Positions 1 to 64,000 of a stretch of DNA of 64,000 nt are shown piece by piece. Under the pieces are notes generated by a model that saw only the letters and a program-made list of their open reading frames with translations, did no database searches and was not told the origin of the DNA. The first letter of the stretch is position 1, and each line of letters opens with the position of its first letter. The DNA is from Aliiroseovarius crassostreae (GTDB lineage Bacteria; Pseudomonadota; Alphaproteobacteria; Rhodobacterales; Rhodobacteraceae), in contig NZ_LKBA01000004.1 of assembly GCF_001307765.1 (NCBI RefSeq), positions 124,001-188,000 of the forward strand, in the 5' to 3' direction. Made by a program: the position numbers and the translations under genes.

Positions 1-2
1 TT

Positions 3-3000
3 GATGACGGCAAAGAAGCGGTCGATCTGGGCCAGACACCCGCCGATCTGGTGGTAATCTCGGCCGCAGATACCGAGCTTGCGGGCCTGTCGGAGGCGCG
101 ATCCGCGATGGAGGCCCCGCCGAGCCTGCGCCTTGGCAACATGATGCACCTCACCCATCCCATGTCTGTGGATCTGCATATTGATGATTGCGCGTCCAAG
201 TCCCGGCTGGTGATTGCCCGCGTGCTGGGCGGCGTGGGCTATTGGAAATATGGTGCCGAGCAATATTCCGCGCGTTTGCGCGAGGCGGGGGTCCCGCTGG
301 TGCTTCTGCCCGGCGATGACAAACCCGATGCTGAACTGCGGGCGTTGTCCACCGTGTCGGACGAAGATTACGATGCGCTCTGGGCTTATCTGGTGGAGGG
401 TGGACCGCAGAACTGCACACTCTTTCTCGATTATGCCAAAGCGATGCTGGACGGGGCTGAGAAACCAGAGGCCGCCAAGCCGCTGTTGCGGGCCGGGGTC
501 TATTGGCCCGGTGCGGGCGTGTCCGACCTTGCCGCTGCACAGGCCGCGTGGAGCGAGGGGGCGCCGGTGGTGCCTGTTGTCTTCTATCGGGCGTTGGTGC
601 AGGGGGCGGGGCTGAACCCGATCAATCGTCTGGTGAAATCGCTTTTGCGGCAGGGGCTGAACCCGTTGCCGATCTTTGTGGCGTCCCTGAAAGATCCGGT
701 TTCAGTGGCGACACTGGAAAGCCTGTTCACCCAGGCCGCGCCAGATGTGATCCTGAACTGCACGTCATTTGCCGTGGGCTCGCCCCATCAGGATGAAGCG
801 CATAAGAATACCAACCCGCTGGCCGCGCCCTTCTGCAATGACGCTCCGATCTTTCAGGTGGTGCTGGCCGCGTCCGGTGAGGCCGCATGGGAAGAGGGGC
901 TTGCGGGCCTGTCTGCCCGTGACATCGCCATGAACGTGGCGCTGCCCGAAGTGGATGGCCGTATCCTGTCGCGTGCGATTTCCTTCAAGGGGGAGGCGTT
1001 TTTCGACGAGGCGACGGAATGCCCCATCGCGACCTACCGCGCGCGGGGGGACCGGGTGCAGTTTGTGGCAGAACTTGCCGCGGGCTGGGCACGTCTGCGC
1101 CGGGCTGAGGCAGGCGCGCGCAAAGTTGCGCTGATCATGGCAAACTATCCAAACAAGGACGGGCGCCTGGCCAATGGTGTTGGCCTTGATACCCCCGCCG
1201 CCGTGGTCCACGCGCTGGGATTGCTTGCGGATGAGGGTTATACGGTCACGAATGCGCCCGCCGACAGCGATGCCCTGATGCAATCTGTCATGGCAGGCCC
1301 CACCAACTGGCTGGTGGATCGGGCGGAACGGACAGGCGGTGTGCGCCTGTCGCTTGAGGATTACCTGACCCATTACAAAGCCCTCCCATGGGCGTTGCGC
1401 GAAGCGGTGGAAACCCGTTGGGGCACCCCGGAAAATGACCCGTTTTACGAGGGGGGCTTTGCACTTTCGGTGTTGGAATATGGAAATGTCGTCGTCGGTG
1501 TGCAGCCTGCGCGCGGCTATAATATCGACCCGACTGAAACCTATCACTCGCCCGATCTGGTCCCGCCACACAACTACCTCGCCTTCTATTTCTGGCTGCG
1601 CCACCAGCATCAGGCCCACGCGATTGTGCATATGGGCAAGCACGGGAACCTTGAATGGCTGCCCGGAAAATCCGTGGCGCTTTCCGAGGAATGCTGGCCC
1701 GAGGCCATCTTTGGCCCGCTGCCACATGTCTATCCGTTTATTGTCAATGACCCCGGCGAAGGCACCCAGGCCAAGCGCCGCGCACAGGCGGTGATCATCG
1801 ACCACCTGACCCCGCCGCTCACACGCGCCGAAAGCTATGGTCCGCTGCGTGATCTTGAGGCGCTGGTCGATGAGTATTACGAGGCCGCCGGCGTGGACCC
1901 GCGCCGGATTGACCACCTCAAACGCGAGATCCTGTCGCTTACCTCCGTCACCGGGCTGGATCAGGATGCGGGCCTCACCGGTGAGGATGAGGAAAGCGAT
2001 CTGGCCAAGCTTGACGCCTATCTGTGCGAGTTGAAAGAAGCGCAGATCCGCGATGGTTTGCATGTCTTTGGACAATCACCGTTGGGGGAGCTTGAGCGCG
2101 ATCTGGCAATTGCCCTGCTGCGCGTGCCGCGTGGGGAAGGAAAAGCGGGGGATGCGTCCCTGATCCGGGCGCTCGCTGCGGATTGTGGCGTCGATATCGA
2201 CCCGCTTGATTGCGATATGGCCGCTGCTTATGAGGGGCCGCGTCACAAGTTCCTGCAAGCGGCGGACACGGCCCCCTGGCGCAACAATGGTGACACGGTG
2301 GAGCGGCTGGAGAAACTTGCGCAGCTTGCCGTTGGATGGTCCGAGACCCCTGCGCATTTCAACGCCACCCGCCCGGTGCTGGAAACATTGCATGGGGTGG
2401 TTCTGCCTGCCGTGCGCGCCTGCGGTCCGGCAGAAGGAGAGGGGCTTCTCACCGCCCTCAAGGGGCAGTTCGTCGCCCCTGCGCCCTCCGGCGCGCCCAC
2501 GCGGGGCCGTCTGGACACGCTTCCGACCGGGCGCAACTTCTTTTCGGTCGATAGCCGCGCGGTGCCGACGCCCACCGCCTGGGCGCTGGGCTGGAAATCC
2601 GCCAACCTGCTCATTGACAAACATCTGCAAACCCATGGGGATTGGCCACGCACCATGCTGGTCACCGCCTGGGGGACGGCAAATATGCGCACTGGAGGAG
2701 ACGACATCGCGCAGGCAATGGCCCTTATGGGGGTGAAGCCGAAATGGGATAGCGCCAATCGTCGCGTGACCGGGTTTGAAGTGATCCCGGTGACTGCTCT
2801 CGGTCGCCCCCGCGTGGATGTGACGCTGCGCGTATCGGGTTTCTTCCGCGACGCCTTCCCGCAACTCATCGCGCTTTACGACAGTGCCGCACGGGCCGTG
2901 CAGGGGCAGGAAGAACCTGACGACATGAACCCGGCGGCTGCTCGGGTGCGGGCAGGCGAAAGCGCCCACCGCGTCTATGGATCGAAACCCGGTGCCTATG

Positions 3001-3668
3001 GGGCGGGGCTTCAGGCGATGATTGACGAGCGGCTTTGGGCTGACAAGGCTGATCTGGCGGATGCCTATCTCGAATGGGGGGGCTATGCCTATGGCGCTGC
3101 CACCGAAGGGGAGCGTGACCGTGCAGGGTTTGAGCAACGTCTGAGCCAGACCGAGGCGATTGTGCAAAACCAGGACAATCGTGAACACGATCTTCTGGAC
3201 AGCGACGATTATTACCAGTTCGAAGGCGGTGCCGCCGCCGCCGTCTCCACGCTCCAAGGCAAAGACCGACCGATCTATCACAATGATCACTCCCGCCCGG
3301 AACGACCGGTCATCCGCACGCTGGAAGACGAAATCGGCCGGGTGGTGCGATCCCGAGTGGTGAACCCCAAATGGATCGAAGGGGTGAAGCGCCACGGCTA
3401 TAAAGGCGCGTTCGAAATCGCCGCCACGGTGGATTACATGTTTGCCTTTGCCGCCACCACAGGCGCGGTTCGCAGTCACCATTTCGACCTCGTGCATGCC
3501 GCTTTCATCGAAGATGACGACACGCGGGAATTCATTCAGGAACACAACGCCCCGGCGCTGCAAGAGATCCTTGAACGCCTTAAGGAAGCGATGGATCGGG
3601 GCCTCTGGCAGCCGCGCTCCAACTCGGCCCGCGCCTCATTGGATGAGCTTGGCGGGACATCGGCATGA
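3..3668 (+). CDS. cobN: Cobaltochelatase subunit CobN (5' end outside window)
   Basis: Large ATP-dependent subunit of the aerobic cobalt chelatase CobNST, which inserts cobalt into hydrogenobyrinic acid a,c-diamide in the cytoplasm. The reading frame is open to the window edge and already reads DDGKEAVDLGQTPADLVV before the first possible GTG start at 51. That is CobN-like sequence, so the true start lies upstream. About 1220 residues are present; the family is roughly 1250-1280. CobN/magnesium chelatase H-type stretches include a His-rich block near 1590-1650 (HNYLAFYFWLRHQHQAHAIV, then MGKHGNLEWLPGK) and a conserved C-terminal part (YNHDHSRPERPV-like, RSRVVNPKWIEG). The stop overlaps the next start as ATGA. 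CobST are not in the window. Confidence 0.97.
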   Translation, partial: DDGKEAVDLGQTPADLVVISAADTELAGLSEARSAMEAPPSLRLGNMMHLTHPMSVDLHIDDCASKSRLVIARVLGGVGYWKYGAEQYSARLREAGVPLVLLPGDDKPDAELRALSTVSDEDYDALWAYLVEGGPQNCTLFLDYAKAMLDGAEKPEAAKPLLRAGVYWPGAGVSDLAAAQAAWSEGAPVVPVVFYRALVQGAGLNPINRLVKSLLRQGLNPLPIFVASLKDPVSVATLESLFTQAAPDVILNCTSFAVGSPHQDEAHKNTNPLAAPFCNDAPIFQVVLAASGEAAWEEGLAGLSARDIAMNVALPEVDGRILSRAISFKGEAFFDEATECPIATYRARGDRVQFVAELAAGWARLRRAEAGARKVALIMANYPNKDGRLANGVGLDTPAAVVHALGLLADEGYTVTNAPADSDALMQSVMAGPTNWLVDRAERTGGVRLSLEDYLTHYKALPWALREAVETRWGTPENDPFYEGGFALSVLEYGNVVVGVQPARGYNIDPTETYHSPDLVPPHNYLAFYFWLRHQHQAHAIVHMGKHGNLEWLPGKSVALSEECWPEAIFGPLPHVYPFIVNDPGEGTQAKRRAQAVIIDHLTPPLTRAESYGPLRDLEALVDEYYEAAGVDPRRIDHLKREILSLTSVTGLDQDAGLTGEDEESDLAKLDAYLCELKEAQIRDGLHVFGQSPLGELERDLAIALLRVPRGEGKAGDASLIRALAADCGVDIDPLDCDMAAAYEGPRHKFLQAADTAPWRNNGDTVERLEKLAQLAVGWSETPAHFNATRPVLETLHGVVLPAVRACGPAEGEGLLTALKGQFVAPAPSGAPTRGRLDTLPTGRNFFSVDSRAVPTPTAWALGWKSANLLIDKHLQTHGDWPRTMLVTAWGTANMRTGGDDIAQAMALMGVKPKWDSANRRVTGFEVIPVTALGRPRVDVTLRVSGFFRDAFPQLIALYDSAARAVQGQEEPDDMNPAAARVRAGESAHRVYGSKPGAYGAGLQAMIDERLWADKADLADAYLEWGGYAYGAATEGERDRAGFEQRLSQTEAIVQNQDNREHDLLDSDDYYQFEGGAAAAVSTLQGKDRPIYHNDHSRPERPVIRTLEDEIGRVVRSRVVNPKWIEGVKRHGYKGAFEIAATVDYMFAFAATTGAVRSHHFDLVHAAFIEDDDTREFIQEHNAPALQEILERLKEAMDRGLWQPRSNSARASLDELGGTSA

Positions 3669-4118
3669 CACCCCGCCTTGCCACGGCAGAAGACGCCAAA
3701 TGGATCCTCGAATTGATCCAGCGCGTGTTTGCCGAGCATGACGGGCGCATTGATCCGCCAAGCTCCATGCACCGAATGGGGCGCGGATGTCGAAAGGCAG
3801 ATAGCGGAAGGGGAGGTCTGGGTGATCAACCGCGCCGCCTGCCTGTTTCTGACGCCGCTTCCCGACGCGCTTTATCTCAGCAAACTGGCGGTGAGTGTCA
3901 GGGTGCGGGGGAAAGGGCTCGCCCGCAAACTGGTGGAGCAGGCCGGCATCCGCGCCATCGCGTTGGGCAAACCCTGCCTGCGATTGAAAACCCGCGTGGA
4001 GCTCAGCCAGAACCATAAAGCGTTCCGCGCCCTTGGATTTGACGAGGTTGGGGCATCATCCCACCCCGGCTTTGACCGCCCAACCTCCCTGAGTTTCGAA
4101 AAACGTCTCACTCCCTGA
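3665..4118 (+). pseudogene. GNAT N-acetyltransferase split by a frameshift
   Basis: The first frame starts at 3665 (MTPRLATAEDAKWILELI) and runs to HRM near 3779. The family sequence then continues in the +1 frame (GADVERQIAEGEVWVI to SFEKRLTP, stop at 4118). That second frame holds the acetyl-CoA loop (SVRVRGKGLARKLVEQAG) and the C-terminal KAFRALGFDEVGA motif of GNAT enzymes. Loss of two bases after the ATG at about 3777-3779 would explain the break exactly: an ACG codon there restores the usual HR(L/M)T-x-A-D(I/V) spacing. The gene is translationally coupled to cobN. It may be a true pseudogene or a sequencing error; neither half alone makes a complete fold. Confidence 0.82.
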
Positions 4119-4160
4119 CGTGGCTTGGATGAGGGCTCGGCGCAGAGCGCGCGCGGGATG

Positions 4161-4214
4161 CCCCCTGTTTACTTTCTGGTAAAAAATATCCCGGGGAGCG
4201 CCTGAAACAGGCGC
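4161..4214 (+). repeat. Dispersed intergenic repeat, copy 1
   Basis: Contains TTTCTGGTAAAAAATATCC followed by CGGGG, the same core as the copies near 12490 and (inverted) 16710. The flanking GCGCCTGAAACAGGCGC forms a short hairpin. It lies between two convergent genes. Confidence 0.55.
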
Positions 4215-4286
4215 AAAAACAGGATCAGCTCACAGCGGGAGCAACCCAAAGTGTGGCGCGGATGCTTGGCCGGATGTGGGGTCAGA

Positions 4287-4730
4287 TCATTGCCGTGCCG
4301 CAATGGGGGTGCATTCGATATTTTGCAAAACCACGCGATCTTCATCCGCGCTCCATTCATCCTGCAGTTCGCAATCCAGATCTACACGGATCGGAGGGGG
4401 CACCGGAGGCAGGTCTCTGTTGCAATTCAACTGGGCGCGCTGAATGCCCTGATCCCCGCTCAGGCTTCCCTCTCGAATGGGGCATCCGGTGCTTTGTTCG
4501 ATGGCGATCTTGGCACGTCGCAGGACCGAAGACACGCTGGGCAGGGCTTCGAAATTCACCCGGTAGCTTTCCACCCAATCCTCGCGCCGATGGATTTTGA
4601 ACGTGGCCCCCTGCACGGTGGCCTCATATGTCCTGGTGTCCTTGCTGCGAAACTCCGGGCTGGGACTGTCACACCCTGCGAGCAGGGCGGATAGGGCAAT
4701 GGGCAGCAGAGAGAGTGGACGAAGGGGCAT
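4287..4730 (-). CDS. Putative lipoprotein, function unknown
   Basis: 147 residues. An N-terminal signal peptide ends in a lipobox (LSALLAGC, Cys at residue 19), so the mature protein should be lipid-anchored to the inner or outer membrane. The mature part has two further Cys (in GCPIREG and LNCNRD) that could form a disulfide, plus a third in DLDCELQDE. No enzyme motif is visible. It looks like a conserved Rhodobacterales hypothetical lipoprotein. A TTAA-N7-TTAA box lies 50 bp upstream of its start and could place it under CtrA. Confidence 0.8.
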   Translation of the reverse strand: MPLRPLSLLPIALSALLAGCDSPSPEFRSKDTRTYEATVQGATFKIHRREDWVESYRVNFEALPSVSSVLRRAKIAIEQSTGCPIREGSLSGDQGIQRAQLNCNRDLPPVPPPIRVDLDCELQDEWSADEDRVVLQNIECTPIAARQ

Positions 4731-4780
4731 GGCGGTGCTCGTGGCGGAGGTGTCGATGGGGATAGCGTCGGTGGTTTTGG

Positions 4781-4795
4781 TTAATCAATGGTTAA
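4781..4795 (-). promoter_or_regulatory. CtrA-type box TTAA-N7-TTAA
   Basis: TTAA TCAATGG TTAA, exactly seven bases between the half-sites, as in the alphaproteobacterial CtrA consensus. It sits about 50 bp upstream of the lipoprotein start at 4730 and 160 bp upstream of the membrane-protein gene at 4954. The motif is seen; regulation is inferred. Confidence 0.5.
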
Positions 4796-4909
4796 GCAAC
4801 GAGCAAACAATGGAGCATCCGCTGAATTCTTACCGGTAAAATCTGATACCGGCAGCGTCTTTGATGTTGCGACCGCTTGTCACTTGCCAAGGCGGGAGAC
4901 TCGGGTTAA

Positions 4910-4933
4910 ACATATTCGTAAACGTGAATATGT
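4910..4933 (+). promoter_or_regulatory. Candidate persulfide-repressor (SqrR/BigR-type) operator
   Basis: Perfect 8-bp inverted repeat, ACATATTC - GTAAACGT - GAATATGT, 20 bp upstream of the ATG at 4954. Its core is ATTC-N8-GAAT, the motif I recall for the ArsR-family sulfide-responsive repressors SqrR and BigR. A bound repressor would block transcription of the downstream membrane protein. No such repressor gene lies in the window. Confidence 0.55.
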
Positions 4934-4953
4934 AAGCGAAAAGGAATCGCGCC

Positions 4954-6159
4954 ATGCAACTCTCCCGCCCAGCTGACAAATACAATCCACTCTACTTTCT
5001 GGCCTCGGTCGGGGCCGGAGGTCTGTCGGTGACCTTCTTCATGTATCTGATGTTCTGGGTGCCACATAAGGACCGTCCGGTGCCGATCTTCGAAGACCTG
5101 ATTGCAGTGATGCAATCGGGGTCGATGGGATTGAAAATTGCTGTGATCGCTGCGTGGGCAGGGATCGCTGCCATGGTGTTTCTGAACCTGAAATATCTGG
5201 TCTGGAACCTCAACCAATTCTCGGCGTTCAAGAAAACCGACGCTTACGCAGCGCTGAAAAGCTCCAATGGCGAAACCACCATTCTGGCGATGCCGCTGGC
5301 GCTCGCCATGTCAGTCAACGGCATGTTTGTGGCGGGGCTGGTTTTTGTCCCCGGATTGTGGAGCATCGTCGAATATCTGTTTCCCCTGGCCATGCTGGCC
5401 TTTCTCGCCATTGGGATTGTCGCGCTTGCCTATATTGGGGATTTCCTGGGCCGCGTGTTGACCAAGGGGGGCGTGTTCGATGTGACCGCGCATAACAGTT
5501 TTGCCCAGATGCTGCCTGCGTTTGCACTGTCGATGGTGGCGGTGGGTTTTGCCGCCCCGGCCGCGATGAGCCATACCGCCGCCGTTGTGGCAATTTCTTT
5601 GGTTGGGTCGACATTTTTCGGAACCGCCGCAATCGTTTACGCTCTGGTCGCGCTGGTCACCGCATTCAACTCGATGCTGCATTACGGCACCTCGAAAGAA
5701 AGTGCGCCGACCCTGATGATCGTGATCCCGATCCTGACGGTTCTGGGCATCATGTTCATGCGTCAGACCCATGGCTTGCATGAGACGTTCAATGTTCATG
5801 TGACCCCGGCAGAAACCATGGTGTTTCTTGCCCGCCTCCTGACCATTCAGCTGCTGTTTGCCCTGCTGGGCCTGGCCGTGCTTGCCCGTCAGGGATATTG
5901 GAAAAGCTTCGTTTTCGGGGCTGAGACGTCGCCCGGCTCCTATGCCCTTGTCTGCCCCGGTGTGGCGCTGTCGGTGTTGACGCATTTCTTCCTGAATGCG
6001 GGGCTGGTGAAAGCGGGTGTGCTGGACAAGTTCTCGGCGCTCTACTGGGGCGGAACCGCCATTGCCCTTGTGCTGCAATTTGCAATGATCGCTCTGGTGC
6101 TGCGCCTGAACAAACAGCATTTCGACCGCAGTCAGGCTGTTGCGCAACCGGCGGAGTGA
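4954..6159 (+). CDS. Polytopic membrane protein, TsoY/TDT-like
   Basis: 401 residues with about ten hydrophobic segments and short loops; no signal peptide. The sequence and length resemble proteins annotated as the TsoY family, related to the TehA/SLAC1 (tellurite-resistance/dicarboxylate) transporters. The family name is from memory and the transported substrate is unknown. The frame is uninterrupted, so this copy shows no in-frame UGA. The start is fixed by AAGGA 8 bp upstream. The operator just upstream suggests induction by sulfide or persulfide, consistent with a role in sulfur-species export or uptake (inference). Confidence 0.72.
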   Translation: MQLSRPADKYNPLYFLASVGAGGLSVTFFMYLMFWVPHKDRPVPIFEDLIAVMQSGSMGLKIAVIAAWAGIAAMVFLNLKYLVWNLNQFSAFKKTDAYAALKSSNGETTILAMPLALAMSVNGMFVAGLVFVPGLWSIVEYLFPLAMLAFLAIGIVALAYIGDFLGRVLTKGGVFDVTAHNSFAQMLPAFALSMVAVGFAAPAAMSHTAAVVAISLVGSTFFGTAAIVYALVALVTAFNSMLHYGTSKESAPTLMIVIPILTVLGIMFMRQTHGLHETFNVHVTPAETMVFLARLLTIQLLFALLGLAVLARQGYWKSFVFGAETSPGSYALVCPGVALSVLTHFFLNAGLVKAGVLDKFSALYWGGTAIALVLQFAMIALVLRLNKQHFDRSQAVAQPAE

Positions 6160-6270
6160 CCGGACCAAAGAACTGGCTGGCGGGCGCTCCTTCGGGTGCC
6201 CGTTTTGCCTTTCGCACGCTTGCATTCCCCGCCCCAAACCGTGACAGTGGCAAGGCGAAGGATCAGATTT

Positions 6271-6693
6271 GTGAGCGCAATGCCCCAACTTGATGACATC
6301 ACCGGACAATGCCTGTGTGGCAAATGCGGCTTTGCCTTTCATGGTGCGCCGTTCTTGCAGGTGGTGTGCCATTGCGACAGCTGTCGCCGCGCAACCGGTG
6401 CGGCGAGTGTTGGGTTCATGGGATTGAAAAACGGGCAATGGCGCTGGACCGGTGCGCGCCCTGCCCGTTACGAAAGCTCCCCCGGTGTGCAGCGGTTTTT
6501 CTGCCCAACCTGCGGGTCCGCCCTGGGCTTTGAGGGCAGCCACTATCCCGGACAGTTCTATGCGCTCGCCTGTGCCCTTGCAGATCCAACGCTGTTTGCG
6601 CCAACCGCGCATGTGCATCATGATGAAATTCTGCCCTGGGCAAGCCCGGCAGATGACCTGCCCCGCCACCTGCTCACCTCCGAACTGCTTTGA
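6271..6693 (+). CDS. GFA/CENP-V family zinc protein
   Basis: Short zinc protein of the glutathione-dependent formaldehyde-activating (GFA) fold. It has the ordered Cys motifs CLCGKCGF, CHCDSC and CPTCGS that bind two zincs. Family members are mostly uncharacterised; few are true S-(hydroxymethyl)glutathione synthases. GTG at 6271 has GAAGGA at good distance; the ATG at 6280 is the alternative. An upstream in-frame ATG at 6196 has no ribosome site. The stop overlaps the ribosome site of cobO, so the two may be co-transcribed. Confidence 0.85.
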   Translation: MSAMPQLDDITGQCLCGKCGFAFHGAPFLQVVCHCDSCRRATGAASVGFMGLKNGQWRWTGARPARYESSPGVQRFFCPTCGSALGFEGSHYPGQFYALACALADPTLFAPTAHVHHDEILPWASPADDLPRHLLTSELL

Positions 6694-6701
6694 GGAAACA
6701 C

Positions 6702-7331
6702 ATGACTGACAAACCCGCAAAACCCCCTGTTGATCCTGAACGTCACGCAATGAAAATGGCCAAGAAAAAGGCCGCACGTGACAAGATTATGGCCACCAAG
6801 ACCGACAAGAAGGGGCTGGTGATTGTGCATACCGGCAAGGGCAAGGGCAAAAGCTCGGCCGCGTTTGGTATGATCTTCCGCTGTATCGCCCATGACATGA
6901 AATGCGCCGTGGTGCAGTTCATCAAAGGTGGCATGGATTGCGGCGAGCGGGATCTGATCACCGCAAAATTTGGCGATATCTGCGAATTTCACACCATGGG
7001 CGAAGGCTTTACCTGGGAAACCCAGGACAAGACCCGGGACACTGAAATGGCTCAGGCCGCGTGGGAAAAATCCAAGGAGCTGATCCGCGACCCTGCCAAC
7101 ACGATGGTGCTTCTGGATGAGATCAATATTGCCATCCGTTATGGCTATGTGGATGCCGCTGAGGTCGCCACCTTCCTTGACGAGGAAAAACCCGAGATGA
7201 CCCATGTGGTTCTGACCGGGCGCAATGCCGCGGATGAGGTGATCGAACTGGCTGATCTCGTGACCGAAATGGAACTGGTAAAACACCCGTTCCGTTCGGG
7301 CATCAAAGCGCAGATCGGCGTCGAATACTGA
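6702..7331 (+). CDS. cobO: Cob(I)yrinic acid a,c-diamide adenosyltransferase
   Basis: CobO/CobA-type (BtuR) corrinoid adenosyltransferase. It transfers 5'-deoxyadenosine from ATP to reduced corrinoid, after cobalt insertion by CobNST. The P-loop GKGKGKSS is at residues 45-52, and LLDEINIAI is the Walker B-like stretch. The 209-residue length is normal. ATG at 6702 is preceded by GAGGA. The basic N-terminal extension before the P-loop is usual for the alphaproteobacterial form. It follows cobN with unrelated genes in between. Confidence 0.95.
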   Translation: MTDKPAKPPVDPERHAMKMAKKKAARDKIMATKTDKKGLVIVHTGKGKGKSSAAFGMIFRCIAHDMKCAVVQFIKGGMDCGERDLITAKFGDICEFHTMGEGFTWETQDKTRDTEMAQAAWEKSKELIRDPANTMVLLDEINIAIRYGYVDAAEVATFLDEEKPEMTHVVLTGRNAADEVIELADLVTEMELVKHPFRSGIKAQIGVEY

Positions 7332-7376
7332 TCTGCCTTTGGGGCGCGCGCCCGCTGGATATGAAAAGGAAACGCC

Positions 7377-7721
7377 ATGCCAAGGTTTTACATGGCCTAT
7401 CACATGGGTCAGACCGGGGCTGAACTGGCCGGGTCTGATCCGGATGTCCAATCTCAACGGCAGGCGCGGTTTCAACAGTGGATGCAGAAACATGCGGCCG
7501 TTTTGCTTGTGCCAATGCAGCCATTGGGGCCGCAATGGACCATATCGGAAGATGGCGCACAGGAAGGGTTTGCAGGCTCCATGATGGGATATTCTATCCT
7601 TGAGGCCCCGGATCTGGAAACTGCCAAAACCATTGCCGGCGACTGCCCCTTTTGTGAAATCGGAAACTTGCAGCTAGCACAAATGGTTGAGCTTCCGGCG
7701 CCTCCAAAGACCACGACCTGA
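7377..7721 (+). CDS. YCII-related domain protein
   Basis: 114 residues resembling the YCII/DGPF alpha-beta barrel: a long hydrophobic start (MPRFYMAYHMG), then FAGSMMGYSILEAPDLETAKTIAGDCPF and a final beta strand (LQLAQMVEL). Members are small dimers of mostly unknown function. It lies 45 bp after cobO on the same strand and may be the last gene of that transcript. A strong hairpin follows. Confidence 0.65.
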   Translation: MPRFYMAYHMGQTGAELAGSDPDVQSQRQARFQQWMQKHAAVLLVPMQPLGPQWTISEDGAQEGFAGSMMGYSILEAPDLETAKTIAGDCPFCEIGNLQLAQMVELPAPPKTTT

Positions 7722-7736
7722 ACAGGTCTGGGTGGG

Positions 7737-7762
7737 GTGGGGCCGGGGGGACCGGGCCCCAC
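7737..7762 (+). terminator. Strong GC hairpin after the YCII-like gene
   Basis: GTGGGGCC and GGCCCCAC pair over a 10-base loop. There is no clear T-run, so it may be a REP-like or mRNA-stabilising hairpin rather than a classical terminator. The next 100 bp to the convergent gene at 7870 hold only a degenerate repeat (CTTGGTTCAAATACTCCCG). Confidence 0.4.
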
Positions 7763-7869
7763 CGCTCTTCACACTTTCCCCTTGGTTCAAATACTCCCGC
7801 CGGAGGCCCCCCAAGCCTGTCGACCAACCTGCCAACCAAAGCAAGAAAGGGCGCGGGAGCACCTTGCGG

Positions 7870-8403
7870 TCAGATCGCGTCCCGCAGCTTGGTCATCAGC
7901 GCGGTCAGGTTCTTTTCATATCGCGCACTGACCAGTCGCCCGCCATCGTCAAACTCTTCCCGACTGCCCGCCACGGCAATTTCCGGCCCAAGTATCAGAC
8001 GAGGCTGAAAGGGTGTCATGGCTGCGACCAGCGAGGCCTGCGCGCGTTCGCCACCCGCCCGGCCGCTGGCGGCTGACATCACGACAACCGGTTTGCCCAT
8101 CCAGGGTTGGGGCCGGGTCCGGCTGACCCAATCCAATGCGTTTTTCAGAACGCCGCTCAGCATTTTGTTATATTCCGGGGTCGAGATCAGGACCGCATCC
8201 GCAGACCTGATCTGCTCGGTCAGCACAACCACCGAGGCCGGGATCCCCTGAGCCTCTTCCAGATCCCCATCGTAAAGTGGCAGGTTCAGATCCGCTTCGA
8301 TGAAATCGCATTCCCCAAACACCCGCGCCGCTTCGCGCAAAAGCATCCGGTTCGTCGACCCGCTGCGCAGTGCTCCGGGTAAGCCTAGTAACGTTACACC
8401 CAT
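7870..8403 (-). CDS. NADPH-dependent FMN reductase
   Basis: 177-residue flavodoxin-like quinone/chromate reductase type. LPGALRSGSTNRMLL is the FMN phosphate loop at residues 8-22, and STPEYNKMLSGVLKNALDW is the signature region around residues 72-90. It probably reduces quinones, azo compounds or metals with NAD(P)H in the cytoplasm. It stands alone, convergent to the cobO transcript; the physiological substrate is unknown. Confidence 0.88.
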   Translation of the reverse strand: MGVTLLGLPGALRSGSTNRMLLREAARVFGECDFIEADLNLPLYDGDLEEAQGIPASVVVLTEQIRSADAVLISTPEYNKMLSGVLKNALDWVSRTRPQPWMGKPVVVMSAASGRAGGERAQASLVAAMTPFQPRLILGPEIAVAGSREEFDDGGRLVSARYEKNLTALMTKLRDAI

Positions 8404-8464
8404 ACCACTCTCCTGTTTTGCAGGCTGATCCTTGCGGCATATGCGCGCCAGATCAAGCCCAGCC

Positions 8465-8863
8465 TCAGCCCAGCGTGTTGGCGACTTCGATCAGATTGCC
8501 ATCCGGGTCGCGCAGATAGAGTGACAGGATTGGTCCGGTCGCGCCACTGCGCCGCACGGGGCCCTCTTCAACAGGGATTGCCATCTGCTCCAGATGAGCT
8601 TGCCACTCCGCCAAATCCCGATCCGACAGGAAACAAAGATCCGCTGACCCCGGGGCAGGGGCCGCGGCCTTGGGATCAAAAGGCCTGTCCGCAGGATGAA
8701 GGTTGATTTTCTGACGGCCAAAACACAAGGCCCACCTTGTGCTGCCATCCGCCGGGTGAAACGACACCGCCCGCATCCCCATGACATCCTCGTAAAACCG
8801 GATCGTGTCTTGCAGGTTCGTCACGGTCAGGACAAGGTGATCTAAAGTGGACACGGTGGGCAT
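8465..8863 (-). CDS. VOC family protein
   Basis: 132-residue glyoxalase/bleomycin-resistance/dioxygenase fold: two beta-alpha-beta-beta-beta modules (STLDHLVLTVTNLQDTIRFYE; LSLYLRDPDGNLIEVANT). The DPDGNLIE motif carries the usual last metal ligand, and LDHLV the first His. The longer frame to 8941 adds an unrelated N-terminus; ATG 8863 has GGAGAAG upstream and starts where family members start. Divergent from the gene at 8913 with a 49-bp gap. Confidence 0.85.
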   Translation of the reverse strand: MPTVSTLDHLVLTVTNLQDTIRFYEDVMGMRAVSFHPADGSTRWALCFGRQKINLHPADRPFDPKAAAPAPGSADLCFLSDRDLAEWQAHLEQMAIPVEEGPVRRSGATGPILSLYLRDPDGNLIEVANTLG

Positions 8864-8912
8864 CTGGTCTTCTCCGGCTGGATACACACAGGCTGACAGG
8901 AGGGCCGCCCCG

Positions 8913-9696
8913 ATGCAAGAGCACCCCGACACCCAAAACACCTTTGCTGATCAAATGGATCCAGCCCGGGCCGCGGCACTGTTCACGGCGCTGGATCTTG
9001 GCCCGACCCCGACGGCAGGGGATCCTTTGCCCCCGTTCTTTCACCAGCTTTATTTCTGGGATGCGCAGCCGCCTTCTCATCTTGGTCGTGACGGCCATCC
9101 CCGCGTGGGGGGGCTGCTCCCGGATATGGGTCTGCCGCGTCGCATGTGGGCCGGTGGGCGACTTGCCTTTCACGCCCCGCTTCAGGCCGGGGAAGAGGCG
9201 CGCAAAACCACCATTGTAGAAAGCACGGACCAGAAGGAAGGGCGCAGCGGTCCGCTTGGGTTTGTCACTTTGCGGCATGAGATTTATCAGGGGCATGACC
9301 TCAAGGTGACCGAATGGCAGGATCTGGTATATCGCGAAGACCCTTCGCCGGACGCCCCGAAACCCAACCCGCAACCCGCCGCCGAGGATGAGGAAAGTGC
9401 CGAAAGCTGGCGATTTTCCTCGACCCTGCTGTTTCGCTATTCGGCCCTGACATTCAATGGGCACCGGATCCATTATGATCTCGATTATGCCCGTGAGGTC
9501 GAAGGGTATGACGGCCTGGTGGTGCATGGTCCGCTGCTGGCGCAGCTCCTGATGCTCAAGGCAACCCGCGAGCTTGGCCCGCTTGCGAGCTTTCGGTTCC
9601 GTGCCATGTCCCCGGTGATGCATACGCAAGGGGCAGGTGCTGTGGGTGCGGGGGCATGATGGCCGGTTGTGCATGTTGGCCGAAGCCGGGATTTAA
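8913..9696 (+). pseudogene. FAS1-like/MaoC dehydratase with C-terminal frameshift
   Basis: Resembles the FAS1-like dehydratases (HTD2/mesaconyl-C4-CoA hydratase type). It has a hot-dog N-terminal half and a MaoC-like second half (LLFRYSALTFNGHRIHYDLDYAREVEGYDGLVVHG), which holds the hydratase residues. The open frame ends early at 9659 in a low-complexity tail (GAGAVGAGA). The next frame from about 9634 reads QVLWVRGHDGRLCMLAEAGI to a stop at 9696; this is the expected family C-terminus. A small deletion between about 9627 and 9634 that is not a multiple of three fits. The catalytic part is intact, so it could still work with a short tail. Start chosen at ATG 8913. Confidence 0.78.
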
Positions 9697-10733
9697 AGGC
9701 TTGCCTCGACCCGGAACCGCTCCGGCACCCTGTCGGCCTCATCCAGTATGAGATCTGCCATGACATCGGCCACGTTCGGCGCCATGCCAAAGCCGATCTT
9801 GAAGCCGCCATTGACGATGAACTCCCCTTCACGCCCGGGCCATTGCCCCAGCATCGGCGCGCGTGAACGGGCGCGCGGGCGCAGGCCCGCCCAGCGTTCG
9901 ATGATAGGAGCGGCGCGCAGAACAGGCAGTACCTCGGCGGCTTTCAGCAAGATCTCGTCAAGCTGTTCGTCGGTCTCGTCTGCTGAAACATAGTCGCGCT
10001 CAGAGGTGGATCCGACGGCCACCGTTCCGTTGTCATGGGGCACGATCAGCACCGGTCCCGCGGCAATCTGTGCCATGCCGCGCGCATCCAGCCCAAGCAA
10101 AGCTGCCTGTCCCTTGACCCCGTTTCCGACCTGCTTTTCGCGCTCGGCCGACAAGGCCTGAAGTCCCGCCAGCCCGGTGGCCCAGACCAGCTTCCCCTCC
10201 CTCGGGGCATCACCAATCACCACCTCGCCCCCAAGGGCCCGGATTGCGCCCGAAAGGGCATCACAGGCAGAGCGTGGGTGAATGCGCGCGCTGAGTGTGT
10301 CGTGGATTACCAGCCCGGTTTCAGAGCGCGGCGACCAGCCGTCCTGCGGGGCGACCTTGACCATCCATGTGGCTTTCCCCTGCCAACAGCTGCGCGCTGT
10401 TTCGGCCCGTTCGCGGGCCAGTTCCAATCCCCGTTCGGTGTCAATGGGTTGCAGGCGCCCGACGCGACCATAGCCGGTCGGCAGGCCGGACAGTTCTGTC
10501 GCTTGCTGCCAGAAGTTTTCGGCCATGATCAGGCTTTGAAACTGAAATTCCTTGATGTCGTTCCAGTTTTCCGGCGCATGCGGGGCCAACATCCCAACCA
10601 CACCGCCAGAACAGCCCGCCCCAATCCCGGTGCGCTCAATCACCCGCACCTTCGCCCCGCGCAGGGCGCAGGCAAAGGCTGTGCTCAGTCCGAACACACC
10701 CGCCCCCATCACCGTCACATCAACTGTTGCCAA
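9693..10733 (-). CDS. FAD-dependent oxidoreductase, MnmC C-domain-like
   Basis: D-amino-acid-oxidase fold with an N-terminal dinucleotide loop (VTVMGAGVFGLSTAFACALRGAKVRVIE), a substrate domain, and a C-terminal FAD contact (FIVNGGFKIGFGMAPNVADVMADLI). It is divergent from mnmD. In enterobacteria the two activities are fused as MnmC, where the oxidase half removes the carboxymethyl group from cmnm5(s2)U34 in tRNA. I infer that role; a glycine or D-amino acid oxidase is the alternative. GAGGAAGG directly abuts the ATG at 10742 but lies 9 bp from the TTG at 10733, so TTG is the better start. The 3' end touches the dehydratase remnant. Confidence 0.78.
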   Translation of the reverse strand: MATVDVTVMGAGVFGLSTAFACALRGAKVRVIERTGIGAGCSGGVVGMLAPHAPENWNDIKEFQFQSLIMAENFWQQATELSGLPTGYGRVGRLQPIDTERGLELARERAETARSCWQGKATWMVKVAPQDGWSPRSETGLVIHDTLSARIHPRSACDALSGAIRALGGEVVIGDAPREGKLVWATGLAGLQALSAEREKQVGNGVKGQAALLGLDARGMAQIAAGPVLIVPHDNGTVAVGSTSERDYVSADETDEQLDEILLKAAEVLPVLRAAPIIERWAGLRPRARSRAPMLGQWPGREGEFIVNGGFKIGFGMAPNVADVMADLILDEADRVPERFRVEASL

Positions 10734-10785
10734 AGTGAGCATCCTTCCTCATTGTCGCGCAGTTACCCCCCTCATAGGCGATCAG

Positions 10786-11463
10786 ATGAAACAGGACCAG
10801 ACAGCAGAGCTTGAATGGAAAGACGGGGCGATCCCGGTGGCGACCCGGTTTGATGACCCGTATTTCAGCCTCGAGAATGGGCTGGATGAAACACGCCATG
10901 TGTTTTTGGCGGGAAACGACCTGCCCGCACGGTTCCGGCCGGGATTTCACATCGCCGAACTGGGGTTTGGCACCGGGTTGAATATGCTGGCCACGGTGAT
11001 GGCCTGGCAGGGGGCTGGGGCGCCTGAACATACGCGTTTCACCTCGTTTGAAGCCTATCCGATGGCCGTCGAAGACATCGCGCGCGCGCTGGAGGCCTTT
11101 CCCGAGGCGCGCGCCCTTGCAGATCCGTTTCTTACGGCCTGGGGGCAGGGCAAACGGGTTTTTGATGTTCACGGGCTTGTGGTCGAGGTGATCGAAGGGG
11201 ATGCGCGCGAAGAGCTTTCGCGCTGGTCCGGTGGCGCGGATGCCTGGTTCCTCGATGGGTTTTCCCCTGCGAAAAACCCGGAACTGTGGGGAGAGGAGCT
11301 GATGGCAGACGTGGCGCGTCATACCAACCCGAATGGCACGTTTGCGACATATACAGCAGCAGGTTTTGTTCGTCGCGCCCTAGACGCGGCGGGGTTTGCC
11401 GTGGAACGCTCGCCCGGTTATGGGCGAAAACGGCATATGAGCCGGGGGGCACTGCGCCTCTGA
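10786..11463 (+). CDS. mnmD: tRNA mnm5(s2)U34 methyltransferase MnmD
   Basis: 225-residue SAM-dependent methyltransferase equivalent to the N-terminal half of E. coli MnmC; it methylates nm5(s2)U34 in tRNA. Motif I region is FHIAELGFGTGLNMLATV; AWFLDGFSPAKNPELW is the family signature (DGFxPxxNPxMW); GTFATYTAAGFVRRALDAAGF and GYGRKRHMSRG close the domain. ATG 10786 lies 43 bp from the divergent oxidase start. The two genes probably share a promoter region. Confidence 0.94.
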   Translation: MKQDQTAELEWKDGAIPVATRFDDPYFSLENGLDETRHVFLAGNDLPARFRPGFHIAELGFGTGLNMLATVMAWQGAGAPEHTRFTSFEAYPMAVEDIARALEAFPEARALADPFLTAWGQGKRVFDVHGLVVEVIEGDAREELSRWSGGADAWFLDGFSPAKNPELWGEELMADVARHTNPNGTFATYTAAGFVRRALDAAGFAVERSPGYGRKRHMSRGALRL

Positions 11464-11500
11464 TCATCGTAAGACCACAAAACGCGTAAGCGGGGCCAGC

Positions 11501-12361
11501 ATGGAACAAAACACCCGATTGGGGATATGGCTGATGGTGGCCACAACCTTCGTGTTTGCGTTGCAGGACGGGATTTCGCGCCATCTGGCCGGGGAATATA
11601 ATGTCTGGATGGTGGTGATGATCCGCTATTGGTTTTTTGCAGGCTTTGTGGTGTGGCTGACGCGGCGGTCAGGTGGCCTTCACCGAGTGCTGAAACCAAA
11701 CAAACCCTTTCTGCAAGTCTTCCGCGGCGCCCTGTTGGCGTTGGAAATCTGCGTGACGGTTCTGGCTTTCACGTTGCTGGGCCTGGTGGAAAGTCACGCG
11801 GTTTTTGCCTGTTACCCGCTGCTGGTCGCGGCGCTGTCCGGTCCGGTGCTGGGAGAGCGTGTGGGCTGGCGGCGCTGGGCGGCGATCGGGGTAGGGTTCC
11901 TGGGCATATTGATCATCCTGAAGCCGGGGTTTGGCGTCTTTGCACCTGCGGCTGTGGTGCCGCTTCTGGGGGCAGGCATGTTTGCACTTTACGGTCTGCT
12001 CACCCGGTATGTGGCGCGGTTTGACAGCACCCAAACCAGTTTTTTCTGGACCGGTGTGACAGGTGCGGTGGTGATGACAGTGATTGGTGCCGGGTTCTGG
12101 GAACCAATGAGCCGGGGGGACTGGATCTGGATGGGCACGCTGTGCCTGAGCGGAGTGCTGGGGCATTGGCTCTTGATCAAATGCTATGAGGTGGCCGAAG
12201 CCAGCGCGGTCCAGCCTTTTGCTTACCTGCAACTTGTTTTCGTGGCCATTCTGGGGGTTGCGGTTTTTGATGAGCAGATCGAGCTGAACGTGATTTTCGG
12301 TGCTGTGGTGGTTGTGGCTGCAGGTGTGTTTACGCTCCAGCGCGCCCGTACAGCCAGTTAA
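11501..12361 (+). CDS. EamA/DMT family transporter
   Basis: 286 residues with ten hydrophobic helices arranged as two EamA repeats (about 8-140 and 150-280), as in the drug/metabolite transporter superfamily. ESHAVFACYPLLVAALSGPVLGERVGWRRW is the typical repeat-1 end. It is an inner-membrane exporter or importer of an unknown small solute. It starts 37 bp after mnmD on the same strand. Confidence 0.9.
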   Translation: MEQNTRLGIWLMVATTFVFALQDGISRHLAGEYNVWMVVMIRYWFFAGFVVWLTRRSGGLHRVLKPNKPFLQVFRGALLALEICVTVLAFTLLGLVESHAVFACYPLLVAALSGPVLGERVGWRRWAAIGVGFLGILIILKPGFGVFAPAAVVPLLGAGMFALYGLLTRYVARFDSTQTSFFWTGVTGAVVMTVIGAGFWEPMSRGDWIWMGTLCLSGVLGHWLLIKCYEVAEASAVQPFAYLQLVFVAILGVAVFDEQIELNVIFGAVVVVAAGVFTLQRARTAS

Positions 12362-12407
12362 AGACATGATCTCCTCATGACCGGGTAGGGACTTTTACTA
12401 CCCAAAA

Positions 12408-12524
12408 GGGGCGTTGCCCCTCGGACCTGCGCTTTGCACAGGCCCTCACCCCAGGATATTTGGGACAAGAAAAATGCGCTTCTGGCTCCATTTTCTGGTT
12501 GGAAATATCCCGGGCAGAGCCCCT
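12408..12524 (+). repeat. Dispersed intergenic repeat, copies 2 and 3, facing each other
   Basis: A GGGGC-GTT-GCCCC hairpin (12408-12420) is followed by CACCCCAGGATATTTGGG (from 12447) and, inverted, TTTTCTGGTTGGAAATATCC plus CGGG (from 12490). The two halves match the copies near 4170 and 16710. Confidence 0.55.
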
Positions 12525-12539
12525 GATGTGCTTTGCAAA

Positions 12540-12564
12540 CCCCGCACGTTTCCGGGGCTTTTCA
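12540..12564. terminator. Bidirectional terminator between convergent genes
   Basis: CCCCG and CGGGG pair around CACGTTTC, with CTTTTC on the plus-strand side and a GGTTTGC tail on the minus side. It sits 8 bp from the 3' end of the transglycosylase gene. Confidence 0.5.
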
Positions 12565-12571
12565 AAATGCC

Positions 12572-14521
12572 CTATTGCTTCAGCTCTTTCGAGATGCGCA
12601 GGGGGGCGGTCTTGCCGGTCAGGCGGGCGCGGTAGATGGCCAGGCTTTCGGTGACACGCATCACGTAGTTGCGGGTCTCACGGAAAGGGATGTGCTCAAT
12701 CCAGTCGACGATGTCGGTTTCGGGTGCTCGTGGATCACCGAACCGTTCGGACCAGCTGCGCGACCGGCCTGGTCCCGCGTTATAGCCAACCGCGATCAGC
12801 ACAGGATTGCCGTCAAACTCTTCGATCAGCTTGGCAAGGTATTCAGATCCCAGCCGTGTGTTGTAGGCGGGGTCCTCGGTCAGGCGTGCTTTCGAATAGG
12901 ACAGATCAAGGCGTTTCGCCATGTCTTTGGCCGTGCCGGGCATCAGTTGCATCAGTCCGCGGGCGCCGACGCCAGAGACAACCTCAGGATCAAATTCGCT
13001 TTCGCGGCGGGCAATGGCAAGTTCCAGCGCGCGCGGCACACCCGCATTTCCCCGTCCAATGTCTGGTGTTGGGAAATAGGGCCGATGCAGGATCCATCCC
13101 TGCCGCGCGGCATATTTGGCAATCATGATGCGCAGATGGGGTTCACTCATTTTTTCAGCCCACCCCGTCAAATGGCCGATTTCATCCCGATTCAGACGTT
13201 CGGCCAGGTGAACGGTGAAGCGTTCTGTCCAGTAAAGCTCACCTGCGGCTTGCAGCAGGCGTGCGGCCTGCATGACGGATGTGTTCCAGAAGGGTTGACT
13301 GGTGAAATCCCGATGGCGTTCCCGACCGGTCAGTGCCGGGTCCATGGGGAGACCGGCCTTTTCAGCGGCAAGCTGGCCATAGAAGCTGGTTTGATATTTC
13401 GCCCCCTCCGTATAGGCAGTCCGGGCTTTAGCGGACTTGCCCATGGCTTCATAGGTGCGGCCGATCCAATACCCTGCGCGGCCCAGCGAGATCGGCGTGA
13501 ATACGCCACTGCGGAACCGTTTGAAATGATAAAGGGCGGTTTCCGGGTCGTTCAGCTTGCGCAGGGCGATATACCCTGCCAGCCATTCCAGATCATTGTA
13601 ATGCTCCCCTTCTGAGAGCTGGTGCTGGGCGGCCAGTTGATAGGCCTGTCGGGCGTTGCCTTCGCGCATGGACCAACGGGCAAGCACCCGCCTCCAACTG
13701 CCCCAACGGTCGGGTTGTCCCAGCAGGGCCATGGATTTTGAACGCTCAAGCAACAGCTCGGCGGCATCCTGGTTGCGCCCTTTCACGGCGCGCCAGAGGA
13801 AACGCTCATAAGCCAGCCCCGGATCATTAGCCAACGCGGCAGGCACCGCTTCGATCAGAGCATCCACCCCGTTTTCACCACGACGCAGCGCAATGCGGGC
13901 GCGGGTCAGGGCGGCTTCTGCGCTGCTGAGCAGTGGCAGCATCCGGGTGGCATCGGTGCTGTTGCCACGCCAGAGCATATTGTCGGTCCGTTGCCAATGC
14001 AGCCCGCTCAGGGTTTGGCCGTAGCGGCTCACAAAGGCGTTGTGTTCGTCTTCGTCCATCGACAGGTTGCGCCAGGCATCTGAAATCACCTCGATTTCCG
14101 CCTTGCGCTGCTTTGCATTCAGGGCTTCCGCCAGCCGTAGTGCCCCCCGGCCGGTTTGTGGGGTCTGCGGGGCGAAGAAAGCGATGATTCTCTCTGGATC
14201 GGACCCGCGTGGGATGGTTTTTTCCGAACGTTTGCGCAGGAGTTTCAACCCCGGCCAGTCGGCGCGGCGGTCGAGAAACGCGACCGTATCAGAAAATTCT
14301 CCCTCACCTTGCCTGAGGCGGTGCCATTCGACAATGTCCGCCACCAACGGTCCGCCCTCCACGGCGCGCGCCCGGGCTGCGGGCCAATCGTCCATGCGGG
14401 CAAGGGCAATGGCGTCCTTCAACGCCTGAACAGAAGTGGCCTCCTGGGCCGTTGCCGGTGTGATCTGAAGCCATGTAAGGACCAGAAAGATCGTCATTAT
14501 GTGGTAAATTCGCGCAGTCAT
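12572..14521 (-). CDS. Soluble lytic murein transglycosylase (Slt70-like)
   Basis: 649 residues with a signal peptide (about residues 1-25, ending PATAQ), so periplasmic. It has a long alpha-superhelical U/L-domain with TPR-like repeats, then a C-terminal SLT domain (about 480-620). ARRESEFDPEVVSGVGARG contains the catalytic Glu, followed by LMQLMPGTAKDMAKRL and YNAGPGRSRSW. It cleaves the MurNAc-GlcNAc bond to a 1,6-anhydro product during wall turnover. It is divergent from dapA with a 143-bp gap, an arrangement usual in this order. Confidence 0.95.
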   Translation of the reverse strand: MTARIYHIMTIFLVLTWLQITPATAQEATSVQALKDAIALARMDDWPAARARAVEGGPLVADIVEWHRLRQGEGEFSDTVAFLDRRADWPGLKLLRKRSEKTIPRGSDPERIIAFFAPQTPQTGRGALRLAEALNAKQRKAEIEVISDAWRNLSMDEDEHNAFVSRYGQTLSGLHWQRTDNMLWRGNSTDATRMLPLLSSAEAALTRARIALRRGENGVDALIEAVPAALANDPGLAYERFLWRAVKGRNQDAAELLLERSKSMALLGQPDRWGSWRRVLARWSMREGNARQAYQLAAQHQLSEGEHYNDLEWLAGYIALRKLNDPETALYHFKRFRSGVFTPISLGRAGYWIGRTYEAMGKSAKARTAYTEGAKYQTSFYGQLAAEKAGLPMDPALTGRERHRDFTSQPFWNTSVMQAARLLQAAGELYWTERFTVHLAERLNRDEIGHLTGWAEKMSEPHLRIMIAKYAARQGWILHRPYFPTPDIGRGNAGVPRALELAIARRESEFDPEVVSGVGARGLMQLMPGTAKDMAKRLDLSYSKARLTEDPAYNTRLGSEYLAKLIEEFDGNPVLIAVGYNAGPGRSRSWSERFGDPRAPETDIVDWIEHIPFRETRNYVMRVTESLAIYRARLTGKTAPLRISKELKQ

Positions 14522-14664
14522 GACGAAAACCTAGCGTCGCAGCGTGCCTGATCAACACACATTCTTGGCATTTGACCGGAACCCGGCTAGTTTCCGCCGC
14601 GTTTGCGGGGCGATTCAGAAACCACGCCCCGTGTGAATTGACGACTACAACAAAGGAGCGTGTC

Positions 14665-15540
14665 ATGTTCAAAGGAAGTCTTCCTGCCCTGGTCACGCCG
14701 TTCAAGGACGGCGCAGTGGATTTTGACGCGCTCAAACGCATCGTGAACTGGCAGATCGACGAAGGGTCGAGCGGTCTGGTGCCGGTTGGGACGACGGGTG
14801 AAAGCCCCACGCTGAGCCATGAAGAGCATGAAGCGGTGATCGAAGCGGTGGTGGAAACCGCCGCTGGCCGTGTGCCGGTGATTGCCGGGGCGGGGTCGAA
14901 CAATACCGTGGAAACGCTGCGCTTCATGGAACACGCCAAGCGAGTCGGTGCCAGTGCCGGTCTGGTGGTCACACCTTACTACAACAAACCAACCCAACGT
15001 GGGCTGATCCATCACTATCTTGCGGTGGCCGATGCGGTGGATCTGCCGATCGTGATCTACAACATTCCCGGTCGTTCGGTGGTGGACATGACCCCGGAAA
15101 CCATGGGGGAGCTTGCCAGCCATCCGAATATCATCGGTGTGAAAGACGCCACTGGCGATCTGGCGCGGGTGAGCTTTCAGCGTATGACCTGTGGGGCAGA
15201 TTTCTGCCAGCTGTCGGGAGAAGACGCCACGGCGCATGGGTTCAATGCCCAGGGCGGTCAGGGCTGCATCTCGGTCACGGCAAACGTTGCCCCGCGCCTC
15301 TGTGCGGATATGCAGGCGGCAACATTGCGGGGGGACTATGCCCAGGCGCTGGAGATTGCCGACAAGCTGATGCCTCTGCACAAGGCGATTTTCACTGAGC
15401 CCGGTCTGGTTGGCGCCAAATACGGTTTGTCGAAACTGGGTCTGTGCGGGCCGGATGTGCGCAGCCCGCTGACCGATCTGGAAGACAGCACCAAGGCGCT
15501 GATCGACGATGCGATGCGCCATGCAGGCCTGCTGGGCTGA
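14665..15540 (+). CDS. dapA: 4-hydroxy-tetrahydrodipicolinate synthase
   Basis: 291-residue class I aldolase that condenses pyruvate with aspartate semialdehyde, the first step to diaminopimelate and lysine. The substrate loop is [10 protein letters not shown] (about 42-51), the active-site Tyr is in VTPYYNKPT, the general-acid Tyr in [10 protein letters not shown], and the Schiff-base Lys in [10 protein letters not shown] (about residue 162). ATG 14665 has AAAGGAG upstream. A clear terminator follows, so it is probably monocistronic. Confidence 0.97.
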
Positions 15541-15562
15541 ACTGGTTCGTGACCACAGACGA

Positions 15563-15590
15563 AAGGCGCTCCAATCGGGGCGCCTTTTTT
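15563..15590 (+). terminator. Rho-independent terminator of dapA
   Basis: AAGGCGC and GCGCCTT pair over a 10-base loop, followed by TTTT. It starts 22 bp after the dapA stop. Confidence 0.85.
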
Positions 15591-15677
15591 GTTGGGATCG
15601 CCACTGTGATTCCCGTTGCCACCTGTTCCTTGCTGCGGCTCTGTGGCAGGGTGCGATGACAGGTAAAGGAGTGCCCC

Positions 15678-16157
15678 ATGTCCGATATTCGTGAAGGTGA
15701 AATCGCCCTGCCATTTGACCCGGCTGACGAGGCCGGCCCCTCGGTCGCCTTTATTGGGCGCGTTCACAGCCCGTGGGAAAAGGGCTCCGCGCCCGGCAAT
15801 ATTTCCGGTGCGCGGGAGCGGGGTGGGGAGTTCGCCATCGAACTGGACCCGCGCTATGTGCAGGGGCTGCAAGGTCTGGAGGTTGGGCGGCATATCATCG
15901 TGATGTATTGGATGGATCGCGGGCGGCGCGATTTGATTGTGCAATGCCCGCGCCACACAAATGGCCCTAGGGGTGTGTTTTCGCTGCGTTCACCGGTGCG
16001 GCCCAATCCGATTGCACTGGCGACGGTCCAGATCACGTCGATGGAAGGTGCACGGATCGGCATCGACGCGATCGACTGTTTCGATGGCACCCCGGTGGTG
16101 GATATCAAACCGTGGATTGCCAGCATTGATCAGCCACAGGAGAGCGCCGGGGGCTAG
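15678..16157 (+). CDS. trmO: tRNA t6A37 N6-methyltransferase TrmO
   Basis: 159-residue TsaA/TrmO (UPF0066) protein that uses SAM to methylate threonylcarbamoyladenosine-37 in tRNA-Thr. Seen are the N-terminal barrel start [12 protein letters not shown] and the conserved [22 protein letters not shown] block, then [20 protein letters not shown] lies upstream of the ATG. The threonylcarbamoyl-AMP synthase that initiates the same modification is in this window at 29041. Confidence 0.93.
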
Positions 16158-16189
16158 ACACTGCGCGCGCCAGCCCCTACATCCGCTTT

Positions 16190-16675
16190 ATGGCTAAGAA
16201 AAAACCTACCAAAGAAGATGGCAACTACAAGGTTATCGCGGAAAATCGCCGTGCGCGGTATGATTATGCGATTGAAGATGACATCGAATGCGGGATTGTC
16301 CTGCAAGGATCCGAGGTGAAATCCCTCAGGACCGGTGGGTCGAATATTGCCGAAAGCTATGCCGCGGTTGAGGATGGCGAGCTTTACCTGACCAACGCCT
16401 ATATCGCGCCTTACAAACAGGCGATCACCTGGGGCCATCTGGAGCGGCGCAAACGCAAATTGCTGGCGTCCCGGCGCGAGATTGCCCGGATGTGGAAAGC
16501 CACCCAGCGCGAGGGGATGACCCTTGTGCCGATGGTCATGTATTTCAACCACAAGGGGCTGGTGAAGGTGAAGATCGGCATCGCCAAAGGTAAGAAGGCG
16601 CATGACAAACGCGCCACCGAAGCCAAGCGTGATTGGGGCCGCCAGAAACAACGCCTGCTGCGTCACGGGGAGTGA
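16190..16675 (+). CDS. smpB: SsrA-binding protein SmpB
   Basis: 161 residues; binds tmRNA and brings it to stalled ribosomes for trans-translation. Seen are the [29 protein letters not shown] core, the central [15 protein letters not shown] stretch and the basic C-terminal tail ([25 protein letters not shown]) that enters the mRNA channel. It starts 32 bp after trmO. A repeat begins at its stop codon. Confidence 0.97.
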
Positions 16676-16735
16676 GGGGCTCTGCCCCTCGCGGTTTCAC
16701 CGCTCACCCCGGGATATTTTTGACCAGAAAATGAG
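16674..16735 (+). repeat. Dispersed intergenic repeat, copy 4 (most complete)
   Basis: GAGGGGC-TCT-GCCCCTC hairpin, a 14-base spacer ending CACCGCT, then CACCCCGGGATATTTTTGAC and CAGAAAATGA. The hairpin overlaps the smpB stop and may act as its 3' end. Confidence 0.65.
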
Positions 16736-16737
16736 GG

Positions 16738-18510
16738 TCAGGTGAGGTCGAACCCCGCATAGGGAAGGAAGCTGACCAGATCGCCGGGGGTGATGTCCTG
16801 CGCATCATCCGACAGTTCCACCAGCCCTGTGGCCCAGGCGAGGCCCGAAATGCGGCCTGATCCCTCGGATTTGAACGCCTCCACCCGACCATCGGCGCCA
16901 ATGCGCGCGCGCAGGTATTCGCGGCGCCCCGCCTTCTTCTTCTTGGCAAAACCGGCGGGTAGGGCGATGGGCATCGGATCGAGCCATTTCCCACCGGCAA
17001 GCACCGAAAAGGCGGGGCGGGCAAAGATCAAGGTGGTGACAAGGGCGGCCACCGGATTGCCCGGCAGGCCAAAGACCGGCGTGCCATTCCATTGTGCCAG
17101 GGCCAGGGGGCGTCCCGGTTTGATTGCGATGCGCCAGTGATGCAGCGATCCGGTGTCTCGTAAAAGGGCCGAGACGTGATCCTCGTCCCCTGCTGATGCC
17201 CCGCCTGAGGTCAGGATCACATCTGCCTTTTTGGCGCCACCATCGAAAGCCGCGCGCAAAGCGCCACGATCATCCGCAACATGGCCAAGATCCACCGGTG
17301 TGTATCCCCAGGTCTCGGCAAGGGACAGGAGCATGGGGCGGTTGGCATCATAGGTGCGCGCCACGTCCATCGTGGAGCCGGGGGCGGCGAGTTCATCGCC
17401 GGTTGACAAGACCCCCACGCGCAGTGGTTTGCGGGTCTCGACCTTGGCCAGACCAAGTGCGGAGAGGAGTGCGATATCCGGTGCGCGCAGTTTGTGACCG
17501 ATTGGCAGCGCCAGATCACCGGCGTCCACATCCTCGCCTGCTGCACGGGCATTGGCCCCCGGTTTGGGGGCAGAGGGGAAGCTGACTGTCCCCGCATTGA
17601 GCGTCACATCCTCTTGCAGCACCACTGTATCCACGCCCTCTGGTAAAAGCGCGCCGGTCAGAATGCGGATGGCTTTGCCGGGGGGCACGGAACCGTCATA
17701 CGGCCCCCCCGCTGCGGCGCGCCCGTCCACCAGTGGCAAGGTGATGGGGGTGTGGGTTGGCAGGCTGGCATGGGCAAAGCCATAGCCGTCGACGGCGGAG
17801 TTTGCGCCGGGTGGGTTGGCGCGCATCGCCATGTGGTCGCGCGCCAGAATGCGGCCCCGTGCCTTGTCGGTAGCAATGGTTTCCACGTCTGTGACCGGGC
17901 CAATCCGATCCCGCAACGTGGTGAGTGCGTCCTCCACCGGGGTCCAGTGAACACCGGGGGGCAGGGCAAAACAATCGTCCTTGAGGCCGGAGGGTTTCTG
18001 GGTCGGCCGGGGGGAGAGGCCGGTTTCCATGGCGATGAAATCGGCAATAGCTTTGGTGTCGTCCAGATCAAAAAGCGGGCAGGGCAGATCAGGTGGTATG
18101 TGGTCAGCCGCCACTGCGCGCACGGTGGGGGTGTCCCGAGCGATCAGTGGCTGGCCGGTTTCGGACCGGCAGGCTTCGATCTTGGGGTGGCTCGCCGACT
18201 TGAACCCTTCAACCAGCACGAGGTCACAGGGGCGAAGGCGCTTGACCAGGGCCTGCAGATCCGGCTTGGGAGTATCGCGCAACTCGTGCAGCTGGGCGAT
18301 GCGGGTGTCACTGGCGAGCAGCACCTCCTGCGCACCGGCAAGGCGATGGCGATGGGTATCTGTGCCGGGGCGTTCCAGATCGACCCCGTGATGGGTGTGT
18401 TTGATGGTGGAGACCACAAGCCCGCGCGCGGTGAACTCGGCCACCAGCCGCTCGACCAGACCGGTTTTGCCGGAGTTCTTCCAACCTGTGACGCCAAAGA
18501 TCGGGGGCAT
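16738..18510 (-). CDS. MobB-MoeA fusion protein
   Basis: 590 residues. The N-terminal domain (about 1-165) is MobB: P-loop GVTGWKNSGKTGL, IKHTHHGVDLERPGTDTHRHRLAGA, VEGFKSASHPKIEACR. The C-terminal domain (about 185-590) is MoeA: ANPPGANSAVDGYGFA, GVLSTGDELAAPG and SGGASAGDEDHV motifs, then GLPGNPVAALV. MoeA inserts molybdate into adenylylated molybdopterin; MobB is a GTP-binding partner for the MGD step by MobA. The start follows the mobA stop by one base, so translation is coupled. Confidence 0.95.
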   Translation of the reverse strand: MPPIFGVTGWKNSGKTGLVERLVAEFTARGLVVSTIKHTHHGVDLERPGTDTHRHRLAGAQEVLLASDTRIAQLHELRDTPKPDLQALVKRLRPCDLVLVEGFKSASHPKIEACRSETGQPLIARDTPTVRAVAADHIPPDLPCPLFDLDDTKAIADFIAMETGLSPRPTQKPSGLKDDCFALPPGVHWTPVEDALTTLRDRIGPVTDVETIATDKARGRILARDHMAMRANPPGANSAVDGYGFAHASLPTHTPITLPLVDGRAAAGGPYDGSVPPGKAIRILTGALLPEGVDTVVLQEDVTLNAGTVSFPSAPKPGANARAAGEDVDAGDLALPIGHKLRAPDIALLSALGLAKVETRKPLRVGVLSTGDELAAPGSTMDVARTYDANRPMLLSLAETWGYTPVDLGHVADDRGALRAAFDGGAKKADVILTSGGASAGDEDHVSALLRDTGSLHHWRIAIKPGRPLALAQWNGTPVFGLPGNPVAALVTTLIFARPAFSVLAGGKWLDPMPIALPAGFAKKKKAGRREYLRARIGADGRVEAFKSEGSGRISGLAWATGLVELSDDAQDITPGDLVSFLPYAGFDLT

Positions 18511-18511
18511 G

Positions 18512-19144
18512 TCAGGGGGCTCCTTTCAGAAGGGTCTCGGCTGTGGCCAGATCCTCGGGTGTGTTGACGTTGAAGAACGGATCAAAAGGCGTGGGGTCAT
18601 AAGGCGCCAGTGCCGCCCCATGTTCATCGGTCCAGAGCACCACCTTGCGCAGCCCACGTTCAAGGGCCGTGCGCAGGTCGTCGCGCAGCGTCACGGGCCA
18701 CAGCCCAAAGGTGGGCTGGCGCATGGGGCCGCGTTTGGGGGCATTGGTGGCGGCAAGCGCTATGGGCGCGTCTTCGGAGGTGGCAGCGGCGATCAGGCGG
18801 TTGGCCAGGTCGGTCGGGAAAAACGGTGTGTCGGCCGCGGCGGTCAGGATGTGGGTGGCGCCCTGATCCGCCGCCCAGTCCATACCCGCCAGAACGCCCG
18901 CCAGTGGGCCTGCAAAACCGTCAATGCTGTCGGGCAGAACTTGCAGCTCCGTATCGGCAAACCGGGACGCATCGCCATTGGCATTCAATGCCATGGCATC
19001 GACCTGCGGCGCGAGCCGGGTGATCACATGGTCCAGCAGGGTTTTGCCGCCCAGCACCAGCCGCCCTTTGTCGAGTTGCGTGTCTTCACTCCCCCCCATT
19101 CGGGTTGCAAGCCCACCGGCGAGGATCACCCCGTAAAGTTTCAT
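18512..19144 (-). CDS. mobA: Molybdenum cofactor guanylyltransferase MobA
   Basis: 210-residue nucleotidyltransferase that joins GMP from GTP to Mo-molybdopterin, giving the MGD cofactor. The GTP-binding start is GVILAGGLATRMGG, followed by DKGRLVLGGKTLLDHV. ILTAAADTPFFP carries the metal-binding Asp, and FFNVNTPEDL is the usual C-terminal motif. ATG 19144 is chosen because the longer frame adds 43 residues unlike the family. Second gene of fdhD-mobA-mobB::moeA. Confidence 0.93.
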   Translation of the reverse strand: MKLYGVILAGGLATRMGGSEDTQLDKGRLVLGGKTLLDHVITRLAPQVDAMALNANGDASRFADTELQVLPDSIDGFAGPLAGVLAGMDWAADQGATHILTAAADTPFFPTDLANRLIAAATSEDAPIALAATNAPKRGPMRQPTFGLWPVTLRDDLRTALERGLRKVVLWTDEHGAALAPYDPTPFDPFFNVNTPEDLATAETLLKGAP

Positions 19145-19165
19145 GGCAGGACCTTTCGGGATTGG

Positions 19166-19189
19166 GCCGGAACATTGCGGTGTTCCGGC
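19166..19189 (-). promoter_or_regulatory. Intercistronic hairpin between fdhD and mobA
   Basis: GCCGGAACA and TGTTCCGGC form a perfect 9-bp stem over a 6-base loop, with no T-run. It could stabilise the upstream mRNA or cause partial termination. Confidence 0.45.
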
Positions 19190-19226
19190 GGGAGCATTGT
19201 CGGGGATAGGACGGCGTTGGGAAAGC

Positions 19227-20108
19227 TCATGCGCTCCCCTTTCGCCGATGTTTTTTGTCCTCTGACGGGGCATGGGCCGGGTCCATGTCGCGGATCAGGC
19301 GATCGGCGCCAGACAGGCAGGTGAAGCGTTGCCCGCGCATCCTGCCGATCAGGGTCAAGCCGATCTCCTGCGCGATTTCCACCCCCCAGGCGGTAAATCC
19401 CGAGCGGGAGACCAGGGCGGGGATTCCCATCTGCGCGGTTTTGATCACCATCTCGGAGGTCAGTCGCCCGGTGGTGTAAAGGATCTTGTCCGCGCCCTCT
19501 ATGCCCTCGGCCCGCATCCAGCCCGCCACCTTGTCGACCGCATTGTGCCGGCCGACGTCTTCCATATAAACCAAGGGGCGGTCGCCCTGGCACAACACCG
19601 TGCCGTGGATCGCTCCTGCTTCTAGGTAAAGGGACGGGGTGCGGTTGATCTTGTTGGCGAGCGCATAAAGCCATGAGGTGCGCAGTTCAGTCCTGGGCAA
19701 TGTAAGCCCCTCAAGCCCCTCCATCATGTCGCCAAACACCGTGCCCACAGCGCAGCCAGACGTGCGGGTTTTGCGCGCCAGCTTGTCTTCGTAATCGGTT
19801 TCCGTGGCCGTGCGCACCACCACCGTGTCCAGATCCTCGTCATAATCGACGCGGGTGATCTGATCGTCGTCGCGCAGCATGCCCTGATTGCGCAGAAACC
19901 CGATGGCGAGGTAATCGGGGTAATCTCCGATTGTCATCGCGGTGACAATCTCACGGCTGTTGAGAAAGATGGTCAGCGGGCGCTCCTCAACCACATTGGT
20001 GCAAATCTCGGCGCCATGTTCATCCACCCCTTTCACAGCCCGCGTCAGGCCCTGCGCGGTTGGATCCGGGGCGATGATATAGTCCGTGGTCAGGGTTGAT
20101 TGGGCCAT
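19227..20108 (-). CDS. fdhD: Formate dehydrogenase accessory sulfurtransferase FdhD
   Basis: 293 residues. FdhD transfers sulfur from a cysteine desulfurase to the Mo-bisMGD of formate dehydrogenase. VEERPLTIFLN, YLAIGFLRNQGML and VEDVGRHNAVDKVAGW-type motifs are present (here MEDVGRHNAVDKVAG). The Cys motif reads RTSGCAVGTVFG, a single Cys where E. coli has CxxC; I recall this as common in alphaproteobacteria. First gene of the minus-strand Mo-cofactor operon. Formate dehydrogenase itself is not in the window. Confidence 0.94.
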   Translation of the reverse strand: MAQSTLTTDYIIAPDPTAQGLTRAVKGVDEHGAEICTNVVEERPLTIFLNSREIVTAMTIGDYPDYLAIGFLRNQGMLRDDDQITRVDYDEDLDTVVVRTATETDYEDKLARKTRTSGCAVGTVFGDMMEGLEGLTLPRTELRTSWLYALANKINRTPSLYLEAGAIHGTVLCQGDRPLVYMEDVGRHNAVDKVAGWMRAEGIEGADKILYTTGRLTSEMVIKTAQMGIPALVSRSGFTAWGVEIAQEIGLTLIGRMRGQRFTCLSGADRLIRDMDPAHAPSEDKKHRRKGSA

Positions 20109-20181
20109 CTGTCATCCTCAGGCTCAGATTATCGGGAACTTGCTCTTGCCCCCCAGTGGTTTGTCGGCAATTTAGGGGCTG

Positions 20182-20934
20182 ATGAGCAAAACTGTCACCC
20201 CCAAAACCGCCTTTCTGCGCGGAGCGCGCGACGCGCTGCCCTTCCTTCTGGTGGTGGGGCCGTTTGCGTTGTTGTTCGGCGTGGTTGGCACCGAGGCCGG
20301 GCTGAACCTGGTCGAGGTGATGGGCTTTTCCGTGCTGGTCATCGCCGGGGCCTCGCAATTTGCAGCACTTCAGGTGATGAGCGAAAACGCCCCGACGCTG
20401 ATTGTGATCCTGACGGCGCTGGCGGTCAACCTGCGCATGGCGATGTATTCGGCATCTCTTACCCCGTATCTGGGCAAAGCGCCGGTATGGCAACGGGCGA
20501 TGGCGGCCTATTTCATGGTCGATCAGGCCTATACCCTGTCGCAGATCAAGTTCGAGATGGAACCGGATCTTTCTGTGCCGTCCCGGTTTGCCTATTATCT
20601 GGGAACGGTCGTTCCACTGGCGCCATTTTGGTATCTGCTCACCTATGTGGGGGCGGTGGCAGGCACGCAGATCCCGCCTGAATTTGCGCTGGATTTTGCC
20701 CTGCCGATCACCTTTATCGCGATGATTGCCCCGGCGCTGCGCACCCCGGCTCATGTTGCGGCCGCCGTCACATCGATCATCGTGGCCCTTCTGATGGCGT
20801 GGATGCCCTATGGAACGGGCCTTCTGGTGGCCGCTTCCCTAGCGATGATCGTCGGCGCGCAGGTTGAGCTTTTCCTGGAGCGGCGCGTGGCGCGGAAGGG
20901 GACAGGGCAGGGCAAAGGGGGGGGCGCGTCATGA
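20182..20934 (+). CDS. azlC: AzlC family membrane protein
   Basis: 250 residues, about 6-7 hydrophobic helices; large subunit of the AzlCD (branched-chain amino acid) exporter family. FGVVGTEAGLNLVEVMGFSVLVIAGASQFAALQ and NLRMAMYSASLTPYL are family-typical. Divergent from fdhD. The 3' end overlaps the next gene by 4 bp (ATGA), so both subunits are coupled. Confidence 0.92.
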   Translation: MSKTVTPKTAFLRGARDALPFLLVVGPFALLFGVVGTEAGLNLVEVMGFSVLVIAGASQFAALQVMSENAPTLIVILTALAVNLRMAMYSASLTPYLGKAPVWQRAMAAYFMVDQAYTLSQIKFEMEPDLSVPSRFAYYLGTVVPLAPFWYLLTYVGAVAGTQIPPEFALDFALPITFIAMIAPALRTPAHVAAAVTSIIVALLMAWMPYGTGLLVAASLAMIVGAQVELFLERRVARKGTGQGKGGGAS

Positions 20935-21260
20935 GCTATTCTCATCTGTCGATCTGGGCGGTTATTTGCGGTCTGGCGGTGGGCAGTTTCCTGATCCGTT
21001 TCAGTTTCCTTGGTCTGATCGGGGACCGGCCGATGCCGGACTGGGTGCTGCGCCACCTGCGCTATACGCCGGTTGCAGTGTTGCCGGGGCTGGTTGCCCC
21101 GCTTGTGCTCTGGCCTGACGCGACCGGTGGTATGGTTGACCCGGCCCGACTGGCCGCAGCCCTGGTGACGCTGAGTGTGGGCTATTTTGGCAAAAATGTT
21201 CTGTTTGCAATCCTGAGCGGGGCACTGACGCTCTATGGGATGATCTACCTGCTGGGCTGA
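20931..21260 (+). CDS. azlD: AzlD domain protein
   Basis: 109 residues with four hydrophobic segments; small subunit partner of AzlC. RFSFLGLIGDRPMPDWVLRHLRYTPVAVLPGLVAPLVLWP is the AzlD signature. Translationally coupled to azlC. Substrate inferred only from the family. Confidence 0.9.
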   Translation: MSYSHLSIWAVICGLAVGSFLIRFSFLGLIGDRPMPDWVLRHLRYTPVAVLPGLVAPLVLWPDATGGMVDPARLAAALVTLSVGYFGKNVLFAILSGALTLYGMIYLLG

Positions 21261-21269
21261 TAGATCCGG

Positions 21270-21659
21270 TCAGCCCACGGGTGAGCACCGCTCGCATTTC
21301 TGCAGGCCGGCCAGCATATGTTCAATCCATTTGCGAAAGATCTGGTTGCAGATCAAAGGGTTGCACCAACGGGCCACCGCGCAGGGCGCTGGCGAAAAGG
21401 CCGGGGTGAGAAGGACGACCCCTTTGCCGGAAATCACGGTCTGTCCTTCAACCACTTGGGATCTGAATTTTCCAATGGGGATGCTGGGTTTTGTCTGCCC
21501 TGCAAGGCCCGCTGTGGACAGCCAGGCGTCCCACCACGGATCGGTTGGGGGCAGAATGGGCAGCTTCAAGATGTCAGATGGCGTCTCAGGCGGTGGCAAT
21601 TGTCCAGCAGGCTGGGGCTGAGCAGGGAAATGGCCTGTCAGGGCCAAGCCGCGTATCAT
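21270..21659 (-). pseudogene. Remnant of a LysR-family regulator
   Basis: The reading frame matches the C-terminal effector domain of GcvA-like LysR regulators: LPPTDPWWDAWLSTAGL, then RSQVVEGQTVISGKGVVLLTPAF. After that the frame is wrong. One missing T in the run at 21395-21398 hides LRGGPLVQPFDLQPD, which is readable in the next frame. The tail FRKWIEHMLAGLQ returns in the first frame, so about 15-20 residues between are deleted. The DNA-binding half is absent; the neighbouring lipoprotein gene abuts the remnant. Not functional. Confidence 0.78.
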
Positions 21660-22282
21660 GTGTCCGGCAAAGCCCCCAAAGGCAGGCCATTTACCAGAAT
21701 TTCGTAGTTTAGATGCGGGTCATCATCATAGATGATTTCCTGCTGCACACCGGGCTTGGTGGCGAAGTAATCGCTGAACTTCTTGGGGTTCCATGGGGTC
21801 GGGGCATCCTCAAAACCGGGAAGACGCTTCACGATGGCGCTGACGCTGCGGGTGCAATGGGCTTTGGGCACGGCCCCGTTCTGTTCGACCAGGCGAATGG
21901 CCAGCTCTGCCACCTCCGGGCTGACCACGATATCCTGGCGGATCACGTGGTAGGTGATCCGCGCGTGGTAGTCGATATAGAAGTCCACCACGCCGGGGGT
22001 GATGCCATAATGCACGTCATGGCGTTCGGGGATGCGTTCATGCCCCCAGGTGCCTGCGGGATCAAACAGCACGCGTTCATGCCCGTTGATCATCAGCGCT
22101 GAGTGAGCACCAAAACCGGTTCGGTTGGAAATCACCGTAAACAGGGTCAGGGTCGGGGGGCCATCCGCCCGGTAAGCCGCCTGACGGACCGCCGTGTCGC
22201 TGGCCCAGACATCATCGGCCCCACCACATGCGGTCAGCCCGCTAACTAATGCCAGCGCCAGAAAAATACTCCGCATCTTCAC
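21656..22282 (-). CDS. Putative lipoprotein, possible permuted papain-like fold
   Basis: 208 residues with a lipoprotein signal (LALALVSGLTAC, Cys 19). The mature part has a His motif (GFGAHSALMINGHERVLFDPAG) followed about 80 residues later by a Cys motif (AHCTRSVSAIVKRLPGF). His-before-Cys order is that of permuted NlpC/P60-LRAT-like (YaeF/YiiX) hydrolases. This assignment is my inference from motif order only. The protein would sit in the envelope. No operon partner is clear; the aa3 subunit IV gene lies just upstream on the same strand. Confidence 0.72.
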   Translation of the reverse strand: MKMRSIFLALALVSGLTACGGADDVWASDTAVRQAAYRADGPPTLTLFTVISNRTGFGAHSALMINGHERVLFDPAGTWGHERIPERHDVHYGITPGVVDFYIDYHARITYHVIRQDIVVSPEVAELAIRLVEQNGAVPKAHCTRSVSAIVKRLPGFEDAPTPWNPKKFSDYFATKPGVQQEIIYDDDPHLNYEILVNGLPLGALPDT

Positions 22283-22309
22283 CCCTGATTTTGAACCGCT
22301 GAATGCGGT

Positions 22310-22444
22310 TTATGCACCTACCAGGGCAAGGAACACCAAAATCAGCAGGATTGCAATCGTCGACCGGACGCAGGTTTTGACGAAGCCTTCATAGGTTTTT
22401 TCCTGCGCGCTTGTGTCCATCGTGCCCATTTCATGCTCAGCCAT
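22310..22444 (-). CDS. aa3-type cytochrome c oxidase subunit IV (44 aa)
   Basis: Short frame read from the minus strand: ATG at 22444, 44 residues, TAA at 22310-22312. It starts MAEHEMGTMDTSAQEKTYEG and ends with one membrane helix of about 20 residues (IAILLILVFLALVGA region). This matches the bacterial aa3 oxidase subunit IV family (MAEH..GxMD.s.QEKTf.GFik). It is a single-span accessory subunit of the inner-membrane oxidase. The other oxidase genes are not nearby, which is normal for this subunit. Confidence 0.86.
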   Translation of the reverse strand: MAEHEMGTMDTSAQEKTYEGFVKTCVRSTIAILLILVFLALVGA

Positions 22445-22658
22445 GTTGTTTCCCTGTTATTTGAATCACACGTTAAGTTTTCGGATAGCGGATTTTCGGG
22501 AAGCTGTCACTATTTACTCCTGCATTTACTCCTGCGTGCAGGCGAAATTGCCGGACGGGCCGCGTCTGAGGCGGGGGAGCAATGTCGCAAACAGAACAGT
22601 TTATCACGCCCCGCGCTGCAAAGTTTGACCTTGAAAAGAACAGGAATGGGATAAGCGC

Positions 22659-23627
22659 ATGAAAGTTGGGTTCATTGGATTGGGCAATGTCGGGGGGAAG
22701 CTGTCCGGCGCTCTGCTTAGAAACGGGATTGATCTGACGGTTCATGATCTGAACGCGGATCTGGTGGCGGGCAAAGTGGCGCAGGGTGCCAGATCCGCCG
22801 AGACCCCGGCCCGGATGATGCGTGATTGCGATGCGGTGATCACCTGCCTGCCCTCTCCTGCGGCATCAGATGCGGTGATGCGTGAAATGTTGCCAGAGGT
22901 CGGACCGGGCAAGATCTGGATGGAGATGTCGACCACGGATGAGGCCGAAGTGAAGCGGCTTGGGGCCAAGGTTATCGCTGCGGGAGGGGCCGCGGTGGAT
23001 TGTCCGGTTTCGGGGGGATGCCATCGTGCGGACACGGGCAATATCTCGATCTTTGCGGGATGTGATCGTGCGACTTTTGACAGGATCTTTCCGCTGCTCA
23101 CCACCATGGGGCGGCGGGTTCTGCATACGGGTGATCTTGGCTCTGCCTCGGTTCTCAAAGTGCTGACCAATTATCTTGCGACGGTGCATCTGGTGGCCAA
23201 TGCCGAGGCGCTGGTCACGGCTAAGGCGGCGGGGATGGACCTCAATACCGCGTATGAGGCCATCAAGATCAGCTCGGGCAACTCGTTTTCACATGTCACG
23301 GAAAGCCAGGTGATCCTGAACGGATCGCGGGACATTTCTTTCACGATGGACCTTGTCAAAAAAGACATTGGTCTGTTTCAGGACATTGCCGACCGTCAGG
23401 GCGTGCCGCTTGAGATCAGCCCGCTTCTGGTGAAGATCTTTGATGATGGGATTGCGCGCTATGGCGAACGTGAATTGTCGCCCAATATCATCAAGCGGTT
23501 GGAAGAGGCGACCGGGCTGGACATCCGCGCACCGGGGTTTCCGGCGGAAATGGTGGATGATGAACCCGAGGAACCCGGGTATGAGGTTGTTCCCGCCGGA
23601 CGGGACGCGCCGGCCCAGACGGATTGA
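22659..23627 (+). CDS. NAD(P)-dependent beta-hydroxyacid dehydrogenase
   Basis: 322 residues of the 3-hydroxyisobutyrate dehydrogenase family. N-terminal Rossmann motif VGFIGLGNVGGKLSGALLRNG; substrate motif DCPVSGGCHRADTGNISIFAG; catalytic Lys in VLKVLTNYLATVHLVANAEAL; cofactor-side MDLVKKDIGL. The C-terminal 45 residues are an acidic, Pro-rich extension (VDDEPEEPGYEVVP). Substrate not predictable. A 214-bp stretch upstream has no other gene. Confidence 0.88.
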   Translation: MKVGFIGLGNVGGKLSGALLRNGIDLTVHDLNADLVAGKVAQGARSAETPARMMRDCDAVITCLPSPAASDAVMREMLPEVGPGKIWMEMSTTDEAEVKRLGAKVIAAGGAAVDCPVSGGCHRADTGNISIFAGCDRATFDRIFPLLTTMGRRVLHTGDLGSASVLKVLTNYLATVHLVANAEALVTAKAAGMDLNTAYEAIKISSGNSFSHVTESQVILNGSRDISFTMDLVKKDIGLFQDIADRQGVPLEISPLLVKIFDDGIARYGERELSPNIIKRLEEATGLDIRAPGFPAEMVDDEPEEPGYEVVPAGRDAPAQTD

Positions 23628-23675
23628 CAAACCAAGCCGGGATTGCAAGGGCTGGTCCGAATAATCCCGGAGCTG

Positions 23676-24956
23676 ATGATGCCCTCCTCTGCTGTCCCTC
23701 ATGTGCCCTTTTCGACCCTGTTTCGCGTTTTTCTGCGGATTGGGCTTTTGTCCTTTGGCGGTCCCGCAGCGCAGATTGCGCTGATGCACAAGGTGCTGGT
23801 GGAGGAAGAAGGCTGGCTGAGTGAGCGCCAATACCTCAATGCCCTCAGTTTCTGCATGTTGCTGCCCGGACCGGAGGCGATGCAGCTGGCCACCTATTCC
23901 GGCTGGCGCCTGCGTGGCGTGCCCGGGGGGCTGATGGCTGGGCTGTTATTTGTCCTTCCCGGTGCTGCGGTGATCTTTGCCCTCGCCGCCCTGTATGTGA
24001 GCTATGGTGATCTGCCGCTGGTGGCGCTGCTGTTTCTCGGTGTGAAATCGGCTGTGCTGATCATTGTGCTTGAGGCGCTGTTGAAAGTTGCCCGGCGCGC
24101 CCTTCAGGGGCAGGCGCATTGGGTGATTGCTGGACTGGCCTTTGCCGGGATCTTCTTTCTTGCGCTGCCTTTCCCGCTGATCGTGGTTGGGGCGGGTGTA
24201 TATGGCGCGCTGACCGCCAGGGACCATGCGGTGGACGTCCCCTTGTCGCCACGCCAGGGTCGGCGGGGCACTCTGGCGACCATTGCGGTCTGGCTGATCC
24301 TCTGGCTGTTGCCCTTCTTTGCGCTCGACATGATTGCGGGATCGGATTTCCTGCCCCAGATCGGGGCGTTTTTTTCCAAGCTGGCCGTGGTCAGCTTTGG
24401 TGGCGCCTATGCCGTGCTTGCCTATATGGCGCAGGATGTGGTCACCGGGTTTGGCTGGCTGACAGCGGATGAGATGCTTGACAGTCTGGGGCTTGCGGAA
24501 ACCACCCCCGGCCCGCTTATTCTGGTCACGCAGTTTGTAGGGTTTGTCGCCGGGTTTCGCGAGGCGGGGTTTGCCATGGCGTTTGCAGCCGCTGCGCTCA
24601 CGCTTTGGGTGACGTTTGTGCCCTGTTTTTTATGGATCTTTGCGGGGGCTCCTTATATCGACCGGCTGGCGGCCCAGCCGCGCCTCAAGGGGGCCCTTTC
24701 CGCAATCACCGCTGCTGTGGTCGGGGTGATCCTGAACCTCTCGGTATGGTTTGGTCTCAACGTGCTGTTCCATGAGGTCACGCACAGCACCCTTGGCCCG
24801 ATCACCCTCTGGATCCCGGATTTTGCCAGTCTCGACGGGCGTGCCCTGGGGTTGACGGCTTTATGTGCCGCCCTGATCCTGCGGCTGAAACTGGGCTTGG
24901 GCTGGGTCTTGATTATTGCCGCAACCGCCGCGGTTCTACTTGGCCAGTTGGGCTGA
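23676..24956 (+). CDS. chrA: Chromate efflux transporter ChrA
   Basis: About 426 residues, long-chain CHR family with two homologous halves. Half 1 has RIGLLSFGGPAAQIALMHKVLVEEEGWLSE and LPGPEAMQLATYSGWRLRG; half 2 has KLAVVSFGGAYAVLAYMAQDVV and GLAETTPGPLILVTQFVGF. It exports chromate driven by the membrane potential. Starts at ATG 23676 or 23679 behind GGAG; the TTG at 23643 is less likely. No chrB regulator is next to it. Confidence 0.94.
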   Translation: MMPSSAVPHVPFSTLFRVFLRIGLLSFGGPAAQIALMHKVLVEEEGWLSERQYLNALSFCMLLPGPEAMQLATYSGWRLRGVPGGLMAGLLFVLPGAAVIFALAALYVSYGDLPLVALLFLGVKSAVLIIVLEALLKVARRALQGQAHWVIAGLAFAGIFFLALPFPLIVVGAGVYGALTARDHAVDVPLSPRQGRRGTLATIAVWLILWLLPFFALDMIAGSDFLPQIGAFFSKLAVVSFGGAYAVLAYMAQDVVTGFGWLTADEMLDSLGLAETTPGPLILVTQFVGFVAGFREAGFAMAFAAAALTLWVTFVPCFLWIFAGAPYIDRLAAQPRLKGALSAITAAVVGVILNLSVWFGLNVLFHEVTHSTLGPITLWIPDFASLDGRALGLTALCAALILRLKLGLGWVLIIAATAAVLLGQLG

Positions 24957-24959
24957 GGT

Positions 24960-25442
24960 TTACTCTTCTTTGGACCCGTCTTCCGGATCCTCATCCTGAC
25001 TGTCTTCGAGTTCTGCCGCCAGTCGAAACCCAATCCGTTTTGGGGCTTCAGCCTCAATCGCGACAGGCAGGGCGCGCAGCATGACGGAAAGCTGGCTGAC
25101 ATGCTGGATCAGCTGCGTGCGCGCACCGGTCTGGTCGGTGCCGTAAAAGGTGATCACGTCGGGGTCAAAGAACCCGATGCCTTCGATGCGCAAGACCCCC
25201 GCGTCGCCACCGGTGAACCCCATCGCCACCTCATGTTCATTGTCCAGCTGTTCTTCGAAATTCTTGATATAGAGGATCAGGCGCTCATAAGCCCATTGAG
25301 CGGCGGATTTCTGCTCGACCGGAGTGGCGGCCATTTTTTTTGGCAGGGGTTGGTCCTCAACCACCACGGGCGCATCTTCGGAACATTTTGCGGCGTGTTT
25401 TCTGGGTTGAAAACGGGGCTTGGTGTTCGGGGCTTTGGTCAT
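24960..25442 (-). CDS. DUF6173 family protein
   Basis: 160 residues. A charged, disordered N-terminus (about 1-45) precedes a conserved core: SAAQWAYERLILYIKNFEEQLDNEHEVAMGF, then GVLRIEGIGFFDPDVITFYG and QLIQHVSQLSVMLRALP. An acidic C-terminus ends it. Recognised as the DUF6173 type by this core; function unknown. ATG 25442 is used because the longer frame adds non-conserved residues. Convergent with chrA, 3 bp apart. Confidence 0.8.
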   Translation of the reverse strand: MTKAPNTKPRFQPRKHAAKCSEDAPVVVEDQPLPKKMAATPVEQKSAAQWAYERLILYIKNFEEQLDNEHEVAMGFTGGDAGVLRIEGIGFFDPDVITFYGTDQTGARTQLIQHVSQLSVMLRALPVAIEAEAPKRIGFRLAAELEDSQDEDPEDGSKEE

Positions 25443-25483
25443 GATCCTCACTCGCGTCAAACTGAACCTTTCCGTTTTGCCAC

Positions 25484-25511
25484 AGATGCGGGGGATCGTC
25501 ACCTCGCATCT
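25484..25511. promoter_or_regulatory. Inverted repeat in a divergent promoter region
   Basis: AGATGCG and CGCATCT separated by 14 bases, between the DUF6173 gene and the acetyltransferase gene. Possible operator; no family match. Confidence 0.3.
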
Positions 25512-25574
25512 ACGTGAAAGGTTTGAAAAGTGCGTGTGAATGAATTAGTTTGTCTGTGTTTAAAGGAACGCGTC

Positions 25575-26111
25575 ATGTATCTTACCCAACTGCCAACCCA
25601 ACGTCTGGTGATCCGTCATTGGGACGATGAGCTTGCTGATCCCGCTGGCCGGGCACGTATAGAGCGCGCGCTGGAGGGGTTGCTGTCGCCGGAAGGGCTG
25701 GCTGCCATGCCGGCCGAGATGCAGCTGGATCAGTCACGCACTGCCTTGCGGGCCTGGATTGAGAGCCGCGCGCAGGAACGTGATGTCTATCTGATCACCA
25801 TCAGCACACCCGAACAGGGGTCCGGTCGTCTGGTCGGCCTGATGTTTCTCGTGGATCTGGCAGATGAAGGGGCCGTGGCGCAGATGCAGCTGGGGTACCT
25901 GTTGTCCGAACAGGACTGGGGGCAGGGATATGCCTTCGAAATGATGCGTGGCATGTTGGAAATCCTGCGAGAGGTGGAACCCGTGGCGGTTCTGGCAGGT
26001 GTGGGGCGCGACAATCCGGCTTCGGCCAAGCTGCTGGAGCAGGCAGGGTTCACCCGTGACGCCGGCCTGTCCGGTGACGGCGCCTGCATGTTCGTGCGCA
26101 GCTTTGCCTGA
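25575..26111 (+). CDS. GNAT family N-acetyltransferase
   Basis: 178 residues of the RimJ/RimL-like type that opens with a substrate strand (TQRLVIRHWDDEL). The acetyl-CoA region is LGYLLSEQDWGQGYAFEMMRGMLE, and ASAKLLEQAGFTRD is the usual late motif. Acceptor unknown. ATG 25575 has AAAGGA upstream; the longer frame from 25530 lacks a ribosome site. Confidence 0.87.
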   Translation: MYLTQLPTQRLVIRHWDDELADPAGRARIERALEGLLSPEGLAAMPAEMQLDQSRTALRAWIESRAQERDVYLITISTPEQGSGRLVGLMFLVDLADEGAVAQMQLGYLLSEQDWGQGYAFEMMRGMLEILREVEPVAVLAGVGRDNPASAKLLEQAGFTRDAGLSGDGACMFVRSFA

Positions 26112-26191
26112 CCCGTGTCGGTAACTAACCCCCGTAACTCACCGCCACCAGACCTCTAAATCAACCCGTGGTCTTGACCAGGTGCTGCGCG

Positions 26192-27238
26192 TCAGTCGCG
26201 CCGTTGCCAAAGCCACGCCCCATCGTCGCGCTTGATCCGGGTCACCCGGCCCTGGTGCAGCAGGTGGTTCAGATGCCCAACCGCTTCAACCAGCGCCAGC
26301 CCGTATTCCCCCGCCCCGATCTTGCGTTTGAATAGCGGCGGGAAACACGCGCCCGCGACCTGGGGCGTTTCCAGGAAGGCCTCAAGCCGGTCCAGAGCAT
26401 GATGGTGGTTCTGGATCAACTGCCGCATCCGTGTTGGTAACCCGGTAAATGGCAGCTTGTGTCCGGGCAGAACCAATTGCGTGTCGGTGGCATAACCTGA
26501 CAGGCGTTCGCAGGCCTCCAGCCAGTCGCCCACCGGGTCGGCCTCGGGTTCGGTCGCATAAACGCCAAGATTTGGGCTGATCGTTGCAAGCAGCTGATCG
26601 CCACCGATCACCAGCGCCCCGTCGGTCGACCAGAGGGTAGCGTGTTCCGGGGCATGGCCATTGCCAATATGCACCCGCCAGTCGCGTCCACCAAAGCGCA
26701 GCGTCGACCCTTCCTTGATGCGTTTGAACCCTAGCGGCATATCCGCAACGATATCGGCATAGTTGAAGGGCCGTTCGCTGCGACGTTTTTCCAGCACTTC
26801 CGGGTCCATCCCCGCCGCCTGCCAATAGGCAATCGTCTCATCGACCGGCACCATCTGCTCGTCCAGAAGCAACATGCGGGAAAATAGCCAGGCCGTGCGG
26901 GTGGTGACAAGCTCCGCCCCCATATCGCGCTGAAACCACCCGGCCAGCCCGACATGGTCGGGATGGTGATGGGTGACAATCACGCGTTTGACGGGTTTGC
27001 CCCCCAGCGGACCTGCGAGAAGTTTTTCCCAGATCCTCCGGGTTTTTCTGGTGTCAAACCCCGTGTCGATAAGGGTCCAGCCGCCGCCCTCTTCTTCAGG
27101 ATCCTCAAATGCAAAAACATTCACATGATCCAGCGCCATCGGCAGGGGCAGTCGCATCCATAACGTGTTTTCTGCCACCTGCAGGGCTTCGCCCTCCCCC
27201 GGAGCATCGGGAAAGGGGAAGGTCAGGGGCGCGCTCAT
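26192..27238 (-). CDS. Metallo-beta-lactamase-fold hydrolase
   Basis: 348 residues. The zinc motif THHHPDHVGLAG is near residue 90, with further ligands in GNGHAPEHATLW and in DGALVIGGDQLLATI. A C-terminal winged-helix-like part (ALVEAVGHLNHLLHQGRV) is usual in LACTB2/hydroxyacylglutathione hydrolase-like members. It overlaps the acyl-CoA dehydrogenase stop by 4 bp. A thioesterase-type role on the product of that pathway is plausible but inferred. Confidence 0.88.
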   Translation of the reverse strand: MSAPLTFPFPDAPGEGEALQVAENTLWMRLPLPMALDHVNVFAFEDPEEEGGGWTLIDTGFDTRKTRRIWEKLLAGPLGGKPVKRVIVTHHHPDHVGLAGWFQRDMGAELVTTRTAWLFSRMLLLDEQMVPVDETIAYWQAAGMDPEVLEKRRSERPFNYADIVADMPLGFKRIKEGSTLRFGGRDWRVHIGNGHAPEHATLWSTDGALVIGGDQLLATISPNLGVYATEPEADPVGDWLEACERLSGYATDTQLVLPGHKLPFTGLPTRMRQLIQNHHHALDRLEAFLETPQVAGACFPPLFKRKIGAGEYGLALVEAVGHLNHLLHQGRVTRIKRDDGAWLWQRRD

Positions 27239-28956
27239 GAGGCGAGGTCGTCAGGTGTCAGCGCATAAAGCCCCGCCGCACCTGCGCGCGCTTGCGCAAA
27301 TTGTGCCACGTGTTCCGGCAGCAGACGGTTGATGTGGAAACGGGCCAGTTCCGTGCGCGGGCCCCTGCCGCCTTCGGCAATGGCCGCCTTGAGATGGTAA
27401 TGGGCCCCCAGCACCCGGGCAAAGCCCATCAGGAAAGGGACCGCCCCGGCAAAACGATCCTGCATGTCGGTCTGTTCCACCTGCCATTCGATCGTTTCGC
27501 GCAGGTCTTCCGCGGCAGACCAGACGGCTTCGGACATGTTCGGGAACAGGGCGCGGGCCCCTTCGGCCTGTGTTTCGATCTCTTCAAGCAGGCGGAAGGC
27601 CGCGTCGCCCCCGTCCATCATCTTGCGTCCCACGAGGTCCATGGCCTGAATTCCGTTGGTGCCTTCGTAAATCGCGGTCACACGCACGTCGCGCAGATAT
27701 TGTGCGGCGCCGGTTTCCTCGATGAACCCCATGCCGCCATGCACCTGGATGCCCATATTCGAAACATTGATCCCGGTCTCAGTCCCATAGGCCTTGACGA
27801 TCGGCGTCAGCAGGGCGGCACGTGCATTCCAGTCGGCATCCCCGGTGGCACGGCCCATGTCGATGGCTTTGGCCAGCGACATCGCCATGGCGCGGGCAGC
27901 AAACAGCTCGGCCTTCATCTGGGTGAGCATCCGGCGCACGTCAGCGAAATCGACGATGGTTCCATTGCCAGCATCCCCAAGCGGAGTGCGCCCCTGTTTG
28001 CGCTCAAGCGCATATTCAAGCGCCTGCTGGAACGCGCCTTCGCCCGTTCCATAGCCCTGAACGCCGACCCCAAGACGGGCATTGTTCATCATCGTGAACA
28101 TGGCGGCCATGCCTTTGTGCGGCTCTCCGATCATCCAGCCGCGCGCGCCTTCAAACGACATCACCGCCGTGGGGCTGCCATGCAGGCCCATCTTGTGCTC
28201 AAGGCTGACCACCCGCAGGGAATTGCGCTCGCCGGGATTGCCATCGGCATCCGGGATCAGTTTCGGCACAAGGAACAGGGAAATCCCCTTGGTGCCCGCC
28301 ACCCCGTCGGGCAGGCGTGCCAGCACCAGATGGCAGACATTCTCGGTGATGTCATTATCCCCCCAGGAGATAAAGATCTTCTGACCAGTCACCGAATAGG
28401 TGCCGTCGCCATTCTCCACCGCTTTTGAACTCAGCGCCCCGACATCCGACCCGGCCTGCGGTTCGGTCAGGTTCATCGTGCCCGCCCATTCGCCGGTGAT
28501 CAGCTTGGGCAGATACAGTGATTTCAGCTCGTCCGAGGCATGATGTTCCAGCGCTTCGATCTGTCCCTGTGTCATCAGCGGGCAGAGTTGCAGCGACAGG
28601 CAGGCCGAGGACATCATGTCATTCACAGCCGTTTGCAGGGTCAGGGGAAGCCCCATGCCGCCATATTCCGGGTCCGCAGCCATGCCGATCCAGCCGCCTT
28701 CGGCAATGGCTTTGTAACCGCTGTCAAATCCCGGCGAGGTGCGAACGACACCGTTTTCCAGCTTGGCCGGGGTCAGATCACCGTTGCGATTGAGCGGGGC
28801 CAGAACCTCCTCGCACATCTTGCCCGCCTCTGACAAAACTGCCTGCGCCATGTCGGAAGGGGCTTCTGCGAACAGCTCGGTTTCAGCGATCTGGTCATAG
28901 CCGATCACATGGTCGAACAGGAATTGGAAATCTTCGGTGGGCGCGCGATAGGGCAT
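27235..28956 (-). CDS. Acyl-CoA dehydrogenase, DmdC-like long form
   Basis: 573 residues, longer than classical acyl-CoA dehydrogenases because of a C-terminal extension domain (about 460-573). FAD motifs NLTEPQAGSDVGALSSKA and KIFISWGDNDI; catalytic Glu in IYEGTNGIQAMDLVGRKM. This architecture and the IYEGTNGIQ motif are shared with methylmercaptopropionyl-CoA dehydrogenase DmdC of the DMSP demethylation route and with related enzymes. The true substrate cannot be told from sequence. Co-transcribed with the downstream metallo-hydrolase. Confidence 0.92.
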   Translation of the reverse strand: MPYRAPTEDFQFLFDHVIGYDQIAETELFAEAPSDMAQAVLSEAGKMCEEVLAPLNRNGDLTPAKLENGVVRTSPGFDSGYKAIAEGGWIGMAADPEYGGMGLPLTLQTAVNDMMSSACLSLQLCPLMTQGQIEALEHHASDELKSLYLPKLITGEWAGTMNLTEPQAGSDVGALSSKAVENGDGTYSVTGQKIFISWGDNDITENVCHLVLARLPDGVAGTKGISLFLVPKLIPDADGNPGERNSLRVVSLEHKMGLHGSPTAVMSFEGARGWMIGEPHKGMAAMFTMMNNARLGVGVQGYGTGEGAFQQALEYALERKQGRTPLGDAGNGTIVDFADVRRMLTQMKAELFAARAMAMSLAKAIDMGRATGDADWNARAALLTPIVKAYGTETGINVSNMGIQVHGGMGFIEETGAAQYLRDVRVTAIYEGTNGIQAMDLVGRKMMDGGDAAFRLLEEIETQAEGARALFPNMSEAVWSAAEDLRETIEWQVEQTDMQDRFAGAVPFLMGFARVLGAHYHLKAAIAEGGRGPRTELARFHINRLLPEHVAQFAQARAGAAGLYALTPDDLAS

Positions 28957-29040
28957 TGTCCGTCCTTTTCAGGCTGGTAAGTAAGGGCTGATCTATCCCA
29001 TACTGAACGCCACCCAAGCGCAAAAGGAAAACGCAGCGTC

Positions 29041-30012
29041 ATGAATGCGCCAATCACAACTGAATTGCTGGCGGATACGGCCGAGGGCATCACGCGTGCG
29101 GCTGAGGTGTTGCGGGCGGGCGGGCTTGTCTCGTTCCCGACAGAAACGGTCTACGGGCTGGGGGGGGATGCCACCAATGACCATGCGGTGGCCCGGATCT
29201 TTGAAGCCAAGGGGCGGCCCAGCTTCAACCCGCTGATTGTGCATCTGCCGTCGGTTGAGGCCGTTTCGGAATATGCGGTGCTTGAGGGGATGATGCGCGA
29301 TTTTGCCATGGCATTCTGGCCTGGCCCGCTGACGCTGGTGCTGCCGTTGAAGCCGGGTGGCCCGCTGTCGCCGCTGGTCTCAGCCGGGTTGCCCACCGTG
29401 GCGATCCGTGTGCCGGAACATGATCTGGCGCGCAAGCTTCTGGAAGAAACCGGTCGCCCGATTGCGGCGCCATCGGCCAACCCGTCGGGACGGATCAGCC
29501 CCTCTACCGCTCAGCATGTGATGGATGGGCTTCGGGGGCGGATTGATGCGGTGCTTGATGGCGGCACCTGTGCGGTTGGGCTGGAAAGCACGATTGTCGG
29601 CATTGACCCGGCGCCCGAGCTTACCCGGCCTGTTCTGCTGCGGCCCGGCGGCCTGCCGATCGAGGTTCTGGAACAGGCGATCCGTGGCCCTTTGGCAATG
29701 CATAAGGCGGGCGATGCCATTTCAGCGCCGGGGCAGCTCACCTCGCATTATGCCCCGAATGCCCGGATGCGGCTGAATGCCGAAACCCTGCCCCCCGGCG
29801 AACGCTTGCTGGGGTTCGGGCCGGTGGATGCCGCGTATAACCTCTCTGCGTCCGGGGACCTTGTTGAGGCGGCGGCCAATCTTTTTGCCATGTTGCACAG
29901 GTTGGATGGCGAAGGGGATGCGCCGATTGCAGTTTCCCCCATTCCTGACCATGGTCTGGGGCGCGCCATCAACGACCGGCTGCGCCGCGCCGCCGCGCCG
30001 CGCGACAGCTGA
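29041..30012 (+). CDS. L-threonylcarbamoyladenylate synthase
   Basis: 323-residue Sua5-type (TsaC plus C-terminal Sua5 domain). It makes threonylcarbamoyl-AMP from Thr, bicarbonate and ATP for t6A37 in tRNA. Motifs: GGLVSFPTETVYGLGGDA, KGRPSFNPLIVHL, RVPEHDLARKLLEETGRPIAAPSANPSG. The Sua5 domain starts near residue 215 after the SHYAPNARMRL hinge. Divergent from the acyl-CoA dehydrogenase, 84 bp apart. Confidence 0.95.
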   Translation: MNAPITTELLADTAEGITRAAEVLRAGGLVSFPTETVYGLGGDATNDHAVARIFEAKGRPSFNPLIVHLPSVEAVSEYAVLEGMMRDFAMAFWPGPLTLVLPLKPGGPLSPLVSAGLPTVAIRVPEHDLARKLLEETGRPIAAPSANPSGRISPSTAQHVMDGLRGRIDAVLDGGTCAVGLESTIVGIDPAPELTRPVLLRPGGLPIEVLEQAIRGPLAMHKAGDAISAPGQLTSHYAPNARMRLNAETLPPGERLLGFGPVDAAYNLSASGDLVEAAANLFAMLHRLDGEGDAPIAVSPIPDHGLGRAINDRLRRAAAPRDS

Positions 30013-30115
30013 AACGCGGTTCCCGCTCTTGTCGGGTTTCAGGATGTCCGGGCGGTGTGCCCCGGATGGTGTGAGGATGTGAGGGGCCGCGCCATTTTTT
30101 GTAGGGCTGAAGGCC

Positions 30116-30682
30116 TCAGGCATGTCCCCCTTTTGAGGACAAAAGAAGCGGGTCAATGCCCAGCTTGGCCAGTGCGGCGGTCCATTTCCGATCATGATCG
30201 GGAGAGAAGACAATCGCACGGTCGGCCTCGACGGTCAGCCAGACATTTTGCTGCAGCTCCCCCTCCAGCTGGCCCGCCGCCCATCCTGCATAGCCCAGGG
30301 CCGCAAGGGCCTGTTTCGGTCCACTCCCCCTGGCGATATCTTCCAGGATGTCGCGGGTGGCCGTCATCGAAAACACGTCATCCACATGCAGGGTGGTTTC
30401 ATTCCCGATGTAATCCTCGGAATGCAGGATAAATCCCCGCCCACCTTCCACCGGGCCGCCAAAAAACACGGCCTGTCCGTCGGTCAGTTCAGAGCCATCA
30501 ATGTCGAGATGTGACAGCAGGTCGTCCAGCACCACATCGTCTGAGGGTTTGTTCACGATGATTCCCATCGCGCCGTCTTCGGAATGGGCACAGATATAGA
30601 CCACCGAATGGTCAAATCGGGGGTCGTCAATGCCGGGCATGGCAATCAGGAGCTTGCCGCTGAGATCCGTTTCTCTATCCAT
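30116..30682 (-). CDS. YqgE/AlgH family protein
   Basis: 188 residues: GKLLIAMPGIDDPRFDHSVVYICAHSEDGAMGIIVNKP is the family signature, later FFGGPVEGGRGFILH and RGSGPKQALAALGYAGWAAGQLEGE. Role is not established; the family was first linked to alginate regulation in Pseudomonas. ATG 30682 chosen, since the longer frame adds an unrelated N-terminus. Convergent with the Sua5 gene. Confidence 0.93.
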   Translation of the reverse strand: MDRETDLSGKLLIAMPGIDDPRFDHSVVYICAHSEDGAMGIIVNKPSDDVVLDDLLSHLDIDGSELTDGQAVFFGGPVEGGRGFILHSEDYIGNETTLHVDDVFSMTATRDILEDIARGSGPKQALAALGYAGWAAGQLEGELQQNVWLTVEADRAIVFSPDHDRKWTAALAKLGIDPLLLSSKGGHA

Positions 30683-30810
30683 GCTTAAAGCTTGGCCCCC
30701 AGATCGGGAAATGGCAAGGGGGGACCAATGCCGGGGGGGCTGTTCATGGTAACATCCCATCCCCGAAATGTGATTTCCCTTTGTGGGCAGAGATCTTATC
30801 TATAGGGCAG

Positions 30811-31653
30811 ATGAGACACACGTTTACATATCTGGCCACCTGCCTGGCCCTGATCTCCGCCGCCCCTGCTTCTGCCGGGTCCGGCCTGCTATCTACCCCC
30901 GATGATATTGCCAGGATTGAGTTGCTGCCCGGCTGGCGCACGGCAACGGGGGAGTATATGGCTGCCTTGCGTATTGAACTGGCGGAAGGGTGGAAAACCT
31001 ATTGGCGCGCGCCAGGCGACAGCGGCATTCCCCCCAGCTTTGATCTGAAAGCGTCGGAAAATGTTGGCCGTGTGGAGTTCCACTGGCCGGTGCCGGATGT
31101 CTTTGTTGACGGTGGGGTGCGGACCATTGGCTATAAAAAAGAGCTGGTGTTGCCCATGACAATCACGCCCGGGACGGCGGGGACACCCATAAAATTGTCA
31201 GGCGACCTGCAATTTGGGGTCTGCCTCGATATCTGCATGCCCATGCAGGCATCGCTGTCAATGGCGCTGCCAGCCGGGGCCGCAACGCAGAACCGTGCCA
31301 TCAAGCAGAACCGTGCCATCAAAAAGGCGCTGCAGGCACGGCCCGACACGTCGCGCGAAGCGGGGGTGAAAAAGGCTGTCTGTTCCTTCGAACCTACCCG
31401 CGATGGTCTGCGCGTACGGGCAGAAATCTACATGCCACAGCTTGCCCCGAATGAAGTGGTGGTGTTGGAAACTGCCGATCCGGAAGTTTGGGTCGCCGAG
31501 GTGGACAGCCGACGCGAGGGTGGGCGGATCATCGCTGAAACCGATATCGTGCCCCCAAAAGGGAGCGCCTTTGCGCTGAACCGGTCCGAGTTGCGCTTTA
31601 CCGTATTGGGGGGCGGGCGCGGCGTGGATATCCTGGGCTGCACCGGCGGCTGA
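30811..31653 (+). CDS. DsbD N-terminal-domain-like periplasmic protein
   Basis: 280 residues with a signal peptide (about 1-22, ending PASA). The immunoglobulin-like domain resembles DsbD-alpha/ScsB: GWKTYWRAPGDSGIPPSFD and GVCLDICMP with Cys 138 and Cys 142 spaced CxxxC. It would accept or pass reducing equivalents in the periplasm, but there is no DsbD membrane or thioredoxin domain in this gene. ATG 30811 is used; the GTG-side extension lacks a signal peptide. A short in-frame duplication lies at 31288. Confidence 0.85.
   Translation: MRHTFTYLATCLALISAAPASAGSGLLSTPDDIARIELLPGWRTATGEYMAALRIELAEGWKTYWRAPGDSGIPPSFDLKASENVGRVEFHWPVPDVFVDGGVRTIGYKKELVLPMTITPGTAGTPIKLSGDLQFGVCLDICMPMQASLSMALPAGAATQNRAIKQNRAIKKALQARPDTSREAGVKKAVCSFEPTRDGLRVRAEIYMPQLAPNEVVVLETADPEVWVAEVDSRREGGRIIAETDIVPPKGSAFALNRSELRFTVLGGGRGVDILGCTGG
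31288..31323 (+). repeat. 18-bp in-frame tandem duplication
   Basis: Two near-identical 18-bp units (31288-31305, 31306-31323; last base differs) encode QNRAIK twice in the linker after the CxxxC motif of the DsbD-like protein. Confidence 0.9.
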
Positions 31654-32021
31654 CCTGCGCCCCGGCCCAGAGTGACGTCGGATTGACGGGCCCGGCCTCT
31701 GTTGTCTGCTATTGTCGCAGGTGATGCCACCCTTTCAGCGTGGCATCCGGGTGCGGTGGTTTCAAACTAAATCCGTTTATCCGAGAACTGGGCTTAATGG
31801 TGCGTCTCTACCCCGCAGCATGTCCCTGATCGGACCTGCGTGAACACTCCTACAGACCCATTCGAGCGGGGAAGAGGAAACTGTAACCTTTCTTGTGAAA
31901 ACCTCACCCTTGATCAAGCAAGCGTGAGAACCTGTTTCGGTCGCTATGAAACTGGCGCCGCAACCCTCATGTTGCCCTCAACACACTTGATCTGTGCGAC
32001 ATATTCGCGTGAAAGGATGAC
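31654..32021 (+). other. 368-bp gene-free leader region
   Basis: Holds one perfect hairpin, GATGCCAC (31723-31730) with GTGGCATC (31740-31747) over nine bases, without a T-run. Beyond it are AT-richer promoter-like sequence and the ribosome site AAAGGA of the next gene. I could not match it to a known riboswitch. A short frame at 31840-32025 has no ribosome site and no family look. Confidence 0.5.
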
Positions 32022-32807
32022 ATGATGGCGATGGCTGAGGATGCGGAAGGGGTTTCCGTGAAACGAGATGAAACGAAACAGGAAACGTCCGGTGGCAGAG
32101 ACCACCCGATGCTGAAGCGCCTGCCGTTGATTGCCATTCTGGTTGTGGCCCTCATCGGGGCTTTCACCTTGCGGGATTATCTGAGCTTTGAAGCTCTCGC
32201 CGCCAACCGTGAAGCTTTGATCAGCTTTCGTGATGCGAATTACCTGCTGGCCGTGCTGGTTTTTCTGGCCGCCTACGTGGTGATTGTCGGCTTTTCGTTT
32301 CCCGGTGCAACCATTGCAACGCTTACGGGGGGGTTCCTTTTTGGCACGTTTCCCGGTGTGGTTTTCAACATCACCGGCGCCACGCTGGGGGCTGTGGTGA
32401 TCTTTCTCGCCGCCCGCTGGGGGCTGGGCGAAAAACTTGCCGCCAAAATGGAGGCTTCGGACGGGGCGGTGAAACAGATCAAGGGCGGGATTGACGACAA
32501 TCAATGGTCGGTGCTGTTCCTCATTCGCCTTGTCCCGGCGGTGCCGTTTTTTGTTGCCAACCTGATCCCGGCTCTGGTTGGGGTGCCGCTCCACCGTTTT
32601 GTGATTTCGACCTTTGTGGGGATCATCCCCGGCGGTTTGGTCTACACCTCGGTTGGCGCCGGGCTGGGAGAGGTGTTTGCCCGTGGTGAAACCCCTGATC
32701 TTGGTATTATCTTTGAGCCGCATATCCTTCTGCCCATCCTTGGCCTCGTGGCGCTTGCTGCCCTGCCGGTGGTACTCAAAACTCTGAAGAAAGGCCAGAA
32801 AACATGA
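32022..32807 (+). CDS. TVP38/TMEM64 family membrane protein
   Basis: 261 residues, about six hydrophobic segments after a charged N-terminus of 35 residues. The SNARE-associated/DedA-like core is seen as FSFPGATIATLTGGFLFGTFPGVVFNITGATLGAVVIFLAARW and later FLIRLVPAVPFFVANLIPALVGV. Inner membrane; lipid-scramblase-type activity is proposed for the superfamily. ATG at 32022, 32025 and 32031 are all in frame. The stop overlaps the next start by 4 bp. Confidence 0.9.
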   Translation: MMAMAEDAEGVSVKRDETKQETSGGRDHPMLKRLPLIAILVVALIGAFTLRDYLSFEALAANREALISFRDANYLLAVLVFLAAYVVIVGFSFPGATIATLTGGFLFGTFPGVVFNITGATLGAVVIFLAARWGLGEKLAAKMEASDGAVKQIKGGIDDNQWSVLFLIRLVPAVPFFVANLIPALVGVPLHRFVISTFVGIIPGGLVYTSVGAGLGEVFARGETPDLGIIFEPHILLPILGLVALAALPVVLKTLKKGQKT

Positions 32808-34171
32808 ACCGTATCAAGGCTGATATCTGTGTGATCGGGGCGGGGTCCGGCGGGCTGAGCGTGGCCGCAGGGGCGGTGCAGATGGGCGCGTCCGTGGTGC
32901 TGCTTGAAGGGCACAAGATGGGCGGGGATTGCCTGAATTATGGCTGTGTCCCCTCCAAGGCGCTGTTGCATGCCGGTCATAAAGGCATGGCGTGGAAAGC
33001 GGCGCATGACCATGTGCGCGACACGATTGCAACCATTGAACCCCATGACAGCGTTGAGCGGTTTTCGGGGCTTGGTGTGCAGGTGATCAGCGAATATGGC
33101 ACCTTCATTTCGCGCAGCGAAGTGCAGGCGGGTGAGACGATCATCAAGGCGCGCCGTTTCGTGATCTCAACCGGGTCCTCGCCGCTGGTGCCGCCGATCC
33201 CGGGGCTGGATCAGGTGCCGCATCTGACCAATGAACAGATTTTTGATCTCGAGGATAAACCCGAACATCTTCTGATCATTGGCGGTGGCCCGATCGGGCT
33301 TGAAATGGCGCAGGCCCATCGGCGTCTGGGCTGTGAGGTGACGGTGATCGAAGGGGCAAAGGCGCTGGGCAAGGATGACCCGGAACTGGCTGCACAGGTG
33401 CTGGATGCGCTGCGCGCTGATGGAATTGCCATCGAAGAAGAAGCTCTTGCCGCCGAAATCAGGGGGGAGCAGGGGGCAATTGAAGTCGAGGTTCAGGATG
33501 GTCGCGTCTTCAGGGGCTCTCACCTGTTGGTTGCCGTTGGGCGCAAGCCGAATATCGACAGGCTGGATCTGGACAAGGCCGGGGTAGAGGTCACGCGGGC
33601 GGGGGTGAAGGTCGATGACGGGCTGCGCACGTCGAACCGCAGGATCTATGCGATTGGTGATGTGGCTGGCGGGCTGCAATTCACCCATGTGGCAGGCTAT
33701 CATGCAGGCGTCATTATCAGATCCATGCTGTTTGGGCTGCCGTCCCTGGCGAAAACAAGCCACATCCCATGGGCCACCTATACCAGCCCCGAACTGGCGC
33801 AGGTCGGCCTGACCGAAGCACAGGCCCGTGCCCAACATGGCGAGCGGCTGGAAGTGGCGCGGTTTGATTTTGCCGGCAATGATCGCGCGTTGGCCACCCA
33901 ACAGGCCAAGGGGTTGATCAAAGTTATGGTGGTCAAGGGCCGCCCTGTCGGGGTCTCTATCGTCGGTCCCGGCGCTGGCGAAATGATCACGCTCTGGTCG
34001 CTGGCGCTGGCCAATCGTCTGAAGATGAGCCAGATTGCAGGTATGATTGCCCCCTATCCAACCATGGCCGAAGTGTCGAAACGTGCTGCAGGGGCCTATT
34101 TCTCGCCGCGACTTTTTGATAATCCTAGGGTCAAACAGGTGGTTGGCCTTGTGCAACGCTGGCTGCCCTGA
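32804..34171 (+). CDS. Pyridine nucleotide-disulfide oxidoreductase (MerA/Lpd-like)
   Basis: 455 residues: FAD loop CVIGAGSGGLSVAAGA; redox pair GGDCLNYGCVPSK (Cys 43/Cys 48); NAD loop LLIIGGGPIGLEMAQAH; FAD site YAIGDVAGG; C-terminal dimerisation domain ending HAGVII...YPTMAEVSKRA. No mercury-binding C-terminal Cys pair is present, so not a mercuric reductase. The conserved C-terminal His-Glu of Lpd is also not evident. Coupled to the TVP38 gene, a pairing often seen in bacteria. Confidence 0.9.
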   Translation: MNRIKADICVIGAGSGGLSVAAGAVQMGASVVLLEGHKMGGDCLNYGCVPSKALLHAGHKGMAWKAAHDHVRDTIATIEPHDSVERFSGLGVQVISEYGTFISRSEVQAGETIIKARRFVISTGSSPLVPPIPGLDQVPHLTNEQIFDLEDKPEHLLIIGGGPIGLEMAQAHRRLGCEVTVIEGAKALGKDDPELAAQVLDALRADGIAIEEEALAAEIRGEQGAIEVEVQDGRVFRGSHLLVAVGRKPNIDRLDLDKAGVEVTRAGVKVDDGLRTSNRRIYAIGDVAGGLQFTHVAGYHAGVIIRSMLFGLPSLAKTSHIPWATYTSPELAQVGLTEAQARAQHGERLEVARFDFAGNDRALATQQAKGLIKVMVVKGRPVGVSIVGPGAGEMITLWSLALANRLKMSQIAGMIAPYPTMAEVSKRAAGAYFSPRLFDNPRVKQVVGLVQRWLP

Positions 34172-34189
34172 GTTTGAACGAGGTCCCTG

Positions 34190-35596
34190 GTGCTCAACTC
34201 CCTTTCTGGCCGTTTCCTGATCCTGACCGTGGCATTTGTCATGCTGGCCGAAGTGCTGATCTTCGTGCCCTCTGTCGCCCGGTTTCGCGAGGATTATCTG
34301 CTGGCACGGCTGGAACGGGCGCAGATCGCATCGCTGGTCCTGCTGGCAGATGACATGATCGACCCCGCGCTGGAGGCAGAGCTTCTGGAAAACGCGGATG
34401 TGTTCAACGTGGTTCTCCGGCGCGATGAAATGCGGGAACTGGTGTTGGCGTCAGCCATGCCCCAGCCGGTGGATGTGACCTTTGACCTTCGCATGGAAAG
34501 CTCTCTTGGCTTGATGCGCGCCGCGCTTGCCCGCCTGTTGAACCCGGAGCCACAGGTGATCCGGGTGATCGGACAGCCTGTGCGCATGGGCGGAGAGCTG
34601 ATCGAGGTGACGATGAACACCGTCGATCTTCGCAATGCGATGATTGATTATGGCAAGAATATCGCCCTCCTTTCCGCCGTGATTTCGGCCATCACCGCCA
34701 GCCTGCTGTTCCTTGCAGTGCGTTTCCTGATGGTGCGCCCGATCCGCGAGGTGGTGGGCAATATGAAAGCCTATGCGCAATCCCCCGAAGATACGCGCCG
34801 TATCATGCGCCCACATACGGGCCTGACGGAATTGCACGAGGCCGAGGTGGCACTTCAGTCTCTCCAGACGGAACTCACCCATGCGCTGAAACAGAAGGAA
34901 CGGCTTGCGCAATTGGGCGGGGCCGTGGCGCGCATCTCACATGATCTGCGCAATATCCTTACCACGGCGCAGCTGTTTGCCGACCGGATGGAAAGCAGTC
35001 AGGACCCGATGGTCAAACGGGTGGGGCCAAAACTGATGAACTCGATCTCGCGTGCGGTCAGCCTGTGCGAAAACACCCTTGCCTTCGGGAAGGCCGAAGA
35101 ACCTGCGCCAAGGCTGGAGCGGGTTGAACTGGCACGGCTTGTGGATGACATTTTCGCCAGCGAGCGACTGGCATCGGGGGAGCACGCGCTCAGCTTTGCA
35201 GAAGATGTGCCCGCCGGGTTGGTGGTGCGAGCCGATCCTGAACAGCTCTATCGCGTTTTGTCGAACCTCGTGCGCAATGCCCGACAGGCGATTGTGGCCA
35301 GCGGCAAGGAAGGCGAAATTGGCCTTCTGGCGCGCGACAATGGGGATCACTGGCGGATCGATTTGCGCGATACCGGGCCGGGCCTGCCGCTGTCGACCCG
35401 TGAAAATCTGTTCCAACCTTTTGCGGGATCCAACAGAAAAGGTGGGTCAGGGCTGGGATTGGCCATTTCGGCAGAACTGATCCGCGGGCACGGCGGCAGT
35501 CTGACATTGGAAAAGACCGGCGGCGAGGGCACCCATTTTCGGATCATCCTGCCCAAAGAGATTGCCAGCGCGTCGGATGAGGACGCGTCCGGGTAG
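34190..35596 (+). CDS. Sensor histidine kinase, orphan
   Basis: 468 residues. N-terminal membrane helix (about 5-28), periplasmic part, second helix (about 155-180), HAMP-like linker, then kinase core: H-box ARISHDLRNIL (His near 250), N-box NLVRNARQAI, G1 DTGPGLP, F/G2 FAGSNRKGGSGLGLAIS. Start is GTG 34190 with GAGG upstream. No response regulator is adjacent; it follows the oxidoreductase by 18 bp and may share its transcript. Confidence 0.92.
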   Translation: MLNSLSGRFLILTVAFVMLAEVLIFVPSVARFREDYLLARLERAQIASLVLLADDMIDPALEAELLENADVFNVVLRRDEMRELVLASAMPQPVDVTFDLRMESSLGLMRAALARLLNPEPQVIRVIGQPVRMGGELIEVTMNTVDLRNAMIDYGKNIALLSAVISAITASLLFLAVRFLMVRPIREVVGNMKAYAQSPEDTRRIMRPHTGLTELHEAEVALQSLQTELTHALKQKERLAQLGGAVARISHDLRNILTTAQLFADRMESSQDPMVKRVGPKLMNSISRAVSLCENTLAFGKAEEPAPRLERVELARLVDDIFASERLASGEHALSFAEDVPAGLVVRADPEQLYRVLSNLVRNARQAIVASGKEGEIGLLARDNGDHWRIDLRDTGPGLPLSTRENLFQPFAGSNRKGGSGLGLAISAELIRGHGGSLTLEKTGGEGTHFRIILPKEIASASDEDASG

Positions 35597-35609
35597 GGGC
35601 AATTTATGC

Positions 35610-36875
35610 TCAGGCCGAAAGCCGGACCCGGGGGGCGCTTGGTCGGAACTGAAACGGCGCAGGATCGCGACTGCCGGTTGGGCGGCAGTTTTTCAGAAGC
35701 ATCTCTTCGAACGCCGCAAAAATCCGCTGCATATGGGGGGGCTTGTAAGGGAAAGTGGTGTCGCAATCCATGTCATGCACGATCAGCGCGTTATCCGCTT
35801 CGAAGACCACCAGATTGCCCTGCGCATCCTCGGCACAGTCGATGCCGAAATACCCCAGTCCGATCCCGTCGGTGATAGCCCTGAGCGCATGTTTGTGGCG
35901 CGTGGCGAAATCATCGCGGAAGTGATCCATGAACCGGGCTTCTTCACGACGCTTGTCTGCGCAGGCCTCCATTCCCGCATTCAGATACCAGATGTCCCAA
36001 TGTGTGGCGATGGCCATGTGACAGGGGAAGGGCTGACCATCGACAAACACCACCCGGTATTTGCGAAACTGCCCGTCGCATGGGGTGGCGTAGTGAATGT
36101 ATTCTGACAGGAAAAACGCAGGCTCCGGGTGGTTCACGAGGTAGGAGATCAGCGCCTCACGCGAGGGGATATTGGCAAGTCCTTTGCCCGCATGTGACCC
36201 GCAGGGACGGATGACAATCGGATAGCCGCCCAGCGCGGAGAGCATCTGATCTTCGGTTTCGTTCATCAACGCGGTCACCAATTCATCCAGCGTCACACGT
36301 TTGGTCTGTGGAAAGCGAAGCCCGGGCACATAAGAAAACCTTTGCCCAAGCTGATGACGTTCAAGCATGAGCTGAGCGCCGGGCAGGTTCAGAACCGTGC
36401 TGCCAGCCGAAGCAGCCAGCCGTCGCACCTGGCCAAAGATCGGATCTGTCGTGGCGGTGTCTGCCGGGATGGCGCAGAAGGCGACGTCATGGTCGGGCAG
36501 ATCCAGATGCGTGCCGTCAGAGGCATGCGGGTAATAGGTGATGATCTCGAAATCCGACCGCTGCAAAAGGAACTCGACCGGTGTATTGGCCCCCATGTGG
36601 CCCGGTTTGGCAAAGACCAGCACCCGGTGTTTCGCACGCTCGCCCTGATTGGTGACAAAGGCGCGCTGACGCGAGAGGGCTTTGGCCTGCCATTCCAGGC
36701 CCAACGGCTGATTGCCCTGTAACTGTTCGATCACGGACAGGTCCATCAATGCCCCTTCGCAGGGGCCTTCGCTCAGGCATTGGCGGAGCAATCGTGTCTG
36801 AACCGGGGTCAGATCCTGCCCCTGATAGGCCATCTTTGTCAGGTTCGCGAGGCCGATACGTGTTTGCGGTTCCAT
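35610..36875 (-). CDS. ATP-grasp domain protein with helical N-terminus
   Basis: 421 residues. About 1-75 is helical and TPR-like. The middle (about 80-170) resembles the pre-ATP-grasp Rossmann region, and 175-390 is an ATP-grasp fold: YPIVIRPCGSHAGKGLANI is the nucleotide loop, SEYIHYATPCDGQFRKYRVVFVDG and LGYFGIDCAEDAQGNLVVFEADNALIVHDMD carry the Mg-binding Asp/Glu/Asn. It should ligate a carboxylate to an amine or thiol using ATP; substrate unknown. It lies 81 bp after the reductive dehalogenase on the same strand, so it might belong to that transcript. Confidence 0.82.
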   Translation of the reverse strand: MEPQTRIGLANLTKMAYQGQDLTPVQTRLLRQCLSEGPCEGALMDLSVIEQLQGNQPLGLEWQAKALSRQRAFVTNQGERAKHRVLVFAKPGHMGANTPVEFLLQRSDFEIITYYPHASDGTHLDLPDHDVAFCAIPADTATTDPIFGQVRRLAASAGSTVLNLPGAQLMLERHQLGQRFSYVPGLRFPQTKRVTLDELVTALMNETEDQMLSALGGYPIVIRPCGSHAGKGLANIPSREALISYLVNHPEPAFFLSEYIHYATPCDGQFRKYRVVFVDGQPFPCHMAIATHWDIWYLNAGMEACADKRREEARFMDHFRDDFATRHKHALRAITDGIGLGYFGIDCAEDAQGNLVVFEADNALIVHDMDCDTTFPYKPPHMQRIFAAFEEMLLKNCRPTGSRDPAPFQFRPSAPRVRLSA

Positions 36876-36956
36876 TCTGGCTCCTCTCCGTGATTCCCGG
36901 TCAGGATGAGAGGATTTGATTAAAAAACCGTGCGTATTGGTGGAAATTGCACCCGT

Positions 36957-39900
36957 CTACAGGTCCAGCTCAATCACCCCGCCCGCGTCACGGGCGCGGC
37001 TTTGACACAGGATCATCGCCCCTTCGCGCTGGGCGTTGGACAGCACGAAATCCCGATGCTCCACATCCCCTGCGATGACCCCGCATTTGCACACGCCACA
37101 GATCCCGTCCGAACATTTCACATCCACATGCACGCCATTGGCATTCAGAATGTCTGCGGCGGTCTGATCTTCGGGCACGGTAAAGGCGCGCCCATCCCTG
37201 AGTTTCAGCGTGAACGGGTGGTTTTCGTAATCCGGCAGGTCCGGCACCGAGAAATATTCCAGATGCCGGGCCTCTTGCGGGAAACCCTGCGCCTCGGCGG
37301 CCCGCATCACCGCATCCATATAGGCCTCCGATCCGCAGCAATAGACATGCCAGCCGGGCTGATAGCCGGACAGGGTGGTGTTGAAATCCGCCCGTGTGCC
37401 CTGATCGGAAAAATGCAGATGCACCCGATCCGCCCAGGGCGCACTGGTCAGGTCATTCACAAACCCGGCATCTGCGGCGCGCGAGCAGGAGTAATGCAGC
37501 GAAAAATCCCGCCCCAGCGCGTGCAGCCGGTGGGCAAAGGCAATCATCGGTGTGATGCCGATCCCGCCCCCCATCAGCAGGGTTCTGGTCGCGGTCTCAT
37601 CCAATTCGAAATGGTTGATCGGTTTCGAGATGAACAGTTTGCGTCCCGGTACAAAGATGCGGTGCAGAAGGGCCGAGCCACCACGCCCGGTGTCTTCGCG
37701 CAATACGCCGATCTGATAGCTGGTGTGGTCGGCGGGATCGCCGGACAGGGAATACTGACGCAGAAATTCCGGGCTGACGAGCACGTCCAGATGGCCGCCT
37801 GCGCTCCACCCCGGCAAAGGCGCGCCATCGGGGCGGATGAATTCGTATTTCGTGACCCTGTCGGTCATTTTCTCGACTTTTGAAACCTGCACTTCGATCA
37901 CCGGCGCGTCCCCATCGATGGTAAAGCGATGGATCATCGACAGATCGCCCGCCGCTTTGCGGGTGCGGTATTCATCGGGCGAGATCAGGGCTTCATAAGC
38001 GGCAATCCCTGCCTCGCGATCCATCGGAAACGGATAGGGATAAGGCGGCGGCGACAGGTTAGCGGGGTAGGCGGCAAGGGTCTGATCTTCAGGCCTGAGG
38101 TCAATTTCGCGGTTGAGCCCCCGCCGGTTGACTGGGTTTTCGGTGGGGTGATACCCCCCGTCCTCGGCCAGTTCCAGATCCCACCACCATGTCTTGACCG
38201 GGTTGATCTCACCATTCCCGACCGCGTCGTCCAGTTTGGCCAAGGCCGGGGCGGCTGCGGGGAAACGGGATGCGGCCCAGCGAAACGGGGCCTGTGCAAA
38301 CAGTCCTTCAAGGTTCCACGGGCAGGTTTTCATGCAACGCCCGCACATCGCCCCGCCGGGGTTGGTCACGCGGTATGTGGTGCATTTCTGCGCGTCGGAC
38401 TTCCAGACCTCATAACCATTGAACATCTTTTTCGACCCGGCGGAGATCGCACCGGAGGGGCATTCGCGGGCACATTTGTTGCAGGCTTCACAAAAGGCCT
38501 GCAGGCCAAAATCAATCGGTTTGTCATGTCCCATTGGCATATCGGTTGTGACCACGCCGGATTTCAGGCGCGGGCCGAGATAGGGGTTCAGGACCACGTC
38601 GCCGATCCGCGCCACCTCACCCAGCCCGGCCAGAAGTAGGAGCGGTGGTTGCAGCACGGTTCCGTCCATCACCGTATGGGCCTTGGCCGAATAGCCAAGG
38701 TTGCGGATCTGCTGGGCGATGACCCCACCGATGAGGGCGAAGCGCAGATAGGCGCACATCGACTGGCTGACGGCAATCCAGTCATCCCCGGAGGCGCCTT
38801 CCATCGTCTCGAACCCCTGATCGACAATCATGGAAATGGCATTGTCATGGGGGGGATGGATCTCGGCCCCGGTTGCGTCATGGGAATACCAGCACCAGTC
38901 CGGGCAGCGGGAGGTGCCCGCAGCGTCGATGCCAAGGAAATAGCTCGCTGCCCGCAGATTGTCGGCGTTGCGGCTGGCATCCTTGGGGCGGGACCCGTCT
39001 GCTGTGGCGCCATCCTGCAGGGGCACAAACGCCCCCAGCAACCGGCGTTGGGCAAAACTTGGCCCGGATTTGCGCACGTAGTGACCGCCCTTTGAGGCCT
39101 CCTGCAGCGGTTTTCCCATATCGCCGAACTGACTGCGGGCGAACATGTCGGACCGTTTCGGCACCCGCGCCACGTTGGGCTCATCAATATAGGTTGTCGG
39201 GTTGTCCACGCGCTTGAGGCGTTCAAACGGGTGCGGTCCCATATGGTAGTCTCGGTGCGCATAGGGATCACGGGTCAGGGCCGATTTCGCATGCCCCTTG
39301 CCCGGCCCGGTGCCGCCCAGCCACCATGCGGGGCCGGAGGTGGCGTGCCACGGCTGCTCGGCCATGGGCGCAAGGGGGGCGTCATGCGCCAGGTCCATAT
39401 CCGTGGTCACCACGGCGACCCCAAAGCGGTTGCCCAGCCATGGCGCGACCAACTCACCGTTTTCCGCGACCGCAAGCCCCGAGGTCACGGCCAGCTGGTT
39501 CAGATCCACATCGGTTGACATCGGGCTGTGCGCCATCGCGTCAAAGCCCAGAAGGCGGATGTAATTGGCGATCACCACGGCGGTTTCCGTGCTGCGCAAA
39601 CAGGCGCGGTGGTCCTGGGCATCAAGGATCCAGTCCGACCCGCGCTCAGCAGGGTGCGGATCGCGCATGTGTTCAACCAGAAACACGATGGCGTTGGGGT
39701 GTGACGCCCTGCGGGGCGCGCGGTCCATCGACGCCTTGAGATCGGCCATGATCACGTCGATCCCTGCGGCCAGCGTGCGGATCTCGCGGGTTTTCAGGGC
39801 GTCGGAAAGGCGGGGGATGTCGGGGTTCTGGCGGGGGGGCGACAGGCGCGCACCGTCCGGCACCGGACCAATGCCGACCATTGAGGTGTCGAGGTAATAG

Positions 39901-40169
39901 CCAAAGGCTTTCAAATGGTTGGCGCGCTCCTGAAGATCCTCGGGGATGCGCCCGCGCACGGGGGTCACATCCCCATCCCGGATCGCATCCATCATCGCCT
40001 GAAATTCGCCCATGGCATTGACGATGCTTTCGGGATGTTCCGGTCGGTGAAAGGACAAGGGGGCCATGGAGGGCACGGCGGAAAGATCGGCCTGATCGGT
40101 CCGTTTCAGCCGTTCCAACGGGTAAGGTCCAAAGTGAACGGGGCGCTTTTTGTCCGAGAAAATTTTCAT
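36957..40169 (-). CDS. Self-sufficient cobalamin-dependent reductive dehalogenase
   Basis: 1070 residues, BhbA/NpRdhA type: removes halide from organohalides, using B12 and two [4Fe-4S] clusters, in the cytoplasm. No Tat signal. Domains: 1-270 degenerate copy of the corrinoid module; 305-555 corrinoid-binding dehalogenase; 555-620 clusters (CEACNKCARECP, Cys 560/563/566/570; Cys 596/609/612/616); 750-960 FAD/NAD reductase (RQYSL at 804, MGGGIGITPM at 866); 980-1070 plant-type [2Fe-2S] (Cys 1019/1024/1027/1055). Tyr 474, Lys 536 and Arg 600 have the same spacing (62, 64) as the catalytic Tyr426-Lys488-Arg552 I recall for NpRdhA. The fused reductase lets NAD(P)H supply electrons. Coupled to the upstream sulfatase by TGATG. 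Confidence 0.94.
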   Translation of the reverse strand: MKIFSDKKRPVHFGPYPLERLKRTDQADLSAVPSMAPLSFHRPEHPESIVNAMGEFQAMMDAIRDGDVTPVRGRIPEDLQERANHLKAFGYYLDTSMVGIGPVPDGARLSPPRQNPDIPRLSDALKTREIRTLAAGIDVIMADLKASMDRAPRRASHPNAIVFLVEHMRDPHPAERGSDWILDAQDHRACLRSTETAVVIANYIRLLGFDAMAHSPMSTDVDLNQLAVTSGLAVAENGELVAPWLGNRFGVAVVTTDMDLAHDAPLAPMAEQPWHATSGPAWWLGGTGPGKGHAKSALTRDPYAHRDYHMGPHPFERLKRVDNPTTYIDEPNVARVPKRSDMFARSQFGDMGKPLQEASKGGHYVRKSGPSFAQRRLLGAFVPLQDGATADGSRPKDASRNADNLRAASYFLGIDAAGTSRCPDWCWYSHDATGAEIHPPHDNAISMIVDQGFETMEGASGDDWIAVSQSMCAYLRFALIGGVIAQQIRNLGYSAKAHTVMDGTVLQPPLLLLAGLGEVARIGDVVLNPYLGPRLKSGVVTTDMPMGHDKPIDFGLQAFCEACNKCARECPSGAISAGSKKMFNGYEVWKSDAQKCTTYRVTNPGGAMCGRCMKTCPWNLEGLFAQAPFRWAASRFPAAAPALAKLDDAVGNGEINPVKTWWWDLELAEDGGYHPTENPVNRRGLNREIDLRPEDQTLAAYPANLSPPPYPYPFPMDREAGIAAYEALISPDEYRTRKAAGDLSMIHRFTIDGDAPVIEVQVSKVEKMTDRVTKYEFIRPDGAPLPGWSAGGHLDVLVSPEFLRQYSLSGDPADHTSYQIGVLREDTGRGGSALLHRIFVPGRKLFISKPINHFELDETATRTLLMGGGIGITPMIAFAHRLHALGRDFSLHYSCSRAADAGFVNDLTSAPWADRVHLHFSDQGTRADFNTTLSGYQPGWHVYCCGSEAYMDAVMRAAEAQGFPQEARHLEYFSVPDLPDYENHPFTLKLRDGRAFTVPEDQTAADILNANGVHVDVKCSDGICGVCKCGVIAGDVEHRDFVLSNAQREGAMILCQSRARDAGGVIELDL

Positions 40170-41857
40170 CAGCTGTCCTTGTCTTCCGGGGCAACAGGCG
40201 TGGCCTTCCCGCGATAGGCGGTGGTGTAGCGGTCGGGCAGGTCTTCGTCGCCATAGACACCAATCAGCACGCCAACCTGTTCGGATCCGCCTTTGCGACG
40301 CGCAAGGATCTGGTTGTCACTGACCGTGGTGCGTTGCGACATGCGTCTGGCCCAGTGATGCAGGTGGTCATACATTTGGGTGATGATCTCGAAATGGTCT
40401 TTGCTTGCGCCCAGATCGGTCAGTTCGTCGGGGTCGGTTTTCAGATCAAACAACATCGGGCGGAACCCGCCTTCGTCGCCCCCTTCCGCATGGATCAGTT
40501 TCCACCGGTCGGTGACCACCATGAACAGACGGCAATCGCGGGGGGGAAGCCCAAGCCGGTCGGCCATGGGGGATGTGGAATAATCATATTCGCTGATCGC
40601 AAACTCGCGCCACGCCACGTCGTCACCGTGCAGGAGCGGCACAAGCGAGCGTCCTTCGAGGATATGATCGGCCACATCCCCACCGGCCATGTCCACAAAT
40701 GTGGGGGCAAGGTCGATCTGCTCAACCAGCCTGTCCGATACCGTGCCGCGCATGGCATCCGCCTGTGGGCGGGGATCGGCGATGATCAGCGGCACCCGGA
40801 CGGCGGGATCGTGGAAGAAATCCTTTTCCCCCATCCAGTGATCGCCCATGTAATCGCCATGATCCGAGGTGAGCACAATCACCGTGTTCCCGGCCTGCCC
40901 GCTCTCATCAAGGTAATCGAGGATCCGTCCCAGATGGTCGTCACATTGCTTGATCAGACCCATATAGGCGGGGATCACCACGTCGCGCACCTCGTCACGG
41001 GAAAAGGCGGCAGAGAGCTGGCCCTGCAGATAGGCGTCAAATACCGGATGCGCCTGTTGCCGTTCCTTTTCCGCACGCACCACGGGCTGGATATCTTCGA
41101 TCCCATAGAGGTCGTGATAGGGGGGCGGCACGATATAGGGCCAGTGCGGTTTGATATAGGATAGGTGCGCGCACCACGGTCCGTCGCCCTTTCGGGTCTG
41201 CATGAATTCAATCGCCCGGTCGGTAAGCCACGGGGTTTCACTGTCTTCTTCGCGGATATTGGCGGGCTTGCCCGCGTGCATCATCAGGAAACCGGAGGCA
41301 ATATCCCCGGCGTCATCAATTCCGGCATTCGCGTGATCATGCCAGGGATTGTGATCGGTATACCCTTTGTCGCGCAGATATGCGTTATAGGGGGAGCGTT
41401 TTGGGTCATAGAACCCATCTGGCCCCTCGGCCCAAAGCCCGTCATCGCGGATCCAGACGTCAAACCCACATTCACCGATACGGGTGCCAATGACCGAATC
41501 GGATGCCAGCCCCAGCCGCGCCATGCCCTCGGCATCCGCCTTCATATGGGTCTTGCCAATCAGCCAGCACCCCATGCCGGCGCCGCGCAGGTGATCGCCC
41601 ATGGTCAGTTCACCGACCTTGAGCGGAAAGTTGTTGAAGGCCGCCCCATGGGACGAAACATAGCGCCCGGTATAGGTGCTCATCCGGCTGGAGCCGCAGA
41701 CGGGGGACTGGCAATAGGCGCGGTCAAACCGCACCCCGCGCGCCGCCACCCGATCAAAGTTTGGCGTTTCCAGCGTCTTGTGACCGGCACAGCCCAGGTA
41801 ATCAAAGCGCAGCTGGTCATACATGATGAACAGAATATTCGGGGCGGCGGGGGCCAT
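40169..41857 (-). CDS. Sulfatase (arylsulfatase-like), cytoplasmic
   Basis: 562 residues of the alkaline phosphatase/type I sulfatase fold. Metal-binding start NILFIMYDQLRFDYLG; modification site C54-G-S-S-R58 in SPVCGSSRMSTYTGRY, where Cys would become formylglycine; later GKTHMKADAEG and SDHGDYMGDHWMGEKDFFHD ligands. The third motif residue is Ser, where Pro or Ala is usual. No signal peptide, so cytoplasmic. AAGGAG lies 8 bp before ATG. First gene of the operon with the dehalogenase; likely removes sulfate from an aryl (perhaps halo-aryl) sulfate (inference). Confidence 0.9.
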   Translation of the reverse strand: MAPAAPNILFIMYDQLRFDYLGCAGHKTLETPNFDRVAARGVRFDRAYCQSPVCGSSRMSTYTGRYVSSHGAAFNNFPLKVGELTMGDHLRGAGMGCWLIGKTHMKADAEGMARLGLASDSVIGTRIGECGFDVWIRDDGLWAEGPDGFYDPKRSPYNAYLRDKGYTDHNPWHDHANAGIDDAGDIASGFLMMHAGKPANIREEDSETPWLTDRAIEFMQTRKGDGPWCAHLSYIKPHWPYIVPPPYHDLYGIEDIQPVVRAEKERQQAHPVFDAYLQGQLSAAFSRDEVRDVVIPAYMGLIKQCDDHLGRILDYLDESGQAGNTVIVLTSDHGDYMGDHWMGEKDFFHDPAVRVPLIIADPRPQADAMRGTVSDRLVEQIDLAPTFVDMAGGDVADHILEGRSLVPLLHGDDVAWREFAISEYDYSTSPMADRLGLPPRDCRLFMVVTDRWKLIHAEGGDEGGFRPMLFDLKTDPDELTDLGASKDHFEIITQMYDHLHHWARRMSQRTTVSDNQILARRKGGSEQVGVLIGVYGDEDLPDRYTTAYRGKATPVAPEDKDS

Positions 41858-42193
41858 CGCGGCACTCCTTGTTCATTGCGGATGCGACGATTTGAGCATG
41901 TGAAAAAGCCTCTGGAAAGCCAAATTGGATCCAATCGGGAAAAACATGATTTGGTTTTTGTCCGATCGGGTCGTTCCCGGCGCCCTTGATGCCGTGTTTT
42001 TCATTGCGAGCAGATGAGCTGCGGCCTATACCCGGTTCCTGACGAAGCCCATTCGGGCCAGAGAGGTTGGCTGTCGGACATCGACCCAGATAGGGGATGG
42101 AACGCAGCATCGTCGAAGCAGCGTAACGGGCGTCGTCCCTTTGCGCGTATCGGTGTCTCTTCCCTGTGCCCCAGATTTGCGAAAGGACACATG
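41858..42193. other. 336-bp divergent control region
   Basis: Separates the sulfatase-dehalogenase operon from the cobalamin operon. It contains the palindrome at 41924 on the sulfatase side and a GC-rich part at 42000-42150. I looked on both strands for cobalamin riboswitch boxes (GCCACTG and the full GYCAGGARACC box) and did not find a convincing set; CGTCAGGAACCGG on the minus strand is only a partial match. Confidence 0.5.
41924..41935 (-). promoter_or_regulatory. Perfect palindrome ATTGGATCCAAT upstream of the sulfatase
   Basis: 12-bp perfect palindrome 67 bp upstream of the sulfatase start. Its TTGG-N2-CCAA form resembles operators of GntR/FCD-type regulators. Candidate operator for substrate-controlled expression; no regulator gene is adjacent. 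Confidence 0.4.
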
Positions 42194-42445
42194 ATGTCGA
42201 GAACCCTTCTTTTGTCTACTGCAGCGATCAGCCTGACCGCTGCCCCCGCCATGGCCCATATCGGCCACGTCGGAGAAGTGGCCGGACATGGCCACTGGGG
42301 GGCAATCATCCTTCTGGGCGCCGCGGCGGCCGTAGGGCTTTGGGGGGCCTTGAAAGGGGCAAAAGGCACCGAGAAAGCCAAGGCGGATGACGCTGGCGAA
42401 GAGGCCACCGAAGAGGGTGGCGAAGAGGAACTGGTCGGAGCCTGA
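42194..42445 (+). CDS. DUF6732-like small membrane protein
   Basis: 83 residues. A signal peptide (about 1-21, ending APAMA) leaves a mature N-terminus rich in His (HIGHVGEVAGHGHWG), followed by one membrane helix (about 37-54) and an acidic tail of about 20 residues. It resembles the DUF6732 proteins found with cob genes. The His cluster suggests cobalt handling outside the membrane, like CbtB (inference). AAAGGA is 6 bp from ATG 42194; the ATG at 42191 is the alternative. First gene of the cob operon, 4 bp before cbiX. Confidence 0.78.
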   Translation: MSRTLLLSTAAISLTAAPAMAHIGHVGEVAGHGHWGAIILLGAAAAVGLWGALKGAKGTEKAKADDAGEEATEEGGEEELVGA

Positions 42446-42449
42446 ACGG

Positions 42450-43760
42450 ATGAAAACCCAGCTGGATACGCAAGGTAAGAAAATCGGCGTGATGATCTGC
42501 GGTCACGGCTCTCGCAGCCAGGCCGCGGTGGATGAATTCAAGGTGCTGGCAGAGAAGCTGCCCGCGATGCTGCCCGATGACTGGATGGTTGATTACGGCT
42601 ATCTGGAATTTGCCAATCCGGTGATCCGGGTGGGTTTGGACAATCTGCGTGAGGCGGGGTGTGACCGCATTCTGGCCGTGCCGGGGATGCTCTTTGCGGC
42701 GATGCATTCGAAAAACGACATCCCCACCGTGCTCAATACCTATGCCACCAAACATGGTATCGACGTCAGCTATGGGCGGGAATTGGGCGTGGACCCCAAG
42801 ATGGTTGCCGCCGCCGGTGCGCGCATCCGTGACGCGGTGGAGGCTGCCAATGCCGAACATGGCGAGGTGCCGCTTGAAGAAACCTGCCTGGTGGTGATCG
42901 GACGCGGCGCGTCTGACCCGGATGCCAATGCCAACGTGTCGAAAATCGCGCGTCTGCTGCAAGAAGGTATGGGTTTTGGCTGGCTTGAAGTGGGTTATTC
43001 CGGTGTGACCTTCCCGCTGGTGGAACCGTGCCTGACCCACACCGCCAAGCTGGGTTACAAGCGTGTCATCGTCTTCCCGTATTTCCTGTTCACGGGCATC
43101 CTGATCGACCGGATCTATGGCTTCACCGATCAGGTGGCCGCACGTCATCCTGACATCCAGTTCGTGAAAGCCGGTTATCTGAACGACCACGAGAAGGTGC
43201 TGGAAACCTTTGCCGAGCGGATCACCGAACAGGTCGGCGCCATGCCGCCGCCCAATTGCGGCACCTGCGGCTATCGTGATCAGATCCTGGCACTGGATGA
43301 CCCGAAAATTGCGGCGATCTCGGCTGCGGATCGTGCCAAGCACCCGGCCTTTTCCGACACCCCCCCACCCACCTGCGTGATGTGTAAATACCGGGTTGAG
43401 GTGCTGGGTTTTGAAAGTGAACTGGGTGCGGTGCAGGAAAGCCATCACCACCATGTGGAAGGGCAGGGGGCCAACGCGCCCGGCTCAACGGTCGAGACCT
43501 GTTCGCTCTGCGATCATTTCTGCACCGGGGCGTGCCGTCTGGATATGGATCACCACCATCACCACCACCATGATCATGGGCACAGCCATGACCATGATCA
43601 CTCTCACGGCCACGATCATTCACACGATCACGCCCATGACCACACCCATGATCACGGGCATCACCACCACCATCATCACGATCACGACCATGATCACCAC
43701 CACCCGGAATACCCCCATGCAAAACACCCGCATGGTCCGGAATCGGCGCGGGTCAAATAA
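42450..43760 (+). CDS. cbiX: CbiX-type sirohydrochlorin cobaltochelatase with His-rich tail
   Basis: 436 residues, long (CbiX-L) form. Two chelatase halves: MICGHGSRSQAAVDEF at the start and VVIGRGASDPDANANVSKIARL in the second half, with LEVGYSGVTFPLVEP. Cys motifs follow (CGTCGY, CVMCKY, CSLCDHFCTGAC), as in CbiX proteins with an Fe-S cluster. Residues about 363-430 are a His/Asp tail with more than 30 His, probably a cobalt store. CbiX inserts cobalt into sirohydrochlorin in the early-insertion pathway; the same genome has the late chelatase CobN. Confidence 0.93.
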   Translation: MKTQLDTQGKKIGVMICGHGSRSQAAVDEFKVLAEKLPAMLPDDWMVDYGYLEFANPVIRVGLDNLREAGCDRILAVPGMLFAAMHSKNDIPTVLNTYATKHGIDVSYGRELGVDPKMVAAAGARIRDAVEAANAEHGEVPLEETCLVVIGRGASDPDANANVSKIARLLQEGMGFGWLEVGYSGVTFPLVEPCLTHTAKLGYKRVIVFPYFLFTGILIDRIYGFTDQVAARHPDIQFVKAGYLNDHEKVLETFAERITEQVGAMPPPNCGTCGYRDQILALDDPKIAAISAADRAKHPAFSDTPPPTCVMCKYRVEVLGFESELGAVQESHHHHVEGQGANAPGSTVETCSLCDHFCTGACRLDMDHHHHHHHDHGHSHDHDHSHGHDHSHDHAHDHTHDHGHHHHHHHDHDHDHHHPEYPHAKHPHGPESARVK

Positions 43761-43762
43761 AC

Positions 43763-44410
43763 ATGCGGCCTCCTTTGCAGTATGAACGTGATCCGATGGC
43801 GATCTATGCCGAGAGCTTTGCGACACTCCGCCGTGAAGCCCGGTTGGAGCGGTTCCCCGGTGGCATGGCCGCGCTGGCCACCCGCGTGATCCACGCCTGC
43901 GGCATGGTCGAAGTGGCGGATCGTCTGGCTTTTTCACAAAACGCCTATGACGCGGGCCATGAAGCCCTGAAATCCGGCGCGCCGATCTTTTGTGACTGCG
44001 AAATGGTGGGCGCGGGGATTATTCGCCGCTATCTGCCCGCCGAGAATGAGGTGATTGTCACCCTGAACGATCCGCGCACCCCGCCGCTTGCCAAAGAAAT
44101 TGGCAACACGCGGTCGGCGGCTGCGGTTGAGTTATGGGCCGACAAGCTGGAAGGCGCCGTGGTGGCCGTGGGCAACGCGCCCACAGCACTTTTCCACCTG
44201 TTGGAGCTGATCGACGCGGGCGGGCCGAAACCCGCCGTGATCCTCGGCTTCCCGGTGGGGTTTGTCGGCGCTGCCGAAAGCAAAGCCGAGCTCGCCGCCA
44301 ACCCGCGCGGCTGCGAATTTGTCGCCCTGCGCGGGCGCCGTGGCGGATCGGCCATCGCTTCGGCGGCCGTGAACGCTCTGGCTGCGGGCCTGCCGGAGGA
44401 AAAGGCATGA
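43763..44410 (+). CDS. cobH: Precorrin-8X methylmutase
   Basis: 215 residues. CobH moves the C-11 methyl group to C-12, giving hydrogenobyrinic acid. Seen: RVIHACGMVEVADRLAFS with the catalytic His, GAPIFCDCEMVGAGI, VGNAPTALFHLLELI, and VGFPVGFVGAAESK-type motif (here LGFPVGFVGAAESKAEL). It starts 2 bp after the cbiX stop. Its stop overlaps the CPCC gene start. Confidence 0.96.
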   Translation: MRPPLQYERDPMAIYAESFATLRREARLERFPGGMAALATRVIHACGMVEVADRLAFSQNAYDAGHEALKSGAPIFCDCEMVGAGIIRRYLPAENEVIVTLNDPRTPPLAKEIGNTRSAAAVELWADKLEGAVVAVGNAPTALFHLLELIDAGGPKPAVILGFPVGFVGAAESKAELAANPRGCEFVALRGRRGGSAIASAAVNALAAGLPEEKA

Positions 44411-44817
44411 CCGAGATTAGCGCGTGGTTCACAAACTATGTCCGCTTTCTGGACGTACAGGACCACGCGGGCGCCAAAAAAATTGGCGATTATTTCCTTT
44501 GCCCATGCTGCCAACTTCCTACCTTGGAAGAACGCGCGACCTATGAAATATGTCAGGTATGTTGGTGGGAAGACGACGGTCAGGATGAAGCCACGGCAGA
44601 TCAGGTCACGGGTGGACCTAATGGCAGACATTCATTAACGCGAGCCAGAGAAAACTTCGGCCTTCACATGCATATGTACGATCCGGAAGCTGCAATTGAT
44701 GTGGTTCATAAGCCTTCGAAAAGAAGGTTGGAAATGCTCCAGTATCTTGAAGACATTCGTTCAGAGCGAGCACAGTTTTCATTAGAACGTTTTCGGGAGT
44801 TAGTGGAGGCGCTATGA
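44407..44817 (+). CDS. CPCC family cysteine-rich protein, inserted in the cob operon
   Basis: 136 residues. Core: YFLCPCCQLPTLEE (Cys 32/34/35), EICQVCWWEDDGQDE (Cys 49/52) and GGPNGRHSLTRARENF, as in the CPCC family, which often appears beside toxin genes as a possible immunity protein. It has no known role in B12 synthesis. The DNA is clearly more AT-rich than the neighbouring cob genes. It overlaps cobH and cobL by ATGA at both ends, so it keeps the operon translationally coupled. Probably acquired by transfer. Confidence 0.88.
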   Translation: MTEISAWFTNYVRFLDVQDHAGAKKIGDYFLCPCCQLPTLEERATYEICQVCWWEDDGQDEATADQVTGGPNGRHSLTRARENFGLHMHMYDPEAAIDVVHKPSKRRLEMLQYLEDIRSERAQFSLERFRELVEAL

Positions 44818-46013
44818 CCCAATCTTGGTTGCATATCATCGGCATCGGCGAAGACGGGCTGGATGGTCTGACTCCGGCCACCCGCGCGGTGATCGAAGCT
44901 GCCGATGTGATCGTCGGGGGCAAACGCCACCACGAGATGCTGGACACCAAAGCCGAGCGCCTCGCATGGCCCTCTCCTTTTGACGCCCTGATCGGCGAGC
45001 TGGACGCACGGCGTGGGCAGACCGTGGCCGTGCTTGCCTCTGGGGATCCGCTCTGGTTTTCAGTAGGAGCCAAGATCGGGCGTCACCTTGATCCGGCTGA
45101 GATCGTTTATCACCCGCAGGTCGGGGCCTTCCAGCTGGCGGCGGCGCGGATGGGCTGGTCGATGGCGGATCTCGAAACGCTCACCGTGCATGGTCGCCCG
45201 GTTGAGCAGATGATTGCCTTCATTCAGCCCGATGCGCGCCTGTTGATCCTGACCACCGGGGCGGAAACACCCGAACAGATCGCCAGGTTCCTGACCGAGC
45301 GTGGCTTTGGCAAATCGCGCATGACCGTGCTCGCACATATGGGTGGCGAGAAAGAAGCGCGGTTTGATGGGTTGGCCGAAAGCTGGGACCATGACGTGCC
45401 CGCCTTCAACACGCTGGCGGTGGACTGTATCGCCGCCCCGGATGCGGCGCTGCTGCCCCGCGTGCCGGGTCTGGCGGATGAGCTGTTTCAATCCGACGGC
45501 ACCATGACCAAGCAAGAGGTGCGCGCGGTTACGATTGCAAAACTCATGCCGATGCGTGGCGCTTTGCTGTGGGATATTGGCACCGGTTGCGGTTCGGTTG
45601 CGGTCGAATGGATGCGCGGTGCGCGCTATGCCCGTGCCATCGGGATCGAACCCAAACCCGAACGTCGTGCCATGGCCGCTGCCAACGCGCTGGCGCTGGG
45701 TGTTCCGCGTCTGGAGCTTGTCGACGGTATGGTCCCCGCCGCGCTGGAGGGCCTCGACGCGCCCGACGCTGTGTTCATCGGCGGTGGTCTGACCGAAGAA
45801 ACGTTCGATGCTGCCTGGGCGGCGCTGCGCCCGCTGGGGCGTCTGGTTGCCAATGCGGTCACCATCGAAAGTGAGATGTGCCTGACCGCGCTGCACAAGA
45901 AACACGGTGGCCAACTGGTGAAACTCTCGGTGGAACGTGCCGAAGCCCTCGGGCCGCTGTCCGGCTGGAAACCGCTGCGCCCGGTCACACAATGGAGCCT
46001 GATCAAAAGATGA
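44814..46013 (+). CDS. cobL: Precorrin-6Y C5,15-methyltransferase (decarboxylating)
   Basis: 399-residue fusion of CbiE (about 1-200; LHIIGIGEDGLDGLTPATRAVIEAADVIVGGKRH, LASGDPLWFSVGAKI) and CbiT (about 215-399; LLWDIGTGCGSVAVEWMRGA as SAM motif I, then FIGGGLTEETFDAAWAAL). It methylates C5 and C15 and decarboxylates the acetate at C12. ATGA overlaps on both sides. Confidence 0.96.
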   Translation: MTQSWLHIIGIGEDGLDGLTPATRAVIEAADVIVGGKRHHEMLDTKAERLAWPSPFDALIGELDARRGQTVAVLASGDPLWFSVGAKIGRHLDPAEIVYHPQVGAFQLAAARMGWSMADLETLTVHGRPVEQMIAFIQPDARLLILTTGAETPEQIARFLTERGFGKSRMTVLAHMGGEKEARFDGLAESWDHDVPAFNTLAVDCIAAPDAALLPRVPGLADELFQSDGTMTKQEVRAVTIAKLMPMRGALLWDIGTGCGSVAVEWMRGARYARAIGIEPKPERRAMAAANALALGVPRLELVDGMVPAALEGLDAPDAVFIGGGLTEETFDAAWAALRPLGRLVANAVTIESEMCLTALHKKHGGQLVKLSVERAEALGPLSGWKPLRPVTQWSLIKR

Positions 46014-46711
46014 ACGGAACCCTTTACGGGATCGGCCTCGGCCCGGGCGACCCCGAGCTGATGACGCTGAAGGCCGCACGGCTGATTGCGGCGGCCAAGG
46101 TGGTGGCCTATCCGGCTTTGGAATGTGGCAACAGCTTTGCGCGTTCGATCGCCGCGGATCTGATCGCCGAGGGCACAGATGAGATCCGTATCCCGGTGCC
46201 GATGACGGTTGAGCGCGCCCCGGCGCAGGCCGCCTATGACGCGGGTGCGGCACAGATCGCTGAGCGTCTGGCGGCGGGCGACGATGTGGTGGTGCTGTGT
46301 GAGGGTGACCCGTTTTTCTACGGCTCGTTCATGTATCTCTTTGCCCGTCTGTCGGATCGCTTCGACTGCGAGATCGTGCCCGGCGTGACCTCGATCACCA
46401 CCGTGGCCGCCCGGGCGCAGCGCCCGCTGGTGGCGCGCAACGAACGCCTGACCGTGCTGCCCGGCCCGCTGGACGAAGCTGAACTTCGGTCGCGGATTGA
46501 AGGCGCAGAGTCGGTGGCGATCATGAAGGTTGGCCGCCATCTTGCAAAAATTCGTGCGGTGATTGCCGATCTCGGCCTCACCGACAAAGCCACTTACGTG
46601 GAACGCGCCAGTCTGCCTGAAGAAGTGGTGCTGCCCCTGTCCGAGGCCCCCGAAAAGGCGCCCTATTTCTCGATGATCCTGCTTGCGAAAGGAACCGATC
46701 CATGGCTGTAA
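46010..46711 (+). CDS. cobI: Precorrin-2 C20-methyltransferase
   Basis: 233 residues, tetrapyrrole methylase fold: LYGIGLGPGDPELMTLKAARLI at the start, CEGDPFFYGSFMYLF and PGVTSITTVAARA in the middle. SAM-dependent step from precorrin-2 to precorrin-3A. ATG overlaps the cobL stop; the 3' end overlaps the next gene by 10 bp. Confidence 0.95.
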   Translation: MNGTLYGIGLGPGDPELMTLKAARLIAAAKVVAYPALECGNSFARSIAADLIAEGTDEIRIPVPMTVERAPAQAAYDAGAAQIAERLAAGDDVVVLCEGDPFFYGSFMYLFARLSDRFDCEIVPGVTSITTVAARAQRPLVARNERLTVLPGPLDEAELRSRIEGAESVAIMKVGRHLAKIRAVIADLGLTDKATYVERASLPEEVVLPLSEAPEKAPYFSMILLAKGTDPWL

Positions 46712-48501
46712 CGCCTGTTGTAATTTGCCTGAATGCCTCTGGAGAGCCTCTGGCCCATAAGGTTGCCGCCCTGTTGGGGGCTCAGGTCCATGGGCGTGAA
46801 GGTCGTGTGGAAAAAGCTGATGCGTTTTTCCCAAATGCGCTGGATCATGTGCGGATGCTGTTTGCGGCCGGCACGCCGGTTGTGGGTGTCTGTGCCGCCG
46901 GTATCCTGATCCGCGCGGTTGCCCCCATTCTGGCCAATAAGCTGGCGGAACCGCCCGTCGTGGCCGTGGCCGATGACGGATCCTCCGTGTTGCCGCTTTT
47001 GGGCGGGCATCGTGGCGCCAACCGTCTGGCCAGCCAGATTGCCGCTGAAATCGGCGCAACCGCCGCCGTGACCACCGCAGGCGACGTGTCAATGGGCGTG
47101 GCGCTGGACGAGCCGCCGGTTGGCTATCGTCTGGCCAATCAGAAAGACGCCAAAGAAGCCATGGCAGAGCTCTTGTCCGGCGCTGGCGTGTCCATCGTGG
47201 GTGAGAATATCTTCGACATCGAAGACGCAGGTGGCTCGGTCGAGCTGGTTGTGTCAGAAGCGCCGGTTGAAACCGGCCCGACCCGTCTGGCCTATCACCC
47301 GCAACGTTTCGCATTGGGCGTGGGCTGTGCGCGCAACGCAGATCCAGAAGAGCTGTGGCAGAACGTGTCCGAGCAACTGGCCGCCGCAAATATTGCCCCC
47401 GAAGCGATTGCCTGTGTGACCTCGCTGGACCTGAAAGCAGACGAACTGGCGATGAACCAACTGGCCCGCCGTCTGGGCGTGCCGTTCCGCGTGTTCACGG
47501 CAGAAGAACTGGAGGCCGAAACCGCGCGTCTGGCCAACCCCTCAGACGTGGTGTTTGAGGAAGTCGGCTGTCATGGCGTGTCGGAAGGCGCGGCGCTGGC
47601 TGCGGCTGGTCCGGATGCCGAACTGGTTGTTCCCAAGGTCAAAACCGCCAACACCACCTGCGCCATCGCCCGTGCGCCCGAACCGATTACCGAGATGCGC
47701 GGCCGTTCCCGTGGCAAGCTGTCCATCGTCTCAATCGGGCCGGGTCAGCACACATGGCGCACACCGGAAGCGAGCCACCTGCTGCAAGAAGCCGAGGAGC
47801 TGGTGGGCTATGGCCTCTATATCGATCTGATCGGCCCGCTGGCCGCGGGCAAAACCCGGTCCGACTTCCCGCTGGGCGGCGAAGAAGACCGCTGCCGTTA
47901 CGCGCTGGAACAAGCGGGCAAGGGCAAGAACGTGGCGCTGGTCTGCTCGGGCGATGCGGGCATCTACGCCATGGGCGCGCTGGTCTATGAACTTCTGGAC
48001 CGCACTGCCGAAGAAAAGGGCGTGACCGATGCCGCGCGTCGGGTCGAAGTGGTGTCCACCCCCGGCGTGTCCGCGCTGCAGGGGGCAGCCGCCCGTGCAG
48101 GCGCCCCGCTGGGCCATGACTTCTGCGCCATTTCGCTGTCGGATCTGCTGACCCACCGCGAGGATATCGTGAAGCGTCTGCATGCCGCCGCCGAGGGCGA
48201 CTTCGTGATCGCCTTCTACAACCCCGTCTCGATGAAGCGCCGCACCCTGCTGGCCGAAGCCCGCGACATCCTGTTGAAGCACCGCCCGGCGGACACGCCC
48301 GTCATGCTGGCGTCCAACCTCGGTCGCCCGACAGAGAACATCCGCTATCGTCGTCTGGACGAGTTGCAGGTGGACGAGGTCGATATGCTGACCGTGGTGC
48401 TGGTGGGATCCTCGAACTCGCGCCTTGCACAACTGGGCGAAGGCCCGCGTATGTTTACCCCGCGCGGCTATGCCCGCCGCATTGATGGAGACCTGTCATG
48501 A
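46702..48501 (+). CDS. cobJ: CbiG-CobJ fusion (precorrin-3B C17-methyltransferase)
   Basis: 599 residues. About 1-330 is CbiG-like: VVGVCAAGILIRAVAPIL, PVVAVADDGSSVLPLLGGHRGANRLA, then the CobE/CbiG-C part (FALGVGCARNADPEEL to GVSEGAALAAAG). About 345-590 is the CobJ/CbiH tetrapyrrole methylase (LSIVSIGPGQHTWRTPEA, VCSGDAGIYAMGALVYE, STPGVSALQGAAARAGAPLGHDFCAISLSDLLT, FYNPVSMKRR). CobJ methylates C17 with ring contraction. CbiG opens the delta-lactone in the anaerobic pathway, so its fusion here is notable. Confidence 0.93.
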   Translation: MAVTPVVICLNASGEPLAHKVAALLGAQVHGREGRVEKADAFFPNALDHVRMLFAAGTPVVGVCAAGILIRAVAPILANKLAEPPVVAVADDGSSVLPLLGGHRGANRLASQIAAEIGATAAVTTAGDVSMGVALDEPPVGYRLANQKDAKEAMAELLSGAGVSIVGENIFDIEDAGGSVELVVSEAPVETGPTRLAYHPQRFALGVGCARNADPEELWQNVSEQLAAANIAPEAIACVTSLDLKADELAMNQLARRLGVPFRVFTAEELEAETARLANPSDVVFEEVGCHGVSEGAALAAAGPDAELVVPKVKTANTTCAIARAPEPITEMRGRSRGKLSIVSIGPGQHTWRTPEASHLLQEAEELVGYGLYIDLIGPLAAGKTRSDFPLGGEEDRCRYALEQAGKGKNVALVCSGDAGIYAMGALVYELLDRTAEEKGVTDAARRVEVVSTPGVSALQGAAARAGAPLGHDFCAISLSDLLTHREDIVKRLHAAAEGDFVIAFYNPVSMKRRTLLAEARDILLKHRPADTPVMLASNLGRPTENIRYRRLDELQVDEVDMLTVVLVGSSNSRLAQLGEGPRMFTPRGYARRIDGDLS

Positions 48502-49289
48502 CCGTCTATTTCATTGGGGCAGGCCCCGGCGACCCCGAGCTTCTGACCCTGAAAGCGCAGCGCATCATTGGCGAATGCCCGGTGTGTCTGTATGCGGGAT
48601 CTTTGGTCCCGCCGCAGGTTGTGGCTTGCGCACCCGAAGGGGCAAAGGTCATGGACACCGCGCCCATGACGCTGGACGACACCCACGCTGAAATCAAGGC
48701 CGCCCACGCGCGCGGTGAAGATGTGGCCCGTGTGCATTCCGGTGACCCTTCGCTTTATGGGGCGATTGCCGAACAGATCCGCCGCCTGAAAGCAGACGGG
48801 ATCGACTACAAGGTCATCCCGGGTGTGCCCGCCTACGCAGCCGCCGCGGCGGCACTGGGGCAGGAACTCACCATCCCCGAGATTGCCCAGTCGATTGTGC
48901 TCACGCGCATGTCGATGCAGTCGACCTCGATGCCCGAAGGGGAAACGCTGGAGAATTTTGCCAAGACCGGGGCCACGCTCGCCATTCACCTCGCCGTGCG
49001 CAATATGCGTGAGATTGAGCGCGTGCTGACCCCTTATTATGGGGCGGAGTGTCCGGTGGTGGTGGCCTATCGCGTGGGCTGGCCAGACGAGATGCTGATC
49101 CGTGGCACCATTGCCGATATCCGCAAGAAAGTGCGGGCTGAAAAGATCACCCGCACCGCGCTGATCCTCGTGGGCCCCGCCCTTAACTCCGCGCGCGATT
49201 TCAAGGATAGCGCGCTTTATGATCCCTCCATCCCACATGTGCTGCGCCCTGTGGTGGGTGTGGATCTGGTGGAAGATAACAACACCTGA
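48498..49289 (+). CDS. cobM: Precorrin-4 C11-methyltransferase
   Basis: 263 residues: VYFIGAGPGDPELLTLKAQRII, HSGDPSLYGAIAEQIRRL, PGVPAYAAAAAALGQELTIPEIAQSIVLTR, and YGAECPVVVAYRVGWPDE. SAM-dependent methylation of precorrin-4 at C11. ATGA overlap with cobJ; last gene of the operon, followed by a terminator. cobF, cobK, cobB and cobG/cobZ are not in the window. Confidence 0.96.
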   Translation: MTVYFIGAGPGDPELLTLKAQRIIGECPVCLYAGSLVPPQVVACAPEGAKVMDTAPMTLDDTHAEIKAAHARGEDVARVHSGDPSLYGAIAEQIRRLKADGIDYKVIPGVPAYAAAAAALGQELTIPEIAQSIVLTRMSMQSTSMPEGETLENFAKTGATLAIHLAVRNMREIERVLTPYYGAECPVVVAYRVGWPDEMLIRGTIADIRKKVRAEKITRTALILVGPALNSARDFKDSALYDPSIPHVLRPVVGVDLVEDNNT

Positions 49290-49310
49290 TTGGGTCAGGC
49301 TTTGAAATGC

Positions 49311-49345
49311 AAAAAACGGCGCGGGCATGCCTGCGCCGTTTCTGG
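49311..49345 (+). terminator. Terminator of the cobalamin operon
   Basis: AAACGGCGC and GCGCCGTTT form a 9-bp stem; the loop GGGCATGCCT is partly self-complementary. The T-run is short (TTTCT). It begins 22 bp after the cobM stop. Confidence 0.75.
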
Positions 49346-49438
49346 TTGCGGGCTTTGATGCAACGCGTTGTGGATAATTTGAAAAAATTCCCAATCTGAC
49401 AAAAGGTTAACTTGACCGTTACATATCTCGTGCCATGA

Positions 49439-49446
49439 TTAACCAT
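49439..49446 (+). promoter_or_regulatory. CtrA half-site TTAACCAT
   Basis: TTAACCAT, the CtrA half-motif, 20 bp upstream of the ATG at 49466; a further GGTTAAC lies 30 bp upstream of it. Single half-site, so weaker than the boxes at 4781 and 54977. Confidence 0.3.
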
Positions 49447-49465
49447 CCGCGATGGGAGATGGAAC

Positions 49466-49819
49466 ATGCTGGAATTTTTGCCTCAGGAAGTGCGCGACGG
49501 CCTGGAAGCCGCCCGCAAGCGCGATCTGAAAAAGAAATCACGCCTGCGTATACGGGTGAATGAAGAAGTGTTTCCCGTGTTGAAATTCTGGGAAACCGGC
49601 TTTTCCCTGGACGTCGCACGTGCCCCGCATCTGCGTGGGCTGGTTGACCTCTATGATGGCACCCGCCACCTCTATCAATGCCTGATCGTCGCTTCGGAAG
49701 AAGAGGATGGCCAGATGAAATATGAATTCAAGCGCAAGGCCGAGGCCCACGACAACGTCCCGCTGGATTTTGCGCGCGAGGACAACGCGCCTGTTGGGCT
49801 GATCACCAAAGAAGCGTAG
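49466..49819 (+). CDS. Small conserved protein, function unknown (PilZ-like?)
   Basis: 117 residues, highly charged N-terminal helix (MLEFLPQEVRDGLEAARKRD) then a beta-rich part (SRLRIRVNEEVFPVLKFWETGFSLD, GLVDLYDGTRHLYQCLIVASEEEDGQMKYEFKRK). The beta arrangement and the RxRV...FSLD pattern recall PilZ-type barrels, but the RxxxR and D/NxSxxG residues are not clear, so this is only a guess. No signal peptide. Ribosome site GGGAGATGGA. Monocistronic. Confidence 0.75.
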   Translation: MLEFLPQEVRDGLEAARKRDLKKKSRLRIRVNEEVFPVLKFWETGFSLDVARAPHLRGLVDLYDGTRHLYQCLIVASEEEDGQMKYEFKRKAEAHDNVPLDFAREDNAPVGLITKEA

Positions 49820-49875
49820 CATTGCTATAGGCGCAGCAAGCCCCCCGCCTTGGTATCCAATCGTAAAGACCTACC

Positions 49876-50352
49876 ATGAGTTCACTTCAAAAAGCCCGAA
49901 GCTTGCGCCCGTGGTTGGTCTCTGTGGTTGTGATAAGGCCGGGGGAAATGCACTCTGAAATCCTGCTTCTGAAACGTGTGGCCAAACCGGCCGGGGTCTG
50001 GTGTCAGGTGGCTGGCAAGATCGAGTCGGGCGAAACCGCTTGGGCTGCAGCGTTGCGCGAGTTGAAAGAAGAAACCGGTCTGAGCCCGTTGGCCTTTTAC
50101 AACGCCGATATCTGCGAACAATTCTATGAACCCTGGACCGATCAGATCGTGATCGCACCTGTCTTTGTGGCAATTGTCCCCAAGGGGGCTGAGGTGCGGC
50201 TCAACAACGAACATTCAGATTACGCCTGGCTTTCAAGCGAACAGGCCGTTTCCCGCGTCAGCTTTCCCGGCCAGAAACGCATGCTGCGCGAGGTGGATCT
50301 CACCTTCCTTCAATCGAACCCGGATCCGCTCCTGCAAATCCCGCTCTCCTGA
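49876..50352 (+). CDS. NUDIX hydrolase
   Basis: 158 residues with a full Nudix box at residues 47-69 (Gly 47, Glu 53, Arg 61-Glu 62, Glu 65-Glu 66, Gly 68). N-terminal LRPWLVSVVVIRPG and C-terminal HSDYAWLSSEQAVSRVSFPGQKRMLREV fit dihydroneopterin triphosphate or (d)NTP pyrophosphatases; the substrate is not settled. Starts 57 bp after the previous gene. Confidence 0.92.
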   Translation: MSSLQKARSLRPWLVSVVVIRPGEMHSEILLLKRVAKPAGVWCQVAGKIESGETAWAAALRELKEETGLSPLAFYNADICEQFYEPWTDQIVIAPVFVAIVPKGAEVRLNNEHSDYAWLSSEQAVSRVSFPGQKRMLREVDLTFLQSNPDPLLQIPLS

Positions 50353-50419
50353 TTTTCCTTGCTCAAATACCTTGGGGTGAATGCGCGTATGCGCAGAGGG
50401 GCAAAGCCCCTTCGGGTTC
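50351..50419 (+). repeat. Dispersed intergenic repeat, divergent copy
   Basis: TTTTCCTTGCTCAAATACC, TTGGGGTG, then an AGGGGC-AAA-GCCCCT hairpin. The GGGGC-N3-GCCCC hairpin is shared with the copies at 12408 and 16674; the core is a variant also seen near 7783. Confidence 0.4.
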
Positions 50420-50444
50420 ACATCATGCGCCCTCAAACGCCGGA

Positions 50445-50987
50445 TCAGGGCCGAATTTCCACCTCGGTCCCATCCGGCGTAATGGACCACAATTCCTCAA
50501 TTTCCGCGTCCGACACGGCAATACAGCCTGCGGTCCAGTCTCCGGGTAAGGTGACAAACCGCCCCGCGCCGTTGGGTTGTCCATGGATGAAGATGTCACC
50601 GCCGGGGCTTTTCCCCATTGCCGTTGCGCGCGAGATATCCTCTGGCTGCGGGTAATCAATGCCCAGTGACAGATGATATGCGCTGCTTGGATTGCGGCGA
50701 TTGATGTGAAACAGACCTTCCGGGGTCTTGCCATCACCTTCGACCTCCTTGTCGCCTTCCGGGGTAAATCCCAGGGCAATCCGATAGGTTCGCAGGGCTT
50801 CGCCCTCCCGGAACACAGTCATTTTTCGCGCAGCTTTCTCCACCAAAATCCGGTCGATCTGTCCGGAAATCGGTTCCATCAGCGGGGGGGCGGGTGGGGG
50901 CGCGAACCTGTCCCACAGGATCACCCCGATCAGGGCAATCACCGCAAGAAGGGTCAGGCGCGAAAAGAGGCGGGCGAGATGGCGCAT
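50445..50987 (-). CDS. L,D-transpeptidase (YkuD domain)
   Basis: 180 residues. One N-terminal membrane helix (about 10-25), Pro-rich linker, then a YkuD domain: FIHGQPNG with His 135 and DWTAGCIAV with catalytic Cys 155. It forms or edits 3-3 crosslinks, or anchors proteins to peptidoglycan, in the periplasm. The SGCIR-like motif is here AGCIAV, lacking the usual Arg. Monocistronic. Confidence 0.92.
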   Translation of the reverse strand: MRHLARLFSRLTLLAVIALIGVILWDRFAPPPAPPLMEPISGQIDRILVEKAARKMTVFREGEALRTYRIALGFTPEGDKEVEGDGKTPEGLFHINRRNPSSAYHLSLGIDYPQPEDISRATAMGKSPGGDIFIHGQPNGAGRFVTLPGDWTAGCIAVSDAEIEELWSITPDGTEVEIRP

Positions 50988-51090
50988 GACGCCAAGCTCG
51001 CGCGGGACCTTGATCAGTGCAAGCAGGTTCCGGACCGGCTGTCATGCACGGGCAGGGATTTGCCGAGTGGGGCGGGCTGGGTCGCCGGGC

Positions 51091-52287
51091 TTATTGCAGA
51101 TCCGCAAACGCGCGTTGCAGGCGCGACACGGCCTCTTCCACCCGTGCGCTTTGGGTGGCGAGGTTGACACGTTGGAACCCCTCTCCGCCGGTGCCAAAGC
51201 TCGGGCCGGGGCTGACGGCAATCCGGGCCTTATCCCGAATGCGGGCAATCACCTCGTCATGGGGCATGCCGGTGCCGGAAAAATCGACCCAGGCCAGATA
51301 TGTCGACTGCAGCGGCAGCGACCGCACACCGGGGATGGCATTCACACCCGTGTCGAAAATCTCACGGTTGCGGGTCAGATGCACCAGCTGCTGATCCACC
51401 CAGTCCGCCCCTTCCGGTGAATAGGCGGCTGTGATCATGTCCACCGACAGCATCGCCGCGCCATAGTCCAGTGCCGACAGGCGCTTGCGCATGGTCTGGC
51501 GCAGATCAGGGTCGGGGATGATCATGTTGCCGGTTCGCTGCCCGGCGATGTTAAAGGTCTTTGATGCGGCTGACAGGGTGATCAGGCGGGGCAGGGCTTC
51601 GGGGGCGGCCACGGCTGTGGGCATATGGGTATGCCCTTCATAGACCAGATCCTGATGGATTTCGTCCGAGACAAGCATCAAATCATTGCGCGCGGCAAAA
51701 TTCGCCACATCCCTCAGTTCCTCGGCGGTCCAGACCCGGCCCGAAGGGTTCTGCGGCGAGCAGAAGATGATCATGCGCTCATCGCCGGTCAGGCGCGATT
51801 GCGCATCCTCCAGATCCAGAACATAGGTGTCACCGTCGCGTACCAGCGGGCATTCCACCACCTTGCGCCCGTTCTTGCTGATCTTCAGTGCAAATTCGTG
51901 ATAGACTGGGGTGAAGATCACCACCCCGTCACCCGGTTCCGTCCAGGTTTGCAGGCAGAGCGCAATGGCGTTTCCCAACCCTTGTGAGGTGAGCACCCAA
52001 TCCGGGTCCACGTCCCAGTTGTGCCGGGTTTTCATCCACCATGCCACGGCATTCAGGTAATCGGGATGGTCCCAGGAATAGCCAAATACGCCGTGATCCG
52101 CGGCCTTGCGAATGGCCTCGATCACACAAGGCGCAGTGGCAAAGTCGCTGTCGGCTGTCCACATTGCCAACCCATCCTCGGCCGGCACACCGAAAAGCTG
52201 CTCCATCTTGTCCCATTTCGAGCAATGGGTGCCGCGACGATCAATCATCGTGTCAAAAGCGTTGGGAGCGGTCTGTGCGGTGGTCAT
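51091..52287 (-). CDS. MalY/PatB-type aminotransferase (cystathionine beta-lyase-like)
   Basis: 398-residue PLP fold-type I enzyme. MWTADSDFATAPCVIEAI is the MalY/PatB start; PQNPSGRVWT, SDEIHQDLVYEGH and PLP-Lys in SAASKTFNIAGQRTGN. C-S beta-lyase of cystathionine or cysteine conjugates is likely. ATG 52287 is used since the 45-residue longer frame is non-conserved and crosses the hairpin at 52337. Monocistronic. Confidence 0.9.
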   Translation of the reverse strand: MTTAQTAPNAFDTMIDRRGTHCSKWDKMEQLFGVPAEDGLAMWTADSDFATAPCVIEAIRKAADHGVFGYSWDHPDYLNAVAWWMKTRHNWDVDPDWVLTSQGLGNAIALCLQTWTEPGDGVVIFTPVYHEFALKISKNGRKVVECPLVRDGDTYVLDLEDAQSRLTGDERMIIFCSPQNPSGRVWTAEELRDVANFAARNDLMLVSDEIHQDLVYEGHTHMPTAVAAPEALPRLITLSAASKTFNIAGQRTGNMIIPDPDLRQTMRKRLSALDYGAAMLSVDMITAAYSPEGADWVDQQLVHLTRNREIFDTGVNAIPGVRSLPLQSTYLAWVDFSGTGMPHDEVIARIRDKARIAVSPGPSFGTGGEGFQRVNLATQSARVEEAVSRLQRAFADLQ

Positions 52288-52336
52288 CGCGGGATATCCA
52301 TTGTCTGGTTTTCTGTTCCGAGGCACGTTAAATCGT

Positions 52337-52371
52337 TTCGCGCCAAGCTTGCAACAAAAGCTTGGCGCGAA
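52337..52371. promoter_or_regulatory. Perfect 14-bp hairpin upstream of the lyase gene
   Basis: TTCGCGCCAAGCTT and its exact complement AAGCTTGGCGCGAA around GCAACAA. It lies 50 bp upstream of the lyase start, in the 288-bp divergent gap before def. Could be an operator, an mRNA leader structure or a terminator without T-run. Confidence 0.6.
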
Positions 52372-52397
52372 CTGCACGGAACCCATTGATGTTGTGG

Positions 52398-52438
52398 GCG
52401 TTTCGAAACACCTGCGTTTCAAGCTAATTTCGAAACGC
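52398..52438. promoter_or_regulatory. 11-bp inverted repeat GCGTTTCGAAA / TTTCGAAACGC
   Basis: Perfect arms separated by 19 bases; each arm contains the palindrome TTTCGAAA. A third GTTTC lies inside the spacer. Possible tandem operator in the same divergent gap. Confidence 0.45.
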
Positions 52439-52575
52439 TTGAGCGGCTTTCAACAGCTGCGCAAGAGGGGGCGGGCCGAGGAAAGGCCTGAAAAGGGTTG
52501 TTTCTGTCCGATGTCAGGTCAATTGCCCCTCACCCGGCCATTGCACGCCAGCCCGGCTTGCCCTAAATCCCCCTT

Positions 52576-53103
52576 ATGACACTGCGTAATATTCTCATTC
52601 ACCCTGATCCGCGTCTGAAGAAAGTCGCCGATGCCGTCCCGGACCTCTCGGACGAGCTGCGCGTGCTGGCACAGGACATGCTGGAAACCATGTATGACGC
52701 GCCGGGCATCGGCCTGGCCGCGCCGCAGATCGGCATCCTGCAACGGTTGATCGTGATGGATTGCGTGCGGGATGACGACGAACCCGCTCAGCCAACCGTG
52801 ATGTTCAACCCCGAGATCATCCGCGCTTCGGACGAGTTGAATGTCTATGAAGAAGGCTGCCTGTCAATCCCGGATCAGTTCGCAGAAGTGACCCGCCCGA
52901 AAGAGGTTGGGGTGCGCTGGCTGGATATGGATGGCAATGTGCAGGAGCGGGATTTTGACGGGTTGTGGGCGACCTGTGTTCAGCACGAGATCGACCACCT
53001 TGACGGCAAGCTGTTCATCGACTACCTCAAGCCGCTCAAACGTCAGATGATCACGCGCAAAATGCAGAAGCTGAAACGCGATATCGCGCGGGGCAAGGCC
53101 TGA
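52576..53103 (+). CDS. def: Peptide deformylase
   Basis: 175 residues, all three motifs intact: GIGLAAPQIG, EEGCLSIPD and QHEIDHLDG. It removes the formyl group from nascent proteins, using Fe2+ bound by the motif Cys and two His. Opens the block def - deformylase-like paralogue - fmt, which covers both addition and removal of the formyl group. Confidence 0.97.
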   Translation: MTLRNILIHPDPRLKKVADAVPDLSDELRVLAQDMLETMYDAPGIGLAAPQIGILQRLIVMDCVRDDDEPAQPTVMFNPEIIRASDELNVYEEGCLSIPDQFAEVTRPKEVGVRWLDMDGNVQERDFDGLWATCVQHEIDHLDGKLFIDYLKPLKRQMITRKMQKLKRDIARGKA

Positions 53104-53105
53104 GC

Positions 53106-53609
53106 ATGGCCGTGACCTCGCACCGACCCTATGTGATGTGGCCGAACAAGGTGCTGCGCAGTGTTGCGGCCCCTGTTTCTGAGATCACCGATGAGATCAG
53201 CGCCATCTGGGATGAGATGATCTTTGCAATGGATGCGATGCCTGGCGTCGGGCTGGCCGCGCCACAGCTTGGGATCCCCCTTCGGCTGGCGGTTGTGGAT
53301 GCGTCGGATGAACGGGGGCAGGCGATCCGCATGGCCAATCCCGAGATCCTGCATGCCTCGACCCAGTTGCGCACCCATCAGGAAGGCAGTCCGAACCTGC
53401 CCGGAATCTGGGCGGAAATCGACCGGCCGCGGGCGGTCACGGTAAGATTTATGAACGCGGCAGGAGAGGTGGAGGAGCGCGATTTCGTGCATCTCTGGGC
53501 CACCTCGGTGCAGCACCAGATCGACCACCTCAACGGTAAAATGTATTTTGACCACCTGTCGAAGATGAAGCGGGACATGCTGGTGCGAAAGTCGAAAAAG
53601 CTCCGCTGA
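53106..53609 (+). CDS. Peptide deformylase-like protein lacking catalytic residues
   Basis: 167 residues, clearly a paralogue of the preceding def. Motif 1 is kept (GVGLAAPQLG), but motif 2 reads QEGSPNLPG, with Ser for the metal-binding Cys. Motif 3 reads QHQIDHLNG, with Gln for the catalytic Glu of HExxH. Both changes should abolish deformylase activity. Two bp after def. The frame is open and the codon usage normal, so it is probably a kept, repurposed protein, not decay. Confidence 0.92.
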   Translation: MAVTSHRPYVMWPNKVLRSVAAPVSEITDEISAIWDEMIFAMDAMPGVGLAAPQLGIPLRLAVVDASDERGQAIRMANPEILHASTQLRTHQEGSPNLPGIWAEIDRPRAVTVRFMNAAGEVEERDFVHLWATSVQHQIDHLNGKMYFDHLSKMKRDMLVRKSKKLR

Positions 53610-53669
53610 CGGCGTGTTGCGCCCCGACCTTATCGCCTGCCCGATCTTGCCGCCTGAAGGAGAGAAACA

Positions 53670-54569
53670 ATGCGCGTAATCTTCATGGGAACCCCGGAGT
53701 TTTCCGTCCCTGTTCTTGAGGCGCTGGTCGAGGCTGGTCATGACATTGTCGCGGTTTATTGCCAGCCCCCACGCCCGGCGGGCCGGGGCAAGAAAGACCG
53801 CCCTACGCCGGTGCACGCGCGGGCATTGGAACTGGGGCTTGAGGTGCGCCATCCGGTGTCGCTGAAAGGGGCGCAGGAACAAAATGACTTTGCCGCATTG
53901 AACGCGGATGTTGCAGTTGTGGTGGCTTACGGATTGATCTTGCCGCAGGCGGTTCTGGATGCCCCTCAGAATGGGTGTTTGAATATTCACGCATCGCTTT
54001 TGCCGCGCTGGCGTGGGGCTGCGCCGATCCACCGGGCAATCATGGCTGGGGATGCGGAAACTGGAATTTGCATTATGCAAATGGAAGCTGGTCTGGATAC
54101 GGGGCCGGTTCTTTTGCGGGAAGTTATCCCCATTGGGGATGAGGAGACCACGCAGCAATTGCATGACCGCCTTGCACCTCTGGGGGCGCAGATGATCGTT
54201 AAGGCGCTGTCTCAATTGGATAAACTCACGCCGGAAGTGCAGCCGGAAGAGGGGGTTATCTATGCGGAAAAGATCCTGAAGGAAGAGGCGCGCGTGAATT
54301 GGACCCGCCCGGCCATAGAGGTGGATCGCCTGATCCGCGGCCTTTCGCCGTTTCCCGGTGCAAAATGCGAGATGAATGGCGAGCAGGTAAAACTGCTGTC
54401 GTCGCGATTGGCTGATGGGCAGGGCGCGCCCGGGCAGATTTTGAACGGTTTGACCATCGCCTGTGGTGAAGGGGCGGTGGAGATTACCCGCGCCCAGCGC
54501 CCCGGCAAGAAGCCGATGCAAGCTGCCGATTTCCTGAGAGGCGTGGAGCTTCCTGAAAAACTGGGTTGA
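53670..54569 (+). CDS. fmt: Methionyl-tRNA formyltransferase
   Basis: 299 residues. [17 protein letters not shown] at the start; formyl-folate site with catalytic Asn-His-Asp seen in [26 protein letters not shown] and [13 protein letters not shown]-terminal OB-like tRNA-binding domain (about 205-299). Formylates initiator Met-tRNA. AAGGAG upstream of ATG. Confidence 0.97.
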
Positions 54570-54604
54570 TGATCCGGTTCCGAGGCCAAGATTTTTAAAA
54601 ACTA

Positions 54605-54618
54605 GAAAACTAGTTTTC
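54605..54618. promoter_or_regulatory. Palindrome GAAAACTAGTTTTC
   Basis: Perfect 14-bp palindrome 46 bp upstream of the GlsB-like gene; AAAACTAG is also repeated in tandem just before it. Could be an operator. Confidence 0.35.
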
Positions 54619-54663
54619 AGAGTGTGTCTTTAAGACGGGGCACCTTCCCCCCATATATCCGTT

Positions 54664-54900
54664 ATGAGCATATTGTTTCTGATCATTTTCGGTATTGCCG
54701 CTGGGTTCATTGCCACGCGTTTGATGGGGGTTCAGGCAGATGTTCCGACCACCATTGCTATTGGGGTGCTTGGTGCCTTGGTTGGTGGGTTGATCCTGCG
54801 CGGGTTGGCCGCACTTTTTGGGATGGCGGCTGGATTTGTCGGCGCGATCCTAGGGGCTTTGGTCGTGTTGTGGGTTTATAAGACCTATTTCAGGCAATGA
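54664..54900 (+). CDS. GlsB/YeaQ/YmgE family membrane protein
   Basis: 78 residues, three hydrophobic Gly-rich segments (LIIFGIAAGFIATRLMG; IAIGVLGALVGGLILRGLAALFG; FVGAILGALVVLWVYKTYF). Transglycosylase-associated/general stress small membrane protein family; molecular role unknown. Confidence 0.88.
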   Translation: MSILFLIIFGIAAGFIATRLMGVQADVPTTIAIGVLGALVGGLILRGLAALFGMAAGFVGAILGALVVLWVYKTYFRQ

Positions 54901-54976
54901 TCTGGATCGGACCACTCTGAAAGTGTGTCGGGATACAGTTTAAATACACGGTTATTCCGAAACACCTTAACGCAGG

Positions 54977-54991
54977 TTAACTGGGGGTTAA
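54977..54991 (+). promoter_or_regulatory. CtrA-type box TTAA-N7-TTAACCAT
   Basis: TTAA CTGGGGG TTAACCAT, an exact TTAA-N7-TTAA box, ending 24 bp before the ATG at 55016; another TTAA lies at 54967. Strongest of the three CtrA-like sites in the window. Confidence 0.6.
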
Positions 54992-55015
54992 CCATCGTTG
55001 AGACATTCTGGCGGT

Positions 55016-55726
55016 ATGTTTTTCAAGGCCCCCCTCCGCGCCAGTCTGACATTGGCTCTGGTTGTGCTGATCAGTCTGCTGCAGGCGCCTGCAGCCATGT
55101 CCGGCGCATGGCCACGCGAAAAGGGGACGTTTTTTGTCGCCATGTCGGGCAGTCAGGAATGGGGCAATTGGCTGACCTATCCCACCCTGTCCACCTATCT
55201 CGAATATGGGCTGACCGATCAGTGGACACTGGGCGGCAAGGTTGAGGGCAATATTTACGTCGATTATTCCAACTATACGGGTATGGAGATGTCCATCAGC
55301 GATGCCGAACTTTTTGCGCGCTGGCATTTCCCACCCGGGGGGGCATGGCAAAAAGCCTTGGGATTTACGCTTGCTGACTTGCAGGAAGATCACCTGACAT
55401 TTGTCCCGAGCTTTCATATCGGACGTGGGTTTGAGACGCGGTTTGGTGGCGGGTGGCTTGATGCTTCGGCCAGGATCGAATTGGCGGCAGAGGGGAAGGG
55501 GGCAGCTTTCGGTGTGATTGCCCAGGCCGGGCTGAAGCCACATGATCGGTTCCTGGCAATGATGTCGGTGGATGCGTTTGCCGACCCGCACAATGTCTAT
55601 GTCAAACTGCTGCCGTCTGTTGCCTGGGAATACAGTGCTGGCCGACATGTGCAGGTTGAATGGAGCGAAGAGGTTGCTCCGCAATCATCCGGTAAACTCA
55701 ATATCGGGATCTGGATGGAGTTTTGA
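55016..55726 (+). CDS. Secreted/outer-membrane beta-rich protein, unknown
   Basis: 236 residues with a signal peptide (about 1-30, ending QAPAAMSGA). The mature part alternates in beta-strand fashion (TLGGKVEGNIYVDYSNYTG, FETRFGGGWLDASARIELA, GKLNIGIWMEF) and ends with an aromatic Phe, as outer-membrane barrels do. No enzyme motif. ATG 55016 is used. The CtrA box directly upstream suggests cell-cycle or motility-linked control (inference). Confidence 0.75.
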   Translation: MFFKAPLRASLTLALVVLISLLQAPAAMSGAWPREKGTFFVAMSGSQEWGNWLTYPTLSTYLEYGLTDQWTLGGKVEGNIYVDYSNYTGMEMSISDAELFARWHFPPGGAWQKALGFTLADLQEDHLTFVPSFHIGRGFETRFGGGWLDASARIELAAEGKGAAFGVIAQAGLKPHDRFLAMMSVDAFADPHNVYVKLLPSVAWEYSAGRHVQVEWSEEVAPQSSGKLNIGIWMEF

Positions 55727-55771
55727 TGGGGCTGAACGCTTGCGGTAACGTGATTGCCAGCGGGCAAGTGG

Positions 55772-56224
55772 TCACTTTTTGAACGGGGCCATGCCCGCTC
55801 GGGCCAGCTCATCCGCGCGCTCGTTTTCCGGGTGGCCTGCATGGCCCTTGACCCACTGCCAGGTGACATGGTGGCGGGCCTGTGCCGCGTCCAGCCGTTG
55901 CCACAGATCGACATTTTTCACCGGCTTTTTCGAGGCGGTTTTCCACCCGTTCTTTTTCCAGCCGAAAATCCAGCCGGTCACGCCGTTCTTCACGTACTGG
56001 CTGTCGGTCACGACGGTGATCGCGCAGGGCTTGCCCAAGGTTTCCAGCGCCATGATCGCCGCCATCAACTCCATCTGGTTGTTGGTGGTCAGCGCCTCAC
56101 CGCCCTTGAGTTCACGTTCCTTGACAACTGTGCCCCCCTCCTTGGCTTGCAGCAGCGCGCCCCAGCCTCCGGGGCCGGGATTGCCAGAACAGGCACCATC
56201 GGTATAGGCAAAAAACTCGGCCAT
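55772..56224 (-). CDS. rnhA: Ribonuclease HI
   Basis: 150 residues. Catalytic D-E-D-D in [44 protein letters not shown] and NERADELA. Cuts RNA in RNA-DNA hybrids. ATG 56224 is used; the longer frame is non-conserved. Same strand as the methyltransferase upstream, 17 bp apart. Confidence 0.96.
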
Positions 56225-56241
56225 CTGCGTGATCCCTTTCC

Positions 56242-56829
56242 TCAGCTTCGTGCGTGGATGACAATCCATTCGGACGACCAGCCGTCCAGACCGGCACCCG
56301 TTCCCAGAATGCGGGTGATGGGTGTAAACCCCGCCAAGGTCAACAGCTGATCCAGTTCGTCAGGCTGATAATAGCTGTAAAACCGCCCCAGACGATCACG
56401 GTTCTCTCCATCGCCGAGCTTCATCCCGATATGCAGTATTCCTTCGGCTGTCAGGAGGCGTTGCAGGCGGATCAGCATGTTCGGAAACGCCGACCGGGGC
56501 AGGTGCAGCAAACTGAAATTCGCAAAAATCCCGTGGTAGCAATTGGAGCCGGTGATTTCGTGAAACAGGGCCTGGCGGGCTGGCACGCCCCGCGCGATGG
56601 CTCGGGTCACCATGGCTGAGGAGCCATCAACGGCATCGACCTTAAGCCCGTGCTCCAACATGGTTTTTGCGGCCAGTCCGGGGCCGCATCCCAGATCCAG
56701 CACGCGCCCACCCGCAGGCATGGCGGCGATGAAATCCTTCAGGCCAGGTGTGTCTTTTGCCACCACCCGAGCCTCATATTCAGCCGATTGGGTGTTGTAA
56801 ACGCTGAGGGTCTGGGGATCTTCTGACAA
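56242..56829 (-). CDS. Class I SAM-dependent methyltransferase
   Basis: 195 residues: SAM motif [23 protein letters not shown], then [11 protein letters not shown], and a post-motif stretch [19 protein letters not shown]. Small-molecule type; the substrate is unknown. Between ispH and rnhA on the same strand. Confidence 0.9.
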
Positions 56830-56844
56830 GGCTCGCCCTCTGTC

Positions 56845-57804
56845 TTATGCGGGTTCTCGCAAGACGCGGGGCACTTTGAACTCGATGTTTTCCTGAGCGG
56901 TTTCAACCAGCTCGACCTGCACGTTGAAACGATCCTGAAAGGCGGTGATCACCTCGTCGACCAGAACTTGCGGGGCCGAGGCCCCCGCAGTAAGGCCCAC
57001 GGCCCGGACCCCTTCGAGCGAACGCCAGTCAATCTCTGACGCGCGTTGCACCAGCATGGAAAAGGCGCAGCCATTGGCCTTGGCGACCTCAACCAGCCGG
57101 CGTGAGTTGGAGCTGTTCGGCGCCCCGATCACCAGAAGAGCGTCCACTTTTGGCGCCACCGCCTTGACCGCGTGCTGGCGGTTGGTTGTGGCATAGCAGA
57201 TGTCTTCCTTATGCGGCCCGATGATGGCTGGAAAACGGTCACGTAGGGCGGCGACAATGCCGGCGGTGTCATCCACTGACAGGGTGGTCTGGGTGATATA
57301 GGCCAGCTGTTCGGGATCACGCGGTTCCAGCGTGGCCACGTCTTCGGCGGTTTCGACCAGAAGCACTTCGCCGTCGGGCAATTGCCCCATTGTGCCGATG
57401 GTTTCCGGGTGGCCCGCGTGACCGATCATCACCATTTGCAACCCGTTTTCAAAATGCCGTTCCGCCTCGATATGCACCTTGCTCACCAGCGGGCAGGTGG
57501 CGTCGACATAGACCATTTCGCGCCGGGTCGCCTCTTCGGGCACGGATTTGGCCACCCCATGGGCGGAAAAGATCACCGGGCGATCATCGGGGCAATCTTC
57601 CAGTTCTTCGACAAAGACCGCGCCTTTTGCCCGCAGCCCGTCCACGACGAATTTATTGTGCACGATTTCATGGCGCACATAAATCGGCGCGCCCCATTTC
57701 TCGATCGCCATTTCGACGATCTTGATGGCGCGATCAACGCCTGCGCAAAACCCGTTGGGGGCGGCGAGGTAGAGGGTGAGGTCTGGCTTGGTGTCTGTGG
57801 TCAT
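56845..57804 (-). CDS. ispH: 4-hydroxy-3-methylbut-2-enyl diphosphate reductase
   Basis: 319 residues. Last step of the MEP isoprenoid pathway, giving IPP and DMAPP with an Fe-S cluster. Cluster Cys in [23 protein letters not shown] and [10 protein letters not shown]-side context; catalytic [10 protein letters not shown] and [26 protein letters not shown] substrate loop. 15 bp before the methyltransferase gene. Confidence 0.96.
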
Positions 57805-57910
57805 GGTGGCGCTCGTCCGGTTTGGCGGTGGGGGTGCGGGGCCGCCCGCTGTTGCGTCCCCCGCAGTTGCGTCCGTTGTGCCGCAATTCCCCGGTGCAGG
57901 AAAGGGGCAA

Positions 57911-57944
57911 CAAAAAAGCCGAGGCGCTGGCCCCGGCTTTTTGT
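57911..57944 (-). terminator. Terminator of the NYN-domain gene
   Basis: AAAAAGCCG and CGGCTTTTT pair over a GC-rich 12-base loop (T-run on the minus-strand transcript). It begins 16 bp past the NYN stop and can act on both strands. Confidence 0.8.
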
Positions 57945-57959
57945 TGAATTCGTATCGGA

Positions 57960-58520
57960 TCAGTCCTCGCCCGGCTCATCACGATCAAATTCGCGTGGGG
58001 GGCGGCCGATCACGTCTTTCAGCTCGTCCAGTTCGATGAAATTATCGGTCTGGCGGCGCAGTTCATCGGAAATCATCGGCGGCTGGCTGCGGATGGTCGA
58101 AACGACCGAAACGCGCACGCCTTTACGTTGCAGGGCGGCCACGAGCGGTTTGAAATCCCCATCCCCGGAGAACAGAACCGCGTGGTCGATGTGATCCGCC
58201 AATTCCAGCGCATCCACAGTCAGCTCAATGTCCATATTGCCTTTGACCTTCCGGCGACCCATCGAGTCCGTGTATTCCTTGGCCGGTTTGGTCACCATGG
58301 AGAAGCCGTTGTAATGCAGCCAATCCACCAGCGGCCGGATCGGCGAATACTCGTCATTCTCCAAAAGGGCGGTGTAGTAGAACGCGCGCAGAAGTTTGCC
58401 GCGGCGCATGAATTCCTGGCGAAGAAGTTTGTAATCGATGTCAAACCCGAGAGATTTTGCAGCCGCATACAGGTTCGAACCATCGATGAACAGCGCAAGC
58501 CGTTCGTCGCGATAAAACAT
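57960..58520 (-). CDS. NYN domain protein (LabA/DUF88)
   Basis: 186 residues of the PIN-like NYN nuclease fold. Acidic residues in [31 protein letters not shown] and [18 protein letters not shown] form the metal site. Likely RNA nuclease; target unknown. Monocistronic with its own terminator, divergent from folK. Confidence 0.92.
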
Positions 58521-58636
58521 TTAATGTCCTTTCCAATTTTACTTCGCCAACAATTCCGTGAGTGATAATGTGAGTAGCTGTCAACGAAGTATGATGTGCA
58601 ATCTAAGGTAAGAATCGGACGCTGCAAGGAGCACTT

Positions 58637-59215
58637 TTGGATAAGTATAGCATAAAACGCCTTGTGGCGCTTGGAAGTAACACCAGTTCCGATCTGGCAT
58701 TATCTCATGGGTTGGTTCGGGATGCTATTTTGCAACTAGAAGGCGAAGGAATCCGAATCAATGCAATCAGCCGATTCTACCGCACGCCCTGTTTCCCGGC
58801 GGGCGCGGGACCGGATTTCGTCAATGCAGCGATCGAGGTGCAAAGCCCGTTGTCAGACCGCGCGTTGCTGGATCTGTTTCACGAGGTGGAGGCCATGTTC
58901 GGTCGAACGCGCCCTTCGCGCTGGGCGCCACGCAGCCTGGATATTGATCTGCTGGCCAGCGGAGAGACAGTTGCGCCGAACCCGGAGGTACTGCGTGAAT
59001 GGATCGAGCTGCCGCTTGAGGTGCAGAAACGTGAGGCGCCTGACCGGTTGATCTTGCCCCATCCGCGGCTGCAGGACCGGGGGTTCGTGCTGATTCCCTT
59101 GCTGGATATCGCACCCGACTGGTGCCACCCGTTGCTGGGAAAGACCGTGACGGAGCTTTGTGAGGCGCTGTCGGACGCTGAAAAAGCCGAAATTGTGCCA
59201 ATTGAACTTGGCTGA
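58637..59215 (+). CDS. folK: Hydroxymethyldihydropterin pyrophosphokinase
   Basis: 192 residues. LVALGSNTSSDLALSHGLV start, SRFYRTPCFPAGAGPDFVNAAIEV, and RWAPRSLDIDLLASG (signature) then LPHPRLQDRGFVLIPLLDIAPDW. ATP-dependent pyrophosphorylation in folate synthesis. Starts with TTG 58637, AAGGAG 7 bp upstream. folP/folB are not adjacent. Confidence 0.95.
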   Translation: MDKYSIKRLVALGSNTSSDLALSHGLVRDAILQLEGEGIRINAISRFYRTPCFPAGAGPDFVNAAIEVQSPLSDRALLDLFHEVEAMFGRTRPSRWAPRSLDIDLLASGETVAPNPEVLREWIELPLEVQKREAPDRLILPHPRLQDRGFVLIPLLDIAPDWCHPLLGKTVTELCEALSDAEKAEIVPIELG

Positions 59216-59305
59216 GCCCCTGTCACCCCCACTTTCGGCTTGTAAAGCGGCAGGCCACCCCCTAAACAGGCGGTTCACATCCCCTTGCAAGGAATGGAGC
59301 TACAC

Positions 59306-59662
59306 ATGGCCCGCGTTACGGTCGAAGATTGCGTTGATAAGGTCCCGAACCGGTTTGAACTGGTAATGCTCGCGTCGCATCGCGCCCGCGAGATCTCGGC
59401 AGGCGCCGAAATCACGGTGGATCGCGACAACGACAAAAACCCTGTTGTTTCCCTGCGTGAGATTGCAGAAGAGACCCAGACCGCCGACGAACTGCGCGAG
59501 CGGATGATCGAAAGCCACCAGACCCAGATCGAAGTGGACGAACCGGAAGAAGACCAGATGGCGCTTCTGATGGGGGCCGAGGCCGCCGACAAGCCGGAAG
59601 ACGACGATATGTCGGAAGAAAAGCTGCTGCGCGCATTGATGGAAGCGCAAGGCCAGGGCTGA
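59306..59662 (+). CDS. rpoZ: RNA polymerase omega subunit
   Basis: 118 residues: [31 protein letters not shown] is the omega core, with an acidic C-terminal extension. Helps assemble RNA polymerase and, with beta', forms a ppGpp site. It sits just before the (p)ppGpp synthetase gene, as in most alphaproteobacteria. ATG 59306 is used. Confidence 0.97.
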
Positions 59663-59695
59663 TTGCGGTCTTACGGGGTTACGGGGTAGACATCG

Positions 59696-61840
59696 GTGGC
59701 GAGCTGGCAAGAAGAGCTTGAACATCTCGAGATTGATGGCCTGATCGACAGGATCGCCACTTATAATCCGAAATCCAATTCGAAACTGATCCGCGCGGCG
59801 TTTGAATTCGGCGCACAGGAACATTACGGCCAGTATCGCCATTCGGGTGATCCCTATTTCACCCATCCGTTCGAAGTGGCGGAAATCCTGGCGGATATGC
59901 AGCTGGATGATGCAACCATCATCACAGCCCTCTTGCATGACACGATCGAAGACACCGGCGCGACCTATACTGCGGTGGCCGAAAAGTTTGGCCGCGAGGT
60001 GGCCGAACTGGTGGATGGCGTGACCAAGCTCACCAATCTGCAGCTGTCCAGCTCTGAGACCAAACAGGCGGAGAATTTCCGCAAGCTGTTCATGGCAATG
60101 TCAAAGGACATGCGGGTCATTCTGGTCAAGCTGGCCGACCGTCTGCACAATATGCGCACGATCCGTGCGATGCGCCCGGACAAACAGGTGCAGAAATCCC
60201 GCGAAACCATGGATATCTACGCGCCGCTGGCCGGTCGCATGGGGATGCAATGGATGCGTGAAGAGCTGGAGGATCTGGCGTTTCATGTGCTCAATCCCGA
60301 AGGGCGCAGCTCGATCATGCGCCGCTTCCTGCGGCTGCAGAAGGAAAGCGGTGATGTGATCGAGAAGATCACCGGTGACCTGCGCCACGAACTGGCTGTG
60401 GCCGGCGTCCAGGCGGAAGCCTTTGGCCGGGCGAAGAAACCCTTTTCGATCTGGCGCAAGATGCAAGAGAAGGATCAGGGGTTTTCGCGCCTTTCTGACA
60501 TCTACGGCTTTCGCGTGGTCACGCTGGATGAGGCGGATTGCTATCGTGTGCTGGGGGTGGTGCACCAGCGCTGGCGCGCCATTCCGGGCCGGTTCAAGGA
60601 TTACATCAGCCAACCGAAATCCAACGGCTATCGCTCGATCCACACCACGGTGTCGGGGCGCGATGGCAAACGGGTTGAGGTACAGATCCGCACCCAGCAG
60701 ATGCACGAAGTTGCCGAAACCGGGGTGGCGGCGCATTGGTCCTACCGGGACGGGCAGCGGGTGGAAAACCCCTTTGCCGTGGACCCGGCAAAATGGATTG
60801 CCTCTCTGACCGAACGGTTTGAAACCGCCGATGATCATGATGAGTTCCTCGAGCATGTGAAGCTCGAAATGTATTCGGACCAGGTGTTCTGTTTCACCCC
60901 CAAGGGGGAAGTGGTGAAACTGCCGCGCGGTGCGACGCCGCTTGATTTTGCCTATGCCATTCACACCCGGATCGGGGACTGCTGCGTCGGCGCCAAGGTG
61001 GATGGCATCCGTGTGCCGCTCTGGAGCCGCCTCAAGAACGGTCAGTCGGTGGTGATCATGACCGCCGAGGGGCAGACACCGCAGGCCACTTGGATCGACA
61101 TCGTGGTCACCGGGCGCGCCAAGGCCGCCATTCGCAAATCCCTGCGCAGCGAAGACCGCGAGCGGTTTGTCCGTCTGGGTCGTGAGCTGGCCCGTGTTGC
61201 CTTTGAAAGTGCCGGACGCAAAGTGACCGATCGCGCCCTGATGACGGCTGCCAAGCAGCTGCGGCTCGACAGTGAGGTCGAGCTTCTGGCGCGGCTTGGA
61301 TCGGCTGAGCTGCAAGCCCGGGACGTGCTGCATATCCTGTATCCGGAAGCCAGCGAATCCGAAGACATGATCGATGGTGACGCGGTTGTCGTGGGGCTGG
61401 AAACCGGGCAGGCCTTCAAGCGCGCGCAATGCTGTCAGGCGGTGCCGGGGGAACGGATCGTCGGCATCACCTATCGGGGCAAAGGGGTGCTGGTGCATGC
61501 CATTGACTGTGACGCATTGGGTGAGCTGGAGGATGAGAGCTCGCGCTGGGTTGACCTGCAATGGGCACCGGGAAACCACCCGCCGATCCACACTGTCAGC
61601 CTGAAAATGACCATTTCCAATGATGCAGGGGTGCTTGGGCGCATTTGCACGTTGATCGGTGAGCAGAAGGCCAATATCTCGGACCTGAAGTTCCTTGATC
61701 GCAAACCGGATTTCTACCGCCTGCTTGTGGATGTGGATTTACGGGATATTGAACATTTGCATGCCGTTATGCTGGTGCTCGAAGCGGACAGCGATGTGGC
61801 CTCTATCAAACGTTACAGGGATCTTGATCGCAAGCCCTGA
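59696..61840 (+). CDS. Bifunctional (p)ppGpp synthetase/hydrolase (Rsh)
   Basis: 714 residues: HD hydrolase domain (HPFEVAEILADMQLDDATIITALLHDTIEDTG, about 60-160); synthetase domain (about 235-365; GRFKDYISQPKSNGYRSIHT, GVAAHWSYRDG); TGS (about 390-455; VFCFTPKGEVVKLPRGATPLDFAYAIHT); helical part; C-terminal ACT (about 635-714). Hydrolase and synthetase motifs both look intact. Stringent-response enzyme. Starts with GTG 59696; the start is uncertain by a few codons. Confidence 0.96.
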   Translation: MASWQEELEHLEIDGLIDRIATYNPKSNSKLIRAAFEFGAQEHYGQYRHSGDPYFTHPFEVAEILADMQLDDATIITALLHDTIEDTGATYTAVAEKFGREVAELVDGVTKLTNLQLSSSETKQAENFRKLFMAMSKDMRVILVKLADRLHNMRTIRAMRPDKQVQKSRETMDIYAPLAGRMGMQWMREELEDLAFHVLNPEGRSSIMRRFLRLQKESGDVIEKITGDLRHELAVAGVQAEAFGRAKKPFSIWRKMQEKDQGFSRLSDIYGFRVVTLDEADCYRVLGVVHQRWRAIPGRFKDYISQPKSNGYRSIHTTVSGRDGKRVEVQIRTQQMHEVAETGVAAHWSYRDGQRVENPFAVDPAKWIASLTERFETADDHDEFLEHVKLEMYSDQVFCFTPKGEVVKLPRGATPLDFAYAIHTRIGDCCVGAKVDGIRVPLWSRLKNGQSVVIMTAEGQTPQATWIDIVVTGRAKAAIRKSLRSEDRERFVRLGRELARVAFESAGRKVTDRALMTAAKQLRLDSEVELLARLGSAELQARDVLHILYPEASESEDMIDGDAVVVGLETGQAFKRAQCCQAVPGERIVGITYRGKGVLVHAIDCDALGELEDESSRWVDLQWAPGNHPPIHTVSLKMTISNDAGVLGRICTLIGEQKANISDLKFLDRKPDFYRLLVDVDLRDIEHLHAVMLVLEADSDVASIKRYRDLDRKP

Positions 61841-61885
61841 TGCGGCCGCCGCCATCTTAAACCGCCAGCCTGAAAGGGGCCCGCC

Positions 61886-62533
61886 TTGTTCAAAAGAAAC
61901 CCACGCTCCTACCTGCGGATTGTGGCAGAGTTCTTTTACCCGCGCGGGGGGTGGTATCGGGCGGCACGTTATGTGATCCACCGCGTGCGTCGCCTGCCGG
62001 ATCCGGCACATCGGATATCCCGTGGGATTGCGGCGGGGGTGTTCACCTGCTTTACGCCGCTGTTCGGGTTGCATTTTGTCATCGCGGCCACGCTTGCCTG
62101 GATCATGCGCGGCAATATTCTGGCAGCGCTTCTGGCAACCTTTGTGGGCAACCCTCTGACCTTCCCGCTGATCGCAGAGCTGTCCCTCAGCCTGGGCAAC
62201 ACCATGCTGGGATCACCGCAAAGCATTCACCTGCCCGCAGTCATGTCCGCTTTCGGCGGGGCCACCAGTGATATCGGATCAAATTTCTTTGCCATCTTCA
62301 CCGGGGCCGATTGGGACTGGTCGCAGTTCAACTATTTCTATCACCGGGTGTTTCTGCCCTATTTGGTGGGGGGGATTGCGCCGGGTGTTCTGGCCGGGCT
62401 GGTGGGCTACTTCCTGTCGAACCCGCTGATCCACGCCTATCAGCGCCGCCGGATCAAGAAGCTCAGGGCAAGATATGAAAAACGGCTGGCCGAACGGATT
62501 TCCCGGGCTGGCGATAAGGGCGAAATCAGGTAA
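61886..62533 (+). CDS. DUF2062 domain membrane protein
   Basis: 215 residues: YPRGGWYRAARYVIHRVRRLPDPAHRISRGIAAGVFTCFTPLFGLHF is the DUF2062 signature, followed by two to three membrane segments and a basic C-terminus. Function unknown. TTG start at 61886 (GAAAGGGG upstream). Between rsh and pdxJ, a conserved order. Confidence 0.92.
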   Translation: MFKRNPRSYLRIVAEFFYPRGGWYRAARYVIHRVRRLPDPAHRISRGIAAGVFTCFTPLFGLHFVIAATLAWIMRGNILAALLATFVGNPLTFPLIAELSLSLGNTMLGSPQSIHLPAVMSAFGGATSDIGSNFFAIFTGADWDWSQFNYFYHRVFLPYLVGGIAPGVLAGLVGYFLSNPLIHAYQRRRIKKLRARYEKRLAERISRAGDKGEIR

Positions 62534-62566
62534 CACTTGGCGCGAATCCAGATTGAGGAGCGCGAC

Positions 62567-63319
62567 ATGTCCGACGCAAGCAGCAAACTACGCCTTGGCG
62601 TGAATATCGACCACGTAGCCACCCTGCGCAATGCGCGTGGCGGGACCTATCCCGACCCGGTGCGCGCCGCCCTTCTGGCGCAGGAGGCCGGGGCCGATGG
62701 AATCACCGCCCATCTGCGAGAAGACCGTCGCCATATTCTGGACGATGATATTGGCGCTTTGATGGATGTGCTGTCGATCCCGCTGAATTTCGAAATGGCC
62801 GCGACCGATGAAATGCAGGCAATTGCGCTGAAACACCAGCCGCACGCAGTCTGCATCGTGCCGGAAAAACGTGAAGAGCTGACCACCGAAGGCGGGCTTG
62901 AGGTTGCGGCGCAGGACAACCGCCTGGCGGAATATATCGCGCCGCTGCGCGATGCGGGGTCGCGGATCTCGCTGTTTATCGGTGCCGAAGAGGCGCAGAT
63001 CCGCGCCGCTGCCCGGATCGGGGCGCCGGTGGTCGAGCTGCATACCGGCGCCTATTGCGATTTCCACAATGAAGGCCGGTTTGAAGAACGCGACGCCGAG
63101 CTTGCCCGCCTGCGCGAGGGCGCGCAGCTTGCCCATTCCCTTGGGCTTGAGGTGCATATGGGCCATGGTCTGACCTATGAAACGGTGATGCCGATAGCCG
63201 AAATGCCCGAGGTGATGGAGCTCAATATCGGTCATTTTCTGATCGGTGAAGCGATTTTCCGCGGCCTGTCCGAGGCGATGGCCGAGATGCGCAAACTGAT
63301 GGATCGGGCGCGCGCGTGA
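62567..63319 (+). CDS. pdxJ: Pyridoxine 5'-phosphate synthase
   Basis: 250-residue TIM barrel that joins 1-deoxyxylulose 5-phosphate and 3-amino-2-oxopropyl phosphate. [70 protein letters not shown] and [13 protein letters not shown] are all present. ATG 62567 has GAGGAG upstream. Overlaps the next gene by 4 bp. Confidence 0.97.
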
Positions 63320-63939
63320 CCGGGTTTGAACTGCTCCTGATCTGGTTCGGCTGGGTCTTGGCCGGGGCGTCCCCGGGTCCAGCAACCCTTGGCATTGCGG
63401 CCACCGCTATGAACCAGGGGCGCACAAAGGCGCTTGCCTTTGCGGCCGGTATCCTGACGGGGGGCGCCTTCTGGGGGCTCGCCGCTGCCTTTGGCATGGG
63501 GGCCCTGATGCTGGCCCATGTCTGGCTTTTCTCCGTGATCAAATACGCAGGCGCAGCCTATCTGCTTTACCTTGCGCTGAAATCGCTCAGATCGGCGTTT
63601 TCGCACAAAGAGCTGATCGACGGAGCAATTGCTGGCGGGTCACATTTCTCAGCGTTCAGAAAAGGGGCGTTGGTCCATCTGACCAATCCCAAGGCGATCC
63701 TGTCCTGGGGGGCGGTGTTTTCCATCATCCTGCCGCCCTCCGCATCCTTGTCCCAGATCATCGGCATGTTCGGTTTTCTCTATAGCGGTGGCATTCTGGT
63801 CTTTATCGGCTATGCCTTGCTGTTTTCGACCCCTGCCGCCGTGCGGGTCTATCGGTCCGCTCGCCGCGGGTTTGAGCTGGCGTTTGCCGGGCTGTTTGGT
63901 GCGGCAGGGCTGAAAATCCTGACGGTGCGGCCAGAATGA
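63316..63939 (+). CDS. LysE family translocator
   Basis: 207 residues, about six hydrophobic helices: [45 protein letters not shown] and [24 protein letters not shown] are LysE/RhtB motifs. Amino-acid exporter type; substrate unknown. Coupled to pdxJ (ATGA) and to acpS (ATGA). Confidence 0.92.
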
Positions 63940-64000
63940 TTTTGGGAATTGGAACAGACCTTGCGAATATTGATCGCATTCAGGCCACGCTGGAGCGGTT
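63936..64000 (+). CDS. acpS: Holo-ACP synthase, 5' part (cut by window end)
   Basis: First 21 codons only: [21 protein letters not shown], matching the AcpS start (the Asp after GT binds Mg). Transfers phosphopantetheine to acyl carrier protein. ATG overlaps the LysE stop. pdxJ-acpS linkage supports the call. Confidence 0.9.
   Translation, partial: MILGIGTDLANIDRIQATLER

What the first reader, a model, noticed from the sequence alone, without database searches (positions are those of the whole stretch)
36957..41857. Sulfatase coupled to a self-sufficient reductive dehalogenase: candidate pathway for halogenated aryl sulfates
The sulfatase stop and dehalogenase start overlap as TGATG, so both are made together, and neither has an export signal. 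Sulfatases and reductase-fused dehalogenases are each known, but I recall no described unit pairing them. Order and coupling suggest desulfation then dehalogenation of one compound, for example bromophenol sulfates made by marine algae and animals. Operon structure and domains are seen in sequence; the substrate is inference.
Basis: partly seen in the sequence, partly recalled or inferred. Interest (0 to 1): 0.93.

Follow-up and report, generated by a model that had tools for sequence, protein, structure and literature searches.

The report
Desulfation-debromination operon for aryl sulfates
A marine bacterium carries, in one tightly joined operon, an enzyme predicted to cut a sulfate group off aromatic compounds and a vitamin-B12 enzyme predicted to strip bromine from the phenol so exposed, a likely route for eating sulfated bromophenols such as those made by red seaweeds.

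Summary
In detail: a 562-aa sulfatase and a 1070-aa reductase-fused reductive dehalogenase (RdhA) overlap as TGATG. The genus is Aliiroseovarius. The sulfatase is 62% identical to SpAS2, a characterised arylsulfatase; the RdhA is a full-length BhbA/JtRdhA-type debrominase with all six published active-site residues. rdhA is in 20 of 21 genus genomes. The sulfatase lies directly upstream, intact, in 8 (spacing -1 to +2 nt); it is damaged in 2, a deletion relic in 2, not seen in 7, not assessable in 1. A 12-bp palindrome precedes the operon whether or not the sulfatase is present. Across 394 family genomes the two genes co-occur (114 of 152 against 70 of 242; not corrected for ancestry). Related sulfatases sit near rdhA in other genera. 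In one MAG a 12.6-kb cluster holds protocatechuate 4,5-cleavage genes, arylsulfatase, alkylsulfatase, aromatic-alcohol-type dehydrogenase and rdhA, which would fit lanosol-4,7-disulfate, an abundant red-algal bromophenol. Best reading: desulfation unmasks an ortho-bromophenol, then RdhA removes bromide with NAD(P)H. The substrate is inferred, no classical sulfatase-maturing enzyme was found, and most rdhA genes examined have no such sulfatase beside them. My searches found no description of such a unit.

The parts
40169..41857 (-). Arylsulfatase, alkaline-phosphatase superfamily, SpAS2 subfamily, no export signal; Cys54 of CGSSR is the predicted formylglycine; D14, Q15, D332, H333, K345 at the metal site
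   Evidence: Pfam PF00884; 339 of 543 aligned residues (62%) identical to PDB 4UPL; motif positions; metal-site residue roles from EfAS/SpAS2 in PMC12421950 (passages)
36957..40169 (-). [quoted passage not shown]
   Evidence: TIGR02486; PDB 4RAS/6ZXU and 2PIA matches; 49% identity over its whole length to Comamonas BhbA; active-site residues F343, S470, M471, Y474, K536, R600. Cofactors are by homology.
40167..40171 (-). TGATG stop/start overlap (1 nt), preceded by AAGGA inside the sulfatase gene
   Evidence: spacing -1 to +2 nt in the eight intact genus pairs (lengths for four)
41924..41935 (-). Operator-like palindrome ATTGGATCCAAT, 66 nt before the sulfatase start
   Evidence: One exact match in the window; with up to 2 mismatches the window has 2 matches against 3.4 in shuffles, so only the exact match counts. 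Exact ATTGRATCCAAT at the operon's 5' end in 14 of 20 rdhA-bearing genus genomes; the reversed control pattern matched in 1 of 21 genomes. Four palindromic sites in 3.72 Mb against 0.08 expected from base composition
41895..41900 (-). CATGCT hexamer 23 nt after the palindrome, possible -10 region
   Evidence: Spacing 23-25 nt in 13 of 15 genus promoters compared. A sigma-70 consensus scan did not find a promoter-like site here, so the -10 role is a guess.

Best explanation
The two genes form one operon for the cytoplasmic breakdown of halogenated, most likely brominated, aryl sulfates. An arylsulfatase of the SpAS2 type hydrolyses the sulfate ester on a phenolic oxygen and frees an ortho-bromophenol. 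The RdhA next to it takes electrons from NAD(P)H through FMN and [2Fe-2S] to the two [4Fe-4S] clusters and cobalamin, and removes bromide. The debrominated phenol, at the level of 4-hydroxybenzoate or protocatechuate, feeds ring cleavage. In the fullest relative, desulfation, alcohol oxidation, debromination and protocatechuate 4,5-cleavage are encoded side by side. Shown here: gene order and overlap, their conservation, single origin of the paired sulfatase clade and repeated decay in the genus, family-wide co-occurrence, sequence membership and active-site residues. Inferred: co-transcription, enzyme activities of these proteins, one shared substrate, and the substrate's identity.
For: Coupled pair intact in 8 genus genomes, spacing -1 to +2 nt. 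Paired sulfatases (9 of 26 rows) form one clade, support 100/98. dN/dS about 0.1 for the sulfatase, similar to rdhA. Sulfatase 62% identical to SpAS2, which prefers p-nitrophenyl sulfate (PMC12421950, passages). RdhA is of BhbA/JtRdhA type with all six published active-site residues; JtRdhA turns over ortho-bromo- and iodophenols, and Ros_A3X954 debrominates 2,6-dibromophenol (abstract). Family co-occurrence 114/38/70/172, odds ratio 7.4. In the genus, 0 of 8 intact-pair genomes carry a second such sulfatase, and 9 of 10 without an intact pair carry one elsewhere. Sulfatases of other branches lie near rdhA in other genera. Extended operons in G176 and G379 add an SdsA-type alkylsulfatase, a coniferyl-alcohol-dehydrogenase-like SDR, and a TAXI-TRAP transporter or protocatechuate 4,5-cleavage genes. 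rdhA also lies beside ligAB in Comamonas pBHB and beside a comparable ring-cleavage cluster in Nitratireductor pOM-1. Sulfated bromophenols are abundant in the red alga Vertebrata lanosa (PMC9322897).
Against: Most rdhA genes have no such sulfatase beside them: a scan of 211 loci found 18 with any hit; of these 18 one is not an rdhA locus and some are second records of the same genome. The sulfatase has been deleted in at least three species while rdhA stayed (G403, G408, G411), so it is dispensable. 38 of 152 rdhA genomes lack this sulfatase family and 70 genomes have it without rdhA. The co-occurrence test is not corrected for ancestry, habitat or genome size. No classical formylglycine-generating enzyme was found in the window's genome, so maturation is unexplained. 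No ring-cleavage gene or transporter was recognised in the stretch beside the window's operon that I annotated (not every ORF was scanned). I did not search the window's genome for protocatechuate cleavage genes, so whether it can use the product is untested.
Confidence: 0.62

Rival explanations
1. The sulfatase is a general arylsulfatase or sulfur scavenger that happened to land behind the rdhA promoter once in Aliiroseovarius. It is co-expressed, but works on other compounds.
For: Single origin of the paired clade; repeated loss with rdhA kept; rdhA and sulfatase usually lie apart in the family; the promoter element precedes rdhA alone in sister species.
Against: Nearness to rdhA arose separately in other genera, once inside a full aromatic pathway; family co-occurrence odds ratio 7.4; one-copy-per-genome pattern in the genus; purifying selection and tight spacing kept.
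Confidence: 0.2
2. Same order of steps but another substrate class: iodinated phenol sulfates (iodotyrosine or thyronine type) or man-made halophenol sulfates.
For: JtRdhA de-iodinates iodophenols well and debrominates TBBPA.
Against: The G379 cluster points to a protocatechuate-type product and an aromatic alcohol, which fits bromobenzyl alcohols better.
Confidence: 0.1
3. The 'sulfatase' is mainly a phosphonate monoester or phosphodiester hydrolase of the PMH branch and has no part in desulfation.
For: Best NCBIfam score is HdlasePehA (phosphoric/sulfuric ester hydrolase), far below its cut-off (282 of 900 bits); the family is promiscuous.
Against: 62% identity to SpAS2, listed at 2.1x10^5 for p-nitrophenyl sulfate against 4.0x10^2 for the phosphonate ester (PMC12421950), but much weaker PDB scores to chains named phosphonate monoester hydrolase (787 bits against 187 for 2W8S and 163 for 4UPK).
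Confidence: 0.05

Closest known systems
BhbA (3,5-dibromo-4-hydroxybenzoate reductive dehalogenase) locus, Comamonas sp. 7D-2 plasmid pBHB
   Same: Same full-length RdhA-reductase fusion, 49% identity end to end; rdhA in an aromatic catabolic cluster with ligA-ligB.
   Different: No sulfatase is annotated in the 17 kb shown; the pBHB cluster serves degradation of the herbicide bromoxynil (PMC10463259), and a transporter binding protein precedes rdhA instead.
JtRdhA of Jhaorihella thermophila and Ros_A3X954 of Roseobacter sp. MED193
   Same: Catabolic marine debrominases, Ros_A3X954 from a Roseobacter strain; JtRdhA is of the same fused, self-sufficient kind and its published active-site residues are conserved here.
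   Different: Described as single enzymes; the word sulfatase does not occur in either paper's main text.
SpAS2 (PDB 4UPL), Silicibacter pomeroyi arylsulfatase
   Same: 62% identity, same CGSSR nucleophile motif and metal site.
   Different: Characterised with model substrates; I know of no assigned natural substrate or dehalogenase partner (recalled; the primary paper is not held).
SdsA1-type alkylsulfatases (PSdsA, SdsA1)
   Same: A member sits beside the arylsulfatase in the extended G176 and G379 operons.
   Different: Absent from the window operon; the cluster protein aligns to residues 91-501 of 633 of PSdsA, so it lacks its N-terminal 90 and C-terminal 130 or so residues.

Membership tests
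Catabolic self-sufficient RdhA (BhbA/JtRdhA type) | RdhA domain with [4Fe-4S]-cluster cysteines | tested here: met
   TIGR02486 above cut-off; eight cysteines C560-C616 align with 4RAS, while a ninth cysteine of 4RAS in this stretch is S572 here
Catabolic self-sufficient RdhA (BhbA/JtRdhA type) | Active-site residues F291, S422, M423, Y426, K488, R552 (NpRdhA numbering) | tested here: met
   Y474, K536, R600 mapped by script; F343, S470, M471 read off the alignment by hand and their letters checked; residue list from PMC10463259 (section 15 read)
Catabolic self-sufficient RdhA (BhbA/JtRdhA type) | Fused phthalate-dioxygenase-type reductase | tested here: met
   2PIA E=2e-54 over residues 758-1067; motifs
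Catabolic self-sufficient RdhA (BhbA/JtRdhA type) | No Tat signal, no membrane anchor | tested here: met
   Homology begins at residue 1; by sequence reading, no signal-peptide program was run
Catabolic self-sufficient RdhA (BhbA/JtRdhA type) | NAD(P)H-driven dehalogenation of halophenols | not testable with these tools
   needs purified enzyme
SpAS2-type arylsulfatase | Formylglycine cysteine and metal ligands | tested here: met
   Cys54 in CGSSR, D14, Q15, D332, H333, K345
SpAS2-type arylsulfatase | Maturation enzyme (FGE, PF03781) in the genome | tested here: not met
   No match in G000; 1 of 21 genus genomes has a match (G406, 32 bits); 4 of 14 control genomes rang. Radical-SAM maturases not searched, and whether SpAS2 itself needs FGE was not checked.
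SpAS2-type arylsulfatase | Aryl sulfate hydrolysis | not testable with these tools
   needs purified enzyme
VanR (vanillate) regulon | VanO operator ATTGGATCCAAT | tested here: met
   Exact match; operator letters from PMC7970624 (passages)
VanR (vanillate) regulon | Linked FCD-type regulator or VanA oxygenase | tested here: not met
   None of 16 FCD genes of G000 lies within 40 kb of any of the 4 sites; no VanA_C match in G000, and in the 8 of 21 genomes with a match it does not lie at their sites

The most novel reading that the evidence does not exclude
The unit is the core of a complete marine pathway for sulfated bromophenols of the lanosol type. In the full version, lanosol-4,7-disulfate is imported (TAXI-TRAP), the aryl sulfate is removed by the SpAS2-type enzyme and the benzylic sulfate by the SdsA-type enzyme, the alcohol is oxidised by the coniferyl-alcohol-dehydrogenase-like SDR, RdhA strips bromine, and the resulting protocatechuate goes through LigAB, PmdC, LigI, the oxalomesaconate tautomerase and hydratase, and LigK to central metabolism. 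Aliiroseovarius keeps the desulfation-debromination core as a two-gene operon.
Probability: 0.4. Interest if true: 0.87.

Novelty: new variant of a known kind. Interest (0 to 1): 0.74.

Why it matters
Self-sufficient-type reductive dehalogenases are in 152 of 394 sampled genomes of this roseobacter family (one per genus but for two Aliiroseovarius). As far as I know their natural substrates are not established, and the two papers read frame them as clean-up tools. A conserved desulfation partner, and one cluster running from two sulfatases through debromination to ring cleavage, point to sulfated algal bromophenols as natural food. That makes the question directly testable with two soluble enzymes. 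It would link the marine bromine and sulfur cycles and explain how bacteria could use a red-algal chemical store.

Tried and rejected
VanR regulation by vanillate: the operator letters match exactly, but neither FCD regulators nor VanA genes are linked to the sites; the regulator stays unknown. The downstream ORF 35610-36875 (ATP-grasp-like by my reading) as a third pathway gene: no Pfam or NCBIfam match, and present in only 1 of 21 genus genomes. A cobalamin riboswitch between the operon and the cob cluster: no Rfam match, even at E up to 1. A sigma-70 promoter at the operon start: the consensus scan gave none there, and its one site in the region is fewer than in shuffles (mean 2.3). Conserved family-wide context of rdhA: neighbours are mostly unrelated from genus to genus. 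Relic test in the seven solo species: the 5'-end test was negative in five, with weak scores in L148 (3 of 300 shuffles) and L151 (4 of 300); the 3'-end test was run on four of the seven: weak for L147 (1 of 300), not outstanding for L148, L151 and L152; L149, L150 and L153 were not tested there. I do not claim relics in these. For G408 the 3' relic is weaker (8 of 300) than the 5' one (0 of 300); for G411 only the 5' end stands out (0 of 300; 3' 79 of 300).

Literature: the ten searches listed no paper that, by title and start of abstract, pairs a reductive dehalogenase with a sulfatase in one unit; two searches listed only 20 of 47 and 20 of 144 papers. Both papers were looked into by passages: PMC6129605 reports both gene kinds in the same Desulfatiglans relatives but treats them separately; in PMC10838667 sulfatases are mentioned only as a comparison. 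No search was made for bacterial lanosol degradation as such.

What I saw of papers: PMC10463259 abstract, sections 10 and 15, passages; PMC13101508 abstract, sections 6 and 11, passages; PMC9322897 abstract and Discussion; PMC12421950, PMC12917725, PMC7970624, PMC6129605 and PMC10838667 passages only. The primary SpAS paper was not held.

Gaps: 128 of the 152 rdhA genomes had a flanking region fetched (recount), of varying length; my own gene caller, run on 99 loci, missed rdhA in 4 and found no genes in L041, which was then read by ORF lists. The place list was truncated by the tool, so near pairs read from it are a lower bound.
Full report
OBSERVATION. The sulfatase runs 41857->40169 and RdhA 40169->36957 on the minus strand, sharing the A of TGATG. 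Neither has room for a signal peptide: homology to solved enzymes begins at residue 4 (sulfatase to 4UPL) and residue 1 (RdhA to 4RAS).

WHAT THE PROTEINS ARE. The sulfatase is identical to SpAS2 (PDB 4UPL) at 339 of 543 aligned residues, 62%. It keeps the nucleophile motif (Cys54, CGSSR) and the metal-site residues D14, Q15, D332, H333 and K345. PMC12421950 (passages read) lists SpAS2 at 2.1x10^5 for p-nitrophenyl sulfate against 4.0x10^2 for the phosphonate ester and 5.6 for the phosphate ester. RdhA matches NpRdhA over residues 1-103 and 155-738, and a phthalate-dioxygenase reductase over 758-1067. It is 49% identical end to end to BhbA of Comamonas sp. 7D-2. The six active-site residues named in PMC10463259 are all present. 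JtRdhA, a relative of the same fused kind, uses NADPH to remove bromine and iodine from ortho-halogenated phenols; none of the chlorinated compounds tested was turned over (abstract and sections 10 and 15 read).

CONSERVATION IN THE GENUS. Named records give the genus: contig positions match those of genus members G398 (KMU-50), G395 (A. lamellibrachiae), G405 (S1339) and G412 (A. zhejiangensis), all Aliiroseovarius. rdhA is in 20 of 21 genus genomes. Directly upstream, the sulfatase is intact in 8 (G000, G398, G395, G412, G407, G373, G405, G406). It is damaged in 2: G403 lacks an internal stretch; G400 is interrupted in both genes within about 5 kb of one contig (C168), so an assembly error is possible. 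It is a relic in 2 (G408, G411), not visible in 7, and not assessable in 1 (G409, an rdhA fragment). The stop-to-start spacing is -1 to +2 nt in the eight intact pairs (gene lengths confirm four). In G408 a 37-nt stretch matches the sulfatase 5' end (0 of 300 shuffles), and in G411 a 14-nt exact stretch does (0 of 300); the 3' end stands out only weakly in G408 (8 of 300) and not in G411 (79 of 300). Paired sulfatases form one clade in a tree of 26 rows, support 100/98 (the broken G403 copy was not in it). The RdhA tree of 33 rows needs three changes of the pair label, at least two by its well-supported branches, which fits one gain and later losses; it was labelled before the G408 and G411 relics were found. 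In the five Aliiroseovarius loci that reach far enough, four paired and one solo, the same kinase, MerA-like and VTT genes follow rdhA, so the site is orthologous. The sulfatase evolves under constraint: dN 0.08-0.14 and dS 1.0-1.4 in three comparisons, dN/dS near 0.1.

ONE SULFATASE PER GENOME. At E<=1e-60 none of the 8 intact-pair genomes has a second copy of this sulfatase. Nine of 10 genomes without an intact pair have one elsewhere (Fisher p=4e-4; G400 and G409 left out). The elsewhere copies lie outside the paired clade. Seven of those ten genomes are one lineage in the RdhA tree, so the independent events are fewer than the counts suggest. Genome G399 lacks both genes and G394 has rdhA only, at these thresholds.

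PROMOTER. An exact ATTGRATCCAAT lies at the operon's 5' end in 14 of 20 rdhA-bearing genus genomes, before the sulfatase where there is one and before rdhA where there is none; the reversed control pattern was found in 1 of 21 genomes. All 15 promoters compared carry it with at most one mismatch, and 13 of 15 have CATGCT 23-25 nt later. G000 has four palindromic sites in 3.72 Mb; about 0.08 are expected from base composition. A sigma-70 consensus scan saw no promoter there. The 12-mer is identical to the VanR operator given in PMC7970624 (passage read), but no VanR-type gene or VanA is linked.

THE FAMILY. At E<=1e-100 rdhA is in 152 of 394 family genomes, and at E<=1e-120 the sulfatase is in 184 of 394; these are one per genus except two from Aliiroseovarius. 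Both occur in 114, rdhA alone in 38, sulfatase alone in 70, neither in 172: odds ratio 7.4, Fisher p=2e-19. Ancestry, habitat and genome size are not corrected for. Most rdhA genes have unrelated neighbours. In 211 loci scanned, 18 hold a hit to the window sulfatase, counting two records of one genome twice and one sulfatase region that is not an rdhA locus. Sulfatases within 5 kb of rdhA appear in five genera (G000, G064, G379, G251, G137), where about 0.3 are expected for random placement (p=1e-5); the 5-kb limit was set after seeing the places, and G176 has one at 5.2 kb. The sulfatases of G064, G379, G251, G137 and G176 lie outside the paired clade.

THE EXTENDED OPERONS. In G176 (L042) the order is arylsulfatase, metallo-beta-lactamase alkylsulfatase, fused TRAP permease, TAXI binding protein, SDR, rdhA, with overlaps or gaps under 15 nt, and an IclR-type gene on the other strand beyond rdhA. 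The SDR passes NCBIfam's cut-off for coniferyl-alcohol dehydrogenase (245.8 of 242 bits); the G379 SDR falls short (227.9). The alkylsulfatase matches PSdsA and SdsA1 and keeps an HxHxDH motif. In G379 (L041; L282 is the same contig, a Paracoccaceae MAG) 12.6 kb on one strand encode LigA, LigB, PmdC, arylsulfatase, alkylsulfatase, SDR, RdhA, 4-oxalomesaconate hydratase (5CGZ), LigK, 4-oxalomesaconate tautomerase and 2-pyrone-4,6-dicarboxylate hydrolase (4D8L). PmdC was matched through a 74%-identical homologue in L279; the 4D8L homologue's best NCBIfam model is 4-sulfomuconolactone hydrolase, far below cut-off (207 of 500 bits). By the pathway as I recall it, this is the whole protocatechuate 4,5-cleavage route with desulfation, alcohol oxidation and debromination in its middle. 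L279 (another MAG) has a PcaQ-like regulator (below that model's cut-off), ligA, ligB and pmdC before rdhA, but no sulfatase in the 5 kb read. Nitratireductor pOM-1 has around rdhA an aldehyde dehydrogenase, a Gfo/Idh/MocA gene, a class III extradiol dioxygenase, a 136-aa gene annotated protocatechuate 3,4-dioxygenase (LigA-sized; my reading), pobA, a PIG-L gene and a LigK-type aldolase, and carries a sulfatase 63% identical to the window's about 350 kb away on the plasmid. Comamonas pBHB has ligAB before bhbA. Other plasmid rdhA genes (Ruegeria TM1040, Jannaschia, Yoonia, Aminobacter) show no ring-cleavage or sulfatase annotation beside them. G251 has an SsuABC/TauABC-like transporter between rdhA and the sulfatase.

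MECHANISM. A sulfate on the phenolic oxygen hides the hydroxyl that JtRdhA-type substrates carry next to the halogen, so desulfation should come first; this is inference. Lanosol is, from memory, 2,3-dibromo-4,5-dihydroxybenzyl alcohol, a dibrominated protocatechuyl alcohol. Lanosol-4,7-disulfate, with one aryl and one benzylic sulfate, is a major metabolite of the red alga Vertebrata lanosa (PMC9322897, abstract and Discussion read). The G379 gene set matches what that compound would need, apart from an aldehyde dehydrogenase not seen there. The bromine at C2 is not ortho to a hydroxyl, so its removal is an open point. The window's operon has only the core; its substrate may be simpler.

AGAINST. 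The sulfatase is dispensable over evolution. No FGE was found in G000, and only one match in 21 genomes. Radical-SAM maturases were not searched. Nothing was assayed. I did not search the window's genome for ring-cleavage genes.

VERDICT. The parts are known kinds; the combination and the predicted pathway are, as far as my searches show, undescribed.

Noticed in passing
L041:4161-16736 (same contig as L282, MAG record JAQWNW010000054.1): Single-strand cluster joining protocatechuate 4,5-cleavage genes with arylsulfatase, alkylsulfatase, SDR and rdhA.
   Followed up: yes
window genome and genus: Cys-type sulfatases but no classical formylglycine-generating enzyme (PF03781) in 20 of 21 genomes; a maturation route remains to be found.
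   Followed up: partly
G000 C7:15470, C24:214064, C25:28327: Three further exact ATTGGATCCAAT palindromes in the genome, perhaps a small regulon; their genes were not read.
   Followed up: no
window:35610-36875 (-): 421-aa ORF, ATP-grasp-like by my reading only (no Pfam or NCBIfam match), 81 nt after rdhA; found in this genome alone among 21 in the genus.
   Followed up: partly
window:42450-49289 (+): Cobalamin biosynthesis cluster (cbiX, precorrin-8X methylmutase and a tetrapyrrole methylase by Pfam; later genes by my reading) divergent from the B12-dependent rdhA operon; part of it is also there in KMU-50 (L209) but not in the five other genus loci checked.
   Followed up: partly
upstream of rdhA in 21 loci between L213 and L266, mostly Ruegeria: A different conserved near-palindrome, GAYTATTCATGAATGGAT-like, 71-74 nt before rdhA; suggests another regulator there.
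   Followed up: no
L275, L283 (MAG records): rdhA of roseobacter type on contigs binned as Granulosicoccaceae or Flavobacteriales: transfer or mis-binning.
   Followed up: no
L118, L124, L127, L131, L137, L105: In other genera a MarR-family gene lies just upstream of rdhA on the same strand, 10-46 nt away; L118, L137 and L105 were checked with Pfam, the others by similarity cluster.
   Followed up: partly
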